Shown: positions 1 to 64,000 of the stretch, one piece after another
Numbering within the stretch: the stretch's first letter is position 1
Layout: each line of letters begins with the position of its first letter
Assembly (NCBI RefSeq): GCF_005405585.1
Contig: NZ_BJEQ01000002.1
Coordinates: forward strand, 310,001-374,000
Length of the DNA: 64,000 nucleotides
Direction of reading: 5' to 3'
DNA from: Agarivorans sp. Toyoura001
Lineage (GTDB): Bacteria; Pseudomonadota; Gammaproteobacteria; Enterobacterales; Celerinatantimonadaceae
Position numbers and translations under genes: made by a program
Notes under the pieces: model-generated
The model's database searches: none
Seen by the model: the letters and a program-made list of their open reading frames with translations, nothing else
Told to the model about the DNA's origin: nothing

Positions 1-136
1 ATGCAGCTAATCTCTTAACGAGTGTCTCGATTATCAAAATTTAATTGAAAGTGATTTAACTACTACCCAGTTTTTCCAACTGCTAGAGTCAACTACACTA
101 AGTTCATCTACATTTTCGCCCTTAATGGAGTAATCA

Positions 137-1135
137 ATGAAAGCCGTAGCCTATCAGCAAGCCCTAGCAATTAACGAGACCTTATCTTTACAAGACATAG
201 AGTTAGACAAGCCTAGGGCCAGCGGGAAAGATCTACTGATCAAAGTAGCCGCCGTGTCGGTTAACCCTGTTGATACCAAAATCCGCGCCAATGTCTCTGC
301 CGAGACAGGCCAATGGAAAGTTATTGGTTGGGATGCCGTTGGCACCGTAGAGCAAGTTGGTGACCAAGCCAGCTTTTTCAAGGTGGGTGACAAAGTATGG
401 TATGCCGGCGATTTAACCCGCTCGGGCAGTAATGCAGAATACCAATTGGTTGACGAGCGCATTGTAAGCTTAGCCCCTACCAGCATTCCTGACGCAAAAG
501 CCGCTGCCCTGCCGCTTACCGCCATTACTGCCTGGGAAATGTTGTTCGACCGTTTAAAAGTAAGCCGTGACCAACACAAATCTATTTTAATTATTGGTGC
601 GGCCGGCGGTGTTGGCTCTATTATGGTTCAACTGGTTAAACAGCTCACCAAGCTTAAGCTTATTGCTACCGCATCTCGCCCAGAAACCCAGGCTTGGCTA
701 AAAGAGCTAGGCGCTGACCAAATCATTAACCACCGTAATCCGCTCAGTGAAGAACTGAAACAAGTCAACAACATTGATTATGTAGTGAGCTTAAACAACA
801 CCGATCAGCACCTAGCAGAGATTATCAAAGTGATTAAACCACAAGGTAAGTTTGGTTTAATCGACGATCCAAGTAGCTTAGACGTGAAGCTACTTAAGCC
901 TAAAAGCATTTCTCTGCATTGGGAGTTCATGTACACCCGCTCAATGTTTGAAACAGAAGACATGATCAAACAACATCAGCTTCTAGGTGAAATAGCACAA
1001 CTGATTGACCAAGGTAAAATCAAAAGCACTTTAGGTGATCACTTTGGCCAGATAAATGCCGACAACCTAAAGCAAGCGCATGCCTTTATTGAGTCTCAAA
1101 AGGCCAAGGGTAAAATTGTGTTAGAAGGTTTTTAA
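137..1135 (+). CDS. Zinc-type alcohol dehydrogenase / quinone oxidoreductase family (MDR)
   Basis: A 332-residue medium-chain dehydrogenase/reductase. The N-terminal GroES-like half (about 1-125) is followed by a Rossmann half with the dinucleotide-binding motif GAAGGVGS near residues 154-161. The early segment SVNPVDTKIR is typical of the NADPH-dependent quinone oxidoreductase / zinc-binding-ADH-family subgroup, which usually has no catalytic zinc. It probably reduces a quinone, enone or aldehyde in the cytosol; the substrate cannot be read from sequence. The start is chosen because GGAG lies about 5 bases upstream. It stands alone, with no operon partner downstream on the same strand within 160 bases. 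Confidence 0.85.
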   Translation: MKAVAYQQALAINETLSLQDIELDKPRASGKDLLIKVAAVSVNPVDTKIRANVSAETGQWKVIGWDAVGTVEQVGDQASFFKVGDKVWYAGDLTRSGSNAEYQLVDERIVSLAPTSIPDAKAAALPLTAITAWEMLFDRLKVSRDQHKSILIIGAAGGVGSIMVQLVKQLTKLKLIATASRPETQAWLKELGADQIINHRNPLSEELKQVNNIDYVVSLNNTDQHLAEIIKVIKPQGKFGLIDDPSSLDVKLLKPKSISLHWEFMYTRSMFETEDMIKQHQLLGEIAQLIDQGKIKSTLGDHFGQINADNLKQAHAFIESQKAKGKIVLEGF

Positions 1136-1302
1136 TCTAAAAGATACGCCTTTAATCAACGGCTAAGCTAGGCACTAATCAACCTAGTTTGGTTCGATCC
1201 AGATTTACTCAGCACTCGATGTTTACACTTCTTTACCTGCGCTTTACGTAACTAAAAATTGGCTTGTTTATACTTGCTCTAAGGGATAAGTAAGGCCAAA
1301 TC

Positions 1303-2622
1303 ATGAGTAAAACAACCGCAACAATATCACTGTTCATAGCACTACTAAGTCTTTTGTGGCTTCAAGCAGAACCCATTCTATTGTCCTATGAAAACTTCTT
1401 TCAATGGCGATCTGCGCTCATTCAATATAGTGGAATGCTAGCGGTAGGTTTGATGAGCTTAACCATGTTACTGGCTTTGCGCTTGCCCTTTATTGAGCAA
1501 CTCACCAAAGGTTTAGATAAGTCTTACCGCTTACACAAATACCTTGGCATAGCAGCTGTCGTAACAGGCGCAGTACATTGGCTACTAGCCATCATTCCTA
1601 AACAACTGGTAAGAGCCGGAGTGTTAGATAAACCTGTAAGAGGTAGCGGACCAAATAACCCCGACACTTTGTACACGCTAATCAAACCATTAAAAGAGCT
1701 AGCTGAGCATGTTGGTGAATGGGCTTTTTATGGCATTGTTGTATTGGTAATAGTGGCTCTACTGGGGGTTATTCGCTACAAAGGCTTTCGCTTTTCTCAC
1801 AAACTGATGTCGGTAGCCTTTTTAGTCATCGCCTTTCACTCAGCAGTATTAATCAAACACAGTTACTGGCCTTATCCAATCACTTACGCTTGCCTAGCGC
1901 TGATTTGGGTAGGCAGCGTAGCAGCAATCTACAGCCTGGTAGGGCGTATAGGTAAAACCAAACAACACATCGCCAAAGTGGCTAACTTTAGGCTCTTACC
2001 CAAAGACAAAGTGCTAGATTTGCGCTTAAGCGTTCCTAGCTGGCATGGCCACAATAGTGGGCAATTTGCTTTTGTTGGTTTTCCTGGTGAAGACCCCCAC
2101 CCTTTTACCATTGCCTCTACGCACACTGGAACTGGTCAATTACGATTTATGATCAAAGAGTTGGGAGACTTTACCACTAATTTAAAAAGCCGCCTCAGCA
2201 TTGGCCAAGAGCTAAAAATAGAAGGTCCCTATGGTAACTTCGATTTTAGTGACTCTGCACCGCAACTATGGATAGCCGGCGGCATCGGCATTGCCGCTTT
2301 TACCGCTATTTTGCAACAGCGCCAAACCATGGATAAACCTCCTCTCGCTAAGTTGTATTATTGCAGCGAAACCATAGAGGCGAAGTTTATCGAGGAGTTA
2401 CAGCACTTAGCGAACGGCGCTCAAATCGAGTTACAAATTATCGATAACAGCAACCAGGCATTCTTAAACACTGACCAACTATTACGCGAAGTCGATGATT
2501 TAATGCAACGAAGCATCTGGTTTTGTGGGCCAAGTAAGTTCTCACAATGTTTACAAAATGATTTAGCCAAGCAAGGTTACAACCTCAATCAATTCCATAA
2601 CGAGTTATTTGAAATGCGCTAG
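1303..2622 (+). CDS. Ferric-reductase-like transmembrane flavocytochrome
   Basis: A 439-residue membrane oxidoreductase. About six hydrophobic helices fill residues 1-215, with helix histidines (HKYLG, AVHWLL, AFHSAV) of the kind that bind two b haems. A cytoplasmic ferredoxin-reductase module follows: the FAD-binding segment HPFTIAS near 266, the NAD(P)-binding segment GGIGIAAF near 326 and the C-terminal WFCGPSKF. This is the architecture of the FRE/NOX-like family that moves electrons from NAD(P)H across the membrane to ferric iron or oxygen; the acceptor is not decided by sequence. AAGG lies upstream of the ATG. A bidirectional terminator follows directly. Confidence 0.85.
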   Translation: MSKTTATISLFIALLSLLWLQAEPILLSYENFFQWRSALIQYSGMLAVGLMSLTMLLALRLPFIEQLTKGLDKSYRLHKYLGIAAVVTGAVHWLLAIIPKQLVRAGVLDKPVRGSGPNNPDTLYTLIKPLKELAEHVGEWAFYGIVVLVIVALLGVIRYKGFRFSHKLMSVAFLVIAFHSAVLIKHSYWPYPITYACLALIWVGSVAAIYSLVGRIGKTKQHIAKVANFRLLPKDKVLDLRLSVPSWHGHNSGQFAFVGFPGEDPHPFTIASTHTGTGQLRFMIKELGDFTTNLKSRLSIGQELKIEGPYGNFDFSDSAPQLWIAGGIGIAAFTAILQQRQTMDKPPLAKLYYCSETIEAKFIEELQHLANGAQIELQIIDNSNQAFLNTDQLLREVDDLMQRSIWFCGPSKFSQCLQNDLAKQGYNLNQFHNELFEMR

Positions 2623-2649
2623 GGCCGAATAGGCGAAGAATAAACATAA

Positions 2650-2677
2650 AAAACCGACTAACAAAAGTCGGTTTTTA
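2650..2677. terminator. Bidirectional intrinsic terminator
   Basis: An 8-bp stem (AACCGACT / AGTCGGTT) with an A-run before and a T-run after, just past the flavocytochrome stop and facing the reverse-strand permease gene. Confidence 0.85.
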
Positions 2678-2775
2678 ACGTTCCAGCTTAAGCATTTAGC
2701 GTGTTAACGTTGGCTCTCGCATCATGGATCTTTAGCCCCTCATGCAGCCATTTCGCTAACTCATACTTGGGGTAC

Positions 2776-3696
2776 TTAGAACCAATACCCATATAAGTAA
2801 CCCGCACTAACGGCCATGCCCAAAATCACTACCAAAAACGCGGCAATCATTTGGTTTTTGAAAATAGATTTAAGTAAAATAACTTCGGTTAAGCTGGCAC
2901 CTGCGCTACCAATAATCAAGGCCATTACCGCCCCTAAGCTCATTCCTTTAGCGGCTAATGCTGCACTTAAAGGAATAACCGCTTCAGCACGAATGTACAA
3001 AGGTATACCAATGACAGCCGCAACCGGTACTGCCAATGGGTTATCTTTGCTAGCAAACTGCGCAATTAAATCGCTTGGCATAAAGCCGTAAATCAACGAG
3101 CCAATGGCAATACCACCAATCAGATAAGGCAATACTTTTTTAAAATCTTGCCAAGTGCTATCCCACACTTTTAGCCATTTGCTACGCTCTACTGCTGGCT
3201 TACCTGAACAAGACGAACCGCATTTTTTGGCTTCTGGCTTTAAATAAGACTCGGCTTTTACATATTTCTCAAAACCCAGTTTTTCTAAGGTGTAGCCCGC
3301 CACTACAGAGACCCCCATCGCCATCACAAAGTAAAATACACTGACCTTCCAGCCAAAGGTCACCGCAAACAAACCAATAATAATGGGGTTAAGCAAAGGG
3401 CTGGCAAACAAAAATACCATCATGGTGCCAAAACCTGCTTTAGCGCGTAACAAGCCCTTTAAGAAAGGAATGGTTGAGCAAGAACAAAATGGTGTTATTG
3501 CCCCTAAAAAGCCAGCCACGATATAACCCGAACCATTTTTGGCACTGAGAATACTTTGAATTTTTTGTGGCGGAATATACAACTGCAGCACTCCCACCAA
3601 GTAGCTAATGGCTAAAAAAAGCAAGGTCAGCTCTACAGCCAAAAAACCAAACATATTTAAGGCTTGCCAAGCCATATCACTATTTATGCTAAACAT
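2776..3696 (-). CDS. ArsP/YraQ-type permease (DUF318)
   Basis: A 306-residue polytopic inner-membrane protein with roughly eight hydrophobic helices. The segment PFCSCSTIPFLKG near residue 72 is the conserved Cys-bearing motif of the permease family that includes ArsP, the organoarsenical exporter. A central cytoplasmic loop carries a second Cys pair (KKCGSSCSG, near 158). The gene is divergent from an ArsR-type repressor, 105 bases apart, so metal, arsenical or thiol-stress control is likely. ArsP identity is inferred from family and context; YraQ-like proteins of unknown substrate share these features. No thioredoxin or arsenate reductase gene is adjacent. Confidence 0.8.
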   Translation of the reverse strand: MFSINSDMAWQALNMFGFLAVELTLLFLAISYLVGVLQLYIPPQKIQSILSAKNGSGYIVAGFLGAITPFCSCSTIPFLKGLLRAKAGFGTMMVFLFASPLLNPIIIGLFAVTFGWKVSVFYFVMAMGVSVVAGYTLEKLGFEKYVKAESYLKPEAKKCGSSCSGKPAVERSKWLKVWDSTWQDFKKVLPYLIGGIAIGSLIYGFMPSDLIAQFASKDNPLAVPVAAVIGIPLYIRAEAVIPLSAALAAKGMSLGAVMALIIGSAGASLTEVILLKSIFKNQMIAAFLVVILGMAVSAGYLYGYWF

Positions 3697-3718
3697 TATA
3701 TTAATTCCAAATTTCTAG

Positions 3719-3782
3719 ATTATTCGAAATATATACTCAAGCATTGACAAAAACAAGTTATTTCTAATAATATCGAAATATA
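3719..3782 (+). promoter_or_regulatory. Divergent permease/arsR operator and arsR promoter
   Basis: Two copies of a box with core TCGAAATATA lie at 3720-3733 and 3769-3782, about 49 bases apart. A consensus -35 TTGACA (3744-3749) and -10 TAATAT (3768-3773, 18-base spacer) lie between and partly within them, so a repressor on the second box would block the -10. This fits autoregulation by the ArsR protein; the assignment of the boxes to it is inference. Confidence 0.55.
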
Positions 3783-3801
3783 GATTTAATGGAGAAGCCT
3801 C

Positions 3802-4104
3802 ATGAACACAGATAGCATTGCCAAAGCCCTAAAAGAACTCGGCCACCCTACTCGTTTAAGTATCTACCGAAGCGTAGTAAGAGCCGGTTATAGCGGTATT
3901 GCTGTAGGTGGCTTACAAGAAAAGTTAGCGATTCCGGGATCAACGCTTTCTCATCATATTTCAAGCTTGGTATCAGCCGGTTTGTTAAGCCAACGACGCG
4001 AAGGTCGAACCTTATTTTGCGTAGCCGAGTTTGAGCGGCTGCAAACAGTGATTAGCTTTTTACAAGATGAATGCTGTGCCGATGAACAAACTAAAGCTTG
4101 CTAG
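3802..4104 (+). CDS. ArsR/SmtB-family transcriptional repressor
   Basis: A 100-residue winged-helix regulator. The start LKELGHPTRLSIYRSVV and the recognition segment PGSTLSHHISSLVSAGLL (about 50-67) are standard ArsR-family features. Its C-terminus holds a Cys cluster (DECCADEQTKAC) that could bind As(III) or a soft metal; the usual ELCVCDL site in the DNA-binding helix is absent, so the sensor site has moved, as in other ArsR subtypes. GGAGAAG precedes the ATG. It probably represses itself and the divergent permease. Confidence 0.85.
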   Translation: MNTDSIAKALKELGHPTRLSIYRSVVRAGYSGIAVGGLQEKLAIPGSTLSHHISSLVSAGLLSQRREGRTLFCVAEFERLQTVISFLQDECCADEQTKAC

Positions 4105-4338
4105 CGAATAAGCGATTCCCGACCACCCACTGTACAAAAATCATTCAAAATATTTTTGCTAACTGTGATTAGCGTGGGGATGGCACTAAAAAATAATTAA
4201 TCCAACCATTAAATATTATTCTTATCACTAACGTTAACTCACACAAACGTGACTAATGATTGATTTATTATTTACTGGTGAAACCGCCACTTTCATTTAC
4301 CAAGCTGTTTCATGGATAAGCTAACATCCCTCAACTAA
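4105..4338. other. Intergenic region without a gene
   Basis: AT-rich spacer between arsR and the LPMO leader. No convincing open frame, terminator or repeat was seen; it probably holds the LPMO promoter. Confidence 0.5.
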
Positions 4339-4500
4339 GTTCCCTTAAATAACTCAAGTAACATTACGGACGTATGTGGTCGTAGTTGCTGAGCTTAATT
4401 TGCCACGCCGAGCGTGTTACTCGCTGGTGAAGGCAAAGCCCGGTTCACCAAGCATTTTGGCGAATCAGCGTAAAAATACTAATAATGTTAAGGGAACAAC
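4339..4500 (+). promoter_or_regulatory. Structured 5' leader RNA sequestering the LPMO ribosome-binding site
   Basis: The bases GTTCCCTTAA (4339-4348) are an exact reverse complement of TTAAGGGAAC (4488-4497), which contains the AGGGAA ribosome-binding site of the LPMO gene. TAACATTA (4359-4366) likewise matches TAATGTTA (4483-4490). Nested inside are GCTGA/TCAGC (about 4388-4392 with 4465-4469), GCCA/TGGC, a CGAG/CTCG hairpin and a GGTGAA/TTCACC hairpin enclosing GGCAAAGCC. The whole forms a closed multi-branch RNA ending on the start codon. In Vibrio cholerae the chitin-binding LPMO gene gbpA has a c-di-GMP-I riboswitch, but the canonical c-di-GMP-I core is not recognisable here. Function is inference. 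Confidence 0.6.
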
Positions 4501-6003
4501 ATGACTAACAAACTAATACTCTCACTTTGTATACTTGGCAGTAGCCAAGCCATTGCCCACGGCTTAATCGTAGATCCCCCCTCGCGTAATGCTCTTTGTG
4601 GCTTAACCGAAAAACCCGATCAAGCCACTAGCCAACATTGTATCGACGCCTTTGCCAACGATGCGCAAGGTGGTTACAAATTCATGAGTGTACTGACTCA
4701 TGCCGAAGGGCGTGCAGTGGTATCTCCTTTGCCAGCCAATGTATGTGGTTTTGACAGCGAAACGTGGGAAGGCGGCGCCACACCTTGGGACGTAGCCACG
4801 TCTTGGCCGGGTCAACCCGCTCAAGCTGGGCCACTCGATATTACCTGGAACATTAGCTGGGGAAATCACTTCTCCGACACGCGAGAGTTTCACTATTGGA
4901 TAACCAAACCAGGCTTTGTATTTGACCCGAACAAAGCCCTAAGTTGGGATGACTTTGAAACAGAACCGTTTTGTGTATTGCCATACGATGATAACAACCC
5001 CAATGCTAACCCAGCGGTAGTATCTGACAAAGAAGCGGTTACCTTCACCACCACCTGTACCCTGCCAGAACGCAGCGGTCATCAGGTAGTGTACGGTGAA
5101 TGGGGGCGTAACTCTTGGACCTTTGAGCGTTTTCATGGCTGTATTGATTTAGCCTACGCCGAAGACACCTTAGGTAAACCAATTGCCGATTCGCAGACCT
5201 TAGCCACCAATCAAGACACTCCATTAAGCATTACCTTAAGCGGCAGTGATTCAAATGGCCAAATTGCCAGTTACCAAGTGCTTAGTCAGCCTGCAAACGG
5301 GACATTAAGTGGCACAGGTGCTGCACTTACTTATACCCCGGTCGCCGGATTTATTGGTGATGACGACTTTAGCTTTAGCGTGACAGACAACGAAGATTTA
5401 GAGTCTGCACCTGCGCAAATTAGCATTTCGGTGAAATCTACCGCAAATACCGCGCCTGTCGCAAGCTTTGAGGCAAGCAGCAAAGGTTTAGTCGCCAGCT
5501 TTGATGCAAGTGCTTCAAGCGATGCCGAAAACGATGCTCTGAGCTACCAATGGGACTTTGGCGATGGATACAAAGCGAGTGGCGCATTGGCAAGCCACAC
5601 TTACGATGCAGCAGGCAGCTACTCGGTGTTGCTCAGCGTATCCGATGGATTGTTAGAAACCACCAGCAGCCAAGAACTGGTGCTTAGTGCATTGCCGCCT
5701 ACCCAAGCGGGTTGTGAATATGTGGTAGTTGATCAGTGGGGATCTGGGTTTAACGCAGAGATCCGTTTAATCAATACTGGTGAGCAGGCAATTAACGGCT
5801 GGCAAGTTAGCTGGGCTTACGCCGACGGCAGCAGTGTGAATCAGCTATGGAATGGCGTACTCAGTGGAAATGGCCCTTACACGGTAAGCAACACCACGTG
5901 GAACGGCACCATTGAGCCGGGTCAAACTATCAGTGTGGGTTTCCAAGGATCCGGCAATGGGAACTTAGAGGTACCAGTTGTTAGTGGTGATATTTGCCAA
6001 TAG
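4501..6003 (+). CDS. Secreted AA10 lytic polysaccharide monooxygenase with PKD and CBM2-like modules
   Basis: A 500-residue secreted protein. The signal peptide ends QAIA-H, so mature His1 is His20, the first ligand of the copper histidine brace; His123 (SWGNHFSDT) is the likely second. Order of domains: AA10 catalytic domain (20 to about 222, conserved Cys residues, ending WTFERFHGCIDLAYA), a cadherin/Ig-like module (about 226-312), a PKD module (about 315-395, YQWDFGDG), and a C-terminal cellulose-binding CBM2-like module (about 404-500). AA10 enzymes oxidatively cleave chitin or cellulose; the CBM2-like module favours cellulose, but both remain possible. A structured leader overlaps its ribosome-binding site and a strong terminator follows, so it is monocistronic. 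Confidence 0.9.
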   Translation: MTNKLILSLCILGSSQAIAHGLIVDPPSRNALCGLTEKPDQATSQHCIDAFANDAQGGYKFMSVLTHAEGRAVVSPLPANVCGFDSETWEGGATPWDVATSWPGQPAQAGPLDITWNISWGNHFSDTREFHYWITKPGFVFDPNKALSWDDFETEPFCVLPYDDNNPNANPAVVSDKEAVTFTTTCTLPERSGHQVVYGEWGRNSWTFERFHGCIDLAYAEDTLGKPIADSQTLATNQDTPLSITLSGSDSNGQIASYQVLSQPANGTLSGTGAALTYTPVAGFIGDDDFSFSVTDNEDLESAPAQISISVKSTANTAPVASFEASSKGLVASFDASASSDAENDALSYQWDFGDGYKASGALASHTYDAAGSYSVLLSVSDGLLETTSSQELVLSALPPTQAGCEYVVVDQWGSGFNAEIRLINTGEQAINGWQVSWAYADGSSVNQLWNGVLSGNGPYTVSNTTWNGTIEPGQTISVGFQGSGNGNLEVPVVSGDICQ

Positions 6004-6034
6004 TCACTACTAATTAAGGTTTAATTATCATTTG

Positions 6035-6064
6035 AAAATAGCACCGCTAATGCGGTGCTATTTA
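6035..6064 (+). terminator. Intrinsic terminator of the LPMO gene
   Basis: Stem AATAGCACCGC / GCGGTGCTATT with a 3-4 base loop followed by TTATTTA; flanking A and T runs allow use on either strand. Confidence 0.85.
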
Positions 6065-6292
6065 TTTACTTAACGACGCTATCGGCGCTTAACCACTGCT
6101 CGCCTTGCCGCTATGCATCCGCTAAGAAGCGCTCTGCGACCGATGATATTGGCCGCAATGTTCGCTTCATCAAGTACCACTGAGTAACAATCGGTAAGTG
6201 TTCAACATTGCTGGTTAATCAAGCTTCAATTCAATACTTTTTATAAGCACTATGCTGCCTTTATAGCCCGTTAGCAAGGTTTATGATTGGCC

Positions 6293-6883
6293 TTAAAAGC
6301 GCAGGTTTTTATAATAAAACTGCTTATCGTGTTCACCAATCTCTCGCAGCACTTTACAAGGATTCCCCACCGCTACCACGTTAGCCGGAATATCTTTGGT
6401 TACTACACTGCCAGCACCTATCACACTGTTTTCGCCAATGCTAATACCCGGCAATACCACAGTATTTGCGCCTATCCACACATTATTGGCAATATCGATA
6501 GCAATGTTAAATTGTGCCGCTTTACGCCTCGGTTCTGGGTCGATAGGGTGACCGGCGGTGGCCAAGGTAACATTTGGCCCTATCATCACCGAATCACCAA
6601 TATAGATATGGGTATCGTCTACCAAGGTAAGATTAAAATTAGCATAAACATTTTTGCCTAAGTGGGTATGCTTGCCCCAATTAGCCTGCAAGGGCGGCTC
6701 TATAAAACAGTTATCGCCCACTTCTGCAAAGATTTGCTTTAGTAAGTCTTCACGCAGCTTTATTTGCGATGGCCGACTTTGGTTATAGTCATAAATAACT
6801 TCTTGGCATTGGGTTTGTTCCGCAAAAATATCCTCATTAAAGTAATACACCTGCTGGCTGTGTTTTTGATCTTCACTATCCAT
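6293..6883 (-). CDS. Sugar O-acetyltransferase, left-handed beta-helix (Maa/LacA type)
   Basis: A 196-residue hexapeptide-repeat acyltransferase. An N-terminal helical cap (about 1-60) precedes hexapeptide turns of a left-handed beta helix (IYIGDSVMIGPNV, VWIGANTVVLPG, SVIGAGSVVTKDIP) and the catalytic histidine context TAGHPIDPE (near 111). This is the maltose/galactoside acetyltransferase family, using acetyl-CoA on a sugar hydroxyl in the cytosol. GAGGG precedes the ATG. A second member of the family lies at 26079 on the other strand. Physiological substrate is unknown. Confidence 0.88.
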   Translation of the reverse strand: MDSEDQKHSQQVYYFNEDIFAEQTQCQEVIYDYNQSRPSQIKLREDLLKQIFAEVGDNCFIEPPLQANWGKHTHLGKNVYANFNLTLVDDTHIYIGDSVMIGPNVTLATAGHPIDPEPRRKAAQFNIAIDIANNVWIGANTVVLPGISIGENSVIGAGSVVTKDIPANVVAVGNPCKVLREIGEHDKQFYYKNLRF

Positions 6884-6989
6884 GGCACCCTCTCATTCAT
6901 GAGCTAAATCTAGTTACATAATTTGGCACTGTAACAAGGCTTTACCGTGGATTCTTGGCCTAAGTTCATAGTTACCCAAAAGAGGATAA

Positions 6990-7676
6990 CTAAACAGCGC
7001 TTTTATACTTAGGTAAGTTTTCAGCAAGTTCGGTGAGACTGGCCACGACCAACTTGGCTTGTATTTCCCAAGGGTCAAACACCGTTTGTTTTGAGCGCTG
7101 AATCCACGCTGCCTGCATGCCCGCAGAAATAGCGCCGGTAACGTCAAAAGGATTGCTCGAAATCAGCCATGCCTTATCCGCAGTCGTATTAGCTTGCTGT
7201 AAAAAATACGCATATACCGCGGGATTGGGTTTGAATGATTGAACGTCATCGGCGCTCACCACACTTAGAAATAAGTGGTCTATTCCAGCTGTTTTTAATA
7301 ACAACTCTACCGCCTCACGTTTGCCATTAGAAAAGGCAAACATTTTAAAACCAAGGCCCTGTAGTTCAGTCAAGCCTTGCTTTACATCGGCATGTGCTGG
7401 CAACACCTTATAAACATCCAACAAGCGTTGCTTTTGCTCGGCGGTTAAGGCTATTTGAAAAACTTGGCAACAGTAATCAAGGGCTTGTGCAGTGCATACT
7501 GCAAAACTTTGGTAATTTTGCATTAAGCCACGCCGAAACGAGTATTCTAGCTGCTTGTCTCGCCACATTTGAGAAAACGCTGGGGCTTGCTCTCCCATCA
7601 GAGCTTGTAACTGTTGCTCTACACCACGGGTATCGATCAACGTACCGTATACGTCAAAGGCTAAAGTCATTGTCAT
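6990..7676 (-). CDS. Haloacid dehalogenase type II (HAD superfamily)
   Basis: A 228-residue HAD hydrolase. Motif I is DVYGTLIDTRG (nucleophile Asp9), motif II is FAFSNGKRE, and motifs III/IV are seen as SFKPNPAVYAYF and SSNPFDVTGAISAGM, matching the L-2-haloacid dehalogenase subfamily in sequence and length. These enzymes hydrolyse L-2-haloalkanoates to D-2-hydroxy acids; many bacterial members have other or unknown substrates. Divergent from the TetR gene with about 155 bases between, so the TetR operators could also affect it. Confidence 0.85.
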   Translation of the reverse strand: MTMTLAFDVYGTLIDTRGVEQQLQALMGEQAPAFSQMWRDKQLEYSFRRGLMQNYQSFAVCTAQALDYCCQVFQIALTAEQKQRLLDVYKVLPAHADVKQGLTELQGLGFKMFAFSNGKREAVELLLKTAGIDHLFLSVVSADDVQSFKPNPAVYAYFLQQANTTADKAWLISSNPFDVTGAISAGMQAAWIQRSKQTVFDPWEIQAKLVVASLTELAENLPKYKSAV

Positions 7677-7775
7677 TTTGATTGCCCTTTGGTGTGGCTA
7701 CTTATCAATTAGCAATAAAACTGTAGCGCAAACAAGCGAGACAGCACTTAAAAACAGCGTCCACTATAACTAGAC

Positions 7776-7813
7776 TTGAACGTTCGCTCAATGTAAATTG
7801 AACAATTGTTCAA
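7776..7813. promoter_or_regulatory. Paired palindromic operators upstream of the TetR gene
   Basis: A perfect 16-bp palindrome TTGAACAATTGTTCAA (7798-7813) and an imperfect copy TTGAACGTTCGCTCAA (7776-7791) lie exactly 22 bases apart, two helical turns, ending 10 bases before the GTGAAG of the TetR leader. The arrangement fits cooperative binding by the adjacent TetR dimer. Confidence 0.65.
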
Positions 7814-7833
7814 GGTTTAACTAGGTGAAGCTA

Positions 7834-8427
7834 ATGGCTAACTCCGCTAAATTTAATCGCCAAGACGTAGTACAAAAAGCCACAGAGTTGTATTGGGAAA
7901 AAGGCTTCCACGCTACATCTATGCGTAACCTTCAAGAAGTCATAGATATGCGCCCCGGCAGTATTTACGCCAGTTTTGGTAGCAAAGAAGGCTTGTTTAG
8001 TGAAGCCTTAGATAACTATGCCAACTCAAGCATAGAACAACTTTACGCCTGTAAAGCCGAGGCAGCCTCTCCTATTGCCGCTTTAAAGTTATTTTTAAAA
8101 AAAGCACTAATAGATAGCCGAAAAACAGCGCCTAGTGGTATGTGTATGCTGGTAAAAACCGTAGCAGAATTAACTGACGACAATGCCGAACTGCTCGAAC
8201 AAACCAAAAAGCTGCTGGCGAAGGTAGAAGCCGAATTTACCAAAGTTCTTAATGAAGCCAAATTGGCTGGCGAGTTACAAAGCGATAAAGATACAGCCCA
8301 ATTAGCCCGTCACCTGCAAGTGCAAATTATTGGCTTGCGCACATACTCGCGCGCCCACGATGGTAATGCCCCCATCAAACAACTCATAGAAGAGTTATTT
8401 GAACACAGCTCATTTACCACCGCGTAA
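7834..8427 (+). CDS. TetR/AcrR-family transcriptional regulator
   Basis: A 197-residue regulator with the N-terminal helix-turn-helix (ELYWEKGFHATSMRNLQE and PGSIYASFGSKEGLF). The ATG at 7834 is preferred over an in-frame GTG at 7825, because AGGTGA at 7823-7828 is the ribosome-binding site for the ATG and overlaps the GTG. The C-terminal ligand-binding half is typical of the family that controls small reductases or efflux functions. It probably binds the palindromes at 7776-7813. The dsbB-like gene follows 57 bases on, in the same direction. Confidence 0.85.
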   Translation: MANSAKFNRQDVVQKATELYWEKGFHATSMRNLQEVIDMRPGSIYASFGSKEGLFSEALDNYANSSIEQLYACKAEAASPIAALKLFLKKALIDSRKTAPSGMCMLVKTVAELTDDNAELLEQTKKLLAKVEAEFTKVLNEAKLAGELQSDKDTAQLARHLQVQIIGLRTYSRAHDGNAPIKQLIEELFEHSSFTTA

Positions 8428-8484
8428 AATTTTTAAACCAGCCCCCACTTAGAATATTTGTTCATTGTTGTACTAGGAAAGTAA

Positions 8485-9003
8485 ATGCAGGCCTTAAATC
8501 ATTTTTCCCAAACTCGCTTAGCTTGGCTGAGTTTATTGCTATTTATGGTATTTTTTGAAGCATGCGCATTAGCGTTCCAGCATGTTATGAAGCTACCGCC
8601 CTGCGTCATGTGTATTTACGAGCGTGTAGCCATGTTAGGCATTGCTGGCGGCGCAATCATTGGTTTGTTAAACCCCAACAATCTATTAGTGCGAATACTT
8701 GGCTTTGCCGCTTGGGGAGTGAGCGCAGCATGGGGTTTGCAACTGTCGATAACGCATACTGATTTACAAATGAATCCATCGCCCTTTGCCACGTGTGATT
8801 TGTTTGTTAGCTTCCCAGGCTGGGCCCCCTTAGATCAATGGTTGCCATGGATGTTTCAAGCCTATAGCTCCTGTGATGTGGTGGACTGGATATTTCTAAG
8901 CCTAAGCATGCCGCAGTGGTTGATCATTATTTTTGCGGCTAATCTTATCGCGCTGGTCGTCATGGTAATGGCTCAGTTTTACGCAAAGCCGACACCCGTT
9001 TAG
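8485..9003 (+). CDS. dsbB: Disulfide bond formation protein DsbB
   Basis: A 172-residue inner-membrane protein with four hydrophobic helices. The two redox cysteine pairs are in place: C40-x-x-C43 (PPCVMCIYERV) in the first periplasmic loop and C104/C130 in the second. DsbB reoxidises periplasmic DsbA and passes electrons to ubiquinone. AGGAAAG precedes the ATG. It lies after a TetR gene; whether they share a transcript is unclear. The length and cysteine spacing match the classical enzyme. Confidence 0.92.
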   Translation: MQALNHFSQTRLAWLSLLLFMVFFEACALAFQHVMKLPPCVMCIYERVAMLGIAGGAIIGLLNPNNLLVRILGFAAWGVSAAWGLQLSITHTDLQMNPSPFATCDLFVSFPGWAPLDQWLPWMFQAYSSCDVVDWIFLSLSMPQWLIIIFAANLIALVVMVMAQFYAKPTPV

Positions 9004-9533
9004 ATTCTAAACGACTACGGAAATGTGGCAGAGCAGAGTTGATCAGCTTAGCGTTAGTCTATAGGCCCATTACATAAAGCGGGTCGTCTTTACTTTGTAT
9101 CACCGCCAGCACTATATATTCAGGTTTGCTCACTTCACTTTCAGCCTGTACCGAGTGAACAACAACACAATCGAAATGACTAGGCTTGTTTTAAGCTTGG
9201 TTTCATCCAACTCTCTTCTTTAGAAGGCCAACCGAACCGCTATTAAAAAGTGTAAATATTAGCTCTCACGTAAGCCTACAGTTTCTGTTCTTCTAAATGG
9301 AGAGCTCAAACTAACCATAGTGCTAGCCACTCCTGTTGACCTAATACTCATATTCTGTGTGTTTTCGATTTGTGACTTCAGCAATAGGAATCTAGCTATT
9401 TTCAAGCAGGGCGAGTGAAGCGCGAACCCTCATAATTAGCAACAAGCCAAGTGAACAAAATTCAACCATGTTAGCATTTTACTGGGAACTAGAAGATCCG
9501 TAGAGATCTCAGATAATACATAAGGAATGTAAA
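9004..9533. other. Intergenic region with a possible decayed reverse-strand coding tail
   Basis: A 530-base spacer with no intact gene. On the reverse strand a 43-codon open stretch ends with a stop at 9061-9059 and reads as ordinary protein (containing SKPEYIVLAVIQSKDDPLY). It has no start; a methionine lies upstream in a different frame. This looks like the C-terminal remnant of a lost gene, but the evidence is only the quality of the reading frame. The right part should hold the promoter of the phosphatase gene. Confidence 0.3.
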
Positions 9534-12095
9534 ATGATAACAGCAAAACAGTCGATGACTTTGCCATGGCGATCAGCCCTTGGCTTAGCCGCACTTTTAA
9601 GCATCTCAAGCGTACATGCAGACACCTGGCATTTTAGAGGTACACCCAATAACTGGGCCAGTACAGCAATGAGTGAAGTTAACACCCACCTTCACCAAAG
9701 TTGCCAAACATTTTCTGCCACTAATGCCCGTTTTAAAATTGACCATTATGGCGATTGGAATGACAGCTACCCTGCTGATGATTTTTTAATAAGCCAAGCT
9801 GGTAGTTATCAAATAAGCTTTAACAGCAGCGATAAAACCATCACCGTTGATTCGGTAAGCCAATGTGAAGACCCTGCAACAAGCACCAGTAATCAGCAAA
9901 CTAATACGACAGATACTCGCTTCTATTTTGATGCCAGTGACTTTACCAGCACTCCGACTATTTGGGCTTGGATTTCTAATGGCAGTGCCATTTCTCAGTT
10001 AGAAGGATACAGCTGGAATAGCCAACAAAGCTTGTTGGTAGATAGTGACAGTGGTTATTACTATTGGCGCTTACCGAGTGCTTATCAAGCAGAGTTAGAT
10101 GCCGGTTTAAAACTCAACTTTATCATTGATAAGAATGATGAATTTAGCCGAAACAACAGCGGATGCTACAGCGAAAACCGTTGGTACCAAAGTTTAGCTA
10201 CTTGCTTAGATAAACCCTTTCAACCTTATATAGGGCCTTACCTCACTTTGCTTCAGCCGCAATATTCGGGTGACTACAATACCGCTAGCATCTTAGACCC
10301 CAGCGGTAACATGGTGATCAACTACGAGTTAAGCGGCGCTGATAGTAACTTTAGCGCTGCGGTGTTTTACCGCCCAGCTGGCCAAACTAGCTGGATAGAA
10401 CAAACAGAAGATGAGGTAGCCCCCTTTGGCGAAGGTTGGGGAAAAGTTCACCATATCACTCTCACCAACTTACAAGCCGATACCGAATATCAATACAAGG
10501 TAATTGGGCCAACCGGTAAGTTTTCTGCTGAATACGCATTTAAAACCGCGAGTACCAATATGGATTACAGCCGCTTTTTAGTGGTGGGTGACATGCAAGA
10601 TGAACAAGGCGAACAGCGCTGGCACGATATTGCCCAAGCCATTAGCAGTGAGCACATGGACGACTTTGACTTTATTATTACCGTAGGCGACATGGTAAAA
10701 GACGATGTTAGCCATAGCTCTGAACGCTTTTACTGGTGGAAAGTATTTTTTGATAAAGGCCAACAGCTGTTTGCTTCTAAGCCCATCATGCCAGCAATGG
10801 GGAATCACGATACACCAGGTAATATCGGGGTCAGTGATTCAGAGCAATACTGGAGCAATGCCGAAGATACCCGTTCATTTAGAAAATACTTTTATCTGTC
10901 TCCAGATATGAGCTACCCAGACTATTACAGCTTTAGCTATGGTAATGCTTGTTTCATGAGCGTTAACTCAGAAATCCCGGTTTTTTATGGCCGTCATCCA
11001 GAACGAGATAACGGCAACAATGCAGCAACGCAAGCCAACTGGCTACAGCAAGAGGTAAACAAAGCACAGGCCTGCCCTTGGAGTTTTGCTTATTTTCATG
11101 TGCCACCTATTAACCCTGCAGGCGGCAAAAGTGAAGTGGCTTTTGTCCGCCCATATACTGATTATTTTAATCACAAATTAGATTGGTCTATTACTGGCCA
11201 CGTGCACGAATACCAGCGCCTAAAACCAGTACATGCAACCAGTAACACTTTAGATTTTAATTAATCGGGTTATGGCCGAACCGCTGATAAAGGTGTGGGG
11301 TATATGATTGCCGCTCCTGCTGGTCAATGGCCTCGAAATACTACCAGTAGCAACATGCACCAATTGGCGTTTTACCCGCATAACAGCAGCGGTACCGCTT
11401 ACGAAATTGGCTTTAGCATCATCAATGTTTCGGCCAATAATTTTGAGCTGAAAACCTATGGTATGGGTAGCGTGGGCGACAAAGTTCAGCCTTCTGGTTA
11501 CCGCTCTGGCGACGACAGAAGCAAGCAGCTCATGGATACTCTGAGTTATAGTAAACTGGCCTTAATTGCTAATGCAGGTCCAGATATTAATGTGAATCAA
11601 GGCGACACTGTGAGCTTTGATGGCAGCGATTCACAAGCCTTAAGTGGCTCTATTATTAGTTACCAATGGTCAAACGGCTTAACCGGAGTGTCTGCCAGCA
11701 AGGTCTACTCAGAACTGGGCAGTTTTCCGGTAACGCTTACCGTTAAAGATAACCAAGGAAATAGAGCTACCGACAGCGTAGTGGTGACGGTGCTTGATCA
11801 ATCAGCTAACTACAAAAAAGATTTTGAGAGCGTTGATTTTCGTGGAACTGCAAACAGTTGGGGAAAAACCGCGATGAACTTAATCGGCGACAATACCTGG
11901 CAACTGATAGTGAACGTTACCGATAGCCAGCCCAGTTTCAAATTTTACGCCAACGGAAAATGGTATGGCGATGACCAAGCTGATGGAGAAACCCACAGTA
12001 ACGAGCGCGCCAATATTGCCCTTTCTCAAGGACCGGGTTTGTATCAAATTACCCTCACTGACCATACTCGACAATATCGAGTCACAAAGTTGTAA
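9534..12095 (+). pseudogene. Secreted purple-acid-phosphatase-like metallophosphoesterase interrupted by an in-frame stop
   Basis: One frame of about 853 codons is split by a TAA at 11262-11264; the frame continues unshifted (SGYGRTADKGVGYMI) to 12095. Order: signal peptide (1 to about 29), carbohydrate-binding-like module with FRGTPNNW, second binding-like module (about 125-225), purple-acid-phosphatase N-terminal FN3 (about 235-340), calcineurin-like domain with GDMQ (near 351), GDM, GNHD (near 423) and GHVHEYQR (near 555). After the stop come the end of the phosphatase fold, a PKD module (about 680-765) and a second FRGT-type module. The stop falls directly after the last metal-binding motif, so the truncated product could fold partly. 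Sequencing error is possible. Confidence 0.8.
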
Positions 12096-12114
12096 ACCCC
12101 CTTTACCAATAATC

Positions 12115-12142
12115 AAAAATCCCAGAGCACAAAGCTCTGGGC
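12115..12142. terminator. Intrinsic terminator between convergent genes
   Basis: Stem CCCAGAGC/GCTCTGGG with a 5-base loop; the A-run at 12115-12120 gives a T-run on the reverse strand, so it mainly ends the CAP-protein transcript coming from 12843. Confidence 0.75.
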
Positions 12143-12183
12143 TTAAAACTGTTAGCCGTTAACCATTTAGCACTTTTCTTATT

Positions 12184-12843
12184 TTAGTATTGCGCGCCAA
12201 AAACTTGAGTCCAATATTGGCCATAAGTACTGCTGCTGTTTTCGCTCATGCCTGCACCTAGCTCGGTGTAGTTAGCACTCATGATGTTTGAACAGTGACC
12301 GCTGCTTTTTAACCAGCTAGACATTGCATCATCTAAGGTACGGTTACCTGCAGCAATATTTTCGCCCACGTAAGACGAGTTGTAACCCTGCCCTCTGGCA
12401 CGGCTAGAAGGGCTAGAGCCGTCTAATCCGGTATGTGAGAAAAAGTTATAGTTTGCCATGTTAGTTGAGTGCTCTTCGGCAGCCAACTGCAAACTTAAGT
12501 TAGAACTTAATGGCTCAACGGCTGGGTAATAAGTACCGCCACAGTTACGCCCTACACTTCGCGCTTCATTTACTGCTTCTAGCATTCTAGCTTGAATAGT
12601 ATCTTCTACTGGATCACTTGGTTCGATTGGGTCAACGGGATCAACCGGGTCCGTTGGCTCAACAGGGTCCACAGGATCTGTTGGCAACACCGGGTCCTCA
12701 GGGTCAATGGGATCAACCGGATCGCTAGGGTCAACCGGATTGGTTGGCTCACTAGGATCTTGGCCGCCAGGATCAGTGGGTTCAACAGGGTCAGCAGGCC
12801 CACTAAGGCCAAGTAATAACAATAAAAATTTAAAGAATGACAT
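12184..12843 (-). CDS. Exported CAP/SCP-domain protein with Pro-Asp-rich linker (lipobox lost)
   Basis: A 219-residue protein. A short hydrophobic N-terminus ends GLSGPADP; the paralogue at 13346 has GLSGC there, so the lipid-anchoring Cys has become Pro. A linker of about 60 residues repeats Asp-Pro-Val/Thr-type units (about 20-80). The C-terminal CAP domain (about 86-219) has the conserved [20 protein letters not shown] and ENIAAG features and a Cys pair. Bacterial CAP proteins are secreted; their activity is mostly unknown. AAGGA precedes the ATG. Without the Cys, secretion or periplasmic retention is more likely than lipidation. Confidence 0.85.
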
Positions 12844-13293
12844 ATATTTCCTTATATCGTCTGGGTAGTGAGGCTCCTAAGCCAAGGGATCATTAACTAC
12901 ACATCAAGCTGGTAACAGCTATACACTGTGCTATACGATCCCTCGGTAACCATAAGCGTTCACTAACTATTTGGTTTTCCTCATAAAAGCTTGCAATAAC
13001 GCTCTACTTTTACAAGGGATAAAAATATTACATAACTACAAATCAAAAAACATGATCTTGATTATGTTTATAATTAAATTATCAATAACACCTATAAGCC
13101 ATTAATATTAAGAAGATTATCCTAAGATTCATTGTAGGGAGCGGATGTTAAACATGAAAAGCGCTACGATTTGCTTGGCAATGTAGCTCACCAACAAATG
13201 ATTAAGCCTCTCGGTACCTTTAAATGCTAATTAGAGTTCTGAGCCTGCTGTGTTTACACACTCAATATGTATCAAACAGACTTTTATAAAGTG
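12844..13293. other. Spacer between the two CAP genes
   Basis: About 450 bases, AT-rich, with no convincing gene. It should hold the promoter of the downstream CAP gene (reverse strand). Confidence 0.5.
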
Positions 13294-13316
13294 AAAGCCC
13301 AGCTAGCTAGGCTTTT
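13294..13316 (-). terminator. Intrinsic terminator of the upstream CAP gene
   Basis: Stem AAAAGCCTAGCT / AGCTGGGCTTT read on the reverse strand, about 30 bases past the stop at 13346. The T-run is short. Confidence 0.5.
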
Positions 13317-13345
13317 AATCAGAAACTCATTGCTTATTGCTTTTC

Positions 13346-13915
13346 TCAGCGTTGCGCTCCAAATACCTGAGTCCAATACCGGCCATAACTACTGCTGCTG
13401 TTTTCACTCATAGCGGCACCTAGCTCAGTGTAGTTAGCATTCATAATATTTTTGCAGTGGCCGGTGCTGCTTAACCAACCGGACATCGCGCTTTCTAAAG
13501 TGCGTTGCCCCGCAGCAATATTTTCGCCAACGTAAGACCAGCTATAACCGTGCGCCGTAGCGCGAGTGGCTGAGCTAGATCCGTCTAGTCCGGTATGAGA
13601 AAAGAAATCGTAATTGGCCATATTGTTTGAGTGCTCTTCAGCGGCGAGTTGCAAACTTAGGTTGGAACTTAGCGAGGCTACCGCAGGGTAATAGTCGCTA
13701 CCACAGTTACGCCCTATACTTCGTGCTTGGTTTACGGCCTCTAACATACGAGCTTGAAGGGTATTGTCTGTTGGCTCTGTTGGCTCTGTTGGCTCTGCAG
13801 GTTCTTCTGGATTAACCGGATCGTTAGGTTGATTTGGTGTGGGCTCGCCAGAGTCAGATGAACCACCACAGCCACTAAGCCCTATTAACAACAATAATAA
13901 TATAAAACGAGACAT
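13346..13915 (-). CDS. CAP/SCP-domain lipoprotein
   Basis: A 189-residue paralogue of the 12184 protein. The start at 13915 is chosen because AAGGA lies 5 bases upstream and it begins a classic lipoprotein signal (MSRFILLLLLIGLSGCGGSS); an open frame continues upstream to 14008 but has no such signal. A short Pro/Glu-rich linker (about 20-50, with three EPT units) precedes the CAP domain, which is near identical to its neighbour over segments such as [15 protein letters not shown]. Tandem duplication followed by divergence of the linker and lipobox is the simplest reading. Outer-membrane lipoprotein is likely. Confidence 0.85.
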   Translation of the reverse strand: MSRFILLLLLIGLSGCGGSSDSGEPTPNQPNDPVNPEEPAEPTEPTEPTDNTLQARMLEAVNQARSIGRNCGSDYYPAVASLSSNLSLQLAAEEHSNNMANYDFFSHTGLDGSSSATRATAHGYSWSYVGENIAAGQRTLESAMSGWLSSTGHCKNIMNANYTELGAAMSENSSSSYGRYWTQVFGAQR

Positions 13916-14205
13916 GCACATCCTTATCATGCGTAAAGTCAGTGAAAACAAGCCCTTTAGAGACATTAAGTACTCACTAACAATTAAATTAATAAGGCAT
14001 AAAAACACATTGAGATGGCAAAATCCATGAATTTTTCATCAATAAAAAATATCAAACTATTCGCCCTGTTAGCTTAAATAGACGCTTCTATATAACCTGT
14101 AGACCAACGCAGCAACAGCCATTTGAGTAAATATTCGAAGCCACTCAGTAACTGGCGCGATGCTAAAAAGCAATCACAAACTCTCCGCTACTACTTGTAA
14201 ATAGA

Positions 14206-14655
14206 TTAAATATCTACTGCGTATAAAGGGTGTGGGTGGGCTAATACAAAGTGCTGCCAAACATGCTGATACACTTCGCGTTGATTAGGAAACGGCACCA
14301 TGGATTGAGCCTCTTCAATTCCCACCCAACGATAGTCGGTATGTTCGTGATTTAATACCACAGCTTGGTTTGGAGGACAGATCACCACAAACACCGGAAT
14401 AACTTGCATTACATTGCTGTTGGCTTCAAAAAACTGCTCAAGAATCTGCCCGTTGTAAAGCTGAGTGACCTCTATCTGAGTTTCTTCTTTAAACTCGCGC
14501 ACCATTGCTTGCCACGCCTTCTCGTCGCCCTCTATATGGCCGGCTACATGGCACCAATAATTGCCCTTGCTGCGCTTCATTAACAGCATTTTGGTTTGGC
14601 TATTAAATTGCGATAAAGCCACTCCAGAAACAATCGACGTATCTAGCGGAATCAT
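14206..14655 (-). CDS. Nudix hydrolase
   Basis: A 149-residue Nudix-fold protein. The Nudix box is clear: GHIEGDEKAW followed by REFKEETQIEV (about 41-64), holding the Mg-binding glutamates. Nudix enzymes cleave nucleoside diphosphates linked to another moiety; the substrate is not evident. It starts 36 bases after the stop of the GyrI-like gene on the same strand and is preceded by GGAGA, so the two are probably cotranscribed. Confidence 0.85.
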   Translation of the reverse strand: MIPLDTSIVSGVALSQFNSQTKMLLMKRSKGNYWCHVAGHIEGDEKAWQAMVREFKEETQIEVTQLYNGQILEQFFEANSNVMQVIPVFVVICPPNQAVVLNHEHTDYRWVGIEEAQSMVPFPNQREVYQHVWQHFVLAHPHPLYAVDI

Positions 14656-14690
14656 CTTTAACGTCTCCTTAAGTCTTAATGGTAATAACC

Positions 14691-15296
14691 TTAAACCATG
14701 GCTTGGCGAATCACTGTTTTCCAGTTTTCTGGTGCCGCGCGGCGAATGTCAGACAAGTAAATTTCATGATGTTTACCCCGCAGTTGACTGCCACTATCGC
14801 TAATAAATTGATGAACCCGCTCTACCGTTGGCCCCTCTTCAGAAAACGGCCCCACATGTAGAGTTTGTGCACATTTACCTTCAGTAAACTCAGCAAAGCG
14901 AACTAGATCTATAGCGGCCAAATTTTTCTTGGTGTTGACTTGTTTTATCGCCTCAGCTACCCGCTCCGTGGTCACCCACTCTGGCTGCATAATCATCATC
15001 GTCCAAATCCAATTAGCCTTGTTGTCGTTTACAAAGTCACTCATATCTTCCGCCCACCACAGGCCTTCCAGCGGCATTACTGCGTAATCAATTCCCACGC
15101 TCTTCTTAATCATAAACTTAAGGGTATAGGCGAGTGAAAACAGCGCCTCTACCGCTGCTTGGTAACGTTCAGAGCCAGGCTCACCCTGCCCATCTACCAT
15201 TAAAAAATTCATGGTCGGCACATCGACTAGCGCCACTTTTTTAGCTGAAGGGCGATAACACTGCTTTAATTCTTTTTTAAAGTCTATTTTGCTCAT
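14691..15296 (-). CDS. GyrI-like domain protein
   Basis: A 201-residue protein matching the stand-alone GyrI-like (SHS2-fold) small-molecule-binding family: an N-terminal DFKKELKQCYRPSAKKVALVDVP opening, a central WWAEDMSDF segment and a C-terminal KCAQTLHVGPFSEEGPTV with the conserved HVGPF motif. Proteins of this type bind or, in some cases, hydrolyse cyclic or lipophilic compounds. No DNA-binding domain is present, so it is not itself a regulator. First gene of a likely two-gene unit with the Nudix hydrolase. Confidence 0.8.
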   Translation of the reverse strand: MSKIDFKKELKQCYRPSAKKVALVDVPTMNFLMVDGQGEPGSERYQAAVEALFSLAYTLKFMIKKSVGIDYAVMPLEGLWWAEDMSDFVNDNKANWIWTMMIMQPEWVTTERVAEAIKQVNTKKNLAAIDLVRFAEFTEGKCAQTLHVGPFSEEGPTVERVHQFISDSGSQLRGKHHEIYLSDIRRAAPENWKTVIRQAMV

Positions 15297-15399
15297 GCTT
15301 GTACTCTAAGGGTGATAAACCAACAACGATATGAATACCGTCAGCATACCGCAAAACACAGCTCTCGTGCTGTTACTGTAGTTAAGTAGTTACCTTATG

Positions 15400-16116
15400 T
15401 TATGGCTGATAAAAGCCTGAAACAAAACCGGTGGCCTCGCAATTTGGGCTGCTAAGAATGACCAAACTGGTTTCATCTACAAGGTATTCTTGCTCGCAGT
15501 CCGTATAGGGGTGATTAAACTTAAGTTGACCATTATCAGCCAATGTGGCCTGCATGCCATCGGTATTGATGAGGGTTAAATCCGCAATTTCTAAGTACTC
15601 TCCTGCAGCGCTATATAAACCACTATTGTCGGCAGTCGTCATTGTCAGGGTTTGTTTGCTTGGGCGCTTAGTATAGAACCGGGCATCCCCACAATTAGTA
15701 CTAAACTGCACGGCTTTATCTTGTATCGGCGTGAAGCTGTAAACATGGCTAGCCAAATAACCAGAAGGATATTGGCAGGCGCTGTCTTCTGTATACTCGG
15801 TGTTTGCTTGCACAGAAATACGCACTAAGCCACGCTGTTCCACTTCGCGGTCAGTGTAATAGTCATCCCAAAATAATACTCGTCCATTGCTGCTCACCAC
15901 AGCAACATGATCGTCGGCAGTGTCACGGTAAATCCCTGCAGTATTCAATGTGTTGTTGGGGTTAATAGGTTGGCCGCCTTTATTGCCGCCGGTATTGTTG
16001 CTGTTACACGAACTCGCGTTGGCATTTTTTGAACAAAGGTTAACGCTCCCCTGTTCTTTACAACCGCTAACAATGGCCAGTAACGCTAAGATTGCATATG
16101 TGATTAGTTTTTTCAT
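15400..16116 (-). CDS. Hypothetical lipoprotein
   Basis: A 238-residue protein not recognised beyond its signal. The N-terminus MKKLITYAILALLAIVSGC has a lipobox (IVSGC), so an envelope lipoprotein is likely. An Asn/Gly-rich low-complexity linker (about 30-55) precedes a beta-rich region with six further cysteines in total. No known domain was identified. Monocistronic on the reverse strand. Confidence 0.7.
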   Translation of the reverse strand: MKKLITYAILALLAIVSGCKEQGSVNLCSKNANASSCNSNNTGGNKGGQPINPNNTLNTAGIYRDTADDHVAVVSSNGRVLFWDDYYTDREVEQRGLVRISVQANTEYTEDSACQYPSGYLASHVYSFTPIQDKAVQFSTNCGDARFYTKRPSKQTLTMTTADNSGLYSAAGEYLEIADLTLINTDGMQATLADNGQLKFNHPYTDCEQEYLVDETSLVILSSPNCEATGFVSGFYQP

Positions 16117-16297
16117 TTTGTTGCCTTTGCTCTCATAACCACTTACACAATAAAAGTAGTGGTGTAGCTCAACGCTGCTTGTCTATAGAAAAGCATAAAA
16201 CAACGGTATTTTTTTAGGCAACGAGGACCTTAAAGCCAAACTGTTAGCCTAAGTCGATTAGGCACTCCCTCTACTAATTAACGCACTTCAAGTTAGA

Positions 16298-16711
16298 TTA
16301 GCGCGGACCAGAGGCAATAAACTTAGCTTGGGCTTTGGCATAAATCAGCTGATCGACACATAACGATGCAGTGAGCGAATAAATGCCTCTGCGCTCGCCA
16401 ACAAGCTGAGCACTTAAGCGTAAGGTTTGACTCACAGGTATAGGCCTAACAAAGCGAACCTTTAGCTCGGCGGTCATTGCCTCTACTCCTTCAAAGAACA
16501 ATCGATTCACCATTGCGTCGTCTAATAAAGTGCTGATAACACCGCCATGTAACACCCCACTATAACCTTGATACCTATCCCCAAGCTTTACCGTTGCCCA
16601 TGCTTCTTTTAGTTGATTTAGTGAGAACGTCACCCCCATGGAATAGGTGTTTAGTTGCGGATCACCACAAGCGATGCAATGTTGGTGGTTCGCGGGTTGT
16701 AGCTTATTCAC
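16298..16711 (-). CDS. PaaI-family hotdog thioesterase
   Basis: A 137-residue single hotdog domain. The signature GVLHGGVISTLLDDAM (about 49-64) is the catalytic segment of PaaI-type acyl-CoA thioesterases. The N-terminal HCIACGDPQLNTYSMGV is a common start of this subfamily and may bind metal. Substrate unknown. Divergent from the DUF134 gene, with the 34-bp palindrome between them (16770-16803), so it could share that control. Confidence 0.82.
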   Translation of the reverse strand: MNKLQPANHQHCIACGDPQLNTYSMGVTFSLNQLKEAWATVKLGDRYQGYSGVLHGGVISTLLDDAMVNRLFFEGVEAMTAELKVRFVRPIPVSQTLRLSAQLVGERRGIYSLTASLCVDQLIYAKAQAKFIASGPR

Positions 16712-16769
16712 TGATTATTTCCCTAAGCAATATTTAGTCTCCATTAATAGCATATGCCATAAATAAATC

Positions 16770-16803
16770 ACACAAGTAATTGGCATATGCCAATTACTTG
16801 TGT
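16770..16803. promoter_or_regulatory. 34-bp perfect palindrome, probable DUF134 operator
   Basis: The 17-base arms (beginning ACACAAGTAATTGGCAT) are exact reverse complements meeting at a GGCATATGCC core with no spacer. A further half-copy GCATATGCCAT lies at 16750-16760. The palindrome ends 30 bases before the DUF134 start codon. A DNA-bound dimer of the adjacent helix-turn-helix protein is the simplest explanation; a cruciform or attachment site cannot be excluded. Confidence 0.6.
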
Positions 16804-16832
16804 ATGGTTAACTCATCACATTAGGAGCAAAA

Positions 16833-17120
16833 ATGCCTAGACCAAAGAAATGCCGCCGTATTGGGGGCGCTCCCGCCCACCGTTGCTTTAAACCTAACGG
16901 CGTACCGATGAGCAAATTAAACAAAATAAACATTCTGCCCGAAGAGCTAGAAGCACTGCGCCTAGCCGATTACCACAATATGAGCCAACAAGCCGCCGCA
17001 GATCAAATGGGTGTATCACGGCAAACCTTTGGCAACATTGTTAATCAGGCGAGATACAAGGTAGCCGCCAGCTTAATAGAAGGCAGCGCACTACTATTTG
17101 AAGAAGAGAATATTGAATAA
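16833..17120 (+). CDS. DUF134 helix-turn-helix protein
   Basis: A 95-residue member of the DUF134 family. The opening MPRPKKCRRIGGAP and the region LPEELEALRLADYHNMSQ are its hallmarks, followed by a sigma-region-4-like helix-turn-helix (QAAADQMGVSRQTFGNIV, about 53-70). Members are often next to NifX/NifB-type dinitrogenase-cofactor domain proteins, as here, where the partner begins 14 bases later. It probably regulates this pair through the palindrome upstream. Start is preceded by AGGAG. Confidence 0.85.
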   Translation: MPRPKKCRRIGGAPAHRCFKPNGVPMSKLNKINILPEELEALRLADYHNMSQQAAADQMGVSRQTFGNIVNQARYKVAASLIEGSALLFEEENIE

Positions 17121-17133
17121 AAGGAAGCAAACC

Positions 17134-17589
17134 ATGATTTATGCCGTAGCAAATGACCAAGCTTTAGTCGCTAATCACTTTTCTAAAGCAGAGCAATTTT
17201 CATTTTTTACCCACAACAATAGCTTAATTGCCAACTGGGAGAATCCAGCGGCCAACGCTGAAGCCTCTTGCAGTGATAAAAGCGCCATTATCACTCAATT
17301 ACAAACCATGAAAACCGAGGTGGTGATTGTGCGTAATATTGGGGAGCGCGCCTTAGCCAAACTATTAAAGGCTGGCATTAAAGTCTTTCAAGTAGGCCAG
17401 AAAACCGAAGTAAAAGCAGCCACCACCAGTGACTTGTTAGAACTTAACCACCCTAGCCAAGGGCGCGCTTCTACTCAGTACAATAAAAACCATCATTGCG
17501 AAGACCGCCAACAAGCCAATCGCTGTTGTGGCCAATCAAATAAACGCCACCATAGATCCAGTCGCTCAGGAAAGGCCTGCTGTAGCTAA
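17134..17589 (+). CDS. NifX/dinitrogenase iron-molybdenum cofactor-domain protein with Cys/His-rich tail
   Basis: A 151-residue protein. The start at 17134 is chosen over one at 17098 because AAGGAAG lies just upstream and the fold begins at MIYAVANDQALVANHFSKAE. Residues 1 to about 100 match the small NifX/NafY-like domain (VVIVRNIGERALAKLLKAGIKVF). The last 40 residues are rich in His, Cys and Arg (HHCED, RCCGQ, ACCS), suggesting metal binding. No nitrogenase genes are in the window; relatives outside nitrogen fixation are thought to handle metal clusters. Cotranscribed with the DUF134 gene. Confidence 0.78.
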   Translation: MIYAVANDQALVANHFSKAEQFSFFTHNNSLIANWENPAANAEASCSDKSAIITQLQTMKTEVVIVRNIGERALAKLLKAGIKVFQVGQKTEVKAATTSDLLELNHPSQGRASTQYNKNHHCEDRQQANRCCGQSNKRHHRSSRSGKACCS

Positions 17590-17918
17590 ACCATTATTGG
17601 CTAACTAGATGAATTAACCCGTTCCAACAAAGTCTGTCACTTTCTTTGCTTAGCAACTCCCCCTTATAAAGTTACAGACTTCCCTTTATCGTCAATAGAT
17701 TTCCCCCAAACCTATCTATGAGCACTTTGGTAATTCGCACAAATTTTCTTATTCCTCACAGCTACTTTGATGAGTTTCTCAACATCAATATTGACTCATA
17801 ACTCACTAGACTGATAGCATCCCCACTTTATTGATTTTGCAGTTAATATCGAACAACAAACAGGCAAGGAATCGCATGTTTAAGGTAGACAAACTAATTA
17901 GCTATAAAGGAAGCAAGT
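17590..17918. other. Spacer before the toxin locus, with a 19-codon upstream ORF
   Basis: About 330 bases. A short frame at 17876-17935 (MFKVDKLISYKGSKYAATR) has a good ribosome-binding site (AAGGAATCGC before ATG) and overlaps the start of the next gene by 17 bases in another frame. It could be a coupling peptide or a remnant. Nothing else convincing. Confidence 0.35.
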
Positions 17919-19232
17919 ATGCAGCCACACGCTAATTTCGTTCAGCAATCCAAATTCAACCAAACCTTGTTAGTCGATGCCTTTGGCCAGTCTTACGTTT
18001 TTGTTCCTCGGCATAGCAGCGCACGTCATCAAGGTGAACAACTCCACAGCTGCATAGATGCTTATTGGGCTGAATCCTTGCTGCAAAACCATAGCACCAT
18101 GTGGGGTTACCAGTTTGACGTAAACAAACTCTATTCCAACATAGCTGGCGATTTTATGGCTAACCATAAAACTGAGCAGCAAAAACATGCCTGGTTAAGT
18201 AAAGCCATTATCAGTGGCGAAGTAAAAGTGTATAAGGGTGAAAGCTTTGCAGGCAATGCCCCAACAGATACCGAAGGCGGTATTCCTGTAGCGACTTTGC
18301 CAGAGAAAAGCGCTGCCCCTCGGGCCACTCCAGCCAAGGAAACTTTAGGCCAAGGTGGTAAGGTTGAGCAACAATCATCTCAGCCTCCAAGTTCTAGCCA
18401 GCAGAAACAAGCAAAAACGGCACCTAAGCGGTTAAACCCAGCCCAAACAATCAACGAAGCAAGCACTCGTTTAAAAATAGCTAAAACCGCGATTACCGAC
18501 GCTAAGGCAGCAAATTCTGCTCTTCCCAAAACGCCTTATACTCTAGAAGACAAATTAGCCATAGTAGAAAACGGTCTTAACGAAAATATTCTTGTTAGGA
18601 TAATTGAAACCGCTCATTCAGGAGACTCAGGAACCATTGGCCAAGTAAAAGGTGGTCGAGCAGTAACATGGACCGCACCAATGAACCAAGTAGAACATGC
18701 CGATAGTGATGCTGAGCTTTTATTAAACGCTTTTGGTACTCGATATAAGCCTGAAAAAACATACACCATGTTGCTTATAGATAAGCAAAAAGTTGCCGAT
18801 GCTGGTGATGTTGTTTCTGTCATTCCAACATTTGATAACATGAAGCAGATGATTGCAGGTAACCCTGATATGGGGATCGACCCAAACATTGCTAACAAAG
18901 TGATGAATGAGGACTTTGCCCCTAAGTATGAAGAGTTTGCTAATAATGCTTGGGATGCAGGAGTCGACATGGATACCCCTGACGACAGAATTGATTATGC
19001 CATTAACGAGCTAGGTTACGATGTCGACACTGCCAAGCTTTTGAGCAAGCGGCATGACATCGCGACAAAAATTAGCGCGTGGGAAATTTTCACAGGTAAT
19101 GGAATGACCCGTGATACCAATGTCACTAGTCATATCGCTTATGGCCCTGTTGAAGTGTTTACTTACGATAAAAACCCACAACAACTAGGCAAGTTAGAGA
19201 GCCTAGGGGCAATTAAGCGAATTGATTTATAA
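17919..19232 (+). CDS. Candidate modular toxin/effector
   Basis: A 437-residue protein of unrecognised family. An N-terminal region (about 1-110, starting with FNQTLLVDAFGQSYVFVPR) is followed by a Gln/Ser/Pro/Lys-rich disordered linker (about 115-175) and a separate C-terminal domain (about 180-437). It has no signal peptide or membrane helix. This N-terminal module plus linker plus C-terminal domain layout, followed by two small genes without signal peptides, is that of polymorphic toxins or type VI secretion cargo effectors. The C-terminal activity is unknown; catalytic residues could not be assigned. AAGGAAG precedes the ATG. No VgrG, PAAR or Hcp gene is nearby. Confidence 0.6.
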   Translation: MQPHANFVQQSKFNQTLLVDAFGQSYVFVPRHSSARHQGEQLHSCIDAYWAESLLQNHSTMWGYQFDVNKLYSNIAGDFMANHKTEQQKHAWLSKAIISGEVKVYKGESFAGNAPTDTEGGIPVATLPEKSAAPRATPAKETLGQGGKVEQQSSQPPSSSQQKQAKTAPKRLNPAQTINEASTRLKIAKTAITDAKAANSALPKTPYTLEDKLAIVENGLNENILVRIIETAHSGDSGTIGQVKGGRAVTWTAPMNQVEHADSDAELLLNAFGTRYKPEKTYTMLLIDKQKVADAGDVVSVIPTFDNMKQMIAGNPDMGIDPNIANKVMNEDFAPKYEEFANNAWDAGVDMDTPDDRIDYAINELGYDVDTAKLLSKRHDIATKISAWEIFTGNGMTRDTNVTSHIAYGPVEVFTYDKNPQQLGKLESLGAIKRIDL

Positions 19233-19242
19233 GGTAGTTTTA

Positions 19243-19752
19243 ATGAAATTTGAAAACTTACGTGTTGATGAATTAGATAACAACCCAGACACCGTTTTAA
19301 ACTTTAAATCACTAAGGTCTAACGGTAAATATCGTTTCTTCTACTTGTTATTACAGCACGATTATTTAGTACTGGCATCAAAAGGCATTTTCCCTTCAAT
19401 AAATGGAAAGCCTGAAAGGGTGACTGGCGGTACCGATATTGAAATACCCAAAAGCGGTCTTCAGTGGTTCATCAATGCTATTGAACAGAAGTTTATGAGA
19501 ACAGAGGCTGAGGGCGGCTTGAAAAGGGAAGAGCTCACATTTAGTGAAGTAATTGACGGTGAAAAGCTTGTCACTAGTCGCTGGTTTGGTACTTCTGGCT
19601 ACGCCTTGGCAAATGCAAGCCGAAATCTACATAGTAACTTCGGGGGAGAAGGCCAACAGGAGTTTTGCTTTACCGATAAAATGCTATTTGATGAGGGCTT
19701 GCTAGACAACCTTAAGGTAATTGCTGAAAAAATTGATCGCGGCGAGTTATAA
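19243..19752 (+). CDS. Candidate immunity protein for the 17919 toxin
   Basis: A 169-residue soluble protein of unrecognised family, beginning 10 bases after the toxin stop (start at 19243 with AAGG upstream; an in-frame start at 19222 would overlap the toxin). The sequence (MKFENLRVDELDNN...) is acidic with a central FLLLQHDYLVLASKG-like hydrophobic core. Position and size are those of a cognate immunity protein; this is inference from context only. Confidence 0.55.
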   Translation: MKFENLRVDELDNNPDTVLNFKSLRSNGKYRFFYLLLQHDYLVLASKGIFPSINGKPERVTGGTDIEIPKSGLQWFINAIEQKFMRTEAEGGLKREELTFSEVIDGEKLVTSRWFGTSGYALANASRNLHSNFGGEGQQEFCFTDKMLFDEGLLDNLKVIAEKIDRGEL

Positions 19753-19861
19753 ACATCCAAGAAACATGTATTGACGTTAATAGAGCAAAATCACAACCGT
19801 TGTTCTGAGTTCGAAGACTCAGCTGATGTTAGCTGCATTCCTAAAGCAAAGGGAAGTTCAA

Positions 19862-20149
19862 ATGAATTATTCGAAGCTTTCAGCGTCATCAGGCCTAGCG
19901 CTAGTTGAGTTTTCAAAGAAAAACATCTCATCTATTGAGGAAGCCATTTACGACTCGATATTAGCGCAATTAACGTTTATATCGGATGAAGCTAAACAAG
20001 GACGCAACCCTAGAACTAGCCTCCCTAAAGGGAAGACATTTACCTATGGGGTTCTTGCTTCAAGAAACTTTGCCTCTCCAGAAGAACTAAAATTAAAAGG
20101 GCTTTTAGATGAAGTTACATCGCACCTATACCCCGAGGACTATCAATAA
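19862..20149 (+). CDS. Small hypothetical protein in the toxin locus
   Basis: A 95-residue protein with start at 19862 after AAGGGAAG. Not recognised. It is soluble, has no cysteines of note, and includes RNPRTSLPKGKTFTYGVLA. Separated from the putative immunity gene by 109 bases in the same direction; it may be a second immunity protein or a leftover cassette gene. Confidence 0.55.
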   Translation: MNYSKLSASSGLALVEFSKKNISSIEEAIYDSILAQLTFISDEAKQGRNPRTSLPKGKTFTYGVLASRNFASPEELKLKGLLDEVTSHLYPEDYQ

Positions 20150-20201
20150 AAACCGCAGCACATAAAATATCATTGTCTATTGCTAAACACTCCACAATGA
20201 C

Positions 20202-20488
20202 ATGAGCACTCAAAGAGTTAAAGTGGATTATAAAACAGGCCGCTTCATCGATATTGGCCTGAAAAAGCTAACAGGCAGGCTAGTGAGTTAAAAACTCATA
20301 TTCTAAAAACATATACACCGATTAATGATCAATTTGATGTAACTGGACAAGTGTTGACTTTGTGCGAGCAACTATTGAATGGCACAATAAAAATAGCCAT
20401 CGACGTAGATGACTTGCCTTTAAAGTATCAAACTCGTGAAGGCTTATTACCCTTCAATGCCAGTAAACATCAAGTGAGTCCATTTTGA
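20202..20488 (+). pseudogene. Frameshifted remnant in the toxin locus
   Basis: A start at 20202 opens MSTQRVKVDYKTGRFIDIGL and stops near 20291; an overlapping +1-type frame carries on from about 20240 (ANRQASELKTHILKTY) to a stop at 20486-20488 (DLPLKYQTREGLLPFN before it). Both parts have protein-like codon use. The simplest reading is one small gene of about 95 codons with a single indel. The family is not recognised; another immunity-type gene is possible from context. Confidence 0.45.
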
Positions 20489-20585
20489 TTATCACCGCGA
20501 CATAAAAAAGACAAAAATAGTTCATCTAGTGTTCATCAACTAACACTAAGGTCTAGAGTTTTCCATCTAGAAGGATTTAGTAAAG

Positions 20586-22433
20586 ATGAATTTTCGCAAG
20601 GAATGGCTTGCCATAATGCCACTCGGCTTGGTGTTAGCTGCATGTAACGATAATGACAACACCACTACGCCAGCCCAACCGCTTACCATTAATGTTTTGC
20701 ACATTAACGATCATCATTCTCACCTGCAGGCTGACACAGGTATAGACCTAACCTTAACTGGCGAAGCGACGCGTGTATCGGTAGGTGGTTTCCCTAAAGT
20801 AGTCGCAAAAATAAATGAACTCGCCGCCAGCAAAGACAATGTGTTGAAGCTGCATGCGGGTGATGCAATTACTGGCGATCTTTACTACACCTTGTTTAAA
20901 GGTGAAGCCGACGCAGCACTGATGAACGAAGTATGTTTTGATGCTTTTGCCCTTGGTAACCACGAGTTTGATGGCGGCGACGCTGGCCTTAAAACATTCT
21001 TAGAGTTTCTTTACAGCCCAACTTGTCAAACTCAAGTATTAGCCGCGAATGTAGAGCCTGAAGTTGGCGTATCGCCGCTCGCTCCCGTTACCCGTTGGGA
21101 CTACTTCCAACCTTATATGATTAAGTCTTTTGGTGATGCCAAGGTAGGTATTATTGGTATCGACATTGCAACTAAAACCAAGAACTCTTCAAGCCCAGAC
21201 GCCACCACCCTCTTTCATGATGAAACCACTACCGCCCAAATGTACATTGATGAGCTAAAGGGCCAAGGCGTAAACAACATTATTTTGCTTACTCACTACC
21301 AGTATAAAAACGATGTAGAGCTAGCCGCTAAGCTTAGCGGCGTAGACGTGATTATTGGTGGTGACTCGCACACACTATTGGGTGACTTTGCCGACCTAGG
21401 CCTAAATACCCAAGGCGATTACCCCACCATGCTAACCAACTTAGACGGCGACCCTGTTTGTGTCGCCCAAGCGTGGCAATACTCTGCGGTAGTAGGAGAT
21501 CTAGCCGTAACATTTGACGGCAACGGCAAATTAGCAAGCTGTACGGGTACGCCACACTTAATGCTGGCCGACAGTTTTAAACGTAAAGACAGCACTGGTA
21601 CTCGTGTTGAGCTTACAGGCGCAGACCGAGATGCCGTCACTGCGCAAGTAACAGCAAACACTAATCTGTCTATCGTAACGCCAGACGCCAACGCAGCTGC
21701 CGTACTAGCCGTATATGCAGAAGAAGTAGACGTACTAAAACAAGCGGTTGTGGGCGATGTAGCGCAAAACCTATGTTTTGAGCGTATCCCAGGCCAAGGC
21801 CGTAGCACCCTTTGTGATGTATCAGCCACTAGCGCGAATGGCTCAGACATTTCAAACTTGGTGGCTCAAGCATTTTTAGAGCAAGCGATTCGTGGCGATG
21901 TATCGATTCAAAACGCAGGCGGAGTGCGTAACGACGTACCGCAAGGCAATTACACCATTGGTGATGCATACACCTTACTGCCCTTTGCTAATACCCTTGT
22001 TTATCTAGAAATGACCGGTGCAGAAATCAAAACAGTACTGAACGAAGCGGTAGATTATGCCCTAGACCCAGACGGCTCTACCGGTGCTTACCCTTACGCA
22101 GCAGGCCTGCGCTACAAAGTAGATATGTCACAAGCGGCCGGTTCCCGTTTATACGATATAGAAGTGAAAGCCAAAGGCACAACTGATTGGGTTGTTTTAA
22201 CTGATGATGCCAGCCTTACCGTCGTCACTAACGACTATATTGCTGGCGGCCGCGACGGTTACTTTAGCTTTGCCGACATAGCAGCAGACGAAAGTAAGTT
22301 TGAAGATAGCTTCCTCGATTACGCACAATCATTTGTTGATTATGTAGAACGCCGCAGCACTATCGACAAACTTCCACTTGAAAACTACAGCACTCAAATG
22401 TTCTACGATGTAGACGGCAACCTGCAAAACTAG
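20586..22433 (+). CDS. 5'-nucleotidase / UDP-sugar hydrolase family lipoprotein
   Basis: A 615-residue envelope nucleotidase. The signal peptide ends VLAAC, a lipobox. The N-terminal metallophosphatase domain carries NDHHSHL (about 40), GDAITGD (about 95), GNHEFDGG (about 125), THYQ and GGDSHTLLGD (about 257) motifs for two metals. The C-terminal substrate-binding domain has NAGGVRNDVPQG and the YTLLPFANTLV segment. Family members hydrolyse nucleoside 5'-phosphates and related compounds, supplying nucleosides or phosphate. Compared with UshA it is longer and lipid-anchored. AAGGA precedes the start and a strong terminator follows. Confidence 0.88.
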   Translation: MNFRKEWLAIMPLGLVLAACNDNDNTTTPAQPLTINVLHINDHHSHLQADTGIDLTLTGEATRVSVGGFPKVVAKINELAASKDNVLKLHAGDAITGDLYYTLFKGEADAALMNEVCFDAFALGNHEFDGGDAGLKTFLEFLYSPTCQTQVLAANVEPEVGVSPLAPVTRWDYFQPYMIKSFGDAKVGIIGIDIATKTKNSSSPDATTLFHDETTTAQMYIDELKGQGVNNIILLTHYQYKNDVELAAKLSGVDVIIGGDSHTLLGDFADLGLNTQGDYPTMLTNLDGDPVCVAQAWQYSAVVGDLAVTFDGNGKLASCTGTPHLMLADSFKRKDSTGTRVELTGADRDAVTAQVTANTNLSIVTPDANAAAVLAVYAEEVDVLKQAVVGDVAQNLCFERIPGQGRSTLCDVSATSANGSDISNLVAQAFLEQAIRGDVSIQNAGGVRNDVPQGNYTIGDAYTLLPFANTLVYLEMTGAEIKTVLNEAVDYALDPDGSTGAYPYAAGLRYKVDMSQAAGSRLYDIEVKAKGTTDWVVLTDDASLTVVTNDYIAGGRDGYFSFADIAADESKFEDSFLDYAQSFVDYVERRSTIDKLPLENYSTQMFYDVDGNLQN

Positions 22434-22450
22434 AGCGACTTACTCACACT

Positions 22451-22478
22451 AAAAAGCCCGCTACAGCGGGCTTTTTTC
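22451..22478. terminator. Intrinsic terminator of the nucleotidase gene
   Basis: Stem AAAAGCCCGCT / AGCGGGCTTTT with a T6 run; can also serve the convergent reverse-strand gene. Confidence 0.9.
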
Positions 22479-22514
22479 TATCGATTCATCGGTTTATATT
22501 ACTCAAATATGCAT

Positions 22515-23615
22515 CTAGCTATTTAAGGTTATCGTTTCAGGAAACCAGTGTGACCATACCATCCAGAACAAACCATTGTGGGTAGGTAATTGCTCGCCAT
22601 CACCATCTACCAAGTATGCAAAGTCGTGTTCAGCATCATATTCTATTCTTAGTTCTTGGCCTGCAACCTCAAAGGTTTCGCCTCCAAAAGTCCGCGCATC
22701 ATCAATGCTAAAAGCAAATTGAAAATCTCCGCCGTCGTAACCAAATATCAGTTCTTTCTGGTTATAACGCGCATCGTCTAAACGCAAGGTGGGAAAAGCA
22801 GCTTCATCTTCTCGCTCTTTATCAAACTGTACGTCTAACGCATCTTGAAACGCAGTGTTAATCATCTTGTCTAAAGGACGGTCATAGTGATAAATAAATA
22901 CTTGGCCATTTGGGTAAAGCTCTCGAGCTGCCGACCAAGACATTAAGGTATTAGGCACCTGTGTTGGTTTGTGATCGGTAAACTCTGATTCCATCGTAAT
23001 TTGCTGTAAAAACACGCCAGTGTTGGTGTCTTTAAAGATTAAATTGTTGTGGGTTTGAATCGATACATTTAGGTCAGATTCACCTAAACCATAATCTGCT
23101 TCAATCACTACTGGCAGGTTAGATAAACCACAAAAGGTCATGGTGTAGTCGGTGCCATCTACATTCCAGCCAGCAATATGGGGGATTTGTAAATGCTCGC
23201 GAGGGAACATTCGAACGTCGTCACCTACCTGCACCACATACATCACTTGATCGTCTGGTAATACCGTATCTGCATATCTCACATCAAAGTACTCAGCATT
23301 GTGCTGCTTTGACGGAAACACCGTTTGGGTAGCGTAATTACTACACCAAATGCCTAGAGCCACTAAGCTTGAGCATGCAAGCATCACCGAACGTGGCCAG
23401 AATTTACTTTTTAGGTTAATTAAGCATAAACCTAGCATCATCAATACATTGACTACACCCACCAATACTCGATGCTCGAGCAACCAAATAACAATGCTTC
23501 TGTCGGTGCCAAACTTTTGCCCAGGCTCAGTAACACCAATTGCAGAACCTACACTAACCAATACGATTAACACCGCTAAACTATAAAAAATAATCTTTAA
23601 CTTTGATTTACTCAT
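22515..23615 (-). CDS. DUF3179-domain membrane protein
   Basis: A 366-residue protein. Residues 1 to about 110 hold three or four hydrophobic helices, followed by a soluble domain matching DUF3179: YTMTFCGLSNLPVV (near 158), VSIQTHNNLIFKDTNTG, and a later MSWSAARELYPNGQVF. Function of the family is unknown. Canonical members have a CPLCGT-type segment; here it is reduced to FCGLSN, so one Cys is missing. Monocistronic. Confidence 0.7.
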   Translation of the reverse strand: MSKSKLKIIFYSLAVLIVLVSVGSAIGVTEPGQKFGTDRSIVIWLLEHRVLVGVVNVLMMLGLCLINLKSKFWPRSVMLACSSLVALGIWCSNYATQTVFPSKQHNAEYFDVRYADTVLPDDQVMYVVQVGDDVRMFPREHLQIPHIAGWNVDGTDYTMTFCGLSNLPVVIEADYGLGESDLNVSIQTHNNLIFKDTNTGVFLQQITMESEFTDHKPTQVPNTLMSWSAARELYPNGQVFIYHYDRPLDKMINTAFQDALDVQFDKEREDEAAFPTLRLDDARYNQKELIFGYDGGDFQFAFSIDDARTFGGETFEVAGQELRIEYDAEHDFAYLVDGDGEQLPTHNGLFWMVWSHWFPETITLNS

Positions 23616-24024
23616 TCGGATACCCTTTCGTTAAATTCAAATGCTAGGCTTGGTAACACCCATGGTGTTCAGAGCCCAAATACCAAAATCACAAGCTAAC
23701 CAACGTATCTTCTCTCACCTCTCTGCTTTAACTTTACTGCATAAACACTTGGCTAAAACGTCATCGAGTTGCTTGCGATTGGCCTGCCTCTTCAGCGCAT
23801 TCAGCAGCTTTAAAGGCAACCTAATTAGCGCGTTGCTAATTCATAAGGCAAGCTTACTCACACTCCGATTATCGAGTAAGTAGGCTGAGCGGAATCGATT
23901 ATTGCGATAAATGAAACAATAGAAAGACGGCGAGTAAGGAGATAGCAACAAAGCACTAGGAATAAAGAGGAGTAAGGTAAAATTGAAGGACAAACAGCAG
24001 AAGCCTTCACCACCTATTCTCCGC
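23616..24024. other. Intergenic region without a supported gene
   Basis: About 410 bases between reverse-strand genes. An 80-codon forward frame (23641-23883) has no ribosome-binding site and atypical composition. No repeat or terminator was identified. Confidence 0.45.
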
Positions 24025-24900
24025 TTATTTAAGTTCCAATGTTTCAGCTAGAAAATCCATCAACACTCGAATTTTTTTGTTATGTTGCACGTCTCTGTGG
24101 CACACCAAGTAGAGCGGCAATGCGGGGAGTTCTATGCCAACATCAAGCTTGATTAAGCCTGCAGCCTCACACAGTGTTTGGTGGCTAACCACAATACCAG
24201 CATGTTGTTTAGCGAGCTCCAATTGCAAAGGTAAACAATCGGTACGCAACAAAAACTGTTCGTTTTTAACTGACATACCTAATTGCCTTGCCCCCTCTTC
24301 AAACTGCGGGTCGCGGTCGTAACCGAGTATTCGATGTTGAAACAAGCTCTGCGAGTCGCAAGGTTCACCCTGTTGGGCTAAGTATTCTAGGCTGGCATAA
24401 AAGCCGAGAGGAATATCAAACAAACGTCGGCAGTACACATCCAGTTGAGTAGGCGGAAACATGCGAATAGCCACGTCAGCATCACGCTTATCTAGGTTAC
24501 TGGCGTGATTACTCACCTCAACCTCTAGAGAGATTTGAGGGTAACGTTGCATAAACCTAGACAATAAACCGGGTAAATAATGCAGAGCCATTAGCTCATT
24601 GGCAGATAAGCGAACACGACCACTGAGGGTTTGCGCTTGCCCAGTTGCTAAACGCTGCAGCTTTTGGGCGCTACTTTGCATGTGTTGGCACTCTTCTAGC
24701 AAACCCTGTCCAAAATCGGTCAGGCTTAAACCTTGGGTACTTCTATCAAATAAAGGCTGGCCAAGTTGCGCCTCCATAGCCTGTAACTGACGGCTTAAGG
24801 TAGGTTGTGATACAGCTAATTTATCGGCCGCTCGGCTCAAACTACCTTGCTCAGCGATAGCTAAAAAATACTGCCACCATTGCCAGTTATCGCTATTCAT
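24025..24900 (-). CDS. LysR-family transcriptional regulator
   Basis: A 291-residue LysR protein: N-terminal winged helix-turn-helix (QGSLSRAADKLAVSQPTLSRQ, split here as residues about 17-37) and a periplasmic-binding-protein-like effector domain (about 90-290). It is divergent from the SDR gene with 83 bases between, so it most likely controls that gene and itself. Confidence 0.88.
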   Translation of the reverse strand: MNSDNWQWWQYFLAIAEQGSLSRAADKLAVSQPTLSRQLQAMEAQLGQPLFDRSTQGLSLTDFGQGLLEECQHMQSSAQKLQRLATGQAQTLSGRVRLSANELMALHYLPGLLSRFMQRYPQISLEVEVSNHASNLDKRDADVAIRMFPPTQLDVYCRRLFDIPLGFYASLEYLAQQGEPCDSQSLFQHRILGYDRDPQFEEGARQLGMSVKNEQFLLRTDCLPLQLELAKQHAGIVVSHQTLCEAAGLIKLDVGIELPALPLYLVCHRDVQHNKKIRVLMDFLAETLELK

Positions 24901-24983
24901 ATTTGCATACCCTTTGCTAATTTTTGGCCATTCTCTATTTGATTATGAATCATATAATTAGTTTATCAACTGGAGGAAAGAAA

Positions 24984-25898
24984 ATGAAAACAGCACTTAT
25001 ATTAGGCATAAGCGGTAACTTTGGATCAGAAATGGCACACGCATTAAAACAGCAAGGCTGGCAAATAAAAGCGCTAATGCGTAACCGCGCTAAAGCGCCA
25101 TCATGGCTAAACGCACAACACATCGTAGAAGGTGATGCCAGCAACTATCAACAGCTAGCCGCTGCGGCAGAAGATGCAGACTTAATCGTATACGCAGTTA
25201 ATCCTGCCTACCACCGCTGGCAAGAAGAAGCCCTGTCACTATTAGAACCTAGTGTGCAAGTGGCCGAGCAATTGGCAATACGGCTATTGTTTCCCGGTAA
25301 CGTGTATAACTACAGCCCCACAGAGCACGCCATTGACGAGAGCCACCAGATGCAACCTATCACCACTAAAGGCAAAATAAGGGTGGCAATGGAACAGCGC
25401 TTACGCAAAGCCGCTGACAACGGTGCAAAAATTACCATTGTGCGAGCAGGTGATTTTATTGGCCCCAATACCCATTTAAGTTGGCCTAGCATGCTGATTA
25501 AATACAAACGCAATCATACTCAAATGGCTTTTCCACATAATGCGCAGCATCAGCACTTTTGGTCTTACTTACCCGATCTATGTGCCAATACCGCTCAAGT
25601 ACTCCAGCTTACACAAAGTGACTTTGAGGTATGGCATGACCCCGGTTTACGCCTAAGCACCAAAGATTGGCAGCAGGCCTTTGAGAACAACCAACAGCCA
25701 CTGCTCACCCGAAAATTTGCGTGGTGGAGCTTCGCTCTCCTGTCCCTATTTGTACCCACCATAAAAGAGGTACTAAGAATGCGGTATTTGTGGCGTCAAC
25801 CGGTTTTGCTAGATGGCAGCAAGATGAAGCAAGCTTTAAGTACTCATTACCAAAGTACCCCACTCACTCAAATACTAAAACAACTGAAACCGGCCTAA
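24984..25898 (+). CDS. NAD(P)-binding oxidoreductase, SDR/NmrA type
   Basis: A 304-residue atypical short-chain dehydrogenase. The start at 24984 is chosen because GGAGG lies 9 bases upstream and the fold begins MKTALILGISGNFGSE, an NAD(P)-binding glycine motif. The later segment LFPGNVYNYSP is typical of extended SDRs acting on sugars or lipids or sensing redox state. No substrate can be assigned. Regulated probably by the divergent LysR. Confidence 0.82.
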   Translation: MKTALILGISGNFGSEMAHALKQQGWQIKALMRNRAKAPSWLNAQHIVEGDASNYQQLAAAAEDADLIVYAVNPAYHRWQEEALSLLEPSVQVAEQLAIRLLFPGNVYNYSPTEHAIDESHQMQPITTKGKIRVAMEQRLRKAADNGAKITIVRAGDFIGPNTHLSWPSMLIKYKRNHTQMAFPHNAQHQHFWSYLPDLCANTAQVLQLTQSDFEVWHDPGLRLSTKDWQQAFENNQQPLLTRKFAWWSFALLSLFVPTIKEVLRMRYLWRQPVLLDGSKMKQALSTHYQSTPLTQILKQLKPA

Positions 25899-26078
25899 AG
25901 AATAGGCGGCCGATCCCCAATAAGTCGCCAATTCTTTCTTATACTTAATCACCAAAAACCAGCCACTAAGCAACCCAGGTCAAAGTAAGATGGCGAGTGA
26001 TTAACGTAATCTATTCACCTAAAAAGCCTTAGCGTTGCTCACTAATAACGCTGATAACCCACAACAAAAGAACAGCCT

Positions 26079-26633
26079 ATGACTGAACGAGACAAAATGC
26101 TGCGTGGTGAAGTTTACGACCCTAGCGATAGTGAACTCACAGTAATGCGCACTCAAGCCAGATCTATTTGCCATCAATACAATCAAACAACCCGCCAGCA
26201 AGCTGAGCAACGCAACCAGCTGCTACATGAATTATTCGGCAGCATTAAAGGCGCAATTAAAATTGAGCCTCAGTATAATTGTGACTACGGCAAGAATATT
26301 TCGGTAGGCGACAACTTTTACATGAACTTTGCTTGCGTGATCCTTGATTGCGGGCCTGTCACCATAGGCGATAACTGCTTTATTGGGCCACAAGTGGGTA
26401 TATACACAGCTTGCCACCCTATCGACCCAATAGAGCGTAACCAAGGTATTGAATTTGCTAAAGGCATTACCATTGGCGACAACTGCTGGATCGGCGGCCA
26501 TGCCACTATCAATCCAGGGGTAACATTAGGCGATAACGTGGTCGTGGCCTCTGGCGCAGTAGTAACCAAGAGTTTTGGTAACAATGTGGTGATTGGCGGT
26601 AACCCTGCCAAGGTGATAAAAACCGTAGAGTAA
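26079..26633 (+). CDS. Sugar O-acetyltransferase, Maa type
   Basis: A 184-residue left-handed beta-helix acetyltransferase, closely matching maltose O-acetyltransferase: N-terminal MTERDKMLRGEVYDPSD, then hexapeptide turns (VTIGDNCFIGPQVGIYTA, ITIGDNCWIGGHATINPG) and the catalytic HPIDPIERNQG context (near 112). It transfers acetyl from acetyl-CoA to a sugar. Paralogous to the 6293 gene but closer to the E. coli enzyme in length and motifs. Monocistronic. Confidence 0.9.
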   Translation: MTERDKMLRGEVYDPSDSELTVMRTQARSICHQYNQTTRQQAEQRNQLLHELFGSIKGAIKIEPQYNCDYGKNISVGDNFYMNFACVILDCGPVTIGDNCFIGPQVGIYTACHPIDPIERNQGIEFAKGITIGDNCWIGGHATINPGVTLGDNVVVASGAVVTKSFGNNVVIGGNPAKVIKTVE

Positions 26634-26961
26634 ATGTAACTAGGCATATTCATCATTTTTAAGCTCATCCCCATTCCGCTCAGCCTAGGTGTGGAACTCT
26701 ACTTTTTATCTCACAATCAATAGAAATACTGCACGGGATGACTATCTACCTAATTCAACACAAGTTTACTTAGCAGCGGGTGGGTATGCCTAAGACTCAT
26801 TGGTCTACTATCAAAATGCGAATTTGCGAGAATGTGCTTTAAAAAAACGCGCGACTCCCTTCCTCAATAGCACTTAACTCACTATAAAATAAAAATAATT
26901 TAATAGTGGCCTAATACCTGATCTGTTCCCTATGGCATATCACCAACGATAGGGAATACTA
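26634..26961. promoter_or_regulatory. Intergenic region with a hairpin masking a ribosome-binding site
   Basis: TTCCCTAT (26926-26933) is the exact reverse complement of ATAGGGAA (26949-26956). The latter contains the AGGGAA ribosome-binding site of the gene starting at 26962, so an 8-bp stem with a 15-base loop would hide it. No gene is seen in the remaining 290 bases. Confidence 0.5.
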
Positions 26962-27567
26962 ATGAAAAAACTGGTTGTTACTTTTGGCATTAGCGTTATC
27001 TTGCTGTTTGCAAATTTCGCATCCGCCACGATCATTAGCGATGACATCTACCTGTCCTGCTCACAAGATTCAGGTTCGGCAAGTGCACTTTGCGAAGGCA
27101 AAGGTGCTATGGCAGCAACGGTAAGTGATGAAGTCGAGTTCGCAGACTACTTCAACTTCGATAACTCACTCAGTATCGATGTATTAGCCGATTCTATATT
27201 TGTGAGTTTTGACAATGGTCCATATTGTGGCTGGTTTACTTGTAGTGGACAGGGATTTCTCAGCTTTGTACTGTCTGATTTAGATTGGATAGGCATGCCT
27301 AATGCCGCGTTAAACGGTATTGATGTCATCACTAACATGAGTGGCGTACAAACCGGCTTTACTGCCGACAGTGTATCGTTTGCTTTGCCTGAAACTACCG
27401 TAAACAGCTCTATGTACCTGCAAATTGACTTGCTCACAAACAGTGTTCAAAACAAGCCTAGTGTTAGCGTAACAGAACCAGCCAGTGCAGGCGTATTCGC
27501 CCTAGTCGTGTTTGGTTTAGCTGCTAGGAGAATAAAACAACAAAAGCTGAGAACCAATACTCAGTAA
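26962..27567 (+). CDS. Exported protein with a degenerate PEP-CTERM-like tail
   Basis: A 201-residue secreted protein. A signal peptide (about 1-23, ending ASA) precedes a beta-rich domain with three Cys pairs' worth of cysteines and no recognised fold. The C-terminus reads TEPASAGVFALVVFGLAARRIKQQ: a Pro-containing motif, a hydrophobic helix and a basic tail, as in PEP-CTERM sorting signals, but with TEPAS in place of PEPAS. Exosortase systems cleave and anchor such proteins at the surface. A terminator follows. Confidence 0.72.
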   Translation: MKKLVVTFGISVILLFANFASATIISDDIYLSCSQDSGSASALCEGKGAMAATVSDEVEFADYFNFDNSLSIDVLADSIFVSFDNGPYCGWFTCSGQGFLSFVLSDLDWIGMPNAALNGIDVITNMSGVQTGFTADSVSFALPETTVNSSMYLQIDLLTNSVQNKPSVSVTEPASAGVFALVVFGLAARRIKQQKLRTNTQ

Positions 27568-27640
27568 TGTAGGGGGGTATCGGTAGCCTCTGTAGCGGTA
27601 TCAGCCACACCCGCTAGCGATATAAACCCACCATTTTTCA

Positions 27641-27671
27641 GCCGAGTAGAGCCCATTCACTCGGCTTTTTT
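27641..27671 (+). terminator. Intrinsic terminator
   Basis: Stem GCCGAGT/ACTCGGC, 11-base loop and T6 run, about 75 bases after the exported-protein gene. The rest of the spacer up to 27899 shows no gene and should hold the yghU promoter. Confidence 0.8.
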
Positions 27672-27899
27672 AACTCACCTACCCGCAAACTACCCGCAAA
27701 GTATTTGCCACTGCCAATGGTTTACTCTTACAGTATATAAAGCAAACTGAGTCACTCAGCCACATTCAATTGTTTATTGAGCGTTATGTGAATGTTTTTC
27801 TAAGGTGAAGCGTTCTAATGAACAAGCAAGATATAAGTTTAAGTCAACAGAACACCCCTATATCCATATAGATAGCACCTAAACAGATAAGGAAAAACG

Positions 27900-28757
27900 A
27901 TGACAAAGCAATTCATTCCGCCAAAAGTCTGGACCATGGACAGTGAAAATGGTGGCCAATGGGCCAGTATTAATCGACCGGATTCAGGGGCACGCCACCA
28001 GCAAGATCTAGCAGTAGGCTCCAACCCTTTACAACTCTATTCTTTAGCCACACCAAATGGCCAAAAAGTCACTATTATGTTGGAAGAACTGCTTCAGCTA
28101 GGTGTTGCAGAAGCCGAATACGACGCCTACTTGATTAACATTGGCGAAAGCGATCAGTTCTCTTCAGGCTTTGTTGAAGTAAATCCAAACTCTAAGATCC
28201 CTGCTTTAATAGACAACTCTGGCGGAACACCAATACGGGTTTTTGAATCTGGGGCAATTTTGCTTTATTTGGCTGAAAAGTTTGGCCAGCTATTGCCTAA
28301 AGATCACGTCAAACGCACCGAAGTAATGAATTGGTTATTTTGGTTACAAGGTTCAGCGCCTTATTTGGGTGGCGGTTTTGGTCACTTTTATGCCTACGCA
28401 CCAGAGAAATATGAGTACCCGATTAATCGATTCACCATGGAAGCTAAGCGCCAGTTAGATGTATTAGACAAGCAGTTGGCAAAACACCAATTCCTAGGTG
28501 GTGACGAGTATTCGATTGCAGATATCGCCACTTGGCCTTGGTATGGCAACGTAGTGTTAAATACCGTATACGAAGCTGCAGAGTTTTTAGACGCCAGTAG
28601 CTACACCAACCTAATGCGCTGGGCCAAAGACATTGAGCAGCGTAAAGGCGTACAGCGTGGTCGTATAGTTAATCGCGCTTGGGGCGAAGAGTGGGAGCAA
28701 TTAGCCGAGCGCCACAGTGCCGCAGATATTGATGCGATATTAAATAAAAAACCTTAG
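27900..28757 (+). CDS. yghU: Glutathione S-transferase-like disulfide-bond oxidoreductase YghU
   Basis: A 285-residue member of the Nu-class GST family. The N-terminal extension QFIPPKVWTMDSENGGQWASI leads into a thioredoxin-fold GST domain beginning NPLQLYSLATPNGQKV, then the helical C-terminal domain (TEVMNWLFWLQGSAPYLGGG). The length and these segments match E. coli YghU, which binds two glutathiones and reduces disulfides. Monocistronic with its own terminator. A relic of the last 16 codons of a second copy lies at 33860-33910. Confidence 0.92.
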   Translation: MTKQFIPPKVWTMDSENGGQWASINRPDSGARHQQDLAVGSNPLQLYSLATPNGQKVTIMLEELLQLGVAEAEYDAYLINIGESDQFSSGFVEVNPNSKIPALIDNSGGTPIRVFESGAILLYLAEKFGQLLPKDHVKRTEVMNWLFWLQGSAPYLGGGFGHFYAYAPEKYEYPINRFTMEAKRQLDVLDKQLAKHQFLGGDEYSIADIATWPWYGNVVLNTVYEAAEFLDASSYTNLMRWAKDIEQRKGVQRGRIVNRAWGEEWEQLAERHSAADIDAILNKKP

Positions 28758-28776
28758 ACCTAAGCCTCTCACACAC

Positions 28777-28803
28777 AAAAAAGCACCCTAAGGTGCTTTT
28801 TTC
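28777..28803. terminator. Intrinsic terminator, bidirectional
   Basis: Stem AAAAGCACC / GGTGCTTTT with flanking A and T runs between the convergent yghU and phosphatase genes. Confidence 0.88.
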
Positions 28804-28811
28804 GCTTTCAT

Positions 28812-30857
28812 TTATCTCACTTGGATATAACTGCTGTAGCTGCTTTTACCGCAATCGTTACGCGCACTTACACTGAGATATTGCGGCGTAGTTGATGATA
28901 TCGTTAAGCTATTATTAGTTGCATTGGTATAAAACTCCCAACTCGACCCGCTCCAGCCCATCACTTTGTAGTAACTAGCTTGGGCAACTTTGGTCCAAGT
29001 TAATACCCCTGAATCGACTTTCAGCCCAGTAGGGACAGTCGGTGCGGCACTACAAACGCCACTGTCACTTGCCATACTAATCGTAAGATATTGAGAAGCA
29101 TTGCTCGCCTTACCACAACTGCTTATTGCAATTACTCTCGCGTAAGCGGTACTGCGCTGTTCACCGCTTACAGTAAGTGAGGTGTTCGTGGTGGTATTGT
29201 AATCTTGCCATGCACCGTTACTTTCACTCCAACGCTGTACCTTATAGCTACTTGCTTTAGTGACCGCTGGCCAGCTTAAAGTATAAGTATTGCTGCCAAT
29301 ATTACTGGCGCTAAGCGGTGAGGGCGCACTAGGAGCCTCACACTGCTCAACGCTACTTAGCTTAACTTCTACCCAAGAAGAAGCCACCGCTTGTTCGTTA
29401 CAGCTATTCACCGCTATAACACGAACAAATTGGGTGCTATTGGCGATTAGTTTGGTGAATGAAACTTGATTAGTGGTTACCGCTGGTTGCGAATGCCAAG
29501 CGCTGTTCACCCACAACTGTGAAATATAACTAGTAGCATTTTCAGCCTCTGGCCAATGAGCACTAAATGAGCTTGCAGTAAGATTGCTAGTGCTTATTGA
29601 AGTGACTTGCTGCGGCGCCTGACAGCTACCAGTATCCACTAATGTTACAGCAACTTCCTCAGTGTAATCACTTTCACTGCAAAGGTTACTGGCTTTAACC
29701 CTCAGCTTTACCGTTGAACCTTCTGGTAAGTTGTTCAAGTTATGTGAGGTTTGCGAGGTGCGAGTCGATACCCAAGAATTGCCGTTAAAATACTCTAATT
29801 GATAACCTGAGGCATGGTCAACCGGAGACCAAGTTGCGCTGAGTGAATCACTCATTAAATTACTGACCACCAAATTCTTTGGCGATCCCTCTATAGCTTG
29901 ACACTCTCCATCACCACTATTTCCAAAACCAGTTTCGGTTAAGCGACCGTTTTCTTCTACAATTTGAATCAGTGAATCATTGGTTATTTTTAGGGCTTGT
30001 AATTGACCGCCATAGTAATCAGACATACCAACATCTACACGCCATACTTTACCGTTACAAGCTTGGTTAATGCTGCGTTGCACAGTATGCGCAACCACCA
30101 TCCGTTTAGCGCCTAATTCCGCCAAGGTTTCTTCTAACTGGTTACATGTCGCGCTAGACATAGTACCGCCATAGTCTCTGTTCCATAGGGGGCCAGATCC
30201 GCCAACAGAAGATGGTCGGCTAGCGTAACCTTTCATCCACTGGCTAATTTCATCATTGACTCGCTCTAAACCATAGCGCGCATAAGCTGGGGTAATTCCT
30301 CCATGAATAAATACTGTTTGCCCAACCATTACAGTAGCGTTATGGGTAGATAAAATATTGGCATAGGGGCCACCAGGCTTAAACGCTACTGCTCGACCAC
30401 GCTGCTCACTGGGCAAACGGGTTACTGCAGAGTCGGAAATTCCTGAATGATAGTGGTCACTAAACTGACTAAAGCCTCCGCTCGTAACATAACGAAAATC
30501 TAGTTCTACATTCATGGTTTCATGGTTGCCGTTTAACACCAGTACTTGGCCACCAGCTTGTTCTGCTTGCGCAATAAGCTTTTCAAATAGATCCAGAATT
30601 TGCTTCTCGCCATTTCCTCGATCGAGTTGATCCCCCACCTGAATAAAGGTACGGCTACCGCCAATCCAGTTATTACTAGAATTAATAAGTCCCGCTGCGC
30701 GCAGTATTGTTACCATTGCATTAAAGTCACCATGCAAATCACCAATGGCAAACACTTCTTGCTCGGCAGGTAAAAATGTAGAAGGGCGAGCACTAAGCTC
30801 GGCACAACCTAGCAACAACACAATCACGGAAAGTGTTTTAATTAGTTTTCTAAACAT
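28812..30857 (-). CDS. Shewanella-like (SLP) protein-phosphatase-fold enzyme with C-terminal FN3 modules
   Basis: A 681-residue exported protein. The signal ends LLLGC, a likely lipobox. The calcineurin-like domain (about 28-310) has GDLHGD (near 38), GDQLDRG (near 76), GNHETMN (near 110) and HGGITP, the pattern of Shewanella-like PPP phosphatases. Four fibronectin-III-like modules of about 90 residues follow, each ending in a Cys-containing CG- or CN-type strand. The module starting SASNIGSNTYTLSWPAV is closely related to modules in the adjacent protease. It probably acts at the cell envelope or surface; substrate unknown. Last gene of a reverse-strand trio. Confidence 0.85.
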   Translation of the reverse strand: MFRKLIKTLSVIVLLLGCAELSARPSTFLPAEQEVFAIGDLHGDFNAMVTILRAAGLINSSNNWIGGSRTFIQVGDQLDRGNGEKQILDLFEKLIAQAEQAGGQVLVLNGNHETMNVELDFRYVTSGGFSQFSDHYHSGISDSAVTRLPSEQRGRAVAFKPGGPYANILSTHNATVMVGQTVFIHGGITPAYARYGLERVNDEISQWMKGYASRPSSVGGSGPLWNRDYGGTMSSATCNQLEETLAELGAKRMVVAHTVQRSINQACNGKVWRVDVGMSDYYGGQLQALKITNDSLIQIVEENGRLTETGFGNSGDGECQAIEGSPKNLVVSNLMSDSLSATWSPVDHASGYQLEYFNGNSWVSTRTSQTSHNLNNLPEGSTVKLRVKASNLCSESDYTEEVAVTLVDTGSCQAPQQVTSISTSNLTASSFSAHWPEAENATSYISQLWVNSAWHSQPAVTTNQVSFTKLIANSTQFVRVIAVNSCNEQAVASSWVEVKLSSVEQCEAPSAPSPLSASNIGSNTYTLSWPAVTKASSYKVQRWSESNGAWQDYNTTTNTSLTVSGEQRSTAYARVIAISSCGKASNASQYLTISMASDSGVCSAAPTVPTGLKVDSGVLTWTKVAQASYYKVMGWSGSSWEFYTNATNNSLTISSTTPQYLSVSARNDCGKSSYSSYIQVR

Positions 30858-30888
30858 TTCAATAAACGTCCTATGTATTTGAAATATA

Positions 30889-30919
30889 AAAAGCCAAACA
30901 TATAAAATGTTTGGCTTTT
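30889..30919 (-). terminator. Intrinsic terminator after the protease gene
   Basis: A 13-bp stem (AAAAGCCAAACAT / ATGTTTGGCTTTT) with a 5-base loop, 6 bases after the protease stop, so the phosphatase downstream probably relies on read-through or its own promoter. Confidence 0.85.
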
Positions 30920-30924
30920 ACAAT

Positions 30925-32781
30925 TTAACGCTCAGTGATCGTTACATCATCAAGATAAAAATCACGTTGCGGCTGTGGCCCAAACACAAACAAGCGCACG
31001 TATTTCAGCTCACCTTGCAGGTTATCAATAACAAAGCCGCCTTCAACATCGGTCCAAGCAGTTGCCACGGTTTGTTGAATAGGTGCCAGCCAGTGACCAC
31101 CAGTGTCATCGTAGTACCAAATTTGTAACTTAACATTATCGGTAGCGGCAGCCATTTTCACCTTAGCGCCTAAGGCATAACTGGTATTAGCTTTAATCAC
31201 ACCACCCAACTCTTGCATTGGGCCATCATACCAATTGCTTCGAGCGGCTACTCTCATCGCTTTACCGGTATAACCTAGCTCAGCCTGAGACAGCGAACCT
31301 CCCCAATAAGTAGTCCAACCCGCTAAATTAGCGCCATTAAAGTCACCATTTTTAATAAGGTTTTGCTCGCTACCATTGTCAGGATCGGTAGGTTCTTTTA
31401 TGAGGTTTACAGTCACATAGCTAGACGCTGAACCCGCTTGGTCGCAATTGTTAATAGCAACAACTTGCGCATAAGCCACGTCGCCAGTTTCATCAATAAT
31501 GGTTGCTTGGGTTTCCTGAGTCACTAGCACCTGCTGCCAAGCCCGCTGACTTTCATTCCAGCGGTTGACTCGATATTTGGCGGCACCATTTACGGCCGAC
31601 CAATTTAAGGTATAGGAAGAACTAGCAACCTCGCTGGCAATGGGTTTAGCGGGTTTTGCCGGCGTTGTACATACCGGCGTATCATCTAGCATGGTAATTG
31701 ATACATAGTCGGAGGTTTCACCCAACTGACCACAAGCATTTATCCCCACAACACGAGAGAAATCTGTAGTGCTGGTAACACCAGATACCACTGCTTTATT
31801 CACATCTACAATATCGTAACTTTGCCAAGTACTCGTGCTAGCACTCCAGCGTGTTACTTGATATTTAACCGCATGTTCAACCACCGGCCAATCCAAGGTA
31901 TAAGCGTTGCTGCCTACTTCACTTGCACTCGGTTTGTTAGGCTTACTCGGAATTAAACACTCTGGAGAATTATCACCTGGACCGCCCCCCTCAACCACGG
32001 TTGGATACCAGTTAGCGATTTGCTCACTTAAACTATTAATCGAACTCACTGCATCAGCACCAATTGACGCAGCCTTATCTACACCACAGGCATAACCCAA
32101 ACAATCTGAGCGAGTAGGATCAGAGAAGCGGTCAACTCTAGTACGAGTACCAAAAGCTGAAGGGTAGCCCATAATGGTACTAAACTGACCATTTACCCCA
32201 TAGCCCAAACCATAGCCAAATACTCCACCAGTATCCCCTTGAGCTCGCGAGTGTGTAAGGCCAATGTTGTGCCCCACTTCATGTGCAAAGGTCATTGAAC
32301 TACAGCTGGTTCCACCACCAACTAGGTTGTACGCATAATCTTTAGCATAACTTGAAAAACGTCCATTGCTTCCGCTACCTACGTAACCAATACCACAAGC
32401 ACTATTGGTAGGGTTGGTCAGCAATGTCACTACATCTGCGCCATATTCTGAGCGCAAACTTCTTACAGTTGCATCGCTACGTAAACGACTTAACGCATCA
32501 CTCGTGACTTGTGTAGTGCCTGCCACATTCATTTCTTGGCTATGTACTAATCGCAGGCGAATATCTACTTTACTATTCGCGTAAAAGGTATTGCTTGAGC
32601 TAATGATGTGGTTAATGTACGTCTCTGTTGCTCCACTATGTTCAGCATCAATTTGACTGGTATAAAGAACCATAACGTCTACCGTCTCATTAGCCATCGC
32701 TAATTGAGGACTAAATAATAACGTGCTGCCCACACACAGGCCTGCAAGCAATTCCTTTGCTGCTTTTCTGACATTAAACAT
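30925..32781 (-). CDS. Secreted metzincin metalloprotease (M12-like) with FN3 and CBM4/9-type modules
   Basis: A 618-residue exported protease. A signal peptide (1 to about 30, ending AMA) is followed directly by a zinc-protease domain with HEVGHNIGLTH (about 165-175), the metzincin HExxHxxGxxH motif, and a Met-turn region (STIMGYPSAFG, near 208). Two FN3-like modules (about 282-370 and 375-465) and a C-terminal carbohydrate-binding-like module (NLIKNGDFNG..., about 475-618) follow. The domain order suggests a secreted protease tethered to glycans. It lacks an obvious propeptide; the preceding gene may supply it. Confidence 0.88.
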   Translation of the reverse strand: MFNVRKAAKELLAGLCVGSTLLFSPQLAMANETVDVMVLYTSQIDAEHSGATETYINHIISSSNTFYANSKVDIRLRLVHSQEMNVAGTTQVTSDALSRLRSDATVRSLRSEYGADVVTLLTNPTNSACGIGYVGSGSNGRFSSYAKDYAYNLVGGGTSCSSMTFAHEVGHNIGLTHSRAQGDTGGVFGYGLGYGVNGQFSTIMGYPSAFGTRTRVDRFSDPTRSDCLGYACGVDKAASIGADAVSSINSLSEQIANWYPTVVEGGGPGDNSPECLIPSKPNKPSASEVGSNAYTLDWPVVEHAVKYQVTRWSASTSTWQSYDIVDVNKAVVSGVTSTTDFSRVVGINACGQLGETSDYVSITMLDDTPVCTTPAKPAKPIASEVASSSYTLNWSAVNGAAKYRVNRWNESQRAWQQVLVTQETQATIIDETGDVAYAQVVAINNCDQAGSASSYVTVNLIKEPTDPDNGSEQNLIKNGDFNGANLAGWTTYWGGSLSQAELGYTGKAMRVAARSNWYDGPMQELGGVIKANTSYALGAKVKMAAATDNVKLQIWYYDDTGGHWLAPIQQTVATAWTDVEGGFVIDNLQGELKYVRLFVFGPQPQRDFYLDDVTITER

Positions 32782-32832
32782 GTCTATACATCCTTTGTTT
32801 TTTAATAGAATTAGAGATTAAACGGTGCGCGT

Positions 32833-33579
32833 TTATTGGATAGGCGGAGGGTTAAGCTTTGCATCATTAGGAATGGCTACACTATCCTCGTCTATCCAAG
32901 TTTTGAGGGAGTCTTGATCTTTACCTGATATCAGCCAACCTTGGCTTTGTTGCCCTTGCATGAAATACACATCAGATGACGTTGCGATAGTCGCAAACAT
33001 GGCGCTGCTACTTTGCGTAACAGTAATAGAGTAAGCCTTGTCATCATCACCTAAATAACGACCTGAAAGAGTTCTGTCGCCATTAGCATGCACCTCTACA
33101 GCCATCACTTTCGGCGTATATTCGGTATTTAATTGGGGTAATGCTATCTCAAAGGAATCGCCTAAAGCTAAACCAACAAACGCGTTATTGTTATATTCCA
33201 CAAAGCGTCGATCTATATTATGAGATTCTAATTTGGCGTATTGCGCAGGTGTTTGTTCAATATTCTTCCATAGCTTAATAGAAACATGACCTAGCGGGGG
33301 TGCACTGTATGTCGAGGGCTTATTTGGCGCATCAATTGAAGCAAGCACTTCAACATTTTTATCCATTACCTCTTGTTGTAAATCAGAGTTTGTTAGGCTT
33401 AGAATTGGCGATAACTCTGGTTTATTTTCTACAGAACTCTCTCGCTCAACCTTAGTGATAGTGGAATGAGGATTGCTTCTGGATATCGTCATATCACTGA
33501 TAAGCCACCCTACAGATAGACTCAGCCCCCCAAGCACCAACCAATACTTGTAATTCACGCTTCCCTTCCCTGTTAACAC
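32833..33579 (-). CDS. Signal-anchored protein resembling a metalloprotease prodomain
   Basis: A 248-residue protein with one N-terminal hydrophobic helix (YWLVLGGLSLSVGWLI). The start could be the GTG at 33579 or a GTG at 33558 that has a better-spaced GGGAAGGGA upstream. The soluble part contains FVGLALGDSFEIALPQ, NGDRTLSGRYLGDDD, SITVTQSSSAMFATI and, near the end, WIDEDSVAIP. The pattern of strands resembles the propeptide/N-terminal region of bacterial reprolysin-like peptidases, here encoded separately 51 bases ahead of the protease. Function as inhibitor or chaperone in trans is inference. Confidence 0.65.
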   Translation of the reverse strand: MLTGKGSVNYKYWLVLGGLSLSVGWLISDMTISRSNPHSTITKVERESSVENKPELSPILSLTNSDLQQEVMDKNVEVLASIDAPNKPSTYSAPPLGHVSIKLWKNIEQTPAQYAKLESHNIDRRFVEYNNNAFVGLALGDSFEIALPQLNTEYTPKVMAVEVHANGDRTLSGRYLGDDDKAYSITVTQSSSAMFATIATSSDVYFMQGQQSQGWLISGKDQDSLKTWIDEDSVAIPNDAKLNPPPIQ

Positions 33580-33859
33580 TCTCTTCCCGAGAGCCTACTA
33601 ATACAATAATACACAAATATTATCTTTAGATATTTTTGTCAATTAAAATAAAAACATAATCGTCTGATTATTAAGTAAATTTCTACAAAATGAAGCGGGA
33701 AAAGCTAATGACAAAAAAATAATTAACAAGCTGTCAGCACTACTTACTACGATAAAGTTGCTTGGAAAAATGACAGACCGGTTGAAATTTCCCTAGAGTT
33801 AGCAGACTGCTTTTGTAGTTTCGCAGAGAGTAGCTGATAGCGATTAAGGCGGGGAGATG
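33580..33859. other. Spacer without a gene
   Basis: AT-rich; it should hold the promoter of the reverse-strand trio. Nothing else was identified. Confidence 0.4.
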
Positions 33860-33910
33860 GAGCGCCATGGTGCCGTAGATATTGATGCGGTATTAAGTAA
33901 CAAACCTTAA
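33860..33910 (+). pseudogene. Relic of the 3' end of a second yghU gene
   Basis: Seventeen codons ERHGAVDIDAVLSNKP-stop match the end of YghU (ERHSAADIDAILNKKP-stop, 28707-28757) at both protein and DNA level. Upstream similarity fades within a few codons. It marks an old duplication or recombination of the yghU region. Confidence 0.7.
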
Positions 33911-33954
33911 GTACTCGCAACCTGCTTTTAGCTAAATATACGACCTAGCAAATT

Positions 33955-33981
33955 AATAAAGCCTCTTTTGAGGCTTTATTA
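33955..33981. terminator. Intrinsic terminator
   Basis: Stem AATAAAGCCTC / GAGGCTTTATT with a TTTT loop, serving the reverse-strand gene ending at 34010 and formerly the yghU relic. Confidence 0.75.
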
Positions 33982-34009
33982 ATGTTTCAACCACAGCAAC
34001 TAAATTGGC

Positions 34010-35029
34010 TTACTTATTGGCGACTAAAACCCATAAGGTTTCAAATAAGTCATTATCTTCCACTTCCAAGATTAACGCTCTCAATGCATTGGGCTCTATG
34101 TAATCTGCTTGGTGTTGAATATATTCTCGCAATGAAGCATCTTTAATCGGGCCTCTTACTTGCTCTTCTATCCACTGCTTTGCCAGCTTTGGTTGGCGCG
34201 CTAACATAGCCCTCACAAGCGCCCCGCTGATACTTAACTGTAAGTCTTCTGGATAGCGGTACAACTTTTCAATTTGCTGAGTAAGCTCATCATTGTTCAG
34301 TGCTGAGGAGGCATTAATTACCATTTGATGAGTGAGTGATGATGAGAGTTCAGGCTGTTCTAATAAAAACTCTAACGCGAGGTTTGGCTGCACTTGAGCC
34401 CATTGCGTTAATACACTTGTTGTTGCATGGGTAGCCGAACTTTGTAGTTCAACAGTTTCTAGCCACTCCAAAGCTAAATTAATATTTTGCTCAGCCAAAT
34501 CATTAGCAAAAGCGCTAATCAACAAACTGTGATTGGTTAAGCCTTCAGGTAACTTGGCAATGAGCTCTGCTAACTGTTGTTTGTCTGCTAGCGGGTTCAA
34601 CATAGCGCTTAATACTATGGCTTGGTAAAAACTGCCCATTTCTGGGCTACTTTGTCGCTCCAACCATTCCAAAACGGCTATCAAATCATATTTAGCCCAT
34701 TCTTCTAACAAAGCCATTGATCGGACGAAGTTTTCTTTAGACGCCGCACTACCAATTTGCATCGCTAATTGACCAGCAAAATCTTCACCGCTATTTTGAG
34801 ATTGCTGATACTGAGGTGCATCTCCCATCGATGATGTAGCCCCTAAGGAAATTGCTTCAACGACAGTGTTATTAAAAGGCTTTAGCTTAACCGGCGCTAG
34901 CTGGTTCTGTTGAACAGTCACCCACTCAGATAATGGCTCGCCTTTACCATCAAATATCTTTAGTGAAAATGCGCCATATATCAGCAGGCATAAAATTGAG
35001 ACCATAATTAAACGTCTGACTTTCAACAT
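34010..35029 (-). CDS. Hypothetical membrane-anchored helical-repeat protein
   Basis: A 339-residue protein with one N-terminal hydrophobic helix (about 5-25) and an otherwise all-helical periplasmic part. Repeating units of about 35 residues with the pattern of Leu-Ala-x-Glu-Trp-Leu (for example INLALEWLETVELQ and PNLALEFLLEQPELS) suggest an alpha-solenoid scaffold. No catalytic motif and no recognised family. Monocistronic. Confidence 0.65.
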   Translation of the reverse strand: MLKVRRLIMVSILCLLIYGAFSLKIFDGKGEPLSEWVTVQQNQLAPVKLKPFNNTVVEAISLGATSSMGDAPQYQQSQNSGEDFAGQLAMQIGSAASKENFVRSMALLEEWAKYDLIAVLEWLERQSSPEMGSFYQAIVLSAMLNPLADKQQLAELIAKLPEGLTNHSLLISAFANDLAEQNINLALEWLETVELQSSATHATTSVLTQWAQVQPNLALEFLLEQPELSSSLTHQMVINASSALNNDELTQQIEKLYRYPEDLQLSISGALVRAMLARQPKLAKQWIEEQVRGPIKDASLREYIQHQADYIEPNALRALILEVEDNDLFETLWVLVANK

Positions 35030-35220
35030 TAATTGGCTCCACCACTGAGTATTAATAGTTAACCCGTCTAAGCCACAGCAAGAATCTATTTACCATCAAG
35101 CTGTGGCCATATTCATTATAAAAGATCTTTTTCCCATCAGGACGAATAAAACATGTATCAGTAATTAAGATTACACACTTCACTTTAAACCGTTTGGAAA
35201 AGAAACCTCAAGATCAAACA

Positions 35221-36429
35221 TCAATTAGATAAGCTGGGTTGGCTTACTATATTGTCGGGTCTAAAAGGTTTAACTTCTCCTCGTTTAGACGCATCTATTT
35301 CCACTAGGCTATACATCGCTCGACGGTAGTTATGTATCTGGTTAGGTGCAGTGGGTGTATAACCTGAGTTTTTACCGTTTAAATGATCGTGATAAAACGC
35401 CCAGTAATTATTTGCCCAAGATACCACCGAGCCATGGTTAGTGCCTGGATTACCAAATGGGTGAACCATAATGCCCCGCTGGTCAAAGTTCGATAAGGGA
35501 TTATTGTTGTTCCATGCCACTGCCTGCTTAATTTGGTACCCGCCAGGATAAGGCCATTGAGCTGGCGCAGTAACACTTGCCCATTGTAACCACAGGTCAT
35601 TACCAATCATGTAAGCATGAGGTCCTTCCAGATAACTGCCCGGCTCTAACATTAAGTCGAGCGGGTTATAAATGTAATTGAAGTTAGCATCAATTTTAGC
35701 GGCCCAAATTGCTTTGTTACCACCACTGCCATTTTTAGCATAAAAAATGTACCACTGGTTCCCCACCTTGATAACCGACGGGTCAAAAACATGATCAAAA
35801 TTATTAGTGGTAGCGATAGGTGCGGGCCTCGCAACAAATGGGCCTGCCGGAGAATCGGCTACCGCAACACCAATGGTTTGATGGTTATTGTCACCCCTTA
35901 CACTTGGGAAAAACATGTAATACTTGCCGTCGTCTCCTTCTACTACGTCAGCCGCCCACATAGTGGCACTATTGCCCCAGCCTTCAGCAGACTTTCTAGC
36001 CCAAGGCACATCTTTCTGGCGTAATACCAAGCCGTGCTTCTGCCATGTACTTTGATTCAGTGAGGCATCTGCAGAAGAAAAGACTTGATAGCCCGGCATA
36101 CAAAATCCGGTATTTGCCCAAGGCGCATAAGCATGTTTTTGTAGTTTGTCACTGCGTATTTGGCAAAGCTCTTTACTGTCTGTTGAGGTGTATACGTACA
36201 GGGTACCGTTAAAAACTTTAGCGGTAGGATCTGCAGAACCTACTGGTTGCCATTTATTAAAATGTGGATTATTACCTCCATCCCAAATTAAATTTGGCGC
36301 CCACACTTCAGGCAATAACGTTCTATTTCTTAATGTTTCAGCATATGAATTTACGACTAGCATTGGTGTAAGCATCACACCAATCACAATTTTATTAAAG
36401 TTCGTGAAATTATTTTTATTTATATTCAT
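35221..36429 (-). CDS. Secreted GH43-type glycoside hydrolase
   Basis: A 402-residue exported protein: signal peptide (1 to about 30, ending SYA) and a five-bladed beta-propeller domain of glycoside hydrolase family 43. Candidate catalytic residues are the Asp of GSADPTAKV (general base), the Asp of DHVFDPSVI (pKa modulator) and the Glu of SYLEGPHAYM (general acid). Family members act on arabinan, xylan or galactan side chains. No transporter or partner hydrolase is adjacent, so the substrate is open; marine algal polysaccharide is likely. Confidence 0.85.
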   Translation of the reverse strand: MNINKNNFTNFNKIVIGVMLTPMLVVNSYAETLRNRTLLPEVWAPNLIWDGGNNPHFNKWQPVGSADPTAKVFNGTLYVYTSTDSKELCQIRSDKLQKHAYAPWANTGFCMPGYQVFSSADASLNQSTWQKHGLVLRQKDVPWARKSAEGWGNSATMWAADVVEGDDGKYYMFFPSVRGDNNHQTIGVAVADSPAGPFVARPAPIATTNNFDHVFDPSVIKVGNQWYIFYAKNGSGGNKAIWAAKIDANFNYIYNPLDLMLEPGSYLEGPHAYMIGNDLWLQWASVTAPAQWPYPGGYQIKQAVAWNNNNPLSNFDQRGIMVHPFGNPGTNHGSVVSWANNYWAFYHDHLNGKNSGYTPTAPNQIHNYRRAMYSLVEIDASKRGEVKPFRPDNIVSQPSLSN

Positions 36430-37094
36430 TACTTCACTTCTCCTTGTAGAGCAATTGCATTTAGAATTATATTTCTTCAGTAATAGCTAATTAATTCCGA
36501 CAACCACGCCGATTAAAAAACCATCAACCCGAGTAAAGCTCACCTTCCGCTAAAAACCATAATCCTTTATTAGATAAATAAAGAGTCATTCACAAATACA
36601 AAAAAACGTAAAAGAGTTGGAAAATTAAACACTAAAAAAAAATACATTTGGTGGTTATATTTTGTTCAGTTAATTTTCCGTTTTTAATTACACAGCAGAA
36701 AAAAGAGCGGTATGAAATTGTCGAAAAGCTTTGCTTGCAGAGAAGATGGTGCCTCTAGTTACACCTAAAAGTGAGCTAACTAGCATTAGCTGAAATGGAG
36801 CGAAGAAACAGTATGAGTAAGGCAAGCGGAATGACTATGACACCTTTAGGCTAATAGCCATGTTAGCAAGGTGCTTAGAGAAGTTGATTGACGGTTTTTA
36901 GGCTGTACAAAATAGTAAGCATTGCCTGAACTCATTTGCTCAGAGTTTGGCGAGATTAAGCGACCCGCTCAACCTTTAGGCAAAGATGTTCAAACAGTTA
37001 CAAGCTTAGAGGCAAGCAACTTCTGAAAAATATAGAAGAGTTCTACTGCATTGTGCGCTGAATAAACACATCAAATTTTCAGTAATAGTTAGCA
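36430..37094. other. Long intergenic region, no gene seen
   Basis: About 665 bases, strongly AT-rich near the GH43 promoter (36480-36700). No convincing frame, repeat or RNA was recognised on either strand. Confidence 0.45.
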
Positions 37095-37128
37095 CAAAAA
37101 AGCCCAAGGATTTTGCAATGCTTGGGCT
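37095..37128 (-). terminator. Intrinsic terminator of the PEP-CTERM gene
   Basis: On the reverse strand AGCCCAAG, a 12-base loop, CTTGGGCT and a T6 run, about 45 bases after the stop at 37173. Confidence 0.85.
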
Positions 37129-37172
37129 ACTTCATGTTTCAAAAAATGTCTCGCGAGTAAAGCTACACGCTA

Positions 37173-37787
37173 TTAGGCATTTTTCTTCTTACGCGATACA
37201 CCAAGACCACATAAGCTCAAACCTAGCAATAACACTGTTGCTGGCTCAGGAACGGTTACCGCATCAACAATAGAAACCTCAGAACCGAAACCCACAACAT
37301 TTGTTGGTGCATAAGTACCAAAACGCTGACTTCCATCAGAGAATATGGCTAATGCAGTGGCACCAAAGAACTGGTTTCCGTTTAAGCCAACGGCGTCTGG
37401 CGCACTTAAGAAGTCAATGTCCACACCAAAACGGAAAAATTCACCCGCATCAAAATCACTAAAGCTAATCGTTAAAATACCCGAGCCATTTAGTGCATCA
37501 TTAGCAGGAAAAACATGACCTACAGATGAAGAAGAGCCTAAAGTAATAGGGCTGCTGCTGTTACCAGGGCTAGTATCAGTTGAATCAAAAAATGTGCCAA
37601 TTGAGGTTAAGTCCCAAGTAATAGATGTAATTTGCTCGCCATCTGTTGAATTGTTAAAAAACTGCAAAGCGTTGTTGCTACCAAAAGTGGTGCCTTCAAT
37701 AATTAAACCACTAGAGATTGGGGTGGCTTGTACAGCCGCACTCAGCAATAAAGTACTTAGTAATCCGATAATCTTTTACAAAGTCAT
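37173..37787 (-). pseudogene. PEP-CTERM protein with a stop codon in the signal-peptide start
   Basis: The frame codes for a signal peptide (KIIGLLSTLLLSAAVQA), a beta-rich domain and a canonical PEP-CTERM tail (VPEPATVLLLGLSLCGLGVSRKKK). Going upstream in frame, the codons are ATG (37787) ACT TTG TAA AAG: a TAA at 37778-37776 precedes the signal peptide. AAGGA sits directly before the ATG and 6 bases before the TTG, so translation would begin at one of these and stop at once. AAA to TAA is the simplest mutation. Without re-initiation at an internal TTG no exported product is made. Confidence 0.7.
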
Positions 37788-37913
37788 TCCTTAAGTCTTG
37801 AAATAAATATTTGTTGATAGTGTTATTAACGTGGCGACATAGGGCATAATTCAAGCCAGTTACTAAGCCACTGATATTATTAATGTAATTCATCGCCTTA
37901 CCCGTACTATTAG

Positions 37914-38126
37914 CTAAAGTGTAAATAAACTTGACGATTTAGCGCCGTATATTTTTAGGAGAATATGGAGGCAGTAATTAGCCACAACGTAAACTAGCCA
38001 ACCAACAACAAACGCTGAATCGCCCCCAGAGCGGCTCAACCAAAAAACGATTAACGCGCTTAAGCCTTTCAAAAAAAAAAAAAAATACCAAAGAGTCATA
38101 TAGACACCACGCCGCACACCAAACAA
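37914..38126 (-). CDS. Possible small membrane protein
   Basis: A reverse-strand frame of up to 70 codons, or 61 from an internal ATG (MTLWYFF...), with two hydrophobic stretches (ALIVFWLS and FVVGWLVYVVANYCLHILL). Against it: part of the coding signal is a 13-A homopolymer read as Phe, there is no ribosome-binding site, and its 5' part overlaps a NorR-type site. Kept only as a possibility. Confidence 0.22.
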   Translation of the reverse strand: MFGVRRGVYMTLWYFFFFLKGLSALIVFWLSRSGGDSAFVVGWLVYVVANYCLHILLKIYGAKSSSLFTL

Positions 38127-38140
38127 AGAGTCACAAAGAC
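38093..38140 (+). promoter_or_regulatory. Two NorR-type enhancer sites upstream of norV
   Basis: GTCATATAGAC (38095-38105) and GTCACAAAGAC (38130-38140) both fit the GT-N7-AC NorR consensus and the tighter inverted form GTC-N5-GAC; they lie 35 bases apart and about 55-110 bases upstream of the sigma-54 promoter, as expected for an enhancer-binding protein. norR itself is not in the window. Confidence 0.6.
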
Positions 38141-38194
38141 TCCAAAAAATATAAATTTAAAAATAAATACAATTAAAACAAGTGCTTAACATAC

Positions 38195-38209
38195 TGGCAC
38201 ACGCTATGC
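38195..38209 (+). promoter_or_regulatory. Sigma-54 promoter of the norVW operon
   Basis: TGGCACACGCTATGC matches the -24/-12 consensus TGGCACG-N4-TTGC in 13 of 15 informative or free positions, with GG and GC spaced correctly. Start of transcription is expected near 38220, leaving a leader of about 38 bases before norV. Confidence 0.7.
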
Positions 38210-38257
38210 AATAACCTGAATAGCAAATTAAATTAATAGTTATTTAGGTAGTAAGCT

Positions 38258-39739
38258 ATGACCATTCATGTAAAAAACAACATTCACTGGGTAGGCCAAC
38301 GCGACTGGGAAGTACAAGACTTTCACGGTACAGAATATAAAATGACTCGCGGAACAAGCTATAACAGCTACCTCATCCGCGAAGAGAAAACAGTATTAAT
38401 CGACACCGTAGATCACCGATTCAGCCTGCAATTTATTCAAAACCTAGAAATGGAAATCGACCTGCAAAGCATCGATTTCATTGTGATCAATCACGCGGAA
38501 GAAGATCACTCTGGCGCGCTCTCTGCGTTAATGGAAAAAATTCCTAATACGCCAATTTATTGCACCGAGGCGGCGATTGATTCAATCGTAGGACACCACC
38601 ATCATCCAGAATGGAACTTTAAGACCATAAAAACCGGTGACAGCCTTGATATCGGTAATGGTAAGCAGTTAATTTTTGTAGAAGCACCCATGCTACATTG
38701 GCCAGACAGCATGATGACCTACCTAACAGAAGACGCCGTGCTATTTAGTAACGACGCCTTTGGTCAGCACTATTGTGACGAGCACTTGTTTAACGACGAA
38801 GTCGATCAAAATGAGTTAAAAGAACAGTGCCTTCGCTACTACGCAAACATTCTTACACCGTTTAGCAGCTTGGTGACAGCCAAAATCAATGAAGTACTCA
38901 GCTTCAACTTGCCGGTTGATATGATTGCCACCTCACACGGCGTAGTGTGGCGTGACAACCCAGCTCAAATCATTCATCAATACCTTGAATGGGCCAACAA
39001 CTACCAAGAAGACAAGATCACTATTTTTTACGATTCTATGTCTAACAATACACGCATGATGGCAGATGCTATTGCCCAAGGTATTCATGATGTTGATCCC
39101 GGTGTTGCGGTAAAAGTGTTTAACGTATCCAAGCACGACAAAAACGAAATCCTCTCTCACACCTTCCGCTCTAAAGGCTTATTGGTAGGCTCATCCACCA
39201 TGAATAACGTAATGATGCCTAAAATTGCAGGCATGTTAGAAGAGATTACTGGATTGCGTTTTAAAGAAAAGAAAGCGGCCGCTTTTGGTAGTTATGGCTG
39301 GAATGGCGGTGCGGTAGACCGTATCCATACTCGCCTAAGCGATGCGGGCTTTGAAACAGCAATAAGCTTAAAAACCAAATGGCGACCAGATGGCAAAGCC
39401 ATGCGCGAATGCCGTGAACATGGTCGCCAGATAGCCAAGCAATGGGCGCTACATTCCTTAGATAGTGTATCGGCCCAAGTACAAAAATCAGGCACAACAG
39501 CGGCTGTAAATCAAACCGCTCCTGCTAGCCATGCCATCAGCGAAACCAACACCACCACCGCCCACCCTGCAGATTGCCAGTGCATGATCTGCACCGTATG
39601 TAACTGGGTTTACGACCCGGCAATAGGTGAGCCAAACCAAGGTGTAGCAGCTAATACGCCCTGGGCCAACGTGCCTGAATACTTCCTCTGCCCCGAGTGT
39701 AACTTGGGCAAAGATGTATTTGTTGAGCATAACGGATAA
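38258..39739 (+). CDS. norV: Anaerobic nitric oxide reductase flavorubredoxin NorV
   Basis: A 493-residue flavodiiron protein. The metallo-beta-lactamase domain (about 1-250) carries the diiron ligand motif HAEEDHSG near 79 and later histidines; a flavodoxin domain (about 255-400, [13 protein letters not shown]) binds FMN; a C-terminal rubredoxin (about 440-493) has CTVC and CPEC iron ligands. It reduces NO to N2O in the cytosol under anaerobic conditions, receiving electrons from NorW. A linker of about 30 residues between flavodoxin and rubredoxin is Ala/Thr-rich. Confidence 0.95.
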
Positions 39740-39750
39740 TAAGAGGAGCA

Positions 39751-40899
39751 ATGATGCCTGCACCTATCATCATTATTGGCAGTGGCTTTGCTGCTTACCA
39801 GTTAGTAAAAACACTACGTAGAACAGACTCTCAGTTGAGTATTCAGGTCTTCACCTCAGACGAGGGCAATGAATATAACAAGCCTGACCTTAGTCATGCC
39901 TTTAGCAAACAACAAAGTGTTGAAGCCTTAATTCAACTACCTGCAGCAGAATTTGCCAAGCGTTATCAGCTTGAGTTGTTTGCCAATACTAAAGTAGAGA
40001 GCGTTGATACCATCACGCAAACCATTGCGGCCAATGGTCAGCTTTATCCTTACTCAAAGCTTGTTTTCGCCACTGGCGCCAACACCTTTGTGCCTGAGAT
40101 CAAAGGTAATAATGCAACCAGCATTATTACTTTAAATAGCTTGGTGGAATACCGCCAAGCTCAAGCAAGCATTAACGCAAGCTCTAGCGTGTTAATAATG
40201 GGCGGCGGCTTAATAGGTGTAGAGCTCGCGATGGACTTACGCGCCAACGGTAAAGAAGTCATTATAGTGGAGCCCAACAGCCGCTTACTTGCCAATGTTG
40301 CTCCCGATTTTGTTGCCCTACGTTTAGAGCAACAACTGCATGAAGCGGGCATAACCCTCGCCCTGTATGACAGCGTAATGTCTTTAAATACAACCGAGGG
40401 TGAAGCAACAACAACCGTGACCAGCAAACAAGGAAAAACCTTTAAGGTAGATACAGTAATTTCTGCCGCTGGTTTACGTGCCAACAGCCTCCTAGCAACT
40501 CAAGCAGGTATTGCTGTAAACCGTGGAATAGTCGTTAACAAGCAGTTAGCAACGTCGGCCAAAAACGTTTATGCCATTGGGGACTGTGCAGAAATAGACG
40601 GCAAGGTTACGGCTTACCTACAACCGATTATTTTGAGTGCCAATGTGTTAGCCAAGCAATTACGCGATCAGCCAGCACAATTAGCACTCACCCCAATGAT
40701 GGTGAAGGTAAAAACGCCCGCTTATCCTATTCAAGTAGGTGGCAGCTTTGATGCTGATTCAACATGGAAAGTAGGCTTTGAGAAGCAAGGCCTAGTCGCA
40801 GAGGCATACAACGCTCAACATCAAATGACTGGTTTTGTCGTCACCGACCAACAGCTTAATCAAGCCTTCCCACTTTTACGCAAAATATCGGGTCAATAG
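39751..40899 (+). CDS. norW: NADH:flavorubredoxin reductase NorW
   Basis: A 382-residue FAD-dependent pyridine-nucleotide reductase: FAD motif GSGFAAYQLVK (near 8), NAD motif GGGLIGVELAMDL (near 151) and the C-terminal FAD segment YAIGDCAEIDG. It passes electrons from NADH to the rubredoxin of NorV. It begins 11 bases after norV; GAGGAG is better spaced for the second ATG at 39754, so the true N-terminus may be one codon shorter. Confidence 0.93.
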   Translation: MMPAPIIIIGSGFAAYQLVKTLRRTDSQLSIQVFTSDEGNEYNKPDLSHAFSKQQSVEALIQLPAAEFAKRYQLELFANTKVESVDTITQTIAANGQLYPYSKLVFATGANTFVPEIKGNNATSIITLNSLVEYRQAQASINASSSVLIMGGGLIGVELAMDLRANGKEVIIVEPNSRLLANVAPDFVALRLEQQLHEAGITLALYDSVMSLNTTEGEATTTVTSKQGKTFKVDTVISAAGLRANSLLATQAGIAVNRGIVVNKQLATSAKNVYAIGDCAEIDGKVTAYLQPIILSANVLAKQLRDQPAQLALTPMMVKVKTPAYPIQVGGSFDADSTWKVGFEKQGLVAEAYNAQHQMTGFVVTDQQLNQAFPLLRKISGQ

Positions 40900-40933
40900 C
40901 CTTACTTAGCGGCAACAAAGAGGAGTAAATACT

Positions 40934-41116
40934 ATGTACCAATTGTTTTTAGAGAACCAAACGGCAGAGCACCATCTAGAAGAAAGCCGACATAGTTACC
41001 AGCAACTTGGCATAACTAAGCAAGCAAGATTGCGCTTATTAATGCCTGTTGTCTTATCTCTGGTTGCCGCTTTGCGACAGCAAACCAACAGATTAGTAAC
41101 AACAACTAAGCCCTAG
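40934..41116 (+). CDS. Small protein in the norVW operon
   Basis: A 60-residue frame with a strong ribosome-binding site (AGAGGAGT 9 bases before ATG), 34 bases after norW and 31 bases before the next gene. The sequence (HHLEESRHSYQQLGITKQARL, then a mildly hydrophobic helix) is not recognised. Conserved spacing signals argue that it is translated; function unknown. Confidence 0.6.
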   Translation: MYQLFLENQTAEHHLEESRHSYQQLGITKQARLRLLMPVVLSLVAALRQQTNRLVTTTKP

Positions 41117-41147
41117 ACTAATTATTCACTACCAAGAGGAAATGATT

Positions 41148-41483
41148 ATGAGCCATCAGCGAATTCCAGCCACCTGGACGATTCAACGCTCTACGCCATT
41201 TTTCACCAAAAACAACGTACCTGCAGCATTACTGAGCCACCATAATACGGCGGAAGGTGTATTTGGCCAGCTCTGCGTAATGGAAGGTACGGTAACCTAT
41301 TACGGCTTTGCTGATGCAGAAGCCACTGAGCCAGAGGTAAAAGTAGTAATAAACGCCGGAAGTTTTGCCACTAGCCCACCACAATACTGGCACCGTATTG
41401 AGTTGAGTAACGATGCCCAATTCAATATCAACTTCTGGTCGGCTACCGATAAAACAGGTGAGAAGATGTTTAATAGTAAGTAA
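41148..41483 (+). CDS. DUF1971 / TehB N-terminal-like cupin protein
   Basis: A 111-residue cupin-fold protein of the DUF1971 family, related to the small domain of the tellurite-resistance protein TehB: IQRSTPFFTKNNVPAALLS, then a beta barrel ending HRIELSNDAQFNINFW. The start at 41148 is chosen over 41142 because GAGGA is 7 bases upstream of it. As the last gene of the nor operon it is likely induced by nitric oxide; a sensor or protective role is inference. Confidence 0.82.
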   Translation: MSHQRIPATWTIQRSTPFFTKNNVPAALLSHHNTAEGVFGQLCVMEGTVTYYGFADAEATEPEVKVVINAGSFATSPPQYWHRIELSNDAQFNINFWSATDKTGEKMFNSK

Positions 41484-41529
41484 ATAAGCAAAGTACTAAT
41501 AAGTACTAACTTACGTGCTTAAACCCAAT

Positions 41530-41561
41530 AATACCGAAGGCATTAATGCCTTCGGTATTTT
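41530..41561. terminator. Bidirectional terminator between nor and glycerol operons
   Basis: A 30-bp perfect palindrome (AATACCGAAGGCATT and its complement) with flanking T/A, between convergent operons. Confidence 0.88.
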
Positions 41562-41594
41562 ATTCAAGCTTTAACTCAAGCAACAGTTGTCAGC

Positions 41595-42671
41595 TTAACT
41601 CCCTAGCTGATGCGCGGTAAGCATCGCAGACAACACTGCCTGAGCGCTTACCGGGAATGGCATGTTGTGAATGGTTTCACCATCGGCACAAGAAGCCTCT
41701 GCCACACTCAACAGTTTATCTCGGTTAATTTCTTTTACGCCCATGTCCGTGAGGTTGGTTGGTAAACCAATCGACTTACAAAAATCTATCACTTGGGTAA
41801 TTTCTTCCAGTGGTGCATTTTCTAACACGAGCTGAGTCAGTGTGCCAAAGGCGACTTTCTCACCGTGGAGTAAATGATGACACTCTTCCAGCTTGGTTAA
41901 GCCATTATGAATCGCATGCGCAGCGGCTAAACCAGAGCTCTCAAATCCAAGACCACTTAAGTAAGTATTGGCTTCAATAATGTTCTCTACCGCTTTAGTG
42001 CTGACTTTGTTTTCAACCGCTACTTTGGCTTTAAGGCCATCGGCCAATAAGGTTTCAAAACACAATTTAGCCAAAGCTTGGGCGGCGCGAGTGGGTGCAC
42101 CACCCGCCATGGTGGCTTTGCCAGAGTGCATATTCGCGCGCGCTTCAAACCAAGTAGACAGGGCATCTCCCATGCCGGCAACAATTAAGCGAACTGGCGC
42201 CGCAGCAATAATGGCGGTGTCCATAATCACCATGTTAGGGTTTGAAGGGAACATCAAGTACTCGCTAAACTCGCCTTCAGGGGTGTAAATCACCGCCAAC
42301 GCGCTGGTTGGCGCATCGGTAGACGCAATCGTTGGCACAATCACCACGGGCAACTTAGAGTAAAAAGCAACGGCCTTGGCGGTATCTAAGGTTTTTCCGC
42401 CGCCAATGCCAATAATGACATCGGCATTAACTGAGCCTGTTTTATCGATTAAGCGGTTAATTTCGTCGCGTGAACATTCGCCATTAAAAACATCAAAATC
42501 TACTGCCTGATCATTGAAGCTAGCTTCAACAGTAGCTTGAGTTAAACCCATGACAAAATCATCGGCAATCACTAACGGTTGCTTACCGTAAGTGGAAACA
42601 TACTGGCCAATGTTATGCAGAGCGCCTTCACCTTGAATGTATTTGCTGGGTGAAATTATAATCTTATCCAT
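41595..42671 (-). CDS. gldA: Glycerol dehydrogenase GldA
   Basis: A 358-residue iron/zinc-dependent group III alcohol dehydrogenase. It has the NAD-binding GGGKTLDTAKA (near 93), TDAPTSALAV, and metal ligands in the segments AGMGDALSTW, AAAHAIHNGL and CHHLLHGEKV. It oxidises glycerol to dihydroxyacetone with NAD+. It lies 10 bases after the dihydroxyacetone kinase gene, so the pair forms the dehydrogenase-kinase route from glycerol to DHAP. Confidence 0.92.
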   Translation of the reverse strand: MDKIIISPSKYIQGEGALHNIGQYVSTYGKQPLVIADDFVMGLTQATVEASFNDQAVDFDVFNGECSRDEINRLIDKTGSVNADVIIGIGGGKTLDTAKAVAFYSKLPVVIVPTIASTDAPTSALAVIYTPEGEFSEYLMFPSNPNMVIMDTAIIAAAPVRLIVAGMGDALSTWFEARANMHSGKATMAGGAPTRAAQALAKLCFETLLADGLKAKVAVENKVSTKAVENIIEANTYLSGLGFESSGLAAAHAIHNGLTKLEECHHLLHGEKVAFGTLTQLVLENAPLEEITQVIDFCKSIGLPTNLTDMGVKEINRDKLLSVAEASCADGETIHNMPFPVSAQAVLSAMLTAHQLGS

Positions 42672-42681
42672 GTTGTTCTCC

Positions 42682-44316
42682 TTACTTGTTCAATGATTCA
42701 AATACTTGCTCAACGGCAAATGCACCAGGGTCTTTAACCCCATTCAAGGTATCGCTGTTTAAATAAGAAGAGCGACCGGCATTGGCTTTAGTCATATCTA
42801 AAGTGCTATTTGCGCCAGCTTTAGCAGCTTCAACCGCAGCGGCAAAGCCGTTAGCCCCCCAAGCCTCAAAAGCAGGGTAAAGTGCATCAATCATGGTGCG
42901 ATCACCTACCGCGGCACCGCCGTACTCCATCATTCGCGCTAAGCCAGACTGGAAAGCAGCAACTAAGTTATTTGTCGCGGTGAACTCGCGACCGGCAGCA
43001 GTGAAGAAAATGGATAACAATACCCCTGAAGATCCGCCCATTACCGTGGTTAACTGTTGGCCAATCACGGTCATTAACAGTCCCGGCTCATTTAGCGGTA
43101 GTTGATTAGCGTCTAACTCAGCCAGCACTTTACGTGCTCCAGAAGCAAAGGTAGAACCGGTATCACCGTCACCTACAATGGTATCCAAGTGATTGAGCGC
43201 TGCTTCGTTGTCGATAATGGTGCTGCACACGGTGCGTAATGCGTTTGCAACGGCCTCATTTTGCGAAGGGCTAAATGTAATCTGCGAAGATTGAGATTCA
43301 CATTGGGTCACCACCACGGTTTGTTTTTTACTTACGCCAGGCCACGCAGCCGTTACGGTATCGCTAAGCAATGCTTGGCGCTTAAGCTCATCAAGCTTCA
43401 AGATAGAGATCGAAAACCCCTTCATATCAATGGCGGTCATTAAGGGCGCAGGGCCAATAAATAACTCAGCGTTTTTCCCAAGGTTTGATTCAACAACATC
43501 TTTAGTCACCACGTTCATTTCAATCGGTGACAAGCCGCCTAAATTATTAATTAACACCGCATGGCATTCACTTGGACAAGCAGTGAGTAGCTTGTCAGAC
43601 ATAATGCTCACTAGCTCTTTGCACTGGCGTAACTCAATGGTTTCAATGCCCGCTTCACCATGAATCCCTAAACCTAACTCTGCTTTGCCAGCCGCAATGC
43701 GGTCTGCACTATCATCACCCGGCAATGTACAACTACTTAAAGCGATGCCAATACTGGCGATAGAATCAATGGTATCTTGCGCAGCTTTTGTCACCGTCGC
43801 TAAGTCTTCGCCTTGCTCGGCTACATAACCGGCCACCTTATGAACAAATAGGGTACCGGCAATGCCACGTGGTTTAGGGTTTTCGGGAATAGAGATATCG
43901 TCACTCACTATCACCATCTCTACGTTGCGGCCCATTTCTTTGGCTTTCTCACAAGCCAAGCCGAAATTAAGGCGATCTCCGGTGTAGTTCTTAATCACCA
44001 CTAAACAACCGGCATCGCCAGTCACATGCAAAATAGCGTTTAGTACAGCGTCTACACTGGGAGCCGCAAATAAGTCACCGCATACTGCTGCGGTTAACAT
44101 ACCTTTACCCACAAAACCTGCATGGGCTGGCTCATGCCCAGAGCCACCGCCACAAATAATGGCTACTTTGTCTTTTTGCCAATCAGTTCGAGCAATCACC
44201 TTAATGTCATTACCAAAATCTAAGCGAGTTAAGTTGTTGTGCTGCTGCGTATACAAGGTGCCGTCAATCGAGTCATTTACCCACGATTCTCGTTCGTTAA
44301 TCACTAAATCAGCCAT
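42682..44316 (-). CDS. dhaK: ATP-dependent dihydroxyacetone kinase (fused DhaK-DhaL)
   Basis: A 544-residue single-chain kinase. The DhaK domain (about 1-330) has GGGSGHEPAHAGFVG, the Cys-rich GDLFAAPS segment and the substrate-binding histidine in LGIHGEAGIE (near 219). The DhaL domain (about 350-544) has GDGDTGSTFASGA, which binds ATP-Mg through aspartates. It phosphorylates dihydroxyacetone to DHAP using ATP, unlike the PTS-dependent split enzyme. First gene of a two-gene operon with gldA. Confidence 0.92.
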   Translation of the reverse strand: MADLVINERESWVNDSIDGTLYTQQHNNLTRLDFGNDIKVIARTDWQKDKVAIICGGGSGHEPAHAGFVGKGMLTAAVCGDLFAAPSVDAVLNAILHVTGDAGCLVVIKNYTGDRLNFGLACEKAKEMGRNVEMVIVSDDISIPENPKPRGIAGTLFVHKVAGYVAEQGEDLATVTKAAQDTIDSIASIGIALSSCTLPGDDSADRIAAGKAELGLGIHGEAGIETIELRQCKELVSIMSDKLLTACPSECHAVLINNLGGLSPIEMNVVTKDVVESNLGKNAELFIGPAPLMTAIDMKGFSISILKLDELKRQALLSDTVTAAWPGVSKKQTVVVTQCESQSSQITFSPSQNEAVANALRTVCSTIIDNEAALNHLDTIVGDGDTGSTFASGARKVLAELDANQLPLNEPGLLMTVIGQQLTTVMGGSSGVLLSIFFTAAGREFTATNNLVAAFQSGLARMMEYGGAAVGDRTMIDALYPAFEAWGANGFAAAVEAAKAGANSTLDMTKANAGRSSYLNSDTLNGVKDPGAFAVEQVFESLNK

Positions 44317-44872
44317 CTAAAATCTCCGTAATATGCTGCTATTCTAAATCTCACAAAAACTGTTTAACTGTATTGCTAACCGTTTCACCGCAAAGATAAG
44401 CGCTTGATAAGGCTGTATTGCTTGCCTACCCCAACATGCCATGAGCAGCGCCTATTTGGTGGCAAGCCCAAAAATGGAAACGTTTACATTTAAATGTAAA
44501 AAAACAACTGATATAAGCTAACTAGTGGTTTTCTTCCAATCGAGCAGTAAAGCCCGCTTCCAGTACCGAAGCGCTGATAGAAAGCCCAAAAAAGCAAAGC
44601 ATATGCTTTAATATTGGTACATCAATCAACCAAAGGCCTAAATACAAGGTCTGCAATAATTAGGAACATAATGTGTTCCTGCTCGGCCTTTAAAGCAAAC
44701 AGTTTAATGTAAACGTTTACAAAAATGTGAGGTTTGGCAAGAATATGTGATGCTAGGGCCATGCCCCAAGGTAAAATATGAAACCAAAACTGGCGTCAAG
44801 AAGTGGCGTATCGGTGGCCTGAGCCACTAAAGATTAGCGGTGGGATTCACTGCAGCTCGTTTACATTACTGC
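44317..44872. promoter_or_regulatory. dhaK promoter region with two LacI-type operators
   Basis: TGTAAACGTTTACA (44708-44721, perfect palindrome) and TGGAAACGTTTACA (44475-44488, one mismatch) are LacI/GalR-type operators 233 bases apart, a spacing that allows DNA looping. ACATTTAAATGT overlaps the second. No gene was found in this stretch of about 555 bases and no LacI-family gene is in the window. Confidence 0.6.
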
Positions 44873-44901
44873 TAAAAAAAGGAGGGCACAGAAGCCCTCC
44901 T
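44873..44901 (-). terminator. Intrinsic terminator of the flotillin gene
   Basis: On the reverse strand GGAGGGC, 6-base loop, GCCCTCC and a T7 run, 14 bases past the flotillin stop. Confidence 0.88.
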
Positions 44902-44914
44902 CATTCGCTAAGGT

Positions 44915-46690
44915 CTAGTAAACAGCTTCTGGTTTCTCTGGCAAAGCAGAAGGTTTTTCAGATACTTGAGCAGGCGTACTTTCTTGCTCTGTCACGCTTA
45001 AGGCATCTTGAATAATATTCGAATGGCCTGTCAGTAAATCTTCCAAACAGCCATTGTTTTTATCCACTAACCCCACCTCTTTAAGCATTGCGTCTACCAA
45101 TGGCGCATTAGCGCGGTAACCTAAAGCGGCTTCAGTCACTTGCTCAGCAAGGCCTTTATTGCCGCCTCCCGAACCACCATCCACTGCTCCACCCTTGCCA
45201 GCACCATAACCCTGTAAGATTTTAATGCCCTCTATATTCTCTAAAGGCTTAACCGCACTGGCGACTAGCTCTGGCAGAATTTTTAAAATGGCCAGAGATT
45301 TTTGCAACTCTACCTGCTCGTCACGCAAAGTATTCTCAGCTTCGTACATGGCTTGCTTACCGGCAGCCTCTACTGCATAAACTTTCTCATCAGCATCGGC
45401 CAGTAGTTTCTTAGCATCGGCTTCGGCTTTAGCTTCAATTAAAATAGCTGATGACTTATCTTGTGCTACTTGCTTCTCAGCTTCTGCTTGAACGGTGATA
45501 CCCACCGCGTCACGCTCTGCTTCTTTAAGTGCGTCAATTACCTCAATCTCTTTACGACGATTGGCTTCGGCAATTTGGCGCGCAGTGGTTACCGCTTCAC
45601 TCTTTTCAACCATCAGTTTTTCAGCTTCGGCAGCTTTAGCACGAGCCGCTGATTCTTCTTCTGATTTTTGCGCAACCGCAATTTGTTTGTCTTGCTCAGC
45701 CACTTCTAAATCGCGTTCACGCTGAATCGAAGCCTGCTCTAACGCCTTACTCTTATCAATTTCACGGGTTTCAATATCGCGTGATTTTTCGATTTCGGCA
45801 GACTCTAGCGCGCGCTCTTTAGCAATCTCGGCTTCACGCTCTTCTTGCTCTTTCATTTCGCGGCTTTTGGCAATCTCGGCTTTTTGCTCAGCACGTTTAA
45901 ACGCCAACACTTGCTCTTGGTTTAGCTTGGCTTCTTCTTCTTGCTTATTCACTTCAAGAGATTGTTTCTCAGCTTCTAGGTTACGCTGCTCAATCTTGAT
46001 GCGGTTCTCTTGTTGAATGTCGTTAGTTTCTTTGCGTTTCTCTTCAATGATTTTAGTTAATCGAGCGCGGCCTTCGGCATCAAAAGCGTTGTTTTCATTA
46101 AAAAACTGCAAGTCGGTTTGGTCAAAACCCGTTAACGAAACAGATTCCAGTTCTAGACCGTTTTTCTCCAAATCGTTCATCACGTTCTGTTGTACTTTTT
46201 GCACAAAATCAGAACGCTGCTCATGCATCTCTGTCATCGACATTTCTGCCGCTACCGAGCGCAACACGTCAACAAACTTAGATTCCATCAGCTTTTTCAG
46301 CTCCTCTACTCGCATGGTGCGCGTACCCAATGTTTGCGCCGCCATCGAGATACCTTCGCTGTTAGGCGCTACTCGTAAGTAAAAGTCAGCTTTAACATCT
46401 ACCCGCATTCTGTCTTTAGTAATCAAGGCGTCTTTCTGAGTCTTTTCTACTTCAATGCGCAGGGTATTCATATTCACCGGAATGGTTTCGTGTACCACTG
46501 GCAACACAATAGCACCGCCATCTTTCACCACTTTTTCGCCGCCTAAACCGGTACGTACAAAAGCGGTTTCTTTGGTCGCTCGGGTATACAATTTGGCTAA
46601 AATCAAACCAATGGTGAAAAAGGCAATAAGCCCCACACCGACCCAAATTAAGTAAAACATTATGCTATTGCTACTTCCTAAAAAATCCAC
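44915..46690 (-). CDS. yqiK: Flotillin-family protein YqiK
   Basis: A 591-residue membrane-raft scaffold protein. One N-terminal transmembrane helix (about 10-30), an SPFH/band-7 domain (about 35-215), then a very long coiled coil of Glu/Ala/Lys/Arg repeats (about 220-440, for example QEEREAEIAKERALESAEIEK, shown in part), and a Gly-rich segment (GYGAGKGGAVDGGSGGG). It organises membrane microdomains. It follows the YqiJ gene by 9 bases, the usual pairing of YqiJ/NfeD-like OB-fold protein with flotillin. Confidence 0.9.
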   Translation of the reverse strand: MDFLGSSNSIMFYLIWVGVGLIAFFTIGLILAKLYTRATKETAFVRTGLGGEKVVKDGGAIVLPVVHETIPVNMNTLRIEVEKTQKDALITKDRMRVDVKADFYLRVAPNSEGISMAAQTLGTRTMRVEELKKLMESKFVDVLRSVAAEMSMTEMHEQRSDFVQKVQQNVMNDLEKNGLELESVSLTGFDQTDLQFFNENNAFDAEGRARLTKIIEEKRKETNDIQQENRIKIEQRNLEAEKQSLEVNKQEEEAKLNQEQVLAFKRAEQKAEIAKSREMKEQEEREAEIAKERALESAEIEKSRDIETREIDKSKALEQASIQRERDLEVAEQDKQIAVAQKSEEESAARAKAAEAEKLMVEKSEAVTTARQIAEANRRKEIEVIDALKEAERDAVGITVQAEAEKQVAQDKSSAILIEAKAEADAKKLLADADEKVYAVEAAGKQAMYEAENTLRDEQVELQKSLAILKILPELVASAVKPLENIEGIKILQGYGAGKGGAVDGGSGGGNKGLAEQVTEAALGYRANAPLVDAMLKEVGLVDKNNGCLEDLLTGHSNIIQDALSVTEQESTPAQVSEKPSALPEKPEAVY

Positions 46691-46699
46691 ACTTTATCC

Positions 46700-47356
46700 T
46701 TAATGATCGTTTAATAATTCGTTGAGTTTGCTGGCGGTCCAATATTTTTTATGGCGCTCTAGTAGAACAATGGCGGTGCCCATAGGAAACGAATCATCGC
46801 TATCTATAGGTTGCACCATTAAATAGTGTTTTTGCCCATGTTGGTCTACACACACCGCTTCGGCTGGGCTGCCGATGGTAGCGGTACCAATAGTTATTCT
46901 GGCTTGTAGACCTTTAAAACCGTGTTTAGATACCGCGCTAGATTGACTTTTAGGGAACACCTTGGCGATGCCTCGTCCTAAAAACCGAGTACTTAGAATC
47001 GCAAACACCAGTGCTGCTAGATGGCTAACAAAAGAGGGAAATAACCAATTCCCATTGGAAAGGCTTAAATAGTTCACCGTGAGACCGGCCAAGCCAAAAC
47101 TGCTTAAAAACAGAATAAGCCACACCAACAATGGCAACTGATGTAGATACAACCAACCCAACACACCTGAGAGCGCGCCGCTATTTACGTCGGCATCCAT
47201 ATCAATATCTATATCAATGGGCAGTAAGTCATCCAGTGTATTTAATAAACTTAAGCCTATTAAAGAACCCAGTATTTCAAATAAGGCCAAGCCCAGTACA
47301 AAGGCTAAACAAATTGTAAAACTGGTATTAATATCAGCAACTAAAAAATCGTACAT
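46700..47356 (-). CDS. yqiJ: OB-fold membrane protein YqiJ
   Basis: A 218-residue inner-membrane protein with three or four hydrophobic helices (about 12-40 and 65-125) around an acidic loop (LPIDIDIDMDADVNSG), and a C-terminal OB-fold-like domain (about 145-210, GLQARITIGTATIG). It matches the YqiJ family that partners with flotillin-like YqiK, as the next gene here. Confidence 0.85.
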   Translation of the reverse strand: MYDFLVADINTSFTICLAFVLGLALFEILGSLIGLSLLNTLDDLLPIDIDIDMDADVNSGALSGVLGWLYLHQLPLLVWLILFLSSFGLAGLTVNYLSLSNGNWLFPSFVSHLAALVFAILSTRFLGRGIAKVFPKSQSSAVSKHGFKGLQARITIGTATIGSPAEAVCVDQHGQKHYLMVQPIDSDDSFPMGTAIVLLERHKKYWTASKLNELLNDH

Positions 47357-47499
47357 TCAGCATCCTTTCTGCCGTAAACCTACATGTTAAAAAGTGGCAC
47401 TTTACGAAACAAGATTAACCGCCAGCCATTAATAAATTATTATGGCCACTGTTAACCTTGGTTTTTAATGCTCATATTTTCCCAAAAGAAACATCATGG

Positions 47500-47883
47500 T
47501 TAAATATTCCACAACGCATTTGAGCGATATACATAACGATAAGGGGGAATTAAGGTAAGCGGACAAACTAACAATATAAGTACTGAACCTAACAAGGCGA
47601 CTGAAACACCACCTTCACCCGCTAAATAAGCCACTTGGCCAATCACTGCAAATAGCAGAACAAAGGCCATTAGCAAGGCTTCTAACCATAGCAGTATCTT
47701 CCAAAGCGTTACTGTTGGCAGCGCTTTTTGATAAGCATAACCGTAATAGGGAACTAACAGTACCGCTGTTATGAGCGTTGATAGCAACACCCCAATAGCT
47801 GGTTTATCTTGATATACGCTAAGCAAAATATTAGCGATGGTGGCAATTACACCAAGCCAAAAAAATACTTTCCATTTAAGCAA
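47500..47883 (-). CDS. Hypothetical small membrane protein
   Basis: A protein of about 127 residues with four hydrophobic helices, ending YRYVYRSNALWNI. An open frame extends upstream to 48081, but that ATG lies in the loop of the choline-operon terminator. A TTG at 47883 with AAGGGAG 8 bases upstream gives MLKWKVFFWLGVIATIAN, a natural membrane-protein start, and is preferred. Not recognised as a known family; it may share control with the yqiJ-yqiK genes 143 bases downstream. Confidence 0.55.
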   Translation of the reverse strand: MLKWKVFFWLGVIATIANILLSVYQDKPAIGVLLSTLITAVLLVPYYGYAYQKALPTVTLWKILLWLEALLMAFVLLFAVIGQVAYLAGEGGVSVALLGSVLILLVCPLTLIPPYRYVYRSNALWNI

Positions 47884-48065
47884 CGCACCGACTCCCTTCG
47901 AATGTTTTACCTTAAGATTAGTAACATTTAAATCACTAACCTTTATTGACCAAGATTCTACTAAGATAAGCACGGCCTTAATAGACTTTTTTGCTGTTAA
48001 GGCCATTTTTGCAATGCAGCGCTTACCCAGTGAGTCGTACGTAATTTTTATAAACTGATGAATAC

Positions 48066-48093
48066 AAAAAAGGCGAATCATATTGATCCGCCT
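48066..48093 (-). terminator. Terminator of the choline operon
   Basis: On the reverse strand AGGCGGATCA, ATA loop, TGATTCGCCT and a T6 run; one mismatch in the stem. Located about 75 bases after the choV stop. Confidence 0.8.
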
Positions 48094-48166
48094 TTATGGC
48101 TTGTTTTAAATACTTATCGTCATCAGTAAAGGGTTATTACCATCACCAACAATATTGAGAAAATAT

Positions 48167-49363
48167 TTAGGCGCTCGCTTCATAAGAAAAGTGTTTACCT
48201 AGCAGCGCATGGTAGAAATCATTATCAGCTAATACTCCCACCAGCACACCCTCATCAGCCAGTAACACCGGTAACCCTGTTCTATAGCGAATTTCTAAAC
48301 CTTCACGCATAGACACATCAGCCGGAGCAATCACTTGGCTATCTTTACTTAGGGATTCTATGTTGTCGCCCTCTTGCCACCTATGCAGAGGCAAAAGTTT
48401 GTTTCCGCGTGTTACCGATACCACCTGCTTTAAATGATTCACTTCAATGTAGCTTTGATCATACTCGCTCAATACCAGCTTATCGTTTTGGGTTTTAAGC
48501 TCACTGGTTTCGGTCATTAAAGAACGACCACACAGCACATTTAGCGGATTAGTATGCGCAACAAACTCTCTTACGTATTCTGTTTTGGGGTTAAGCACTA
48601 TGTCTTCTGGTCTACCGTGCTGTATTACACGGCCCGATTCCATAATGGCAATTTTGTTGCCCAGCTTTAGCGCTTCGTCTAAATCATGGCTTACAAATAC
48701 GATGGTTTTGTTTAGCTTACGTTGTAGCTCTAACAGTTCATCTTGTAGCTGGGTTCTTATCAAAGGATCCAGCGCCGAGAACGGTTCATCCATTAATAAA
48801 ACATCGCTATCCATGGTAAATGCTCGCGCCAGCCCAACCCTTTGTTGCATGCCACCCGATAGCTCATGCGGGAAGTTATCTTTCCACTCGGCTAAGCCAA
48901 CGAGCTCGAGAGTTTCTTCGGCCAAGCGTCTGCGCTCGGCTTTGGCGATGCCTTGCATCTCTAAGCCAAATGCAGCGTTATCTAACACGCTTAACCAAGG
49001 CATGAGGGCAAACTTTTGAAACACCATTGAAATGCGATTGGTACGCAAGTGGCGCAAGGCGGCTTTATCACAACTAGCCAAATCAATCGGCTGGTCACCA
49101 TCTTCAATAGTGAGTGAACCACGAGTAACCGTATTCAGCCCATTAATCGCCCGTAACAAGCTCGATTTCCCCGAACCAGACAAGCCCATTAATACGCAAA
49201 TCTCGCCCTTTTTAATATCAAGGCTAACATCGTGAACCCCTACCACGTCGCCAGTGGCATCGATAATCTCTTGGCGACTAGCGCCTTGATCCAGCAAAGC
49301 TAAAGATTTGGCGGTTTGAAAACCAAACAGCACATCTAAGTTTTTAATACTAATTGCACTCAT
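48167..49363 (-). CDS. choV: Choline ABC transporter ATP-binding protein
   Basis: A 398-residue ABC ATPase of the ProV/OpuAA/ChoV type: Walker A GLSGSGKSS (near 59), Q-loop, signature LSGGMQQRVGLARA (near 168), Walker B VLLMDEPFSALDP, H-loop FVSHDLDEAL. A C-terminal extension of about 120 residues contains CBS-like sequence, as in osmoregulated betaine/choline importers. It powers choline uptake. It starts 2 bases after the permease gene and is the last gene of the bet operon. Confidence 0.92.
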   Translation of the reverse strand: MSAISIKNLDVLFGFQTAKSLALLDQGASRQEIIDATGDVVGVHDVSLDIKKGEICVLMGLSGSGKSSLLRAINGLNTVTRGSLTIEDGDQPIDLASCDKAALRHLRTNRISMVFQKFALMPWLSVLDNAAFGLEMQGIAKAERRRLAEETLELVGLAEWKDNFPHELSGGMQQRVGLARAFTMDSDVLLMDEPFSALDPLIRTQLQDELLELQRKLNKTIVFVSHDLDEALKLGNKIAIMESGRVIQHGRPEDIVLNPKTEYVREFVAHTNPLNVLCGRSLMTETSELKTQNDKLVLSEYDQSYIEVNHLKQVVSVTRGNKLLPLHRWQEGDNIESLSKDSQVIAPADVSMREGLEIRYRTGLPVLLADEGVLVGVLADNDFYHALLGKHFSYEASA

Positions 49364-49365
49364 GC

Positions 49366-50214
49366 CTATCCCTCTTTGCTTTGGCTAGCGGGGCTTTTAC
49401 ATAAGCGATCTAAAATAATCGCCACCAATACAATCGCTAATCCAGCTTCAAACCCCTGGGCAATGTTCACCGTGTTTAACGCGCGAACCACTGGTTTACC
49501 TAGGCCATCGGCCCCTACTAGCGCGGCAATTACCACCATCGATAAAGACAACATAATGCACTGAGTTACCCCTGCCATAATATTTGGCATTGCCGCCGGA
49601 AGCTCAACCTTAAGCAGTAATTTCAGTCGGCTAGCGCCGAATGCTTTACCAGCTTCAACCAGTTCAGCTGGTACCCGGCTAACGCCTAAATAAGTGAGAC
49701 GTATTGGAGCAGCAATGGCAAAAATAATGGTAGAAATAAGACCCGGAACCACCCCTAAACCAAATAGCACTAAGGTGGGAATTAAATAAACAAAGGTGGG
49801 AATGGTTTGCATCAAATCGAGAATGGGCCTGAGTATGGTGTATAACCAAGGTTTATGTGCGGCAACAATGCCGATTGGCACGCCTACCAACAACGAAATA
49901 GTGGTAGCACTTAGCACCAATACCAGCGTTTCAAGCATCTCTTCCCAGTACCCTAGGTTCATAATCAGTAGCAAGGCAGCTACGATAAATACCACGAGGG
50001 AAATACTGCGGTGCAAAAACCACGCTAATAAGGCGGTAACCACAATGGGCACCGAAGGCGGAAACCATTTAAATAGCTCCACCAAAAACATAATTACTGA
50101 TTCGAGGGTATACGACACTGAGTCAAAAAATCCGGCAGCGCTGTAGGTTAGCCAATCCACGAAGATGGCCATCCATTCACCTAATGGGATTTTATGCTCT
50201 GTAATAAAGTCCAC
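49366..50214 (-). CDS. choW: Choline ABC transporter permease
   Basis: A 282-residue binding-protein-dependent permease with about six membrane helices. The EAA loop (VEAGKAFGASRLKLLLKVELP, about 190-210) that contacts the ATPase is clear. An N-terminal segment EWMAIFVDWLTYSA matches ChoW/ProW proteins. It forms the channel for choline with ChoV and ChoX. Confidence 0.92.
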   Translation of the reverse strand: MDFITEHKIPLGEWMAIFVDWLTYSAAGFFDSVSYTLESVIMFLVELFKWFPPSVPIVVTALLAWFLHRSISLVVFIVAALLLIMNLGYWEEMLETLVLVLSATTISLLVGVPIGIVAAHKPWLYTILRPILDLMQTIPTFVYLIPTLVLFGLGVVPGLISTIIFAIAAPIRLTYLGVSRVPAELVEAGKAFGASRLKLLLKVELPAAMPNIMAGVTQCIMLSLSMVVIAALVGADGLGKPVVRALNTVNIAQGFEAGLAIVLVAIILDRLCKSPASQSKEG

Positions 50215-50306
50215 TGTTACTCCTTAATGGTCTGTATTGTGTTGATTAAATTAATAAAATAACGCTAACTCGCTGTGGCAGTTTGCCGCAGCGAGCTAAA
50301 CGCGAA

Positions 50307-51254
50307 CTAGATGTTTAAGTAAGTTTGTAGCGCTTTGCTAGCATCACTACCGTCACGCGCAGTTACTTGCTTAAGCCATTCAGCAAAGGCTTCAGGATTA
50401 GCTTTTAACCAGGCTTTGGCTGCTGCATCAGGCTGTTGTTTGTCATCTAAAATGCTCGCCATCAGTTGGTTTTCCATTTCCAAATTAAAGCTTAAATTTT
50501 TAAGCAACTGACCTACGTTTGAACAGGTTTCTAGGTAGCCTTTACGCACGTTAGTGTAAACATTAGCGCCACCGTAGTTAGGGCCAAAGAAGTCGTCGCC
50601 ACCGTCGAGGTAAGCCATATCAAAATTGCTGTTCATTGGATGCGGCGCCCAGCCTAAAAAGGCCACCCATTGCTCGCGGTCAACGGCGCGTTTTACTTGC
50701 GACACCATGCCCGCTTCGCTTGATTCAATCAGTTTGAAACCTTTTAGATCAAAAGCATTTTTGTCGATCATATCTTGAATAAGGCGGTTACCATCATTAC
50801 CTGGCTCAATGCCATAAATACGACCTCGAAGCTGTTCTTTATGCTTGGCCAAATCGGCAAAGCTATGTACGCCCGCATCGTAAACATATTTAGGTACCGC
50901 CAGGGTGTACTTAGCACCTTCTAAATTGGCGCGCACCGTTTCAACGGTTCCTTGCTCGCGATACTTGGCAATGTCGGCTTCCATGGTAGGCATCCAGTTA
51001 CCTAAGAACACGTCGATGTCGTTGTTGGCCATAGACGAGTAAGTCACAGGCACAGACAACAACTGAGTCGTGGTTTGGTAACCCAAGCCTTTAAGTAGTT
51101 CACTGGTAATTGCGGTTGTGGCAGTAATATCTGTCCAACCTACATCAGAAAAACGCACTGTGTCACATTGCGCGGCAGCAACGGTTGAGGCTGAAAAACT
51201 CAGTAGTAAAGCGGTACTACCAATAATGGCGCGTTTAATCGGTGTATTGTTCAT
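50307..51254 (-). CDS. choX: Choline ABC transporter substrate-binding protein
   Basis: A 315-residue periplasmic binding protein. A signal peptide (1 to about 27, ending VAAA) is followed by the ProX/OpuAC-like fold starting CDTVRFSDVGWTDITATT, with aromatic residues (W35-type, FLGNWMPTM, FLGWAPHPMN) that form the quaternary-ammonium cage. It delivers choline to ChoW/ChoV. Position directly after betA supports choline rather than glycine betaine. Confidence 0.92.
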   Translation of the reverse strand: MNNTPIKRAIIGSTALLLSFSASTVAAAQCDTVRFSDVGWTDITATTAITSELLKGLGYQTTTQLLSVPVTYSSMANNDIDVFLGNWMPTMEADIAKYREQGTVETVRANLEGAKYTLAVPKYVYDAGVHSFADLAKHKEQLRGRIYGIEPGNDGNRLIQDMIDKNAFDLKGFKLIESSEAGMVSQVKRAVDREQWVAFLGWAPHPMNSNFDMAYLDGGDDFFGPNYGGANVYTNVRKGYLETCSNVGQLLKNLSFNLEMENQLMASILDDKQQPDAAAKAWLKANPEAFAEWLKQVTARDGSDASKALQTYLNI

Positions 51255-51386
51255 GACTCTTCCTTTTTAGTCCGTAGTGAGCGTTAGCAGGGCGTACATT
51301 CAGCCCCTAACAAATTCTTGCGTGTAGCAAACTACTGGAGCGATCTTCGTCTCCAGTAAACTGTTATGTGTTTTAAGTGTTCTTTG

Positions 51387-53081
51387 TCAGCGAAAGGCGG
51401 GGCGTTGTGCACTACCTGTGCGTTGCTCGGTGTCCCAATTGGGAGCAATCCATGTTGCTGCATCTGAGGCAGCAAGCGGTGAATTACCTAAAATAGCGTC
51501 TGCGACTTTCTCGGCGACCATAATGGTAGGAGCGTTAAGGTTACCGTTAGGGATGGTTGGGAATACTGAAGAATCGACCACCCGTAAACCAGCAATCCCC
51601 CTAACCTGACAATGCTGATTAAGCACCGCCATTGGGTCGTTATCAGCGCCCATTTTGCAGCTACAAGAAGGGTGATAGGCACTTTCTACATTTTGCCTTA
51701 CCCAAGCATCTATCTCTTCATCGCTATCAATATCTACGCCCGGTTGAATCTCTTCACCGCGGTAGTCATCCATGGCTGGCTGTGCCAAAATCTCGCGGCT
51801 TAAACGGATACAATCGCGCCAATCTTGTTTATCTTGCGCGGTACTCATGTAGTTAAATTCGATGTTTGGTTTGCCATGTGGATCGGCAGATTTCACCCTA
51901 ATGCGGCCACGACTTTGCGGTTTGTTTGGTCCAACATGTAACTGAAATCCATGTCCGTCAAACGCTGCTTGGCCGTCGTAACGCATCGCGGCAGGCAAAA
52001 AGTGATACTGAATATTCGGCCATTTTAAGCCTGCTCGCGAACGAATAAAGGCGCAGGACTCAAAGTGATTAGTCGCCCCTAAGCCATCTTTTAATAGTAT
52101 CCAGCGAGTGCCAATCAAACCTTTGCTAATTAGCCCTAGTTTACTGTTAAGGGTAATCGCTTGGCGACAAGCATACTGAAAATACACTTCTAGATGATCT
52201 TGCAAATTCTCACCCACGCCGGGTAAATCATGCTCTAGGGCAATACCAGCATCTTTTAGCACTGCTTTGGGGCCAATGCCAGACAGCTGCAATAGCTGCG
52301 GCGAGCCAACAGAACCCGCCGACAATATCACCTCGTTGTTGGCATAAATCGATTGAATTTTTCCACCGACTTCAATTTCAACACCTACCGCACGCTTGTC
52401 TTTTAACAGCACTTTGCGAGTCACCACACCTTGTTTTACGCTAAGGTTTTTACGCTTATTGGCGCTACGTAAATAAGCGTTAGAACTTGAGGCGCGTACG
52501 CCTTTGTCTACAGTCATATGCATTGGGCCAAAACCCTCTTGCTGATAACCGTTGTAGTCGCTGGTTTTTGGGTAGCCTGCTTGCTGCCCAGCATCAATAA
52601 AGGCTTGGTAAAGCGGGTTTAGTGTCATGTTATTGCCATTACACGTGGCTAGTGGGCCATCGCCACCTCGGTAGGCATCTTCGCCGCCGATCCACGATTC
52701 CGCACGACGAAAATATGGCAAGCACTCTTGGTAACTCCAGCCAGCAGCGCCTTGCTCTACCCACTCATCAAAATCGCAAGCATGGCCACGCACATATACC
52801 ATGCCATTAATCGATGAGCTGCCGCCCAGCACTCGCCCTCTAGGGCAATGTAAGCGGCGATTATCTATGCCAGCTTCTGGCAGGCTTTCAAACTGCCAGG
52901 CATATTTATCACTGTTCATGGGGTAAGACAGCGCCGTAGGCATTTGAATGAAAATACTGCTATCACTGCCACCAGCTTCTAGCAGCAAAACCGAGTGCTT
53001 GCCCGAGGCACTTAAGCGGTTAGCTAATACACAGCCCGCAGAACCCGCGCCAACAATAATGTAATCATACTTGGTGTTCAT
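51387..53081 (-). CDS. betA: Choline dehydrogenase BetA
   Basis: A 564-residue GMC-family flavoprotein: FAD-binding [18 protein letters not shown] at the N-terminus, the GMC signatures [17 protein letters not shown] (near 83) and [16 protein letters not shown] (near 255), and the catalytic His region near the C-terminus ([21 protein letters not shown]). It oxidises choline to betaine aldehyde and on to betaine, feeding electrons to the respiratory chain. It follows betB by about 70 bases. Confidence 0.95.
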
Positions 53082-53150
53082 TTCTTTCCCTTACGTTCCA
53101 ACCAATAAGGTGTGCAATTTCCTAGACCCAACATAACCACTGTATCTGGC

Positions 53151-54611
53151 TTACTCGTAAGGACACTCAAGATCACCCAGTTCAATCAACACACTCTTGT
53201 TTTGAGTGTAATGATTAAGTGTTTCAATACCGTTTTCTCTGCCAATGCCCGATTGCTTGTAACCGCCCACAGGCATTTCTGCTGGCGAGCCACCCCAAGT
53301 ATTTACCCAACAAATGCCCGCTTCTATTTGCGCAATCACCCGATGAGCACGTGATAAGTTTTGGGTAAACAAACCCGCGGCTAAGCCATATTGGGTAGCA
53401 TTGGCACGCTTAATCACTTCATCTTCATCACTAAAACGTAGAATCGACATTACTGGGCCAAAGATCTCTTCCTGCACTTGTGGCATATCGTCACTGCAAT
53501 CGGCAAAAATGGTGGGCTGCACAAAATAGCCTTTATCTAAGCCATTGGCGGTTTCGCGTTCGCCACCGCATATCAGGCGTGCACCAGATCGTTTACCCGC
53601 CTCAATAAAGCCCAGCACTTTGTGCAGGTGATCTTCAGAGATAAGCGCGCCAATTTGCGTCGCCATATTGCTGGGGTCGCCAATCTGCAACTTGCTTGTT
53701 CGGTGAGCAATCTGCTCAACAAATTGATCATAAATAGCATCATGTACGAATACCCGCGTACCGTTAGTACATACTTCACCTTGGGTATAAAAATTGGCGA
53801 GCATGGCAGCCGATACCGCGTTATCTAACTTAGCATCGTCAAACACAATCAATGGCGATTTACCGCCCAGCTCCATGGTGATGTCTTTAAGGGTGCCGGC
53901 TGCATCGGCCATCACTTTTTTGCCGGTGCCAGATTCACCCGTGAAAGACACCTTGGCAATATCGGCATGGCGAGAGAGCATTTGGCCAACGCGGTAGTCA
54001 CCTTGCACCACGTTAAATACGCCGTCTGGTAGGCCTGCTTCGGTAAAGATCTCAGCTAATTTTAATACTGATAAAGGGGTTTCTTCAGAGGGTTTAAACA
54101 CCATGGCGTTGCCGGCGGCTAATGCTGGGGCAGATTTCCACATGGCAATTTGAATAGGGTAATTCCATGCACCAATACCAGCGCATACACCTAAAGGTTC
54201 GCGACGCGTATAAAAAAATTGGCCATGGCCTAAGTCTTGTTGCTGGCCTTGAATAGCCGCCGCTAGCCCCGCGTAATATTCAATCACATCGGCACCAGTC
54301 ACTATATCCACTTCAATAGCTTCTTGAATGGGCTTGCCGGTATCTTTTACTTCTAGCTCAGCTAGCTCGTCGTTGCGTTCACGCAATATAGCAACTGCAC
54401 GCATCATAATGCGGCCTCGCTCCATACCGCTCATCGCCGACCACACTTTAAAGCCCTGTTGCGCCGAGGCAACGGCACGGTCTAAATCGTTAGCCGATGC
54501 TTGGCCAACTTCCGCTAATGGCTCGCCAGTGGCGGGATTAGCAGTAATAAACGTGTCAACTGATGTGGCATCAATTGCCTGACCATGGATGTAAAGAGAC
54601 TTCATTTTCAT
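53151..54611 (-). CDS. betB: Betaine aldehyde dehydrogenase BetB
   Basis: A 486-residue NAD(P)+-dependent aldehyde dehydrogenase. The start at 54611 is chosen because AAGG is 8 bases upstream and the length then matches the family (about 490); an open frame extends upstream to 54755 into betI. Catalytic Glu lies in MELGGKSPL (near 245) and nucleophile Cys in [10 protein letters not shown] (near 279). It converts betaine aldehyde to glycine betaine. Second gene of the operon, 41 bases after betI. Confidence 0.95.
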
Positions 54612-54652
54612 CAAAATGCCTTGATAATTAATAATGATTGCATAGATAAACG

Positions 54653-55246
54653 TCAGCTCAAATAAGGCGCGAGCTGCTTTTCGAGATAATCGGAAATGAT
54701 TTTTTGCGCATTCTCTGGAGAAATACCATCGGGATTTAGCGCGCCCCGTAGCCAAATGCCGTCAATTAAGGCAGCAATACCCTGTGCCACAAACAGCGCT
54801 TGCTCGGCGGGTAAGGCTTGTTTTAGTTCATAACGAAGATGCGACAACAAGCGGCGCTCGTTAACCCGCTGTAATCGGTGTAAATCGCTGTCGTGCATCG
54901 CCTGCGCCCAAAAGGCCAACCAGGTTTTTACCACTTTGCTTTCTACTTGGTAGCCATCAAAATTAGCTGCCACAATCGCCATAACCCTAGCGGTAACGTT
55001 ATTAGGGTCTGCGGCTTGTAAGTGCGCGATAGACGTAGCAGATAACCGACGTAACACGGTGCGCATGGTTTCTTCTAATAAACCATGTTTGCCACCAAAG
55101 TAGTGATGAATGATCCCTGAAGATACGCCCGCTTTTTTACTGATTAAGGTAACGCTAGCGCCCGATAATCCCACCTCGTCAATCACCGCCATAGTGGCTT
55201 CTACAAGTTGCGGTCGGCGTATTTCGGGCATTCCTACTTTTGGCAT
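54653..55246 (-). CDS. betI: Choline-responsive repressor BetI
   Basis: A 197-residue TetR-family protein with the BetI opening [19 protein letters not shown], helix-turn-helix [21 protein letters not shown] and the conserved [13 protein letters not shown]. BetI represses the bet operon and is released by choline. First gene of betI-betB-betA-choX-choW-choV. Confidence 0.95.
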
Positions 55247-55265
55247 GTTGTTACTTAAATGTTTC

Positions 55266-55285
55266 TTAATTGAACGTGCAATTAA
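55266..55285. promoter_or_regulatory. BetI operator
   Basis: TTAATTGAACGTGCAATTAA, 20 bases before the betI start, is an inverted repeat (TTAATTG / CAATTAA) with the TTGaACGTnCAA core known from BetI sites of E. coli. The rest of the spacer (55286-55696) shows no gene. Confidence 0.7.
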
Positions 55286-55696
55286 AAATAAATTTACAGC
55301 AATTCAAATAAAAGTCAAAGTTTGCTCAGTGCGTACAAGGGCAGGCGGGATGGCTTTCAAGGCTTATTTACCGCGAATCTGGCAGCGGCTTTTACTCGTG
55401 GCTAAACAAGCCAAAAACAGAGGTTTAAAGCGCCAAAATAAGAAGTGGGAATGATTTCTATTTAGTTATTTCAAGTAGATAGCGAAGTAATTATCGAATG
55501 AGAGACCGGCGCCAAAAAGCGGCACACAACAGAAAAACACCAGCAACTAGCCACGCTTAGCCCAGCTAAAAAATGAATACATCTTCACAAAAAAATAATT
55601 TGAAATAAGCGCCTAAAAGATCAAAACCTACGTAACAAGGGCTGAGCTTGCTTGCTAAAACAACAGCCCAAGCGCCAGTAAAGGAACCGTAACCAC

Positions 55697-56629
55697 TCAG
55701 TTCAAAATACCCTTTTTATGCATCTCATTAAGAATGGTCTCGGTTTTCTCTCTAAAAAGATCGCGCAATAAACGCACCGTAGGTGTAATAGATTGACGAC
55801 TAGGGCAGACTAACCATAGCTCGGTAGGGGTGGCTTGGTATTGCGGCATTACGCTTAGTACTCGGCCGGCTAATAAGTCGCGCGACATATCAAGACAAGA
55901 CTTAACGGCAATGCCCTTGCCTGCCACGCACCAGCGCCTGACTAAGTCCCCGTCATTAGATGCTCGATTGCCTTCTAGCTTCACTTTGTGCTTTTGCTGG
56001 CCATCGTCAAACTGCCATTCGTCTTGCAAAATATCGTGTAGTTGATACAGCAGAACATTGTGTTCAATTAGCTTAGCTGGCCCGCTAGGCGTGCCATGTT
56101 CAGCTATGTATTCGGGACTTGCACATACCAACCTGGGTACATCACAAATCTTAAAGCCATACATGTTGGCATCATTCGGTGAGCCATAACGCAGCGCCAT
56201 ATCTACCGAGTCACGATAAAAATCAATGTTGCTGTCACTAATGCTGCTGCGCAACTCCACCTTGGGGTACTCAAGTAAAAACTCATCTAGCCAAGGGGTA
56301 ATTAAGTTTCGCCCTAAATCAGACGACAGAGAAATTCGAATTTCGCCATCAATAATGCCTAAGTCTTCGCGCATATTTAACTTGGCCTGCTCAAGCATTT
56401 TTAAAGCTTGCTGGCACTGTGGCAAATAACGCTCCCCCGCAGACGATAAACGAAGGTGGCGAGTGGTGCGTATAAATAATTCTGCGCCCAGTGAGGCTTC
56501 TACTCTTTTTACTGCCGCACTGGCCGTGGCGGTACGCATATCTAAATTAGTGGCCGCAGCAGTAATACTACGAAACTCCGCCACTTTTAAAATCACCTGT
56601 AAATCTTCAAGAAGCATACTGTCTACCAA
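55697..56629 (-). CDS. LysR-family transcriptional regulator
   Basis: A 310-residue LysR protein with helix-turn-helix RSITAAATNLDMRTATASAAV (about 18-38) and an effector domain. The recognition helix DMRTATASAAVKRVEASLGAELF is unusually Ala-rich compared with the common QPALS pattern. It is divergent from the monooxygenase gene, with the 29-bp palindrome between them. Confidence 0.88.
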   Translation of the reverse strand: MVDSMLLEDLQVILKVAEFRSITAAATNLDMRTATASAAVKRVEASLGAELFIRTTRHLRLSSAGERYLPQCQQALKMLEQAKLNMREDLGIIDGEIRISLSSDLGRNLITPWLDEFLLEYPKVELRSSISDSNIDFYRDSVDMALRYGSPNDANMYGFKICDVPRLVCASPEYIAEHGTPSGPAKLIEHNVLLYQLHDILQDEWQFDDGQQKHKVKLEGNRASNDGDLVRRWCVAGKGIAVKSCLDMSRDLLAGRVLSVMPQYQATPTELWLVCPSRQSITPTVRLLRDLFREKTETILNEMHKKGILN

Positions 56630-56732
56630 AATTTGATAATCAACTATTTATTGTATCGATATTAGCAGCTAATCAAGTAAATACAGCAAACAAGAGCCAA
56701 GGCAATAAGCCTGCTTAGCAGAGTAAGTCATC

Positions 56733-56761
56733 ATTATTATCAAAAATTATTTGATAATAAT
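56733..56761. promoter_or_regulatory. 29-bp palindrome between LysR and the monooxygenase gene
   Basis: Perfect 12-bp arms ATTATTATCAAA / TTTGATAATAAT around AATTA. A further TTTGATAAT half-site overlaps the LysR start (56629-56637). These TTTGATAAT units are probably LysR binding sites for divergent control. Confidence 0.6.
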
Positions 56762-56866
56762 TCAAACTAAAGCCTGTTTTTCATTGTCAATTTCGCCACT
56801 ACTATACATCCATACCAACAAGGCACTGCAACAGCAGCGCAAAATTAAACAACTGAGGAAGACCCT

Positions 56867-57157
56867 ATGACTACATTAACTATCGTTGCAAACATTGTTG
56901 CCAATGCAGACAAAATTGAATTGGTAAAGGCAGAGCTACTAAAACTGATTGAGATTACCCGCGCCGAAGAAGGCTGCATTAACTACGACCTTCACCAAGA
57001 CAACGAAAACCCAGCGCACTTCACTTTTTACGAAAACTGGACCTCGCGTGAACTTTGGCAAGCACACATGGGCAACCAACATTTAGCCGATTACATGGCA
57101 GCCACCGACGGAGCAGTAGCTAGCTTCACCCTAAACGAAATGACAAAAATCGCTTAA
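56867..57157 (+). CDS. ABM-family monooxygenase (YgiN-like)
   Basis: A 96-residue dimeric alpha+beta barrel protein of the antibiotic-biosynthesis-monooxygenase family: LLKLIEITRAEEGCINYDLHQD, FTFYENWTSRELWQAHM and HLADYMA are the typical strands and helix. Such proteins include quinol monooxygenases like YgiN. GAGGAAGACC precedes the ATG. Cotranscribed with the secreted Yellow-like gene 73 bases on. Confidence 0.85.
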   Translation: MTTLTIVANIVANADKIELVKAELLKLIEITRAEEGCINYDLHQDNENPAHFTFYENWTSRELWQAHMGNQHLADYMAATDGAVASFTLNEMTKIA

Positions 57158-57230
57158 CTAGGCACACCAAAACTTACACACGACACACCAAGCCCTGTAT
57201 TAGTGGGGCTTAAAAGGAAAGAGGCTTCAC

Positions 57231-58313
57231 ATGAAAAAGCTAAGCACATTATTGGCACTAAGCATCGTATGGCTCATTAACACCGCTCAAGCAGCCGACA
57301 TAGAAGTGATTGCGCAGCTAGAAGGCACTCGCCCAGGTAACATTACCGTTACTCCGCAAGGCCGCACCTTTTTATCTATGCAGCCCCTAGATACGCCAGA
57401 ATTTAGAGTGGTTGAGCTAATGAAAGACGGCTCAACCCAGCCCTACCCCACTCAAGATTGGGCAAACGGCCCCGAGAAGGGCGAAGTTGGCTTTTCGTCG
57501 GTGATTGGCATCGACAGCACCAAAGATGGCGTAGTGTGGATTTTGGATATGGGCAGCGCCGACGCCCCCGCCCAAATTGTTGCTTGGGACAGCGTAAACA
57601 ATACCCTGTTCAAACGTATCGAGATAAGCAAAGACGTAATGGTAGGCAACTCTTTCCTACAAGACTTCGCCTTAGATACCCTGCGCCAGCAAATGTACAT
57701 TGCTGATACCAGCTTAGGAAACCTATACGGTGAAGCGGCTCCAGCCTTTGTGGTAGTTGATTTGGTAACAGGCGAATCTCGCCGAGTACTGCAATCACAT
57801 AAAGCCTTATTGTCTCCAGAACATGAAGTGCGAATAGATAACGCGCCAATGGCCACCAAACGTGAAAACGGTAATTTAGATGCGCTGTACCTAGGCTTAA
57901 ACCCAATCACTATTGATGCCAACAACCAGTGGCTATATTTTGGCTCGGTAAACGGTAGTGCTATTTACCGCATTCCCGCTCAAGCCTTAGCGAATGAAAA
58001 GCTAAGTGCTGACAAGCTTGGCCAGAGTATCGAGTTCTTTAGTGAAAAGCGCCCAAGCGATGGCATGATTATCTCTGACAACGGTAATATTTATGTGGGC
58101 GACATTGAGAAAAATGCCATTGGCATTGCCAACCAAAATGGTTACAAGCTCTTTGCACAAGACGACAAACTATTGTCTTGGGCCGATGGTTTCTCGATTC
58201 AGAATGGCTATTTGTACGTGACTCAAAACTCACTGCATCTTCACCCTGCTTTCAACCAAGGTGAAGAAGGTTCAAGCAAGCCTTACCATGTGTTGCGCAT
58301 CAAGTTAGATTAG
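57231..58313 (+). CDS. Exported SMP-30/Yellow (major royal jelly)-like beta-propeller protein
   Basis: A 360-residue periplasmic protein: signal peptide (1 to about 21, ending AQA) and a six-bladed propeller of the L-dopachrome-tautomerase-related (MRJP/Yellow) family: LEGTRPGNITVTPQGRTFLS, DGVVWILDMGS, ALDTLRQQMYIADTSLG and DGMIISDNGNIYVGDIEKN. Bacterial members sit near aromatic or quinone metabolism genes; the ABM monooxygenase neighbour fits. Substrate unknown. Confidence 0.82.
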   Translation: MKKLSTLLALSIVWLINTAQAADIEVIAQLEGTRPGNITVTPQGRTFLSMQPLDTPEFRVVELMKDGSTQPYPTQDWANGPEKGEVGFSSVIGIDSTKDGVVWILDMGSADAPAQIVAWDSVNNTLFKRIEISKDVMVGNSFLQDFALDTLRQQMYIADTSLGNLYGEAAPAFVVVDLVTGESRRVLQSHKALLSPEHEVRIDNAPMATKRENGNLDALYLGLNPITIDANNQWLYFGSVNGSAIYRIPAQALANEKLSADKLGQSIEFFSEKRPSDGMIISDNGNIYVGDIEKNAIGIANQNGYKLFAQDDKLLSWADGFSIQNGYLYVTQNSLHLHPAFNQGEEGSSKPYHVLRIKLD

Positions 58314-58324
58314 AAGAATGAATA

Positions 58325-58356
58325 GACAAGATATGAAGTGGTCTTCATATCTTGTC
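58325..58356 (+). terminator. Strong hairpin after the Yellow-like gene
   Basis: Perfect 14-bp stem GACAAGATATGAAG / CTTCATATCTTGTC with a TGGT loop, 12 bases after the stop. No T-run follows, so it may stabilise the mRNA end rather than terminate alone. Confidence 0.55.
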
Positions 58357-58432
58357 GCTTATAGAGAGTTCGAATCATACTAGTGGAGAAAGAGTACCGC
58401 TGCCTAGTACTAGTTGTTACGTGGGTACATTC

Positions 58433-58867
58433 TTATTTTTCTAGCGTTGAAATGGATAAACGACTTGGCATGAATTTACTTAAGTAATAACAACCAGCCT
58501 CAGAAAATAGATGAGAGAAACGTAACTTTTTATCTTTCCCTACTGCTACCTGATGAGTTTCCTCAGCCCAAAACTCAAATTGAATACTGCTATCACCCAC
58601 AACGACCTCGTTTAAAATTCCCGGCGTATAAGGCTTAAAAAGCTCAAGCTTATCTACCACTAAGTTTTTAGAGTTAACAAGGCTTACGAACAAAGTTTCT
58701 TCATAGGGAGAGTCATTGTTGGTTAGCCAAAGACTCTCACCATTAGCGAGCTTAAACCCCTTCTCTACCAGCACACCCGGTAAAAACAATTGCTGCTTAG
58801 AATCTTCCAAACTAAGTACTAAACCGCTCTCTTCTTCTCGTACCAGGTAATCATGTATTTCTTGCAT
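58433..58867 (-). CDS. Hypothetical soluble protein
   Basis: A 144-residue protein of unrecognised family, acidic (MQEIHDYLVREEESGLVLS...), without signal or membrane helix. It sits at the end of the reverse-strand group of small genes that follows a candidate effector, so an immunity-type role is possible but unsupported. Confidence 0.55.
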   Translation of the reverse strand: MQEIHDYLVREEESGLVLSLEDSKQQLFLPGVLVEKGFKLANGESLWLTNNDSPYEETLFVSLVNSKNLVVDKLELFKPYTPGILNEVVVGDSSIQFEFWAEETHQVAVGKDKKLRFSHLFSEAGCYYLSKFMPSRLSISTLEK

Positions 58868-59035
58868 ATTCCATTCTCACCCTTCTTGCTAAGGTACGAG
58901 GCTTAACGACTCAGATTGCTTTTAATAAATGGGTAATTCAACTTTGAACGATTACGTTGAAATCACCTGACTAAGGCCTTTGGATAAGGGTGATTTAGGT
59001 TTGTTTTTAATAGCGGGATAGCAAATGCCTAAGAA

Positions 59036-59068
59036 CAAAAAAGACCCATAAACTATGAGCCTTTTTCA
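59036..59068 (-). terminator. Imperfect terminator-like hairpin
   Basis: On the reverse strand AAAAAGGCTCATA / TATGGGTCTTTTTT with two mismatches and a T6 run, just past the stop at 59083. Confidence 0.45.
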
Positions 59069-59082
59069 CTAAGCTAATGCAA

Positions 59083-59568
59083 CTACTTACCTTGTTGCAT
59101 ACTCTTCAGTATTTCCTGTATCTCTTGCTCAACTTCCAGCTTTGCTGCTTTCAGGCTTAGTTGAGCGTCGTGCTGAAACTGAATAAATGCCAAGTATGTT
59201 TTAGAAAATGTGAGTTTTAGAACAAGTAGCCCACAAACTAGAGTAAATACCTGCAATAAAGCTCGTACCTTGTCCGCAAAGGGGTCGTAAGTTAACCACA
59301 AGAGCTGTGACAATATAATCACAGTTAAAACATACAGTTGTAATAACCTTTTACACCTAAAAGAGCCTCGGGTAATTCGAAAGTTAATCACACAAAATAT
59401 AACCATAAGTATCACTCCGGCTCCCCAAACAAGCTCAGGAGCAATGTCTAACATCCCCCAATTTCCCATGCTTGAACCCAAAAAGACCAAGGAAAGTAAA
59501 GTTACAAGCAAGAAACAAAACGTCGAAGCTAAAGGAGGAAACCAGCTAATAACTTCTTCTCTATCCAT
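59083..59568 (-). CDS. Membrane protein, candidate immunity protein
   Basis: A 161-residue protein with four hydrophobic helices and a C-terminal amphipathic coiled segment (AQLSLKAAKLEVEQEIQE). Similar in size and layout to the 59633 protein, though with low sequence likeness. Same strand and direction as the candidate membrane effector. Inference: additional or orphan immunity protein. Confidence 0.5.
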   Translation of the reverse strand: MDREEVISWFPPLASTFCFLLVTLLSLVFLGSSMGNWGMLDIAPELVWGAGVILMVIFCVINFRITRGSFRCKRLLQLYVLTVIILSQLLWLTYDPFADKVRALLQVFTLVCGLLVLKLTFSKTYLAFIQFQHDAQLSLKAAKLEVEQEIQEILKSMQQGK

Positions 59569-59632
59569 ATTTGCTTATGCCACTCTATAACCGCCAATTC
59601 TTGATGTATTCCAATTATTAAGCCTTTAAAAA

Positions 59633-60100
59633 TCACCTTTCCAACAGCTTTTCTCTGAAGCCAACGGGGTCTTTACGCAGCGCCTCATAAAAACTAACAA
59701 AAGCCTTATATTTCGTAGTTAACATCAACCAATAGGCAAGCAAAGGAAAGGAAACAAAGCTGAGAAAAAGCCACTTGTATTCGTGCTTAAACAGCAAAAG
59801 AAGCAAAGAGTAACAGGCTAGCTGAAAGTATATATTCCAAAGATTGATTTTGGCCGCAATAGGCTTGCCACGAACAATCAGTATATTTGGCACTACAATG
59901 CACAAAGTCATTACTAATATGCATACAAGAAAAAAGGTTCCAAACTCCTTTGGAGTGAACTCCCCAACAAATTGTTGTGCTAATAGAATCAACAGTGGGC
60001 ATAGAACCCCCGCGCCAAACATAATGAACATGATTACCGTTATACCAACAACAAAGTTGAGTAAAGAGTTTTCATATTTATCAAAAAAGCTATCTGACAT
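59633..60100 (-). CDS. Membrane protein, probable immunity partner of the 60090 effector
   Basis: A 155-residue protein with four hydrophobic helices (starting MSDSFFDKYENSLLNFVVG, then CPLLILLAQQ, LVMTLCIVVPNIL-like, SLLLLLF). The start at 60100 overlaps the end of the effector gene by 11 bases, indicating translational coupling; a start at 60118 would overlap more. Membrane-embedded immunity proteins protect against pore-forming effectors. Confidence 0.55.
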   Translation of the reverse strand: MSDSFFDKYENSLLNFVVGITVIMFIMFGAGVLCPLLILLAQQFVGEFTPKEFGTFFLVCILVMTLCIVVPNILIVRGKPIAAKINLWNIYFQLACYSLLLLLFKHEYKWLFLSFVSFPLLAYWLMLTTKYKAFVSFYEALRKDPVGFREKLLER

Positions 60101-61016
60101 CAGGACCCAACTCCTCATAGATACCTATTGCCAAATTCTTCAATGTTCCACCGTAAGCACTTCCTGTAACACTTAAGCTAGCACCTACAGCATCTTTAAC
60201 ATTCAGAGATACTGCATTTACAAGCGCCTGACTACTATAGCGTTTCGTCAACTTCCCAGAATTGGTTAATGCTTTAAGTGCGCTTTTACTTACACCAGGC
60301 AAATTGAGCCGCTGAATTTCCATCGTTAAGCGCTTTCTTTCTGATCGGGTTAATCCTTTTAAAATTTCTAATAAGGATTTCGAAGTTGTTAAACGAAGTG
60401 TTTGTACCATTTTGATTGTTGTTGCGCCCGCAGCTACCGCGCCTCCTAACGAGATTACATCAAGAGTAGTATTCGCTGCTGCATACCACTCTTGACTATC
60501 CAGCCAATCTAGCGATTCAGGAGAGGCTACTTCTGTAACTGAACGCCCTAAGCCATTCAAACACTGCGCACCTGAAGCAATACCAGCAGCATACCCTAAA
60601 TACGTAACCGCACTGCTAGTTCCTCCACTAATCGGGATAGCAGCAGTAGAGCCCAGAACAACTACCCAGCTCAAAACCGCAGCACCACAGCTTAAGCCAG
60701 TATTGATCAACTCACCTGTTAGCTTACTTTCTCGCCTTGATGTTTTTAGCTCACTGGCAAAGTTAGTTGCAGAAGTGAGTTTAGGAGGCTCTCTTAAAAT
60801 CAACTTTATAGGGTGGATGCGACAATTGGGCTCAAATTTTCTTAATGTTACGATCGTAAACTCACTATCTATAAAAACCACTCCGGCACCAGTGGTGTTA
60901 GGGTCTGAATCAAGCGCTTTGAAGATACGCTGACTATTAAGCTCAGTTTTAAGCCTTTGCCTAAGTAACTCTTCTTTGTGTTGTTGAAGCGGAGATTTTA
61001 GTAAAGCACTAGCCAT
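60090..61016 (-). CDS. Candidate membrane-active effector/toxin
   Basis: A 308-residue protein of unrecognised family. A charged N-terminal region (about 1-98, beginning MASALLKSPLQQHKEELLRQ) is followed by a Gly/Ala/Ser-rich hydrophobic region (about 100-165, including GGTSSAVTYLGYAAGIASG) and another hydrophobic segment (about 183-205, VISLGGAVAAGATT). There is no signal peptide. The glycine-zipper-like helices and coupling to a polytopic membrane protein gene resemble pore-forming T6SS effectors such as the Tse4 type. This is inference; no secretion gene is adjacent. Confidence 0.5.
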   Translation of the reverse strand: MASALLKSPLQQHKEELLRQRLKTELNSQRIFKALDSDPNTTGAGVVFIDSEFTIVTLRKFEPNCRIHPIKLILREPPKLTSATNFASELKTSRRESKLTGELINTGLSCGAAVLSWVVVLGSTAAIPISGGTSSAVTYLGYAAGIASGAQCLNGLGRSVTEVASPESLDWLDSQEWYAAANTTLDVISLGGAVAAGATTIKMVQTLRLTTSKSLLEILKGLTRSERKRLTMEIQRLNLPGVSKSALKALTNSGKLTKRYSSQALVNAVSLNVKDAVGASLSVTGSAYGGTLKNLAIGIYEELGPDVR

Positions 61017-61255
61017 ATTTGTTTCCGTACTCGTTTAAACGAAATCCTTAGTTTTAGGAAAAACATTCTACCCGCAAAACAACACTAATGACAACGTAGT
61101 CACTAAAATCCTAGAACAGAAACTTAAGGTTACACCTCCACAAAAATTCCCCATGAATGATTTATCAAACCCAACTATCAAAAACCTCATTAATTGATTT
61201 TCTATTGATAATACAGCAGTATAAATACTCTAATTGATAGAGAGCGGTTTAGAGT

Positions 61256-62767
61256 ATGACGGTAAATTTCGCTAGCAAAATTCTCGGTACTCGGCCCTAC
61301 CCACCTAAGCCAGATCTTAATGCCGACTTAAAGAAGTTTGAAAGCGACCGAGGCCGAATCATTAACAGCGCTGCGGTTAGGCGATTGCAGCAAAAGACCC
61401 AAGTATTCCCCTTAGAACGCAACGCTGCAGTGCGCAGTCGCCTTACCCACTCTTTAGAAGTTCAGCAAGTGGGTCGCTATATTTCTCAGCTTATTTGCGA
61501 AGCCTTAGTTGACGAACAAGATCGCTACCAACTTAAGGGACTAGAGCGGCAATTAGAAAGCATTGTTGAAATGTCCTGTTTAATGCACGACATAGGCAAC
61601 CCGCCTTTTGGTCACTTTGGTGAAGAAGCCTTAATCGATTGGTTAAGTGAAAACCTCAATAGCCTTTACCAAAGCTCTCAAGCAACAGAGTTAGATGAAG
61701 ACCAGAACAAAAAACCGAAACAAACTCTGCCAGAAGCGATTCACCGAGATCTAGTCAGCTTTGAGGGCAACGCCCAAGGCATTCGGCTTATTCACTCATT
61801 ATTAAAGCTCAACCTCACCTACTCGCAAGCCTCTGGCATACTCAAATACACTCGCTGCGGAACAGAAGCCAAGCCAGATAAAAGCGCACCGTTTAGTTAC
61901 TTAAAAAAGAAAGTGGGCTATTACCTTAGCGAGCAAAGTTATGTTGAGGAACTTCGCAACAGCCTAGACATAGACCAATACTGTCGCTCGCCCTTCTCTT
62001 ACATTATGGAAGCGGCCGATGATGTGTCTTACGGCATCGCCGATTTAGAAGACGCCATAGAAAAAGGCGTGCTGAGCATTAAAGAACTAAAGCACGCCCT
62101 ATTAGCCACTTTTGCCAAGCTAAGCAGTGAACATGGCTGCAGCAAACCAAAAGAAATGGAAACCATTCTCGACTTTGCTCACCAAAGTAAAAAACCACAG
62201 CTAAGTGATGAAGAAAGAGACTCGATGTTTTTTGTTTACCTGCGCGTAGCAGTAAACCAACGCTTGCCCGAACATGCAAAAAACCAGTTTGTAGAAAACT
62301 TAGAAGCGGTTTATCAAGGCAACTTAAACCGCGCGCTTATCGAAGATGGCAGCGTAAACCACCTGATTGTAGAAACCTTTAAAAGTGTTGCGCTAGAGCG
62401 TTGCTTTTGCCACCCAGAGGTAGAAGCCCGCGAGCTACAAGGCTACCAAATTATCTCTGGCTTAATGGCCTGCTACCAACCACTACTAGCGCTAAGCCAA
62501 GGCCAGTTTGAATACTTAGTAGATAACACTAAACCCAAAGAGAAAAGCTCTGCTTACATTCAGCGCCTATTCAAAAAGCTGCCGGCTAAACATTTAGCAG
62601 CCTATCAAAAAGCCATGACGGAAGAGCCCATAAGCGATGAGTTTGGCAACGAACGATGTCGCGAGTTTTACTACCGCACAAGGCTGATTATTGACTACAT
62701 CAGCGGCATGACCGACCAATACGCCTACGACGAATTTAGAGCGTTTAATGTGATAAGTGATTTTTAG
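61256..62767 (+). CDS. dgt: Deoxyguanosinetriphosphate triphosphohydrolase Dgt
   Basis: A 503-residue HD-domain dNTPase, the length of E. coli Dgt (505). The HD motif spans RLTHSLEVQQVGRY (His near 64) and CLMHDIGNPPFGHFGE (about 109-124), with Asp near YIMEAADDVSYGIADLEDA. It hydrolyses dGTP to deoxyguanosine and triphosphate, tuning dNTP pools and limiting phage replication. The start is at an ATG with AGAGC upstream. Monocistronic. Confidence 0.93.
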   Translation: MTVNFASKILGTRPYPPKPDLNADLKKFESDRGRIINSAAVRRLQQKTQVFPLERNAAVRSRLTHSLEVQQVGRYISQLICEALVDEQDRYQLKGLERQLESIVEMSCLMHDIGNPPFGHFGEEALIDWLSENLNSLYQSSQATELDEDQNKKPKQTLPEAIHRDLVSFEGNAQGIRLIHSLLKLNLTYSQASGILKYTRCGTEAKPDKSAPFSYLKKKVGYYLSEQSYVEELRNSLDIDQYCRSPFSYIMEAADDVSYGIADLEDAIEKGVLSIKELKHALLATFAKLSSEHGCSKPKEMETILDFAHQSKKPQLSDEERDSMFFVYLRVAVNQRLPEHAKNQFVENLEAVYQGNLNRALIEDGSVNHLIVETFKSVALERCFCHPEVEARELQGYQIISGLMACYQPLLALSQGQFEYLVDNTKPKEKSSAYIQRLFKKLPAKHLAAYQKAMTEEPISDEFGNERCREFYYRTRLIIDYISGMTDQYAYDEFRAFNVISDF

Positions 62768-62793
62768 CTCTTAGGTTAAACAACTAAACGGAG

Positions 62794-62991
62794 TTGATGT
62801 TTAAAGTGACTTTAACACCTTTTATTCTTATTACGATTAAGCATCGCAACGTTCTCTCTAACCAAACGGTTGGTTTAAGAGCTTACCGAGATAGGAGTCT
62901 AACATTGAAGAAAGAGCATTGGCAGCAAGCTATTGATATTCTTGAAATACTAATAACTAGCCTCCTTGAAAGCGAGGCTAGTAAAGTATGA
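62794..62991 (+). CDS. Possible small protein after dgt
   Basis: A 65-codon frame of weak support. Its C-terminal half (LKKEHWQQAIDILEILITSLLESEASKV) reads like protein and could start at a TTG near 62905, but no good ribosome-binding site precedes either start, and the last codons overlap a 9-bp inverted repeat (ACTAGCCTC / GAGGCTAGT, 62956-62982) that may be the dgt terminator. Confidence 0.3.
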   Translation: MMFKVTLTPFILITIKHRNVLSNQTVGLRAYRDRSLTLKKEHWQQAIDILEILITSLLESEASKV

Positions 62992-63032
62992 ATAACTTCG
63001 TGGGAATCCCTCAGACTCTGCCTCCATTTGTT

Positions 63033-64000
63033 TTAAAAGAACTTAAATCGTTCTAGAAGTTCCTGATGCTTAGTTACCTCTTCAGACTGCCACTTTAAAC
63101 TCCATTTCCAAGATTCATTTCTTGTTGAACAATCATTGCAAGAATCACAGTGACGCTGCTTGAAACCCTGTAATGGTTCTGGTGCATTGGGTCTGCTGTA
63201 ACTTTCAGCCAGTGAGCCACCAGTTCCAGAGGCATGACCATGCTTCAAACAGATAATAAGGCCACCACCAAGTGAATGCATTCTGAGCTGCTGGGCAATC
63301 ATACCCGCTGGCTTATAGTGAACGAAAATGTGCTCACAGGTTTTTACAATCTCTCCTGGATCATAATTCTCCAGCCCCATCTTAACAAAGCGACCAAACT
63401 CATTTTCTGGGTCATCAGGGTCCATTCCCAGATTTTTTGCCATATCAATGAAGAATTTCTTCTGCTCTTGAACGCTCAGTTCATAGAAGTCCTGTTGCTC
63501 GTTCATCTCTTCAACTCTGGAATCAATGAAATCTAAGAGGTCTTTTGAATCAGGTAAGGCATCAAGAGTAACCTTTCTAGCATGAGCTTGTTTTTCTTTG
63601 TCTGTGAGTCCCATGTGAGCAAACATGAAATACAGTCTCTCTACTTTGTAATAGTCTTCATTGTTCGAAACATAAATAAGAGTTAATAGGAGTATTTGTT
63701 CAAACCATCGCTCAAGGAATTCTATTGACTCTTCCGATGCTCTAGCATTGTGTACTGTTTTGAACAGCAAGACTAATGAGCCAAGCTCAACAAACAAGCC
63801 AGCGAGCACATCGAGCTGCCCCTGCCTGACCAATCTATTGCACAAAAAGATTAGCTTCTGAAGAGTGATACATACATCTAAGTAAAGCTTGTTTGTCTCT
63901 GAATTCAGGTAATAAAACTCAAAGCTCTCGCTATCAAAATGTTGATTTGAAATATGTAGCGCATGTAGGTGGTCGAGCTGTGTTCTAAAGAGCTCAATCC
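63033..64000 (-). CDS. Unknown protein with Cys/His region, 5' part beyond the window
   Basis: The frame is open from the stop at 63033 to the end of the window with no ATG, so at least 322 codons are present and the start lies outside. Mostly helical (IELFRTQLDHLHALHISNQH... at the visible N-terminal end). The C-terminal part has ICLKHGHASGTGG, then QRHCDSCNDCS and a Trp-rich SWKWSLKWQSEE, suggesting a zinc site. Not recognised as a known family. Confidence 0.7.
   Translation of the reverse strand, partial: IELFRTQLDHLHALHISNQHFDSESFEFYYLNSETNKLYLDVCITLQKLIFLCNRLVRQGQLDVLAGLFVELGSLVLLFKTVHNARASEESIEFLERWFEQILLLTLIYVSNNEDYYKVERLYFMFAHMGLTDKEKQAHARKVTLDALPDSKDLLDFIDSRVEEMNEQQDFYELSVQEQKKFFIDMAKNLGMDPDDPENEFGRFVKMGLENYDPGEIVKTCEHIFVHYKPAGMIAQQLRMHSLGGGLIICLKHGHASGTGGSLAESYSRPNAPEPLQGFKQRHCDSCNDCSTRNESWKWSLKWQSEEVTKHQELLERFKFF

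Follow-up and report, generated by a model that had tools for sequence, protein, structure and literature searches.

An AA10 lytic polysaccharide monooxygenase (LPMO) gene of Agarivorans sp. Toyoura001 is probably preceded by a multi-branched RNA leader whose closing helix contains the ribosome-binding site. The likeliest role of this segment, seen in a single genus, is that of a cis-acting leader that lowers LPMO translation. I give about even odds (roughly 50%) to the fuller reading, in which the closing helix P1 hides the Shine-Dalgarno (SD) sequence and is opened through the head of the inner hairpin P2 or through P1 itself. By computation, the leader has a stable fold and an exceptional SD pairing, and it has orthologues in which P2 carries compensatory changes. 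The features are listed below; the window is the whole stretch of 64,000 nucleotides that was analyzed.

4330 to 4337, plus strand: CTCAACTA, the same in all four leaders and predicted to be unpaired, adjoining the 5′ side of P1 in the window (alignment A2 and fold)
4339 to 4348, plus strand: 5′ arm of P1, the anti-SD strand (fold, genome control and shuffles)
4353 to 4393, plus strand: P2 hairpin, the most conserved inner helix, with compensatory changes (fold, alignment, and a P2 model made without the window)
4363 to 4370, plus strand: ATTACGGA, the invariant strand of P2 (alignment and motif reading)
4366 to 4370, plus strand: ACGGA, a CsrA-type ANGGA motif inside ATTACGGA
4399 to 4437, plus strand: P3 hairpin, its sequence diverged from the relatives (fold and alignment)
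4438 to 4469, plus strand: P4 hairpin, its sequence also diverged (fold and alignment)
4488 to 4497, plus strand: 3′ arm of P1, holding the ribosome-binding site AAGGGAA at 4490 to 4496 (fold)
4501 to 6003, plus strand: secreted AA10 LPMO gene downstream of the leader (Pfam and PDB sequence search)

Fold of the leader

The predicted fold of 4339–4500 consists of a 10-bp helix and three inner domains (P2, P3, and P4), with an energy of −54.1 kcal/mol. Dinucleotide shuffles of the same segment averaged −37.4 kcal/mol (standard deviation 3.7; z −4.5), and none of the 200 was as good. For the longer context 4330–4530, with the ribosome-binding site kept, z was −2.9 and 4 of 400 shuffles were as good. 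P1 is an exact pairing of GTTCCCTTAA (4339–4348) with TTAAGGGAAC (4488–4497). The first-pass annotation had proposed that this pairing and a second exact one of 8 bp jointly close the leader. Both complementarities are present in the window, the shorter one between TAACATTA (4359–4366) and TAATGTTA (4483–4490), but the joint closure does not hold. Residues 4359–4366 sit in the 5′ arm of P2, residues 4488–4490 are used by both pairings, and the 8-bp pairing is missing from three relatives in alignments compared by eye. The 8-bp helix was set aside as window-specific and in conflict with P2.

That the closing strand is the SD itself was borne out, the 3′ arm of P1 containing AAGGGAA, and the proposed nested inner helices, at least three in number, are found as P2, P3, and P4. 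In contrast, GGCAAAGCC, which had been described as presented by an inner helix, lies in no loop; its GGCAAA (4432–4437) is the 3′ arm of P3, and it was dropped as a motif for want of conservation in the three relatives in alignments compared by eye. Overall, the core of the earlier observation holds and the observation is confirmed in part; its interpretation is supported in part.

The SD pairing was compared with a genome control of 464 kb (20 stretches of 20 kb and the window), in which a simple ORF caller gave 356 starts. The 202 starts whose upstream region shared no more than 30 nt with another ORF were kept, and 154 were dropped. Among these 202 leaders, the window leader ranks first in exact SD complementarity (10 bp), second in fold energy, fourth in fold z (25 shuffles each), and tenth in low SD accessibility. 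When the tail with the ribosome-binding site was kept and the rest of the leader shuffled, an exact partner for the tail arose in 2 of 5000 leaders at 10 bp and in 65 of 5000 at 8 bp.

Relatives and conservation

A DNA search of 60 relatives gave four matches including the window's own genome. Orthologous leaders were found before the same gene in three genus-mates, G002, G004, and G005. In each of them, the genes flanking the locus on both sides correspond to the window's, except for insertions in G005 and a permease/ArsR stretch unmatched in G004. In G004 (L056, G004:C1:3092000-3106000), only about 13 codons of the LPMO gene are intact, and CDS fragments remain nearby. The leader stretch of G004 is 92% identical to that of G002, and the adjoining stretches are 94–95% identical. 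The comparative set is thus four leaders, two of which (G002 and G004) are nearly alike and one of which (G004) stands before a truncated gene.

On the four leaders, 43 of 75 positions are invariant in 4321–4395, 17 of 75 in 4396–4470, 6 of 15 in 4471–4485, and 10 of 15 in 4486–4500. Conservation is not unique to the leader, since the upstream DNA at 4246–4275 (16 of 30 invariant) is nearly as conserved. P2 is the hairpin best kept across the four leaders. Its arm ACTCA/TGAG, found in three leaders, is changed to ACTTA/TAAG in G005, and ATTACGGA is invariant while its partner strand differs between species (TCGTAGT, TCCTAAT).

In alignment A2, the cells that pair make up 82.8% (shuffle mean 79.9%; 4 of 500 shuffles reach this value) and six pairs are changed on both sides (shuffle mean 3.0; 9 of 500 reach six), both counts being biased because the scored structure is the fold of G005 itself. 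The covariation score alone is unremarkable, as 67 of 500 shuffles reach it. When the partners were shifted by one to three columns, the paired cells fell from 82.8% to 32–50%. A separate run of RNAalifold returned P1, P2, P3, and P4, with a slightly unfavorable covariation term (+1.19). Alignments A3 and A4 were left out; their window row is one base off in P2.

SD hiding among the species

For the relatives, the single-fold z is −5.9 (G005), −2.3 (G002; reached by 3 of 200 shuffles), and −1.6 (G004; reached by 11 of 200). At 20 °C, the fraction of the SD predicted to be unpaired is 0.0004 in the window, where none of 400 shuffles keeping the ribosome-binding site was as low, and 0.007 in G005 (3 of 400 as low). 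The values are 0.26 in G002 (178 of 400) and 0.17 in G004 (57 of 400). P1 is part of the best predicted fold of the window and of G005 and is suboptimal in G002 and G004; forcing it at 37 °C costs nothing in the former two, 3.6 kcal/mol in G002, and 1.6 kcal/mol in G004. The SD is thus predicted to be paired beyond chance in the window and G005, and SD hiding is predicted to be strong in these two species. It is less clear in G002 and G004, whose SD accessibility is matched by many shuffles.

The relatives may use another helix. G002, G004, and G005 allow a local 8-bp pairing of GTTCATTCC with GGGAATAAC, in which a single C-G pair has become U-G in G004. This helix belongs to the best predicted fold of G002 and is absent from the window. 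The first-pass annotation had called for a check of conserved pairing and had named homologous leaders lacking it as evidence against its claim. P2, with its compensatory changes, came through this check, whereas P1 is dominant in only two of the four species, and its suboptimal state in G002 and G004 goes part of the way toward such counter-evidence.

Upstream DNA

Sigma-70 and CRP scans upstream of the window leader gave no convincing site. A weak promoter-like site (7.5 points) is common to the three relatives and is not in the window, and the best promoter-like site of the window (4457–4486) lies inside the leader and is unshared with the relatives. Since no promoter was located upstream, I infer rather than observe that the leader is transcribed. 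A leader peptide was considered and rejected: each of the four leaders contains short GTG/TTG frames, those of G002 and G005 being partly similar, and none is common to all four. A 35-bp block at 4136–4170, which precedes the LPMO start by about 330 bases, contains TTTGCTAA-TGTGATT and is 88.6% identical in G002 and G004. This block is a possible regulator site.

Distribution of the leader

A covariance model of the four leaders (R1) was run with strict filters, by which weak matches are lost, over two partly overlapping samples of 394 genomes of the order and 369 of the class. In the order sample, five genomes matched at E ≤ 0.1, with one place per genome: the four leaders and a match in G088 (E 0.055), which was rejected as chance, being AT-rich with five P1 pairs broken. 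In the class sample, the single match is the window's own. A second model (R2) was made from the P2 core of the three relatives, with the window left out. It matched 7 of 388 genomes at E ≤ 0.5, namely the four leaders and G315, G374, and G289 (E 0.02–0.45), with a second place in G002 (0.43). In the window's genome the leader is its sole match (E 2.4e-6). The side matches in G315 (0.02) and G002 were discarded, as such E values per genome are at chance level over 388 genomes. The leader therefore appears, from these searches, in one genus only among the genomes sampled.

Rfam 15 gave no family above the gathering threshold over the window, and weak listings (a virus hairpin, an sRNA, a human lncRNA, and a microRNA) were taken as chance. 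The earlier remark that the leader lacks a c-di-GMP-I core agrees with the comparison with the GEMM model (RF01051), which has no match at the gathering score in the window or at E up to 10 over 4250–4620. The three relatives have no c-di-GMP-I riboswitch match at E up to 2.

The LPMO gene

The encoded protein has LPMO_10, Big_9, PKD, and CBM_2 domains (Pfam). In a PDB sequence search, the solved structures nearest to it are chain 9i1u (E 3.1e-73) and 6rw7, TtAA10A (E 2.5e-53). GbpA, also an AA10 LPMO, is a far weaker match (E 3.6e-12). TtAA10A (6RW7) is described as highly active on cellulose (PMC6767633). From these similarities, the window enzyme is nearer to a cellulose-active AA10 than to GbpA and is probably directed at cellulose. 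Of 12 family genomes, 3 encode the LPMO protein (the window's own, G002, and G005); of 394 order genomes, 4 do so at E ≤ 1e-30. The fourth, G374, has no leader by model R1. An LPMO search of genome contigs led to a single distant locus (L013), where R1 has no match.

The first-pass annotation had cited the regulated gbpA leader as precedent. According to PMC4744006, the Vibrio cholerae gbpA leader Vc1 is a c-di-GMP-I riboswitch (RF01051). The likeness stands in that both AA10 LPMO genes have a 5′ leader that is long and structured. The analogy is otherwise weak because the enzyme resembles the cellulose-active AA10 more than GbpA. Moreover, the window leader is about 170 nt in length against 225 nt or longer for the gbpA 5′ UTR (PMC4744006), has no GEMM match, and uses the SD itself as its closing strand.

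Elsewhere in the window, an in-frame stop codon (11262–11264) splits a metallophosphatase-like gene, which carries a purple acid phosphatase N-domain, into the frames 9534–11264 and 11295–12095.

Proposed mechanism and alternatives

In the proposed mechanism, 4330–4500 would be the 5′ leader of the LPMO mRNA, a multi-branched RNA of about 170 nt. P1 would tie its 5′ end to the ribosome-binding site, with P2, P3, and P4 inside, and would cover the SD in the window species. Since P1 would hide the SD, little LPMO would be made in the default state, the hiding repressing translation. P2 would be the recognition site: a factor acting on its head (ATTACGGA) or on P1 may open the junction and raise LPMO translation. 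In generic SD-sequestering 5′ UTRs, a closing helix covers the SD. The window leader shares this feature and differs in having a long-range 10-bp helix around three domains and its own conserved P2. Because the RNA was seen in a single genus, I consider an RNA-binding protein a likelier opening factor than a metabolite, and CsrA is the first candidate and the most testable trigger.

A CsrA target is a tentative proposal that I would not rate as probable, and it is compatible with the SD-hiding leader, as both can hold. CsrA would bind ACGGA at the P2 head, AGGGA in the SD, or both, and CsrB would relieve it. CsrA might repress translation by bridging to the SD or activate it by opening P1, and LPMO translation would be tied to the Gac/Csr growth-state switch. 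All four leaders have ATTACGGA-N-GT invariant and an ANGGA both upstream (ACGGA in P2) and overlapping the SD (AGGGA), though every SD of the AGGGA type contains ANGGA anyway. The leaders of the window, G002, and G004 hold just two GGA triplets each, both in ANGGA, and that of G005 holds four, three of them in ANGGA. Each of the seven genus genomes has one CsrA match and three to five CsrB matches, and ACGGA is present in each of the three CsrB copies examined (one each from G000, G005, and G006). The AC and GU flanking GGAN resemble the CsrA SELEX consensus (PMC7652899), with a loop of 4 nt rather than 6 nt.

The predicted folds speak against this candidate. Instead of lying open in a hairpin loop, the GGA of the window and of G005 is base-paired, and freeing it at 20 °C costs 2.7 and 10.6 kcal/mol, respectively, against 0.0 in G002 and 0.2 in G004; pairing of the GGA weakens CsrA binding, according to PMC7652899. 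The two sites are 125 nt apart, outside the bridging range of 10–63 nt given there, unless the fold brings them near. The CsrA-controlled E. coli leaders of glgC, ymdA, and moaA likewise have a GGA in an upstream hairpin and another at the SD, along with structure sequestering the SD whose closing or opening could depend on a protein (PMC7652899). The window leader differs from them in its spacing and in its GGA being paired in two species, and CsrA binding is a candidate only. As for the CsrB-type RNA (RF00018) itself, six genus genomes have three matches apiece and G003 has five, 17 of the 23 being over the Rfam cut-off. The copies are mostly tandem, about 700 bases apart (for example, G000:C8:68554-70276, L024), with one in G006 lying 2.6 kb off.

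It is also conceivable, although I consider it doubtful, that the leader is real and its SD pairing reflects species-specific drift or mRNA stability, with no regulated opening. The lack of a dominant P1 in two of four species and the ability of the relatives to form the 8-bp local helix instead would fit. However, the pairing is far above chance in the window and G005, and P2 and the 5′ strand of P1 rank with the most conserved non-coding DNA here.

Rather improbable is a reading of P2 as a DNA inverted repeat, an operator or promoter element, with the RNA fold secondary and transcription perhaps starting within or after P2. The head of P2 can be read as two 7-nt half-sites 10 nt apart, a convincing upstream promoter was not found, and a dyad of equal geometry, ATTATGG-N10-CCATAAT, underlies the weak R2 matches in G315 and G002, both of which precede an nfsB-like nitroreductase gene. 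On the other hand, those matches are at chance level, the 3′ half-site varies and the outer arm changes in a compensatory manner, and it would remain unexplained why the SD is paired in the window and G005. The dyad upstream of the nfsB-like gene (an assignment from an NCBIfam match below its cut-off) is present at six of ten family loci in two genera (G000, G001 with a single change, G002, G004, G005, and G007 of the second genus) and absent at the other four. It also occurs in one genome of another family. The loci with the dyad are L067–L072 and L063, with single changes in L068 and L063. The dyad is probably a separate operator that resembles P2 in geometry.

An undescribed metabolite or ion riboswitch, in which P2–P4 form the aptamer and P1 the expression platform, is unlikely. 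The multi-helix junction, the invariant P2 strand, the SD in the closing helix, and the lack of an Rfam match above threshold are as expected of one, but even inside one genus there is little conservation in P3, P4, and the junction strands. The four leaders of this genus are the sole convincing matches in the strictly filtered, overlapping order and class samples, with one place per genome. A metabolite-sensing class is possible; a widespread one is disfavored because of the restriction to one genus in the samples searched. Equally speculative is a broader proposal, that a sensory RNA of one genus, unlike the Rfam classes, gates translation of an LPMO that probably acts on cellulose, the SD being exchanged between the distal P1 and the proximal helix of the relatives, with ATTACGGA as the sensor site. 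An RNA thermometer, suggested by an SD in a helix and the absence of an Rfam match above threshold, is very unlikely, since the predicted SD pairing is nearly constant from 4 to 42 °C (unpaired fraction at most 0.003 in the window and 0.034 in G005, moving only from 0.16 to 0.23 in G002 and from 0.17 to 0.22 in G004).

Implications

No published description of such an LPMO leader was found in the titles and abstract openings considered. Should the SD-hiding leader gate translation, an LPMO gene would have a post-transcriptional switch distinct from the gbpA riboswitch. LPMOs depend on copper and an oxidant; thus, a translational lock would suit the cost of producing an LPMO without its substrate.
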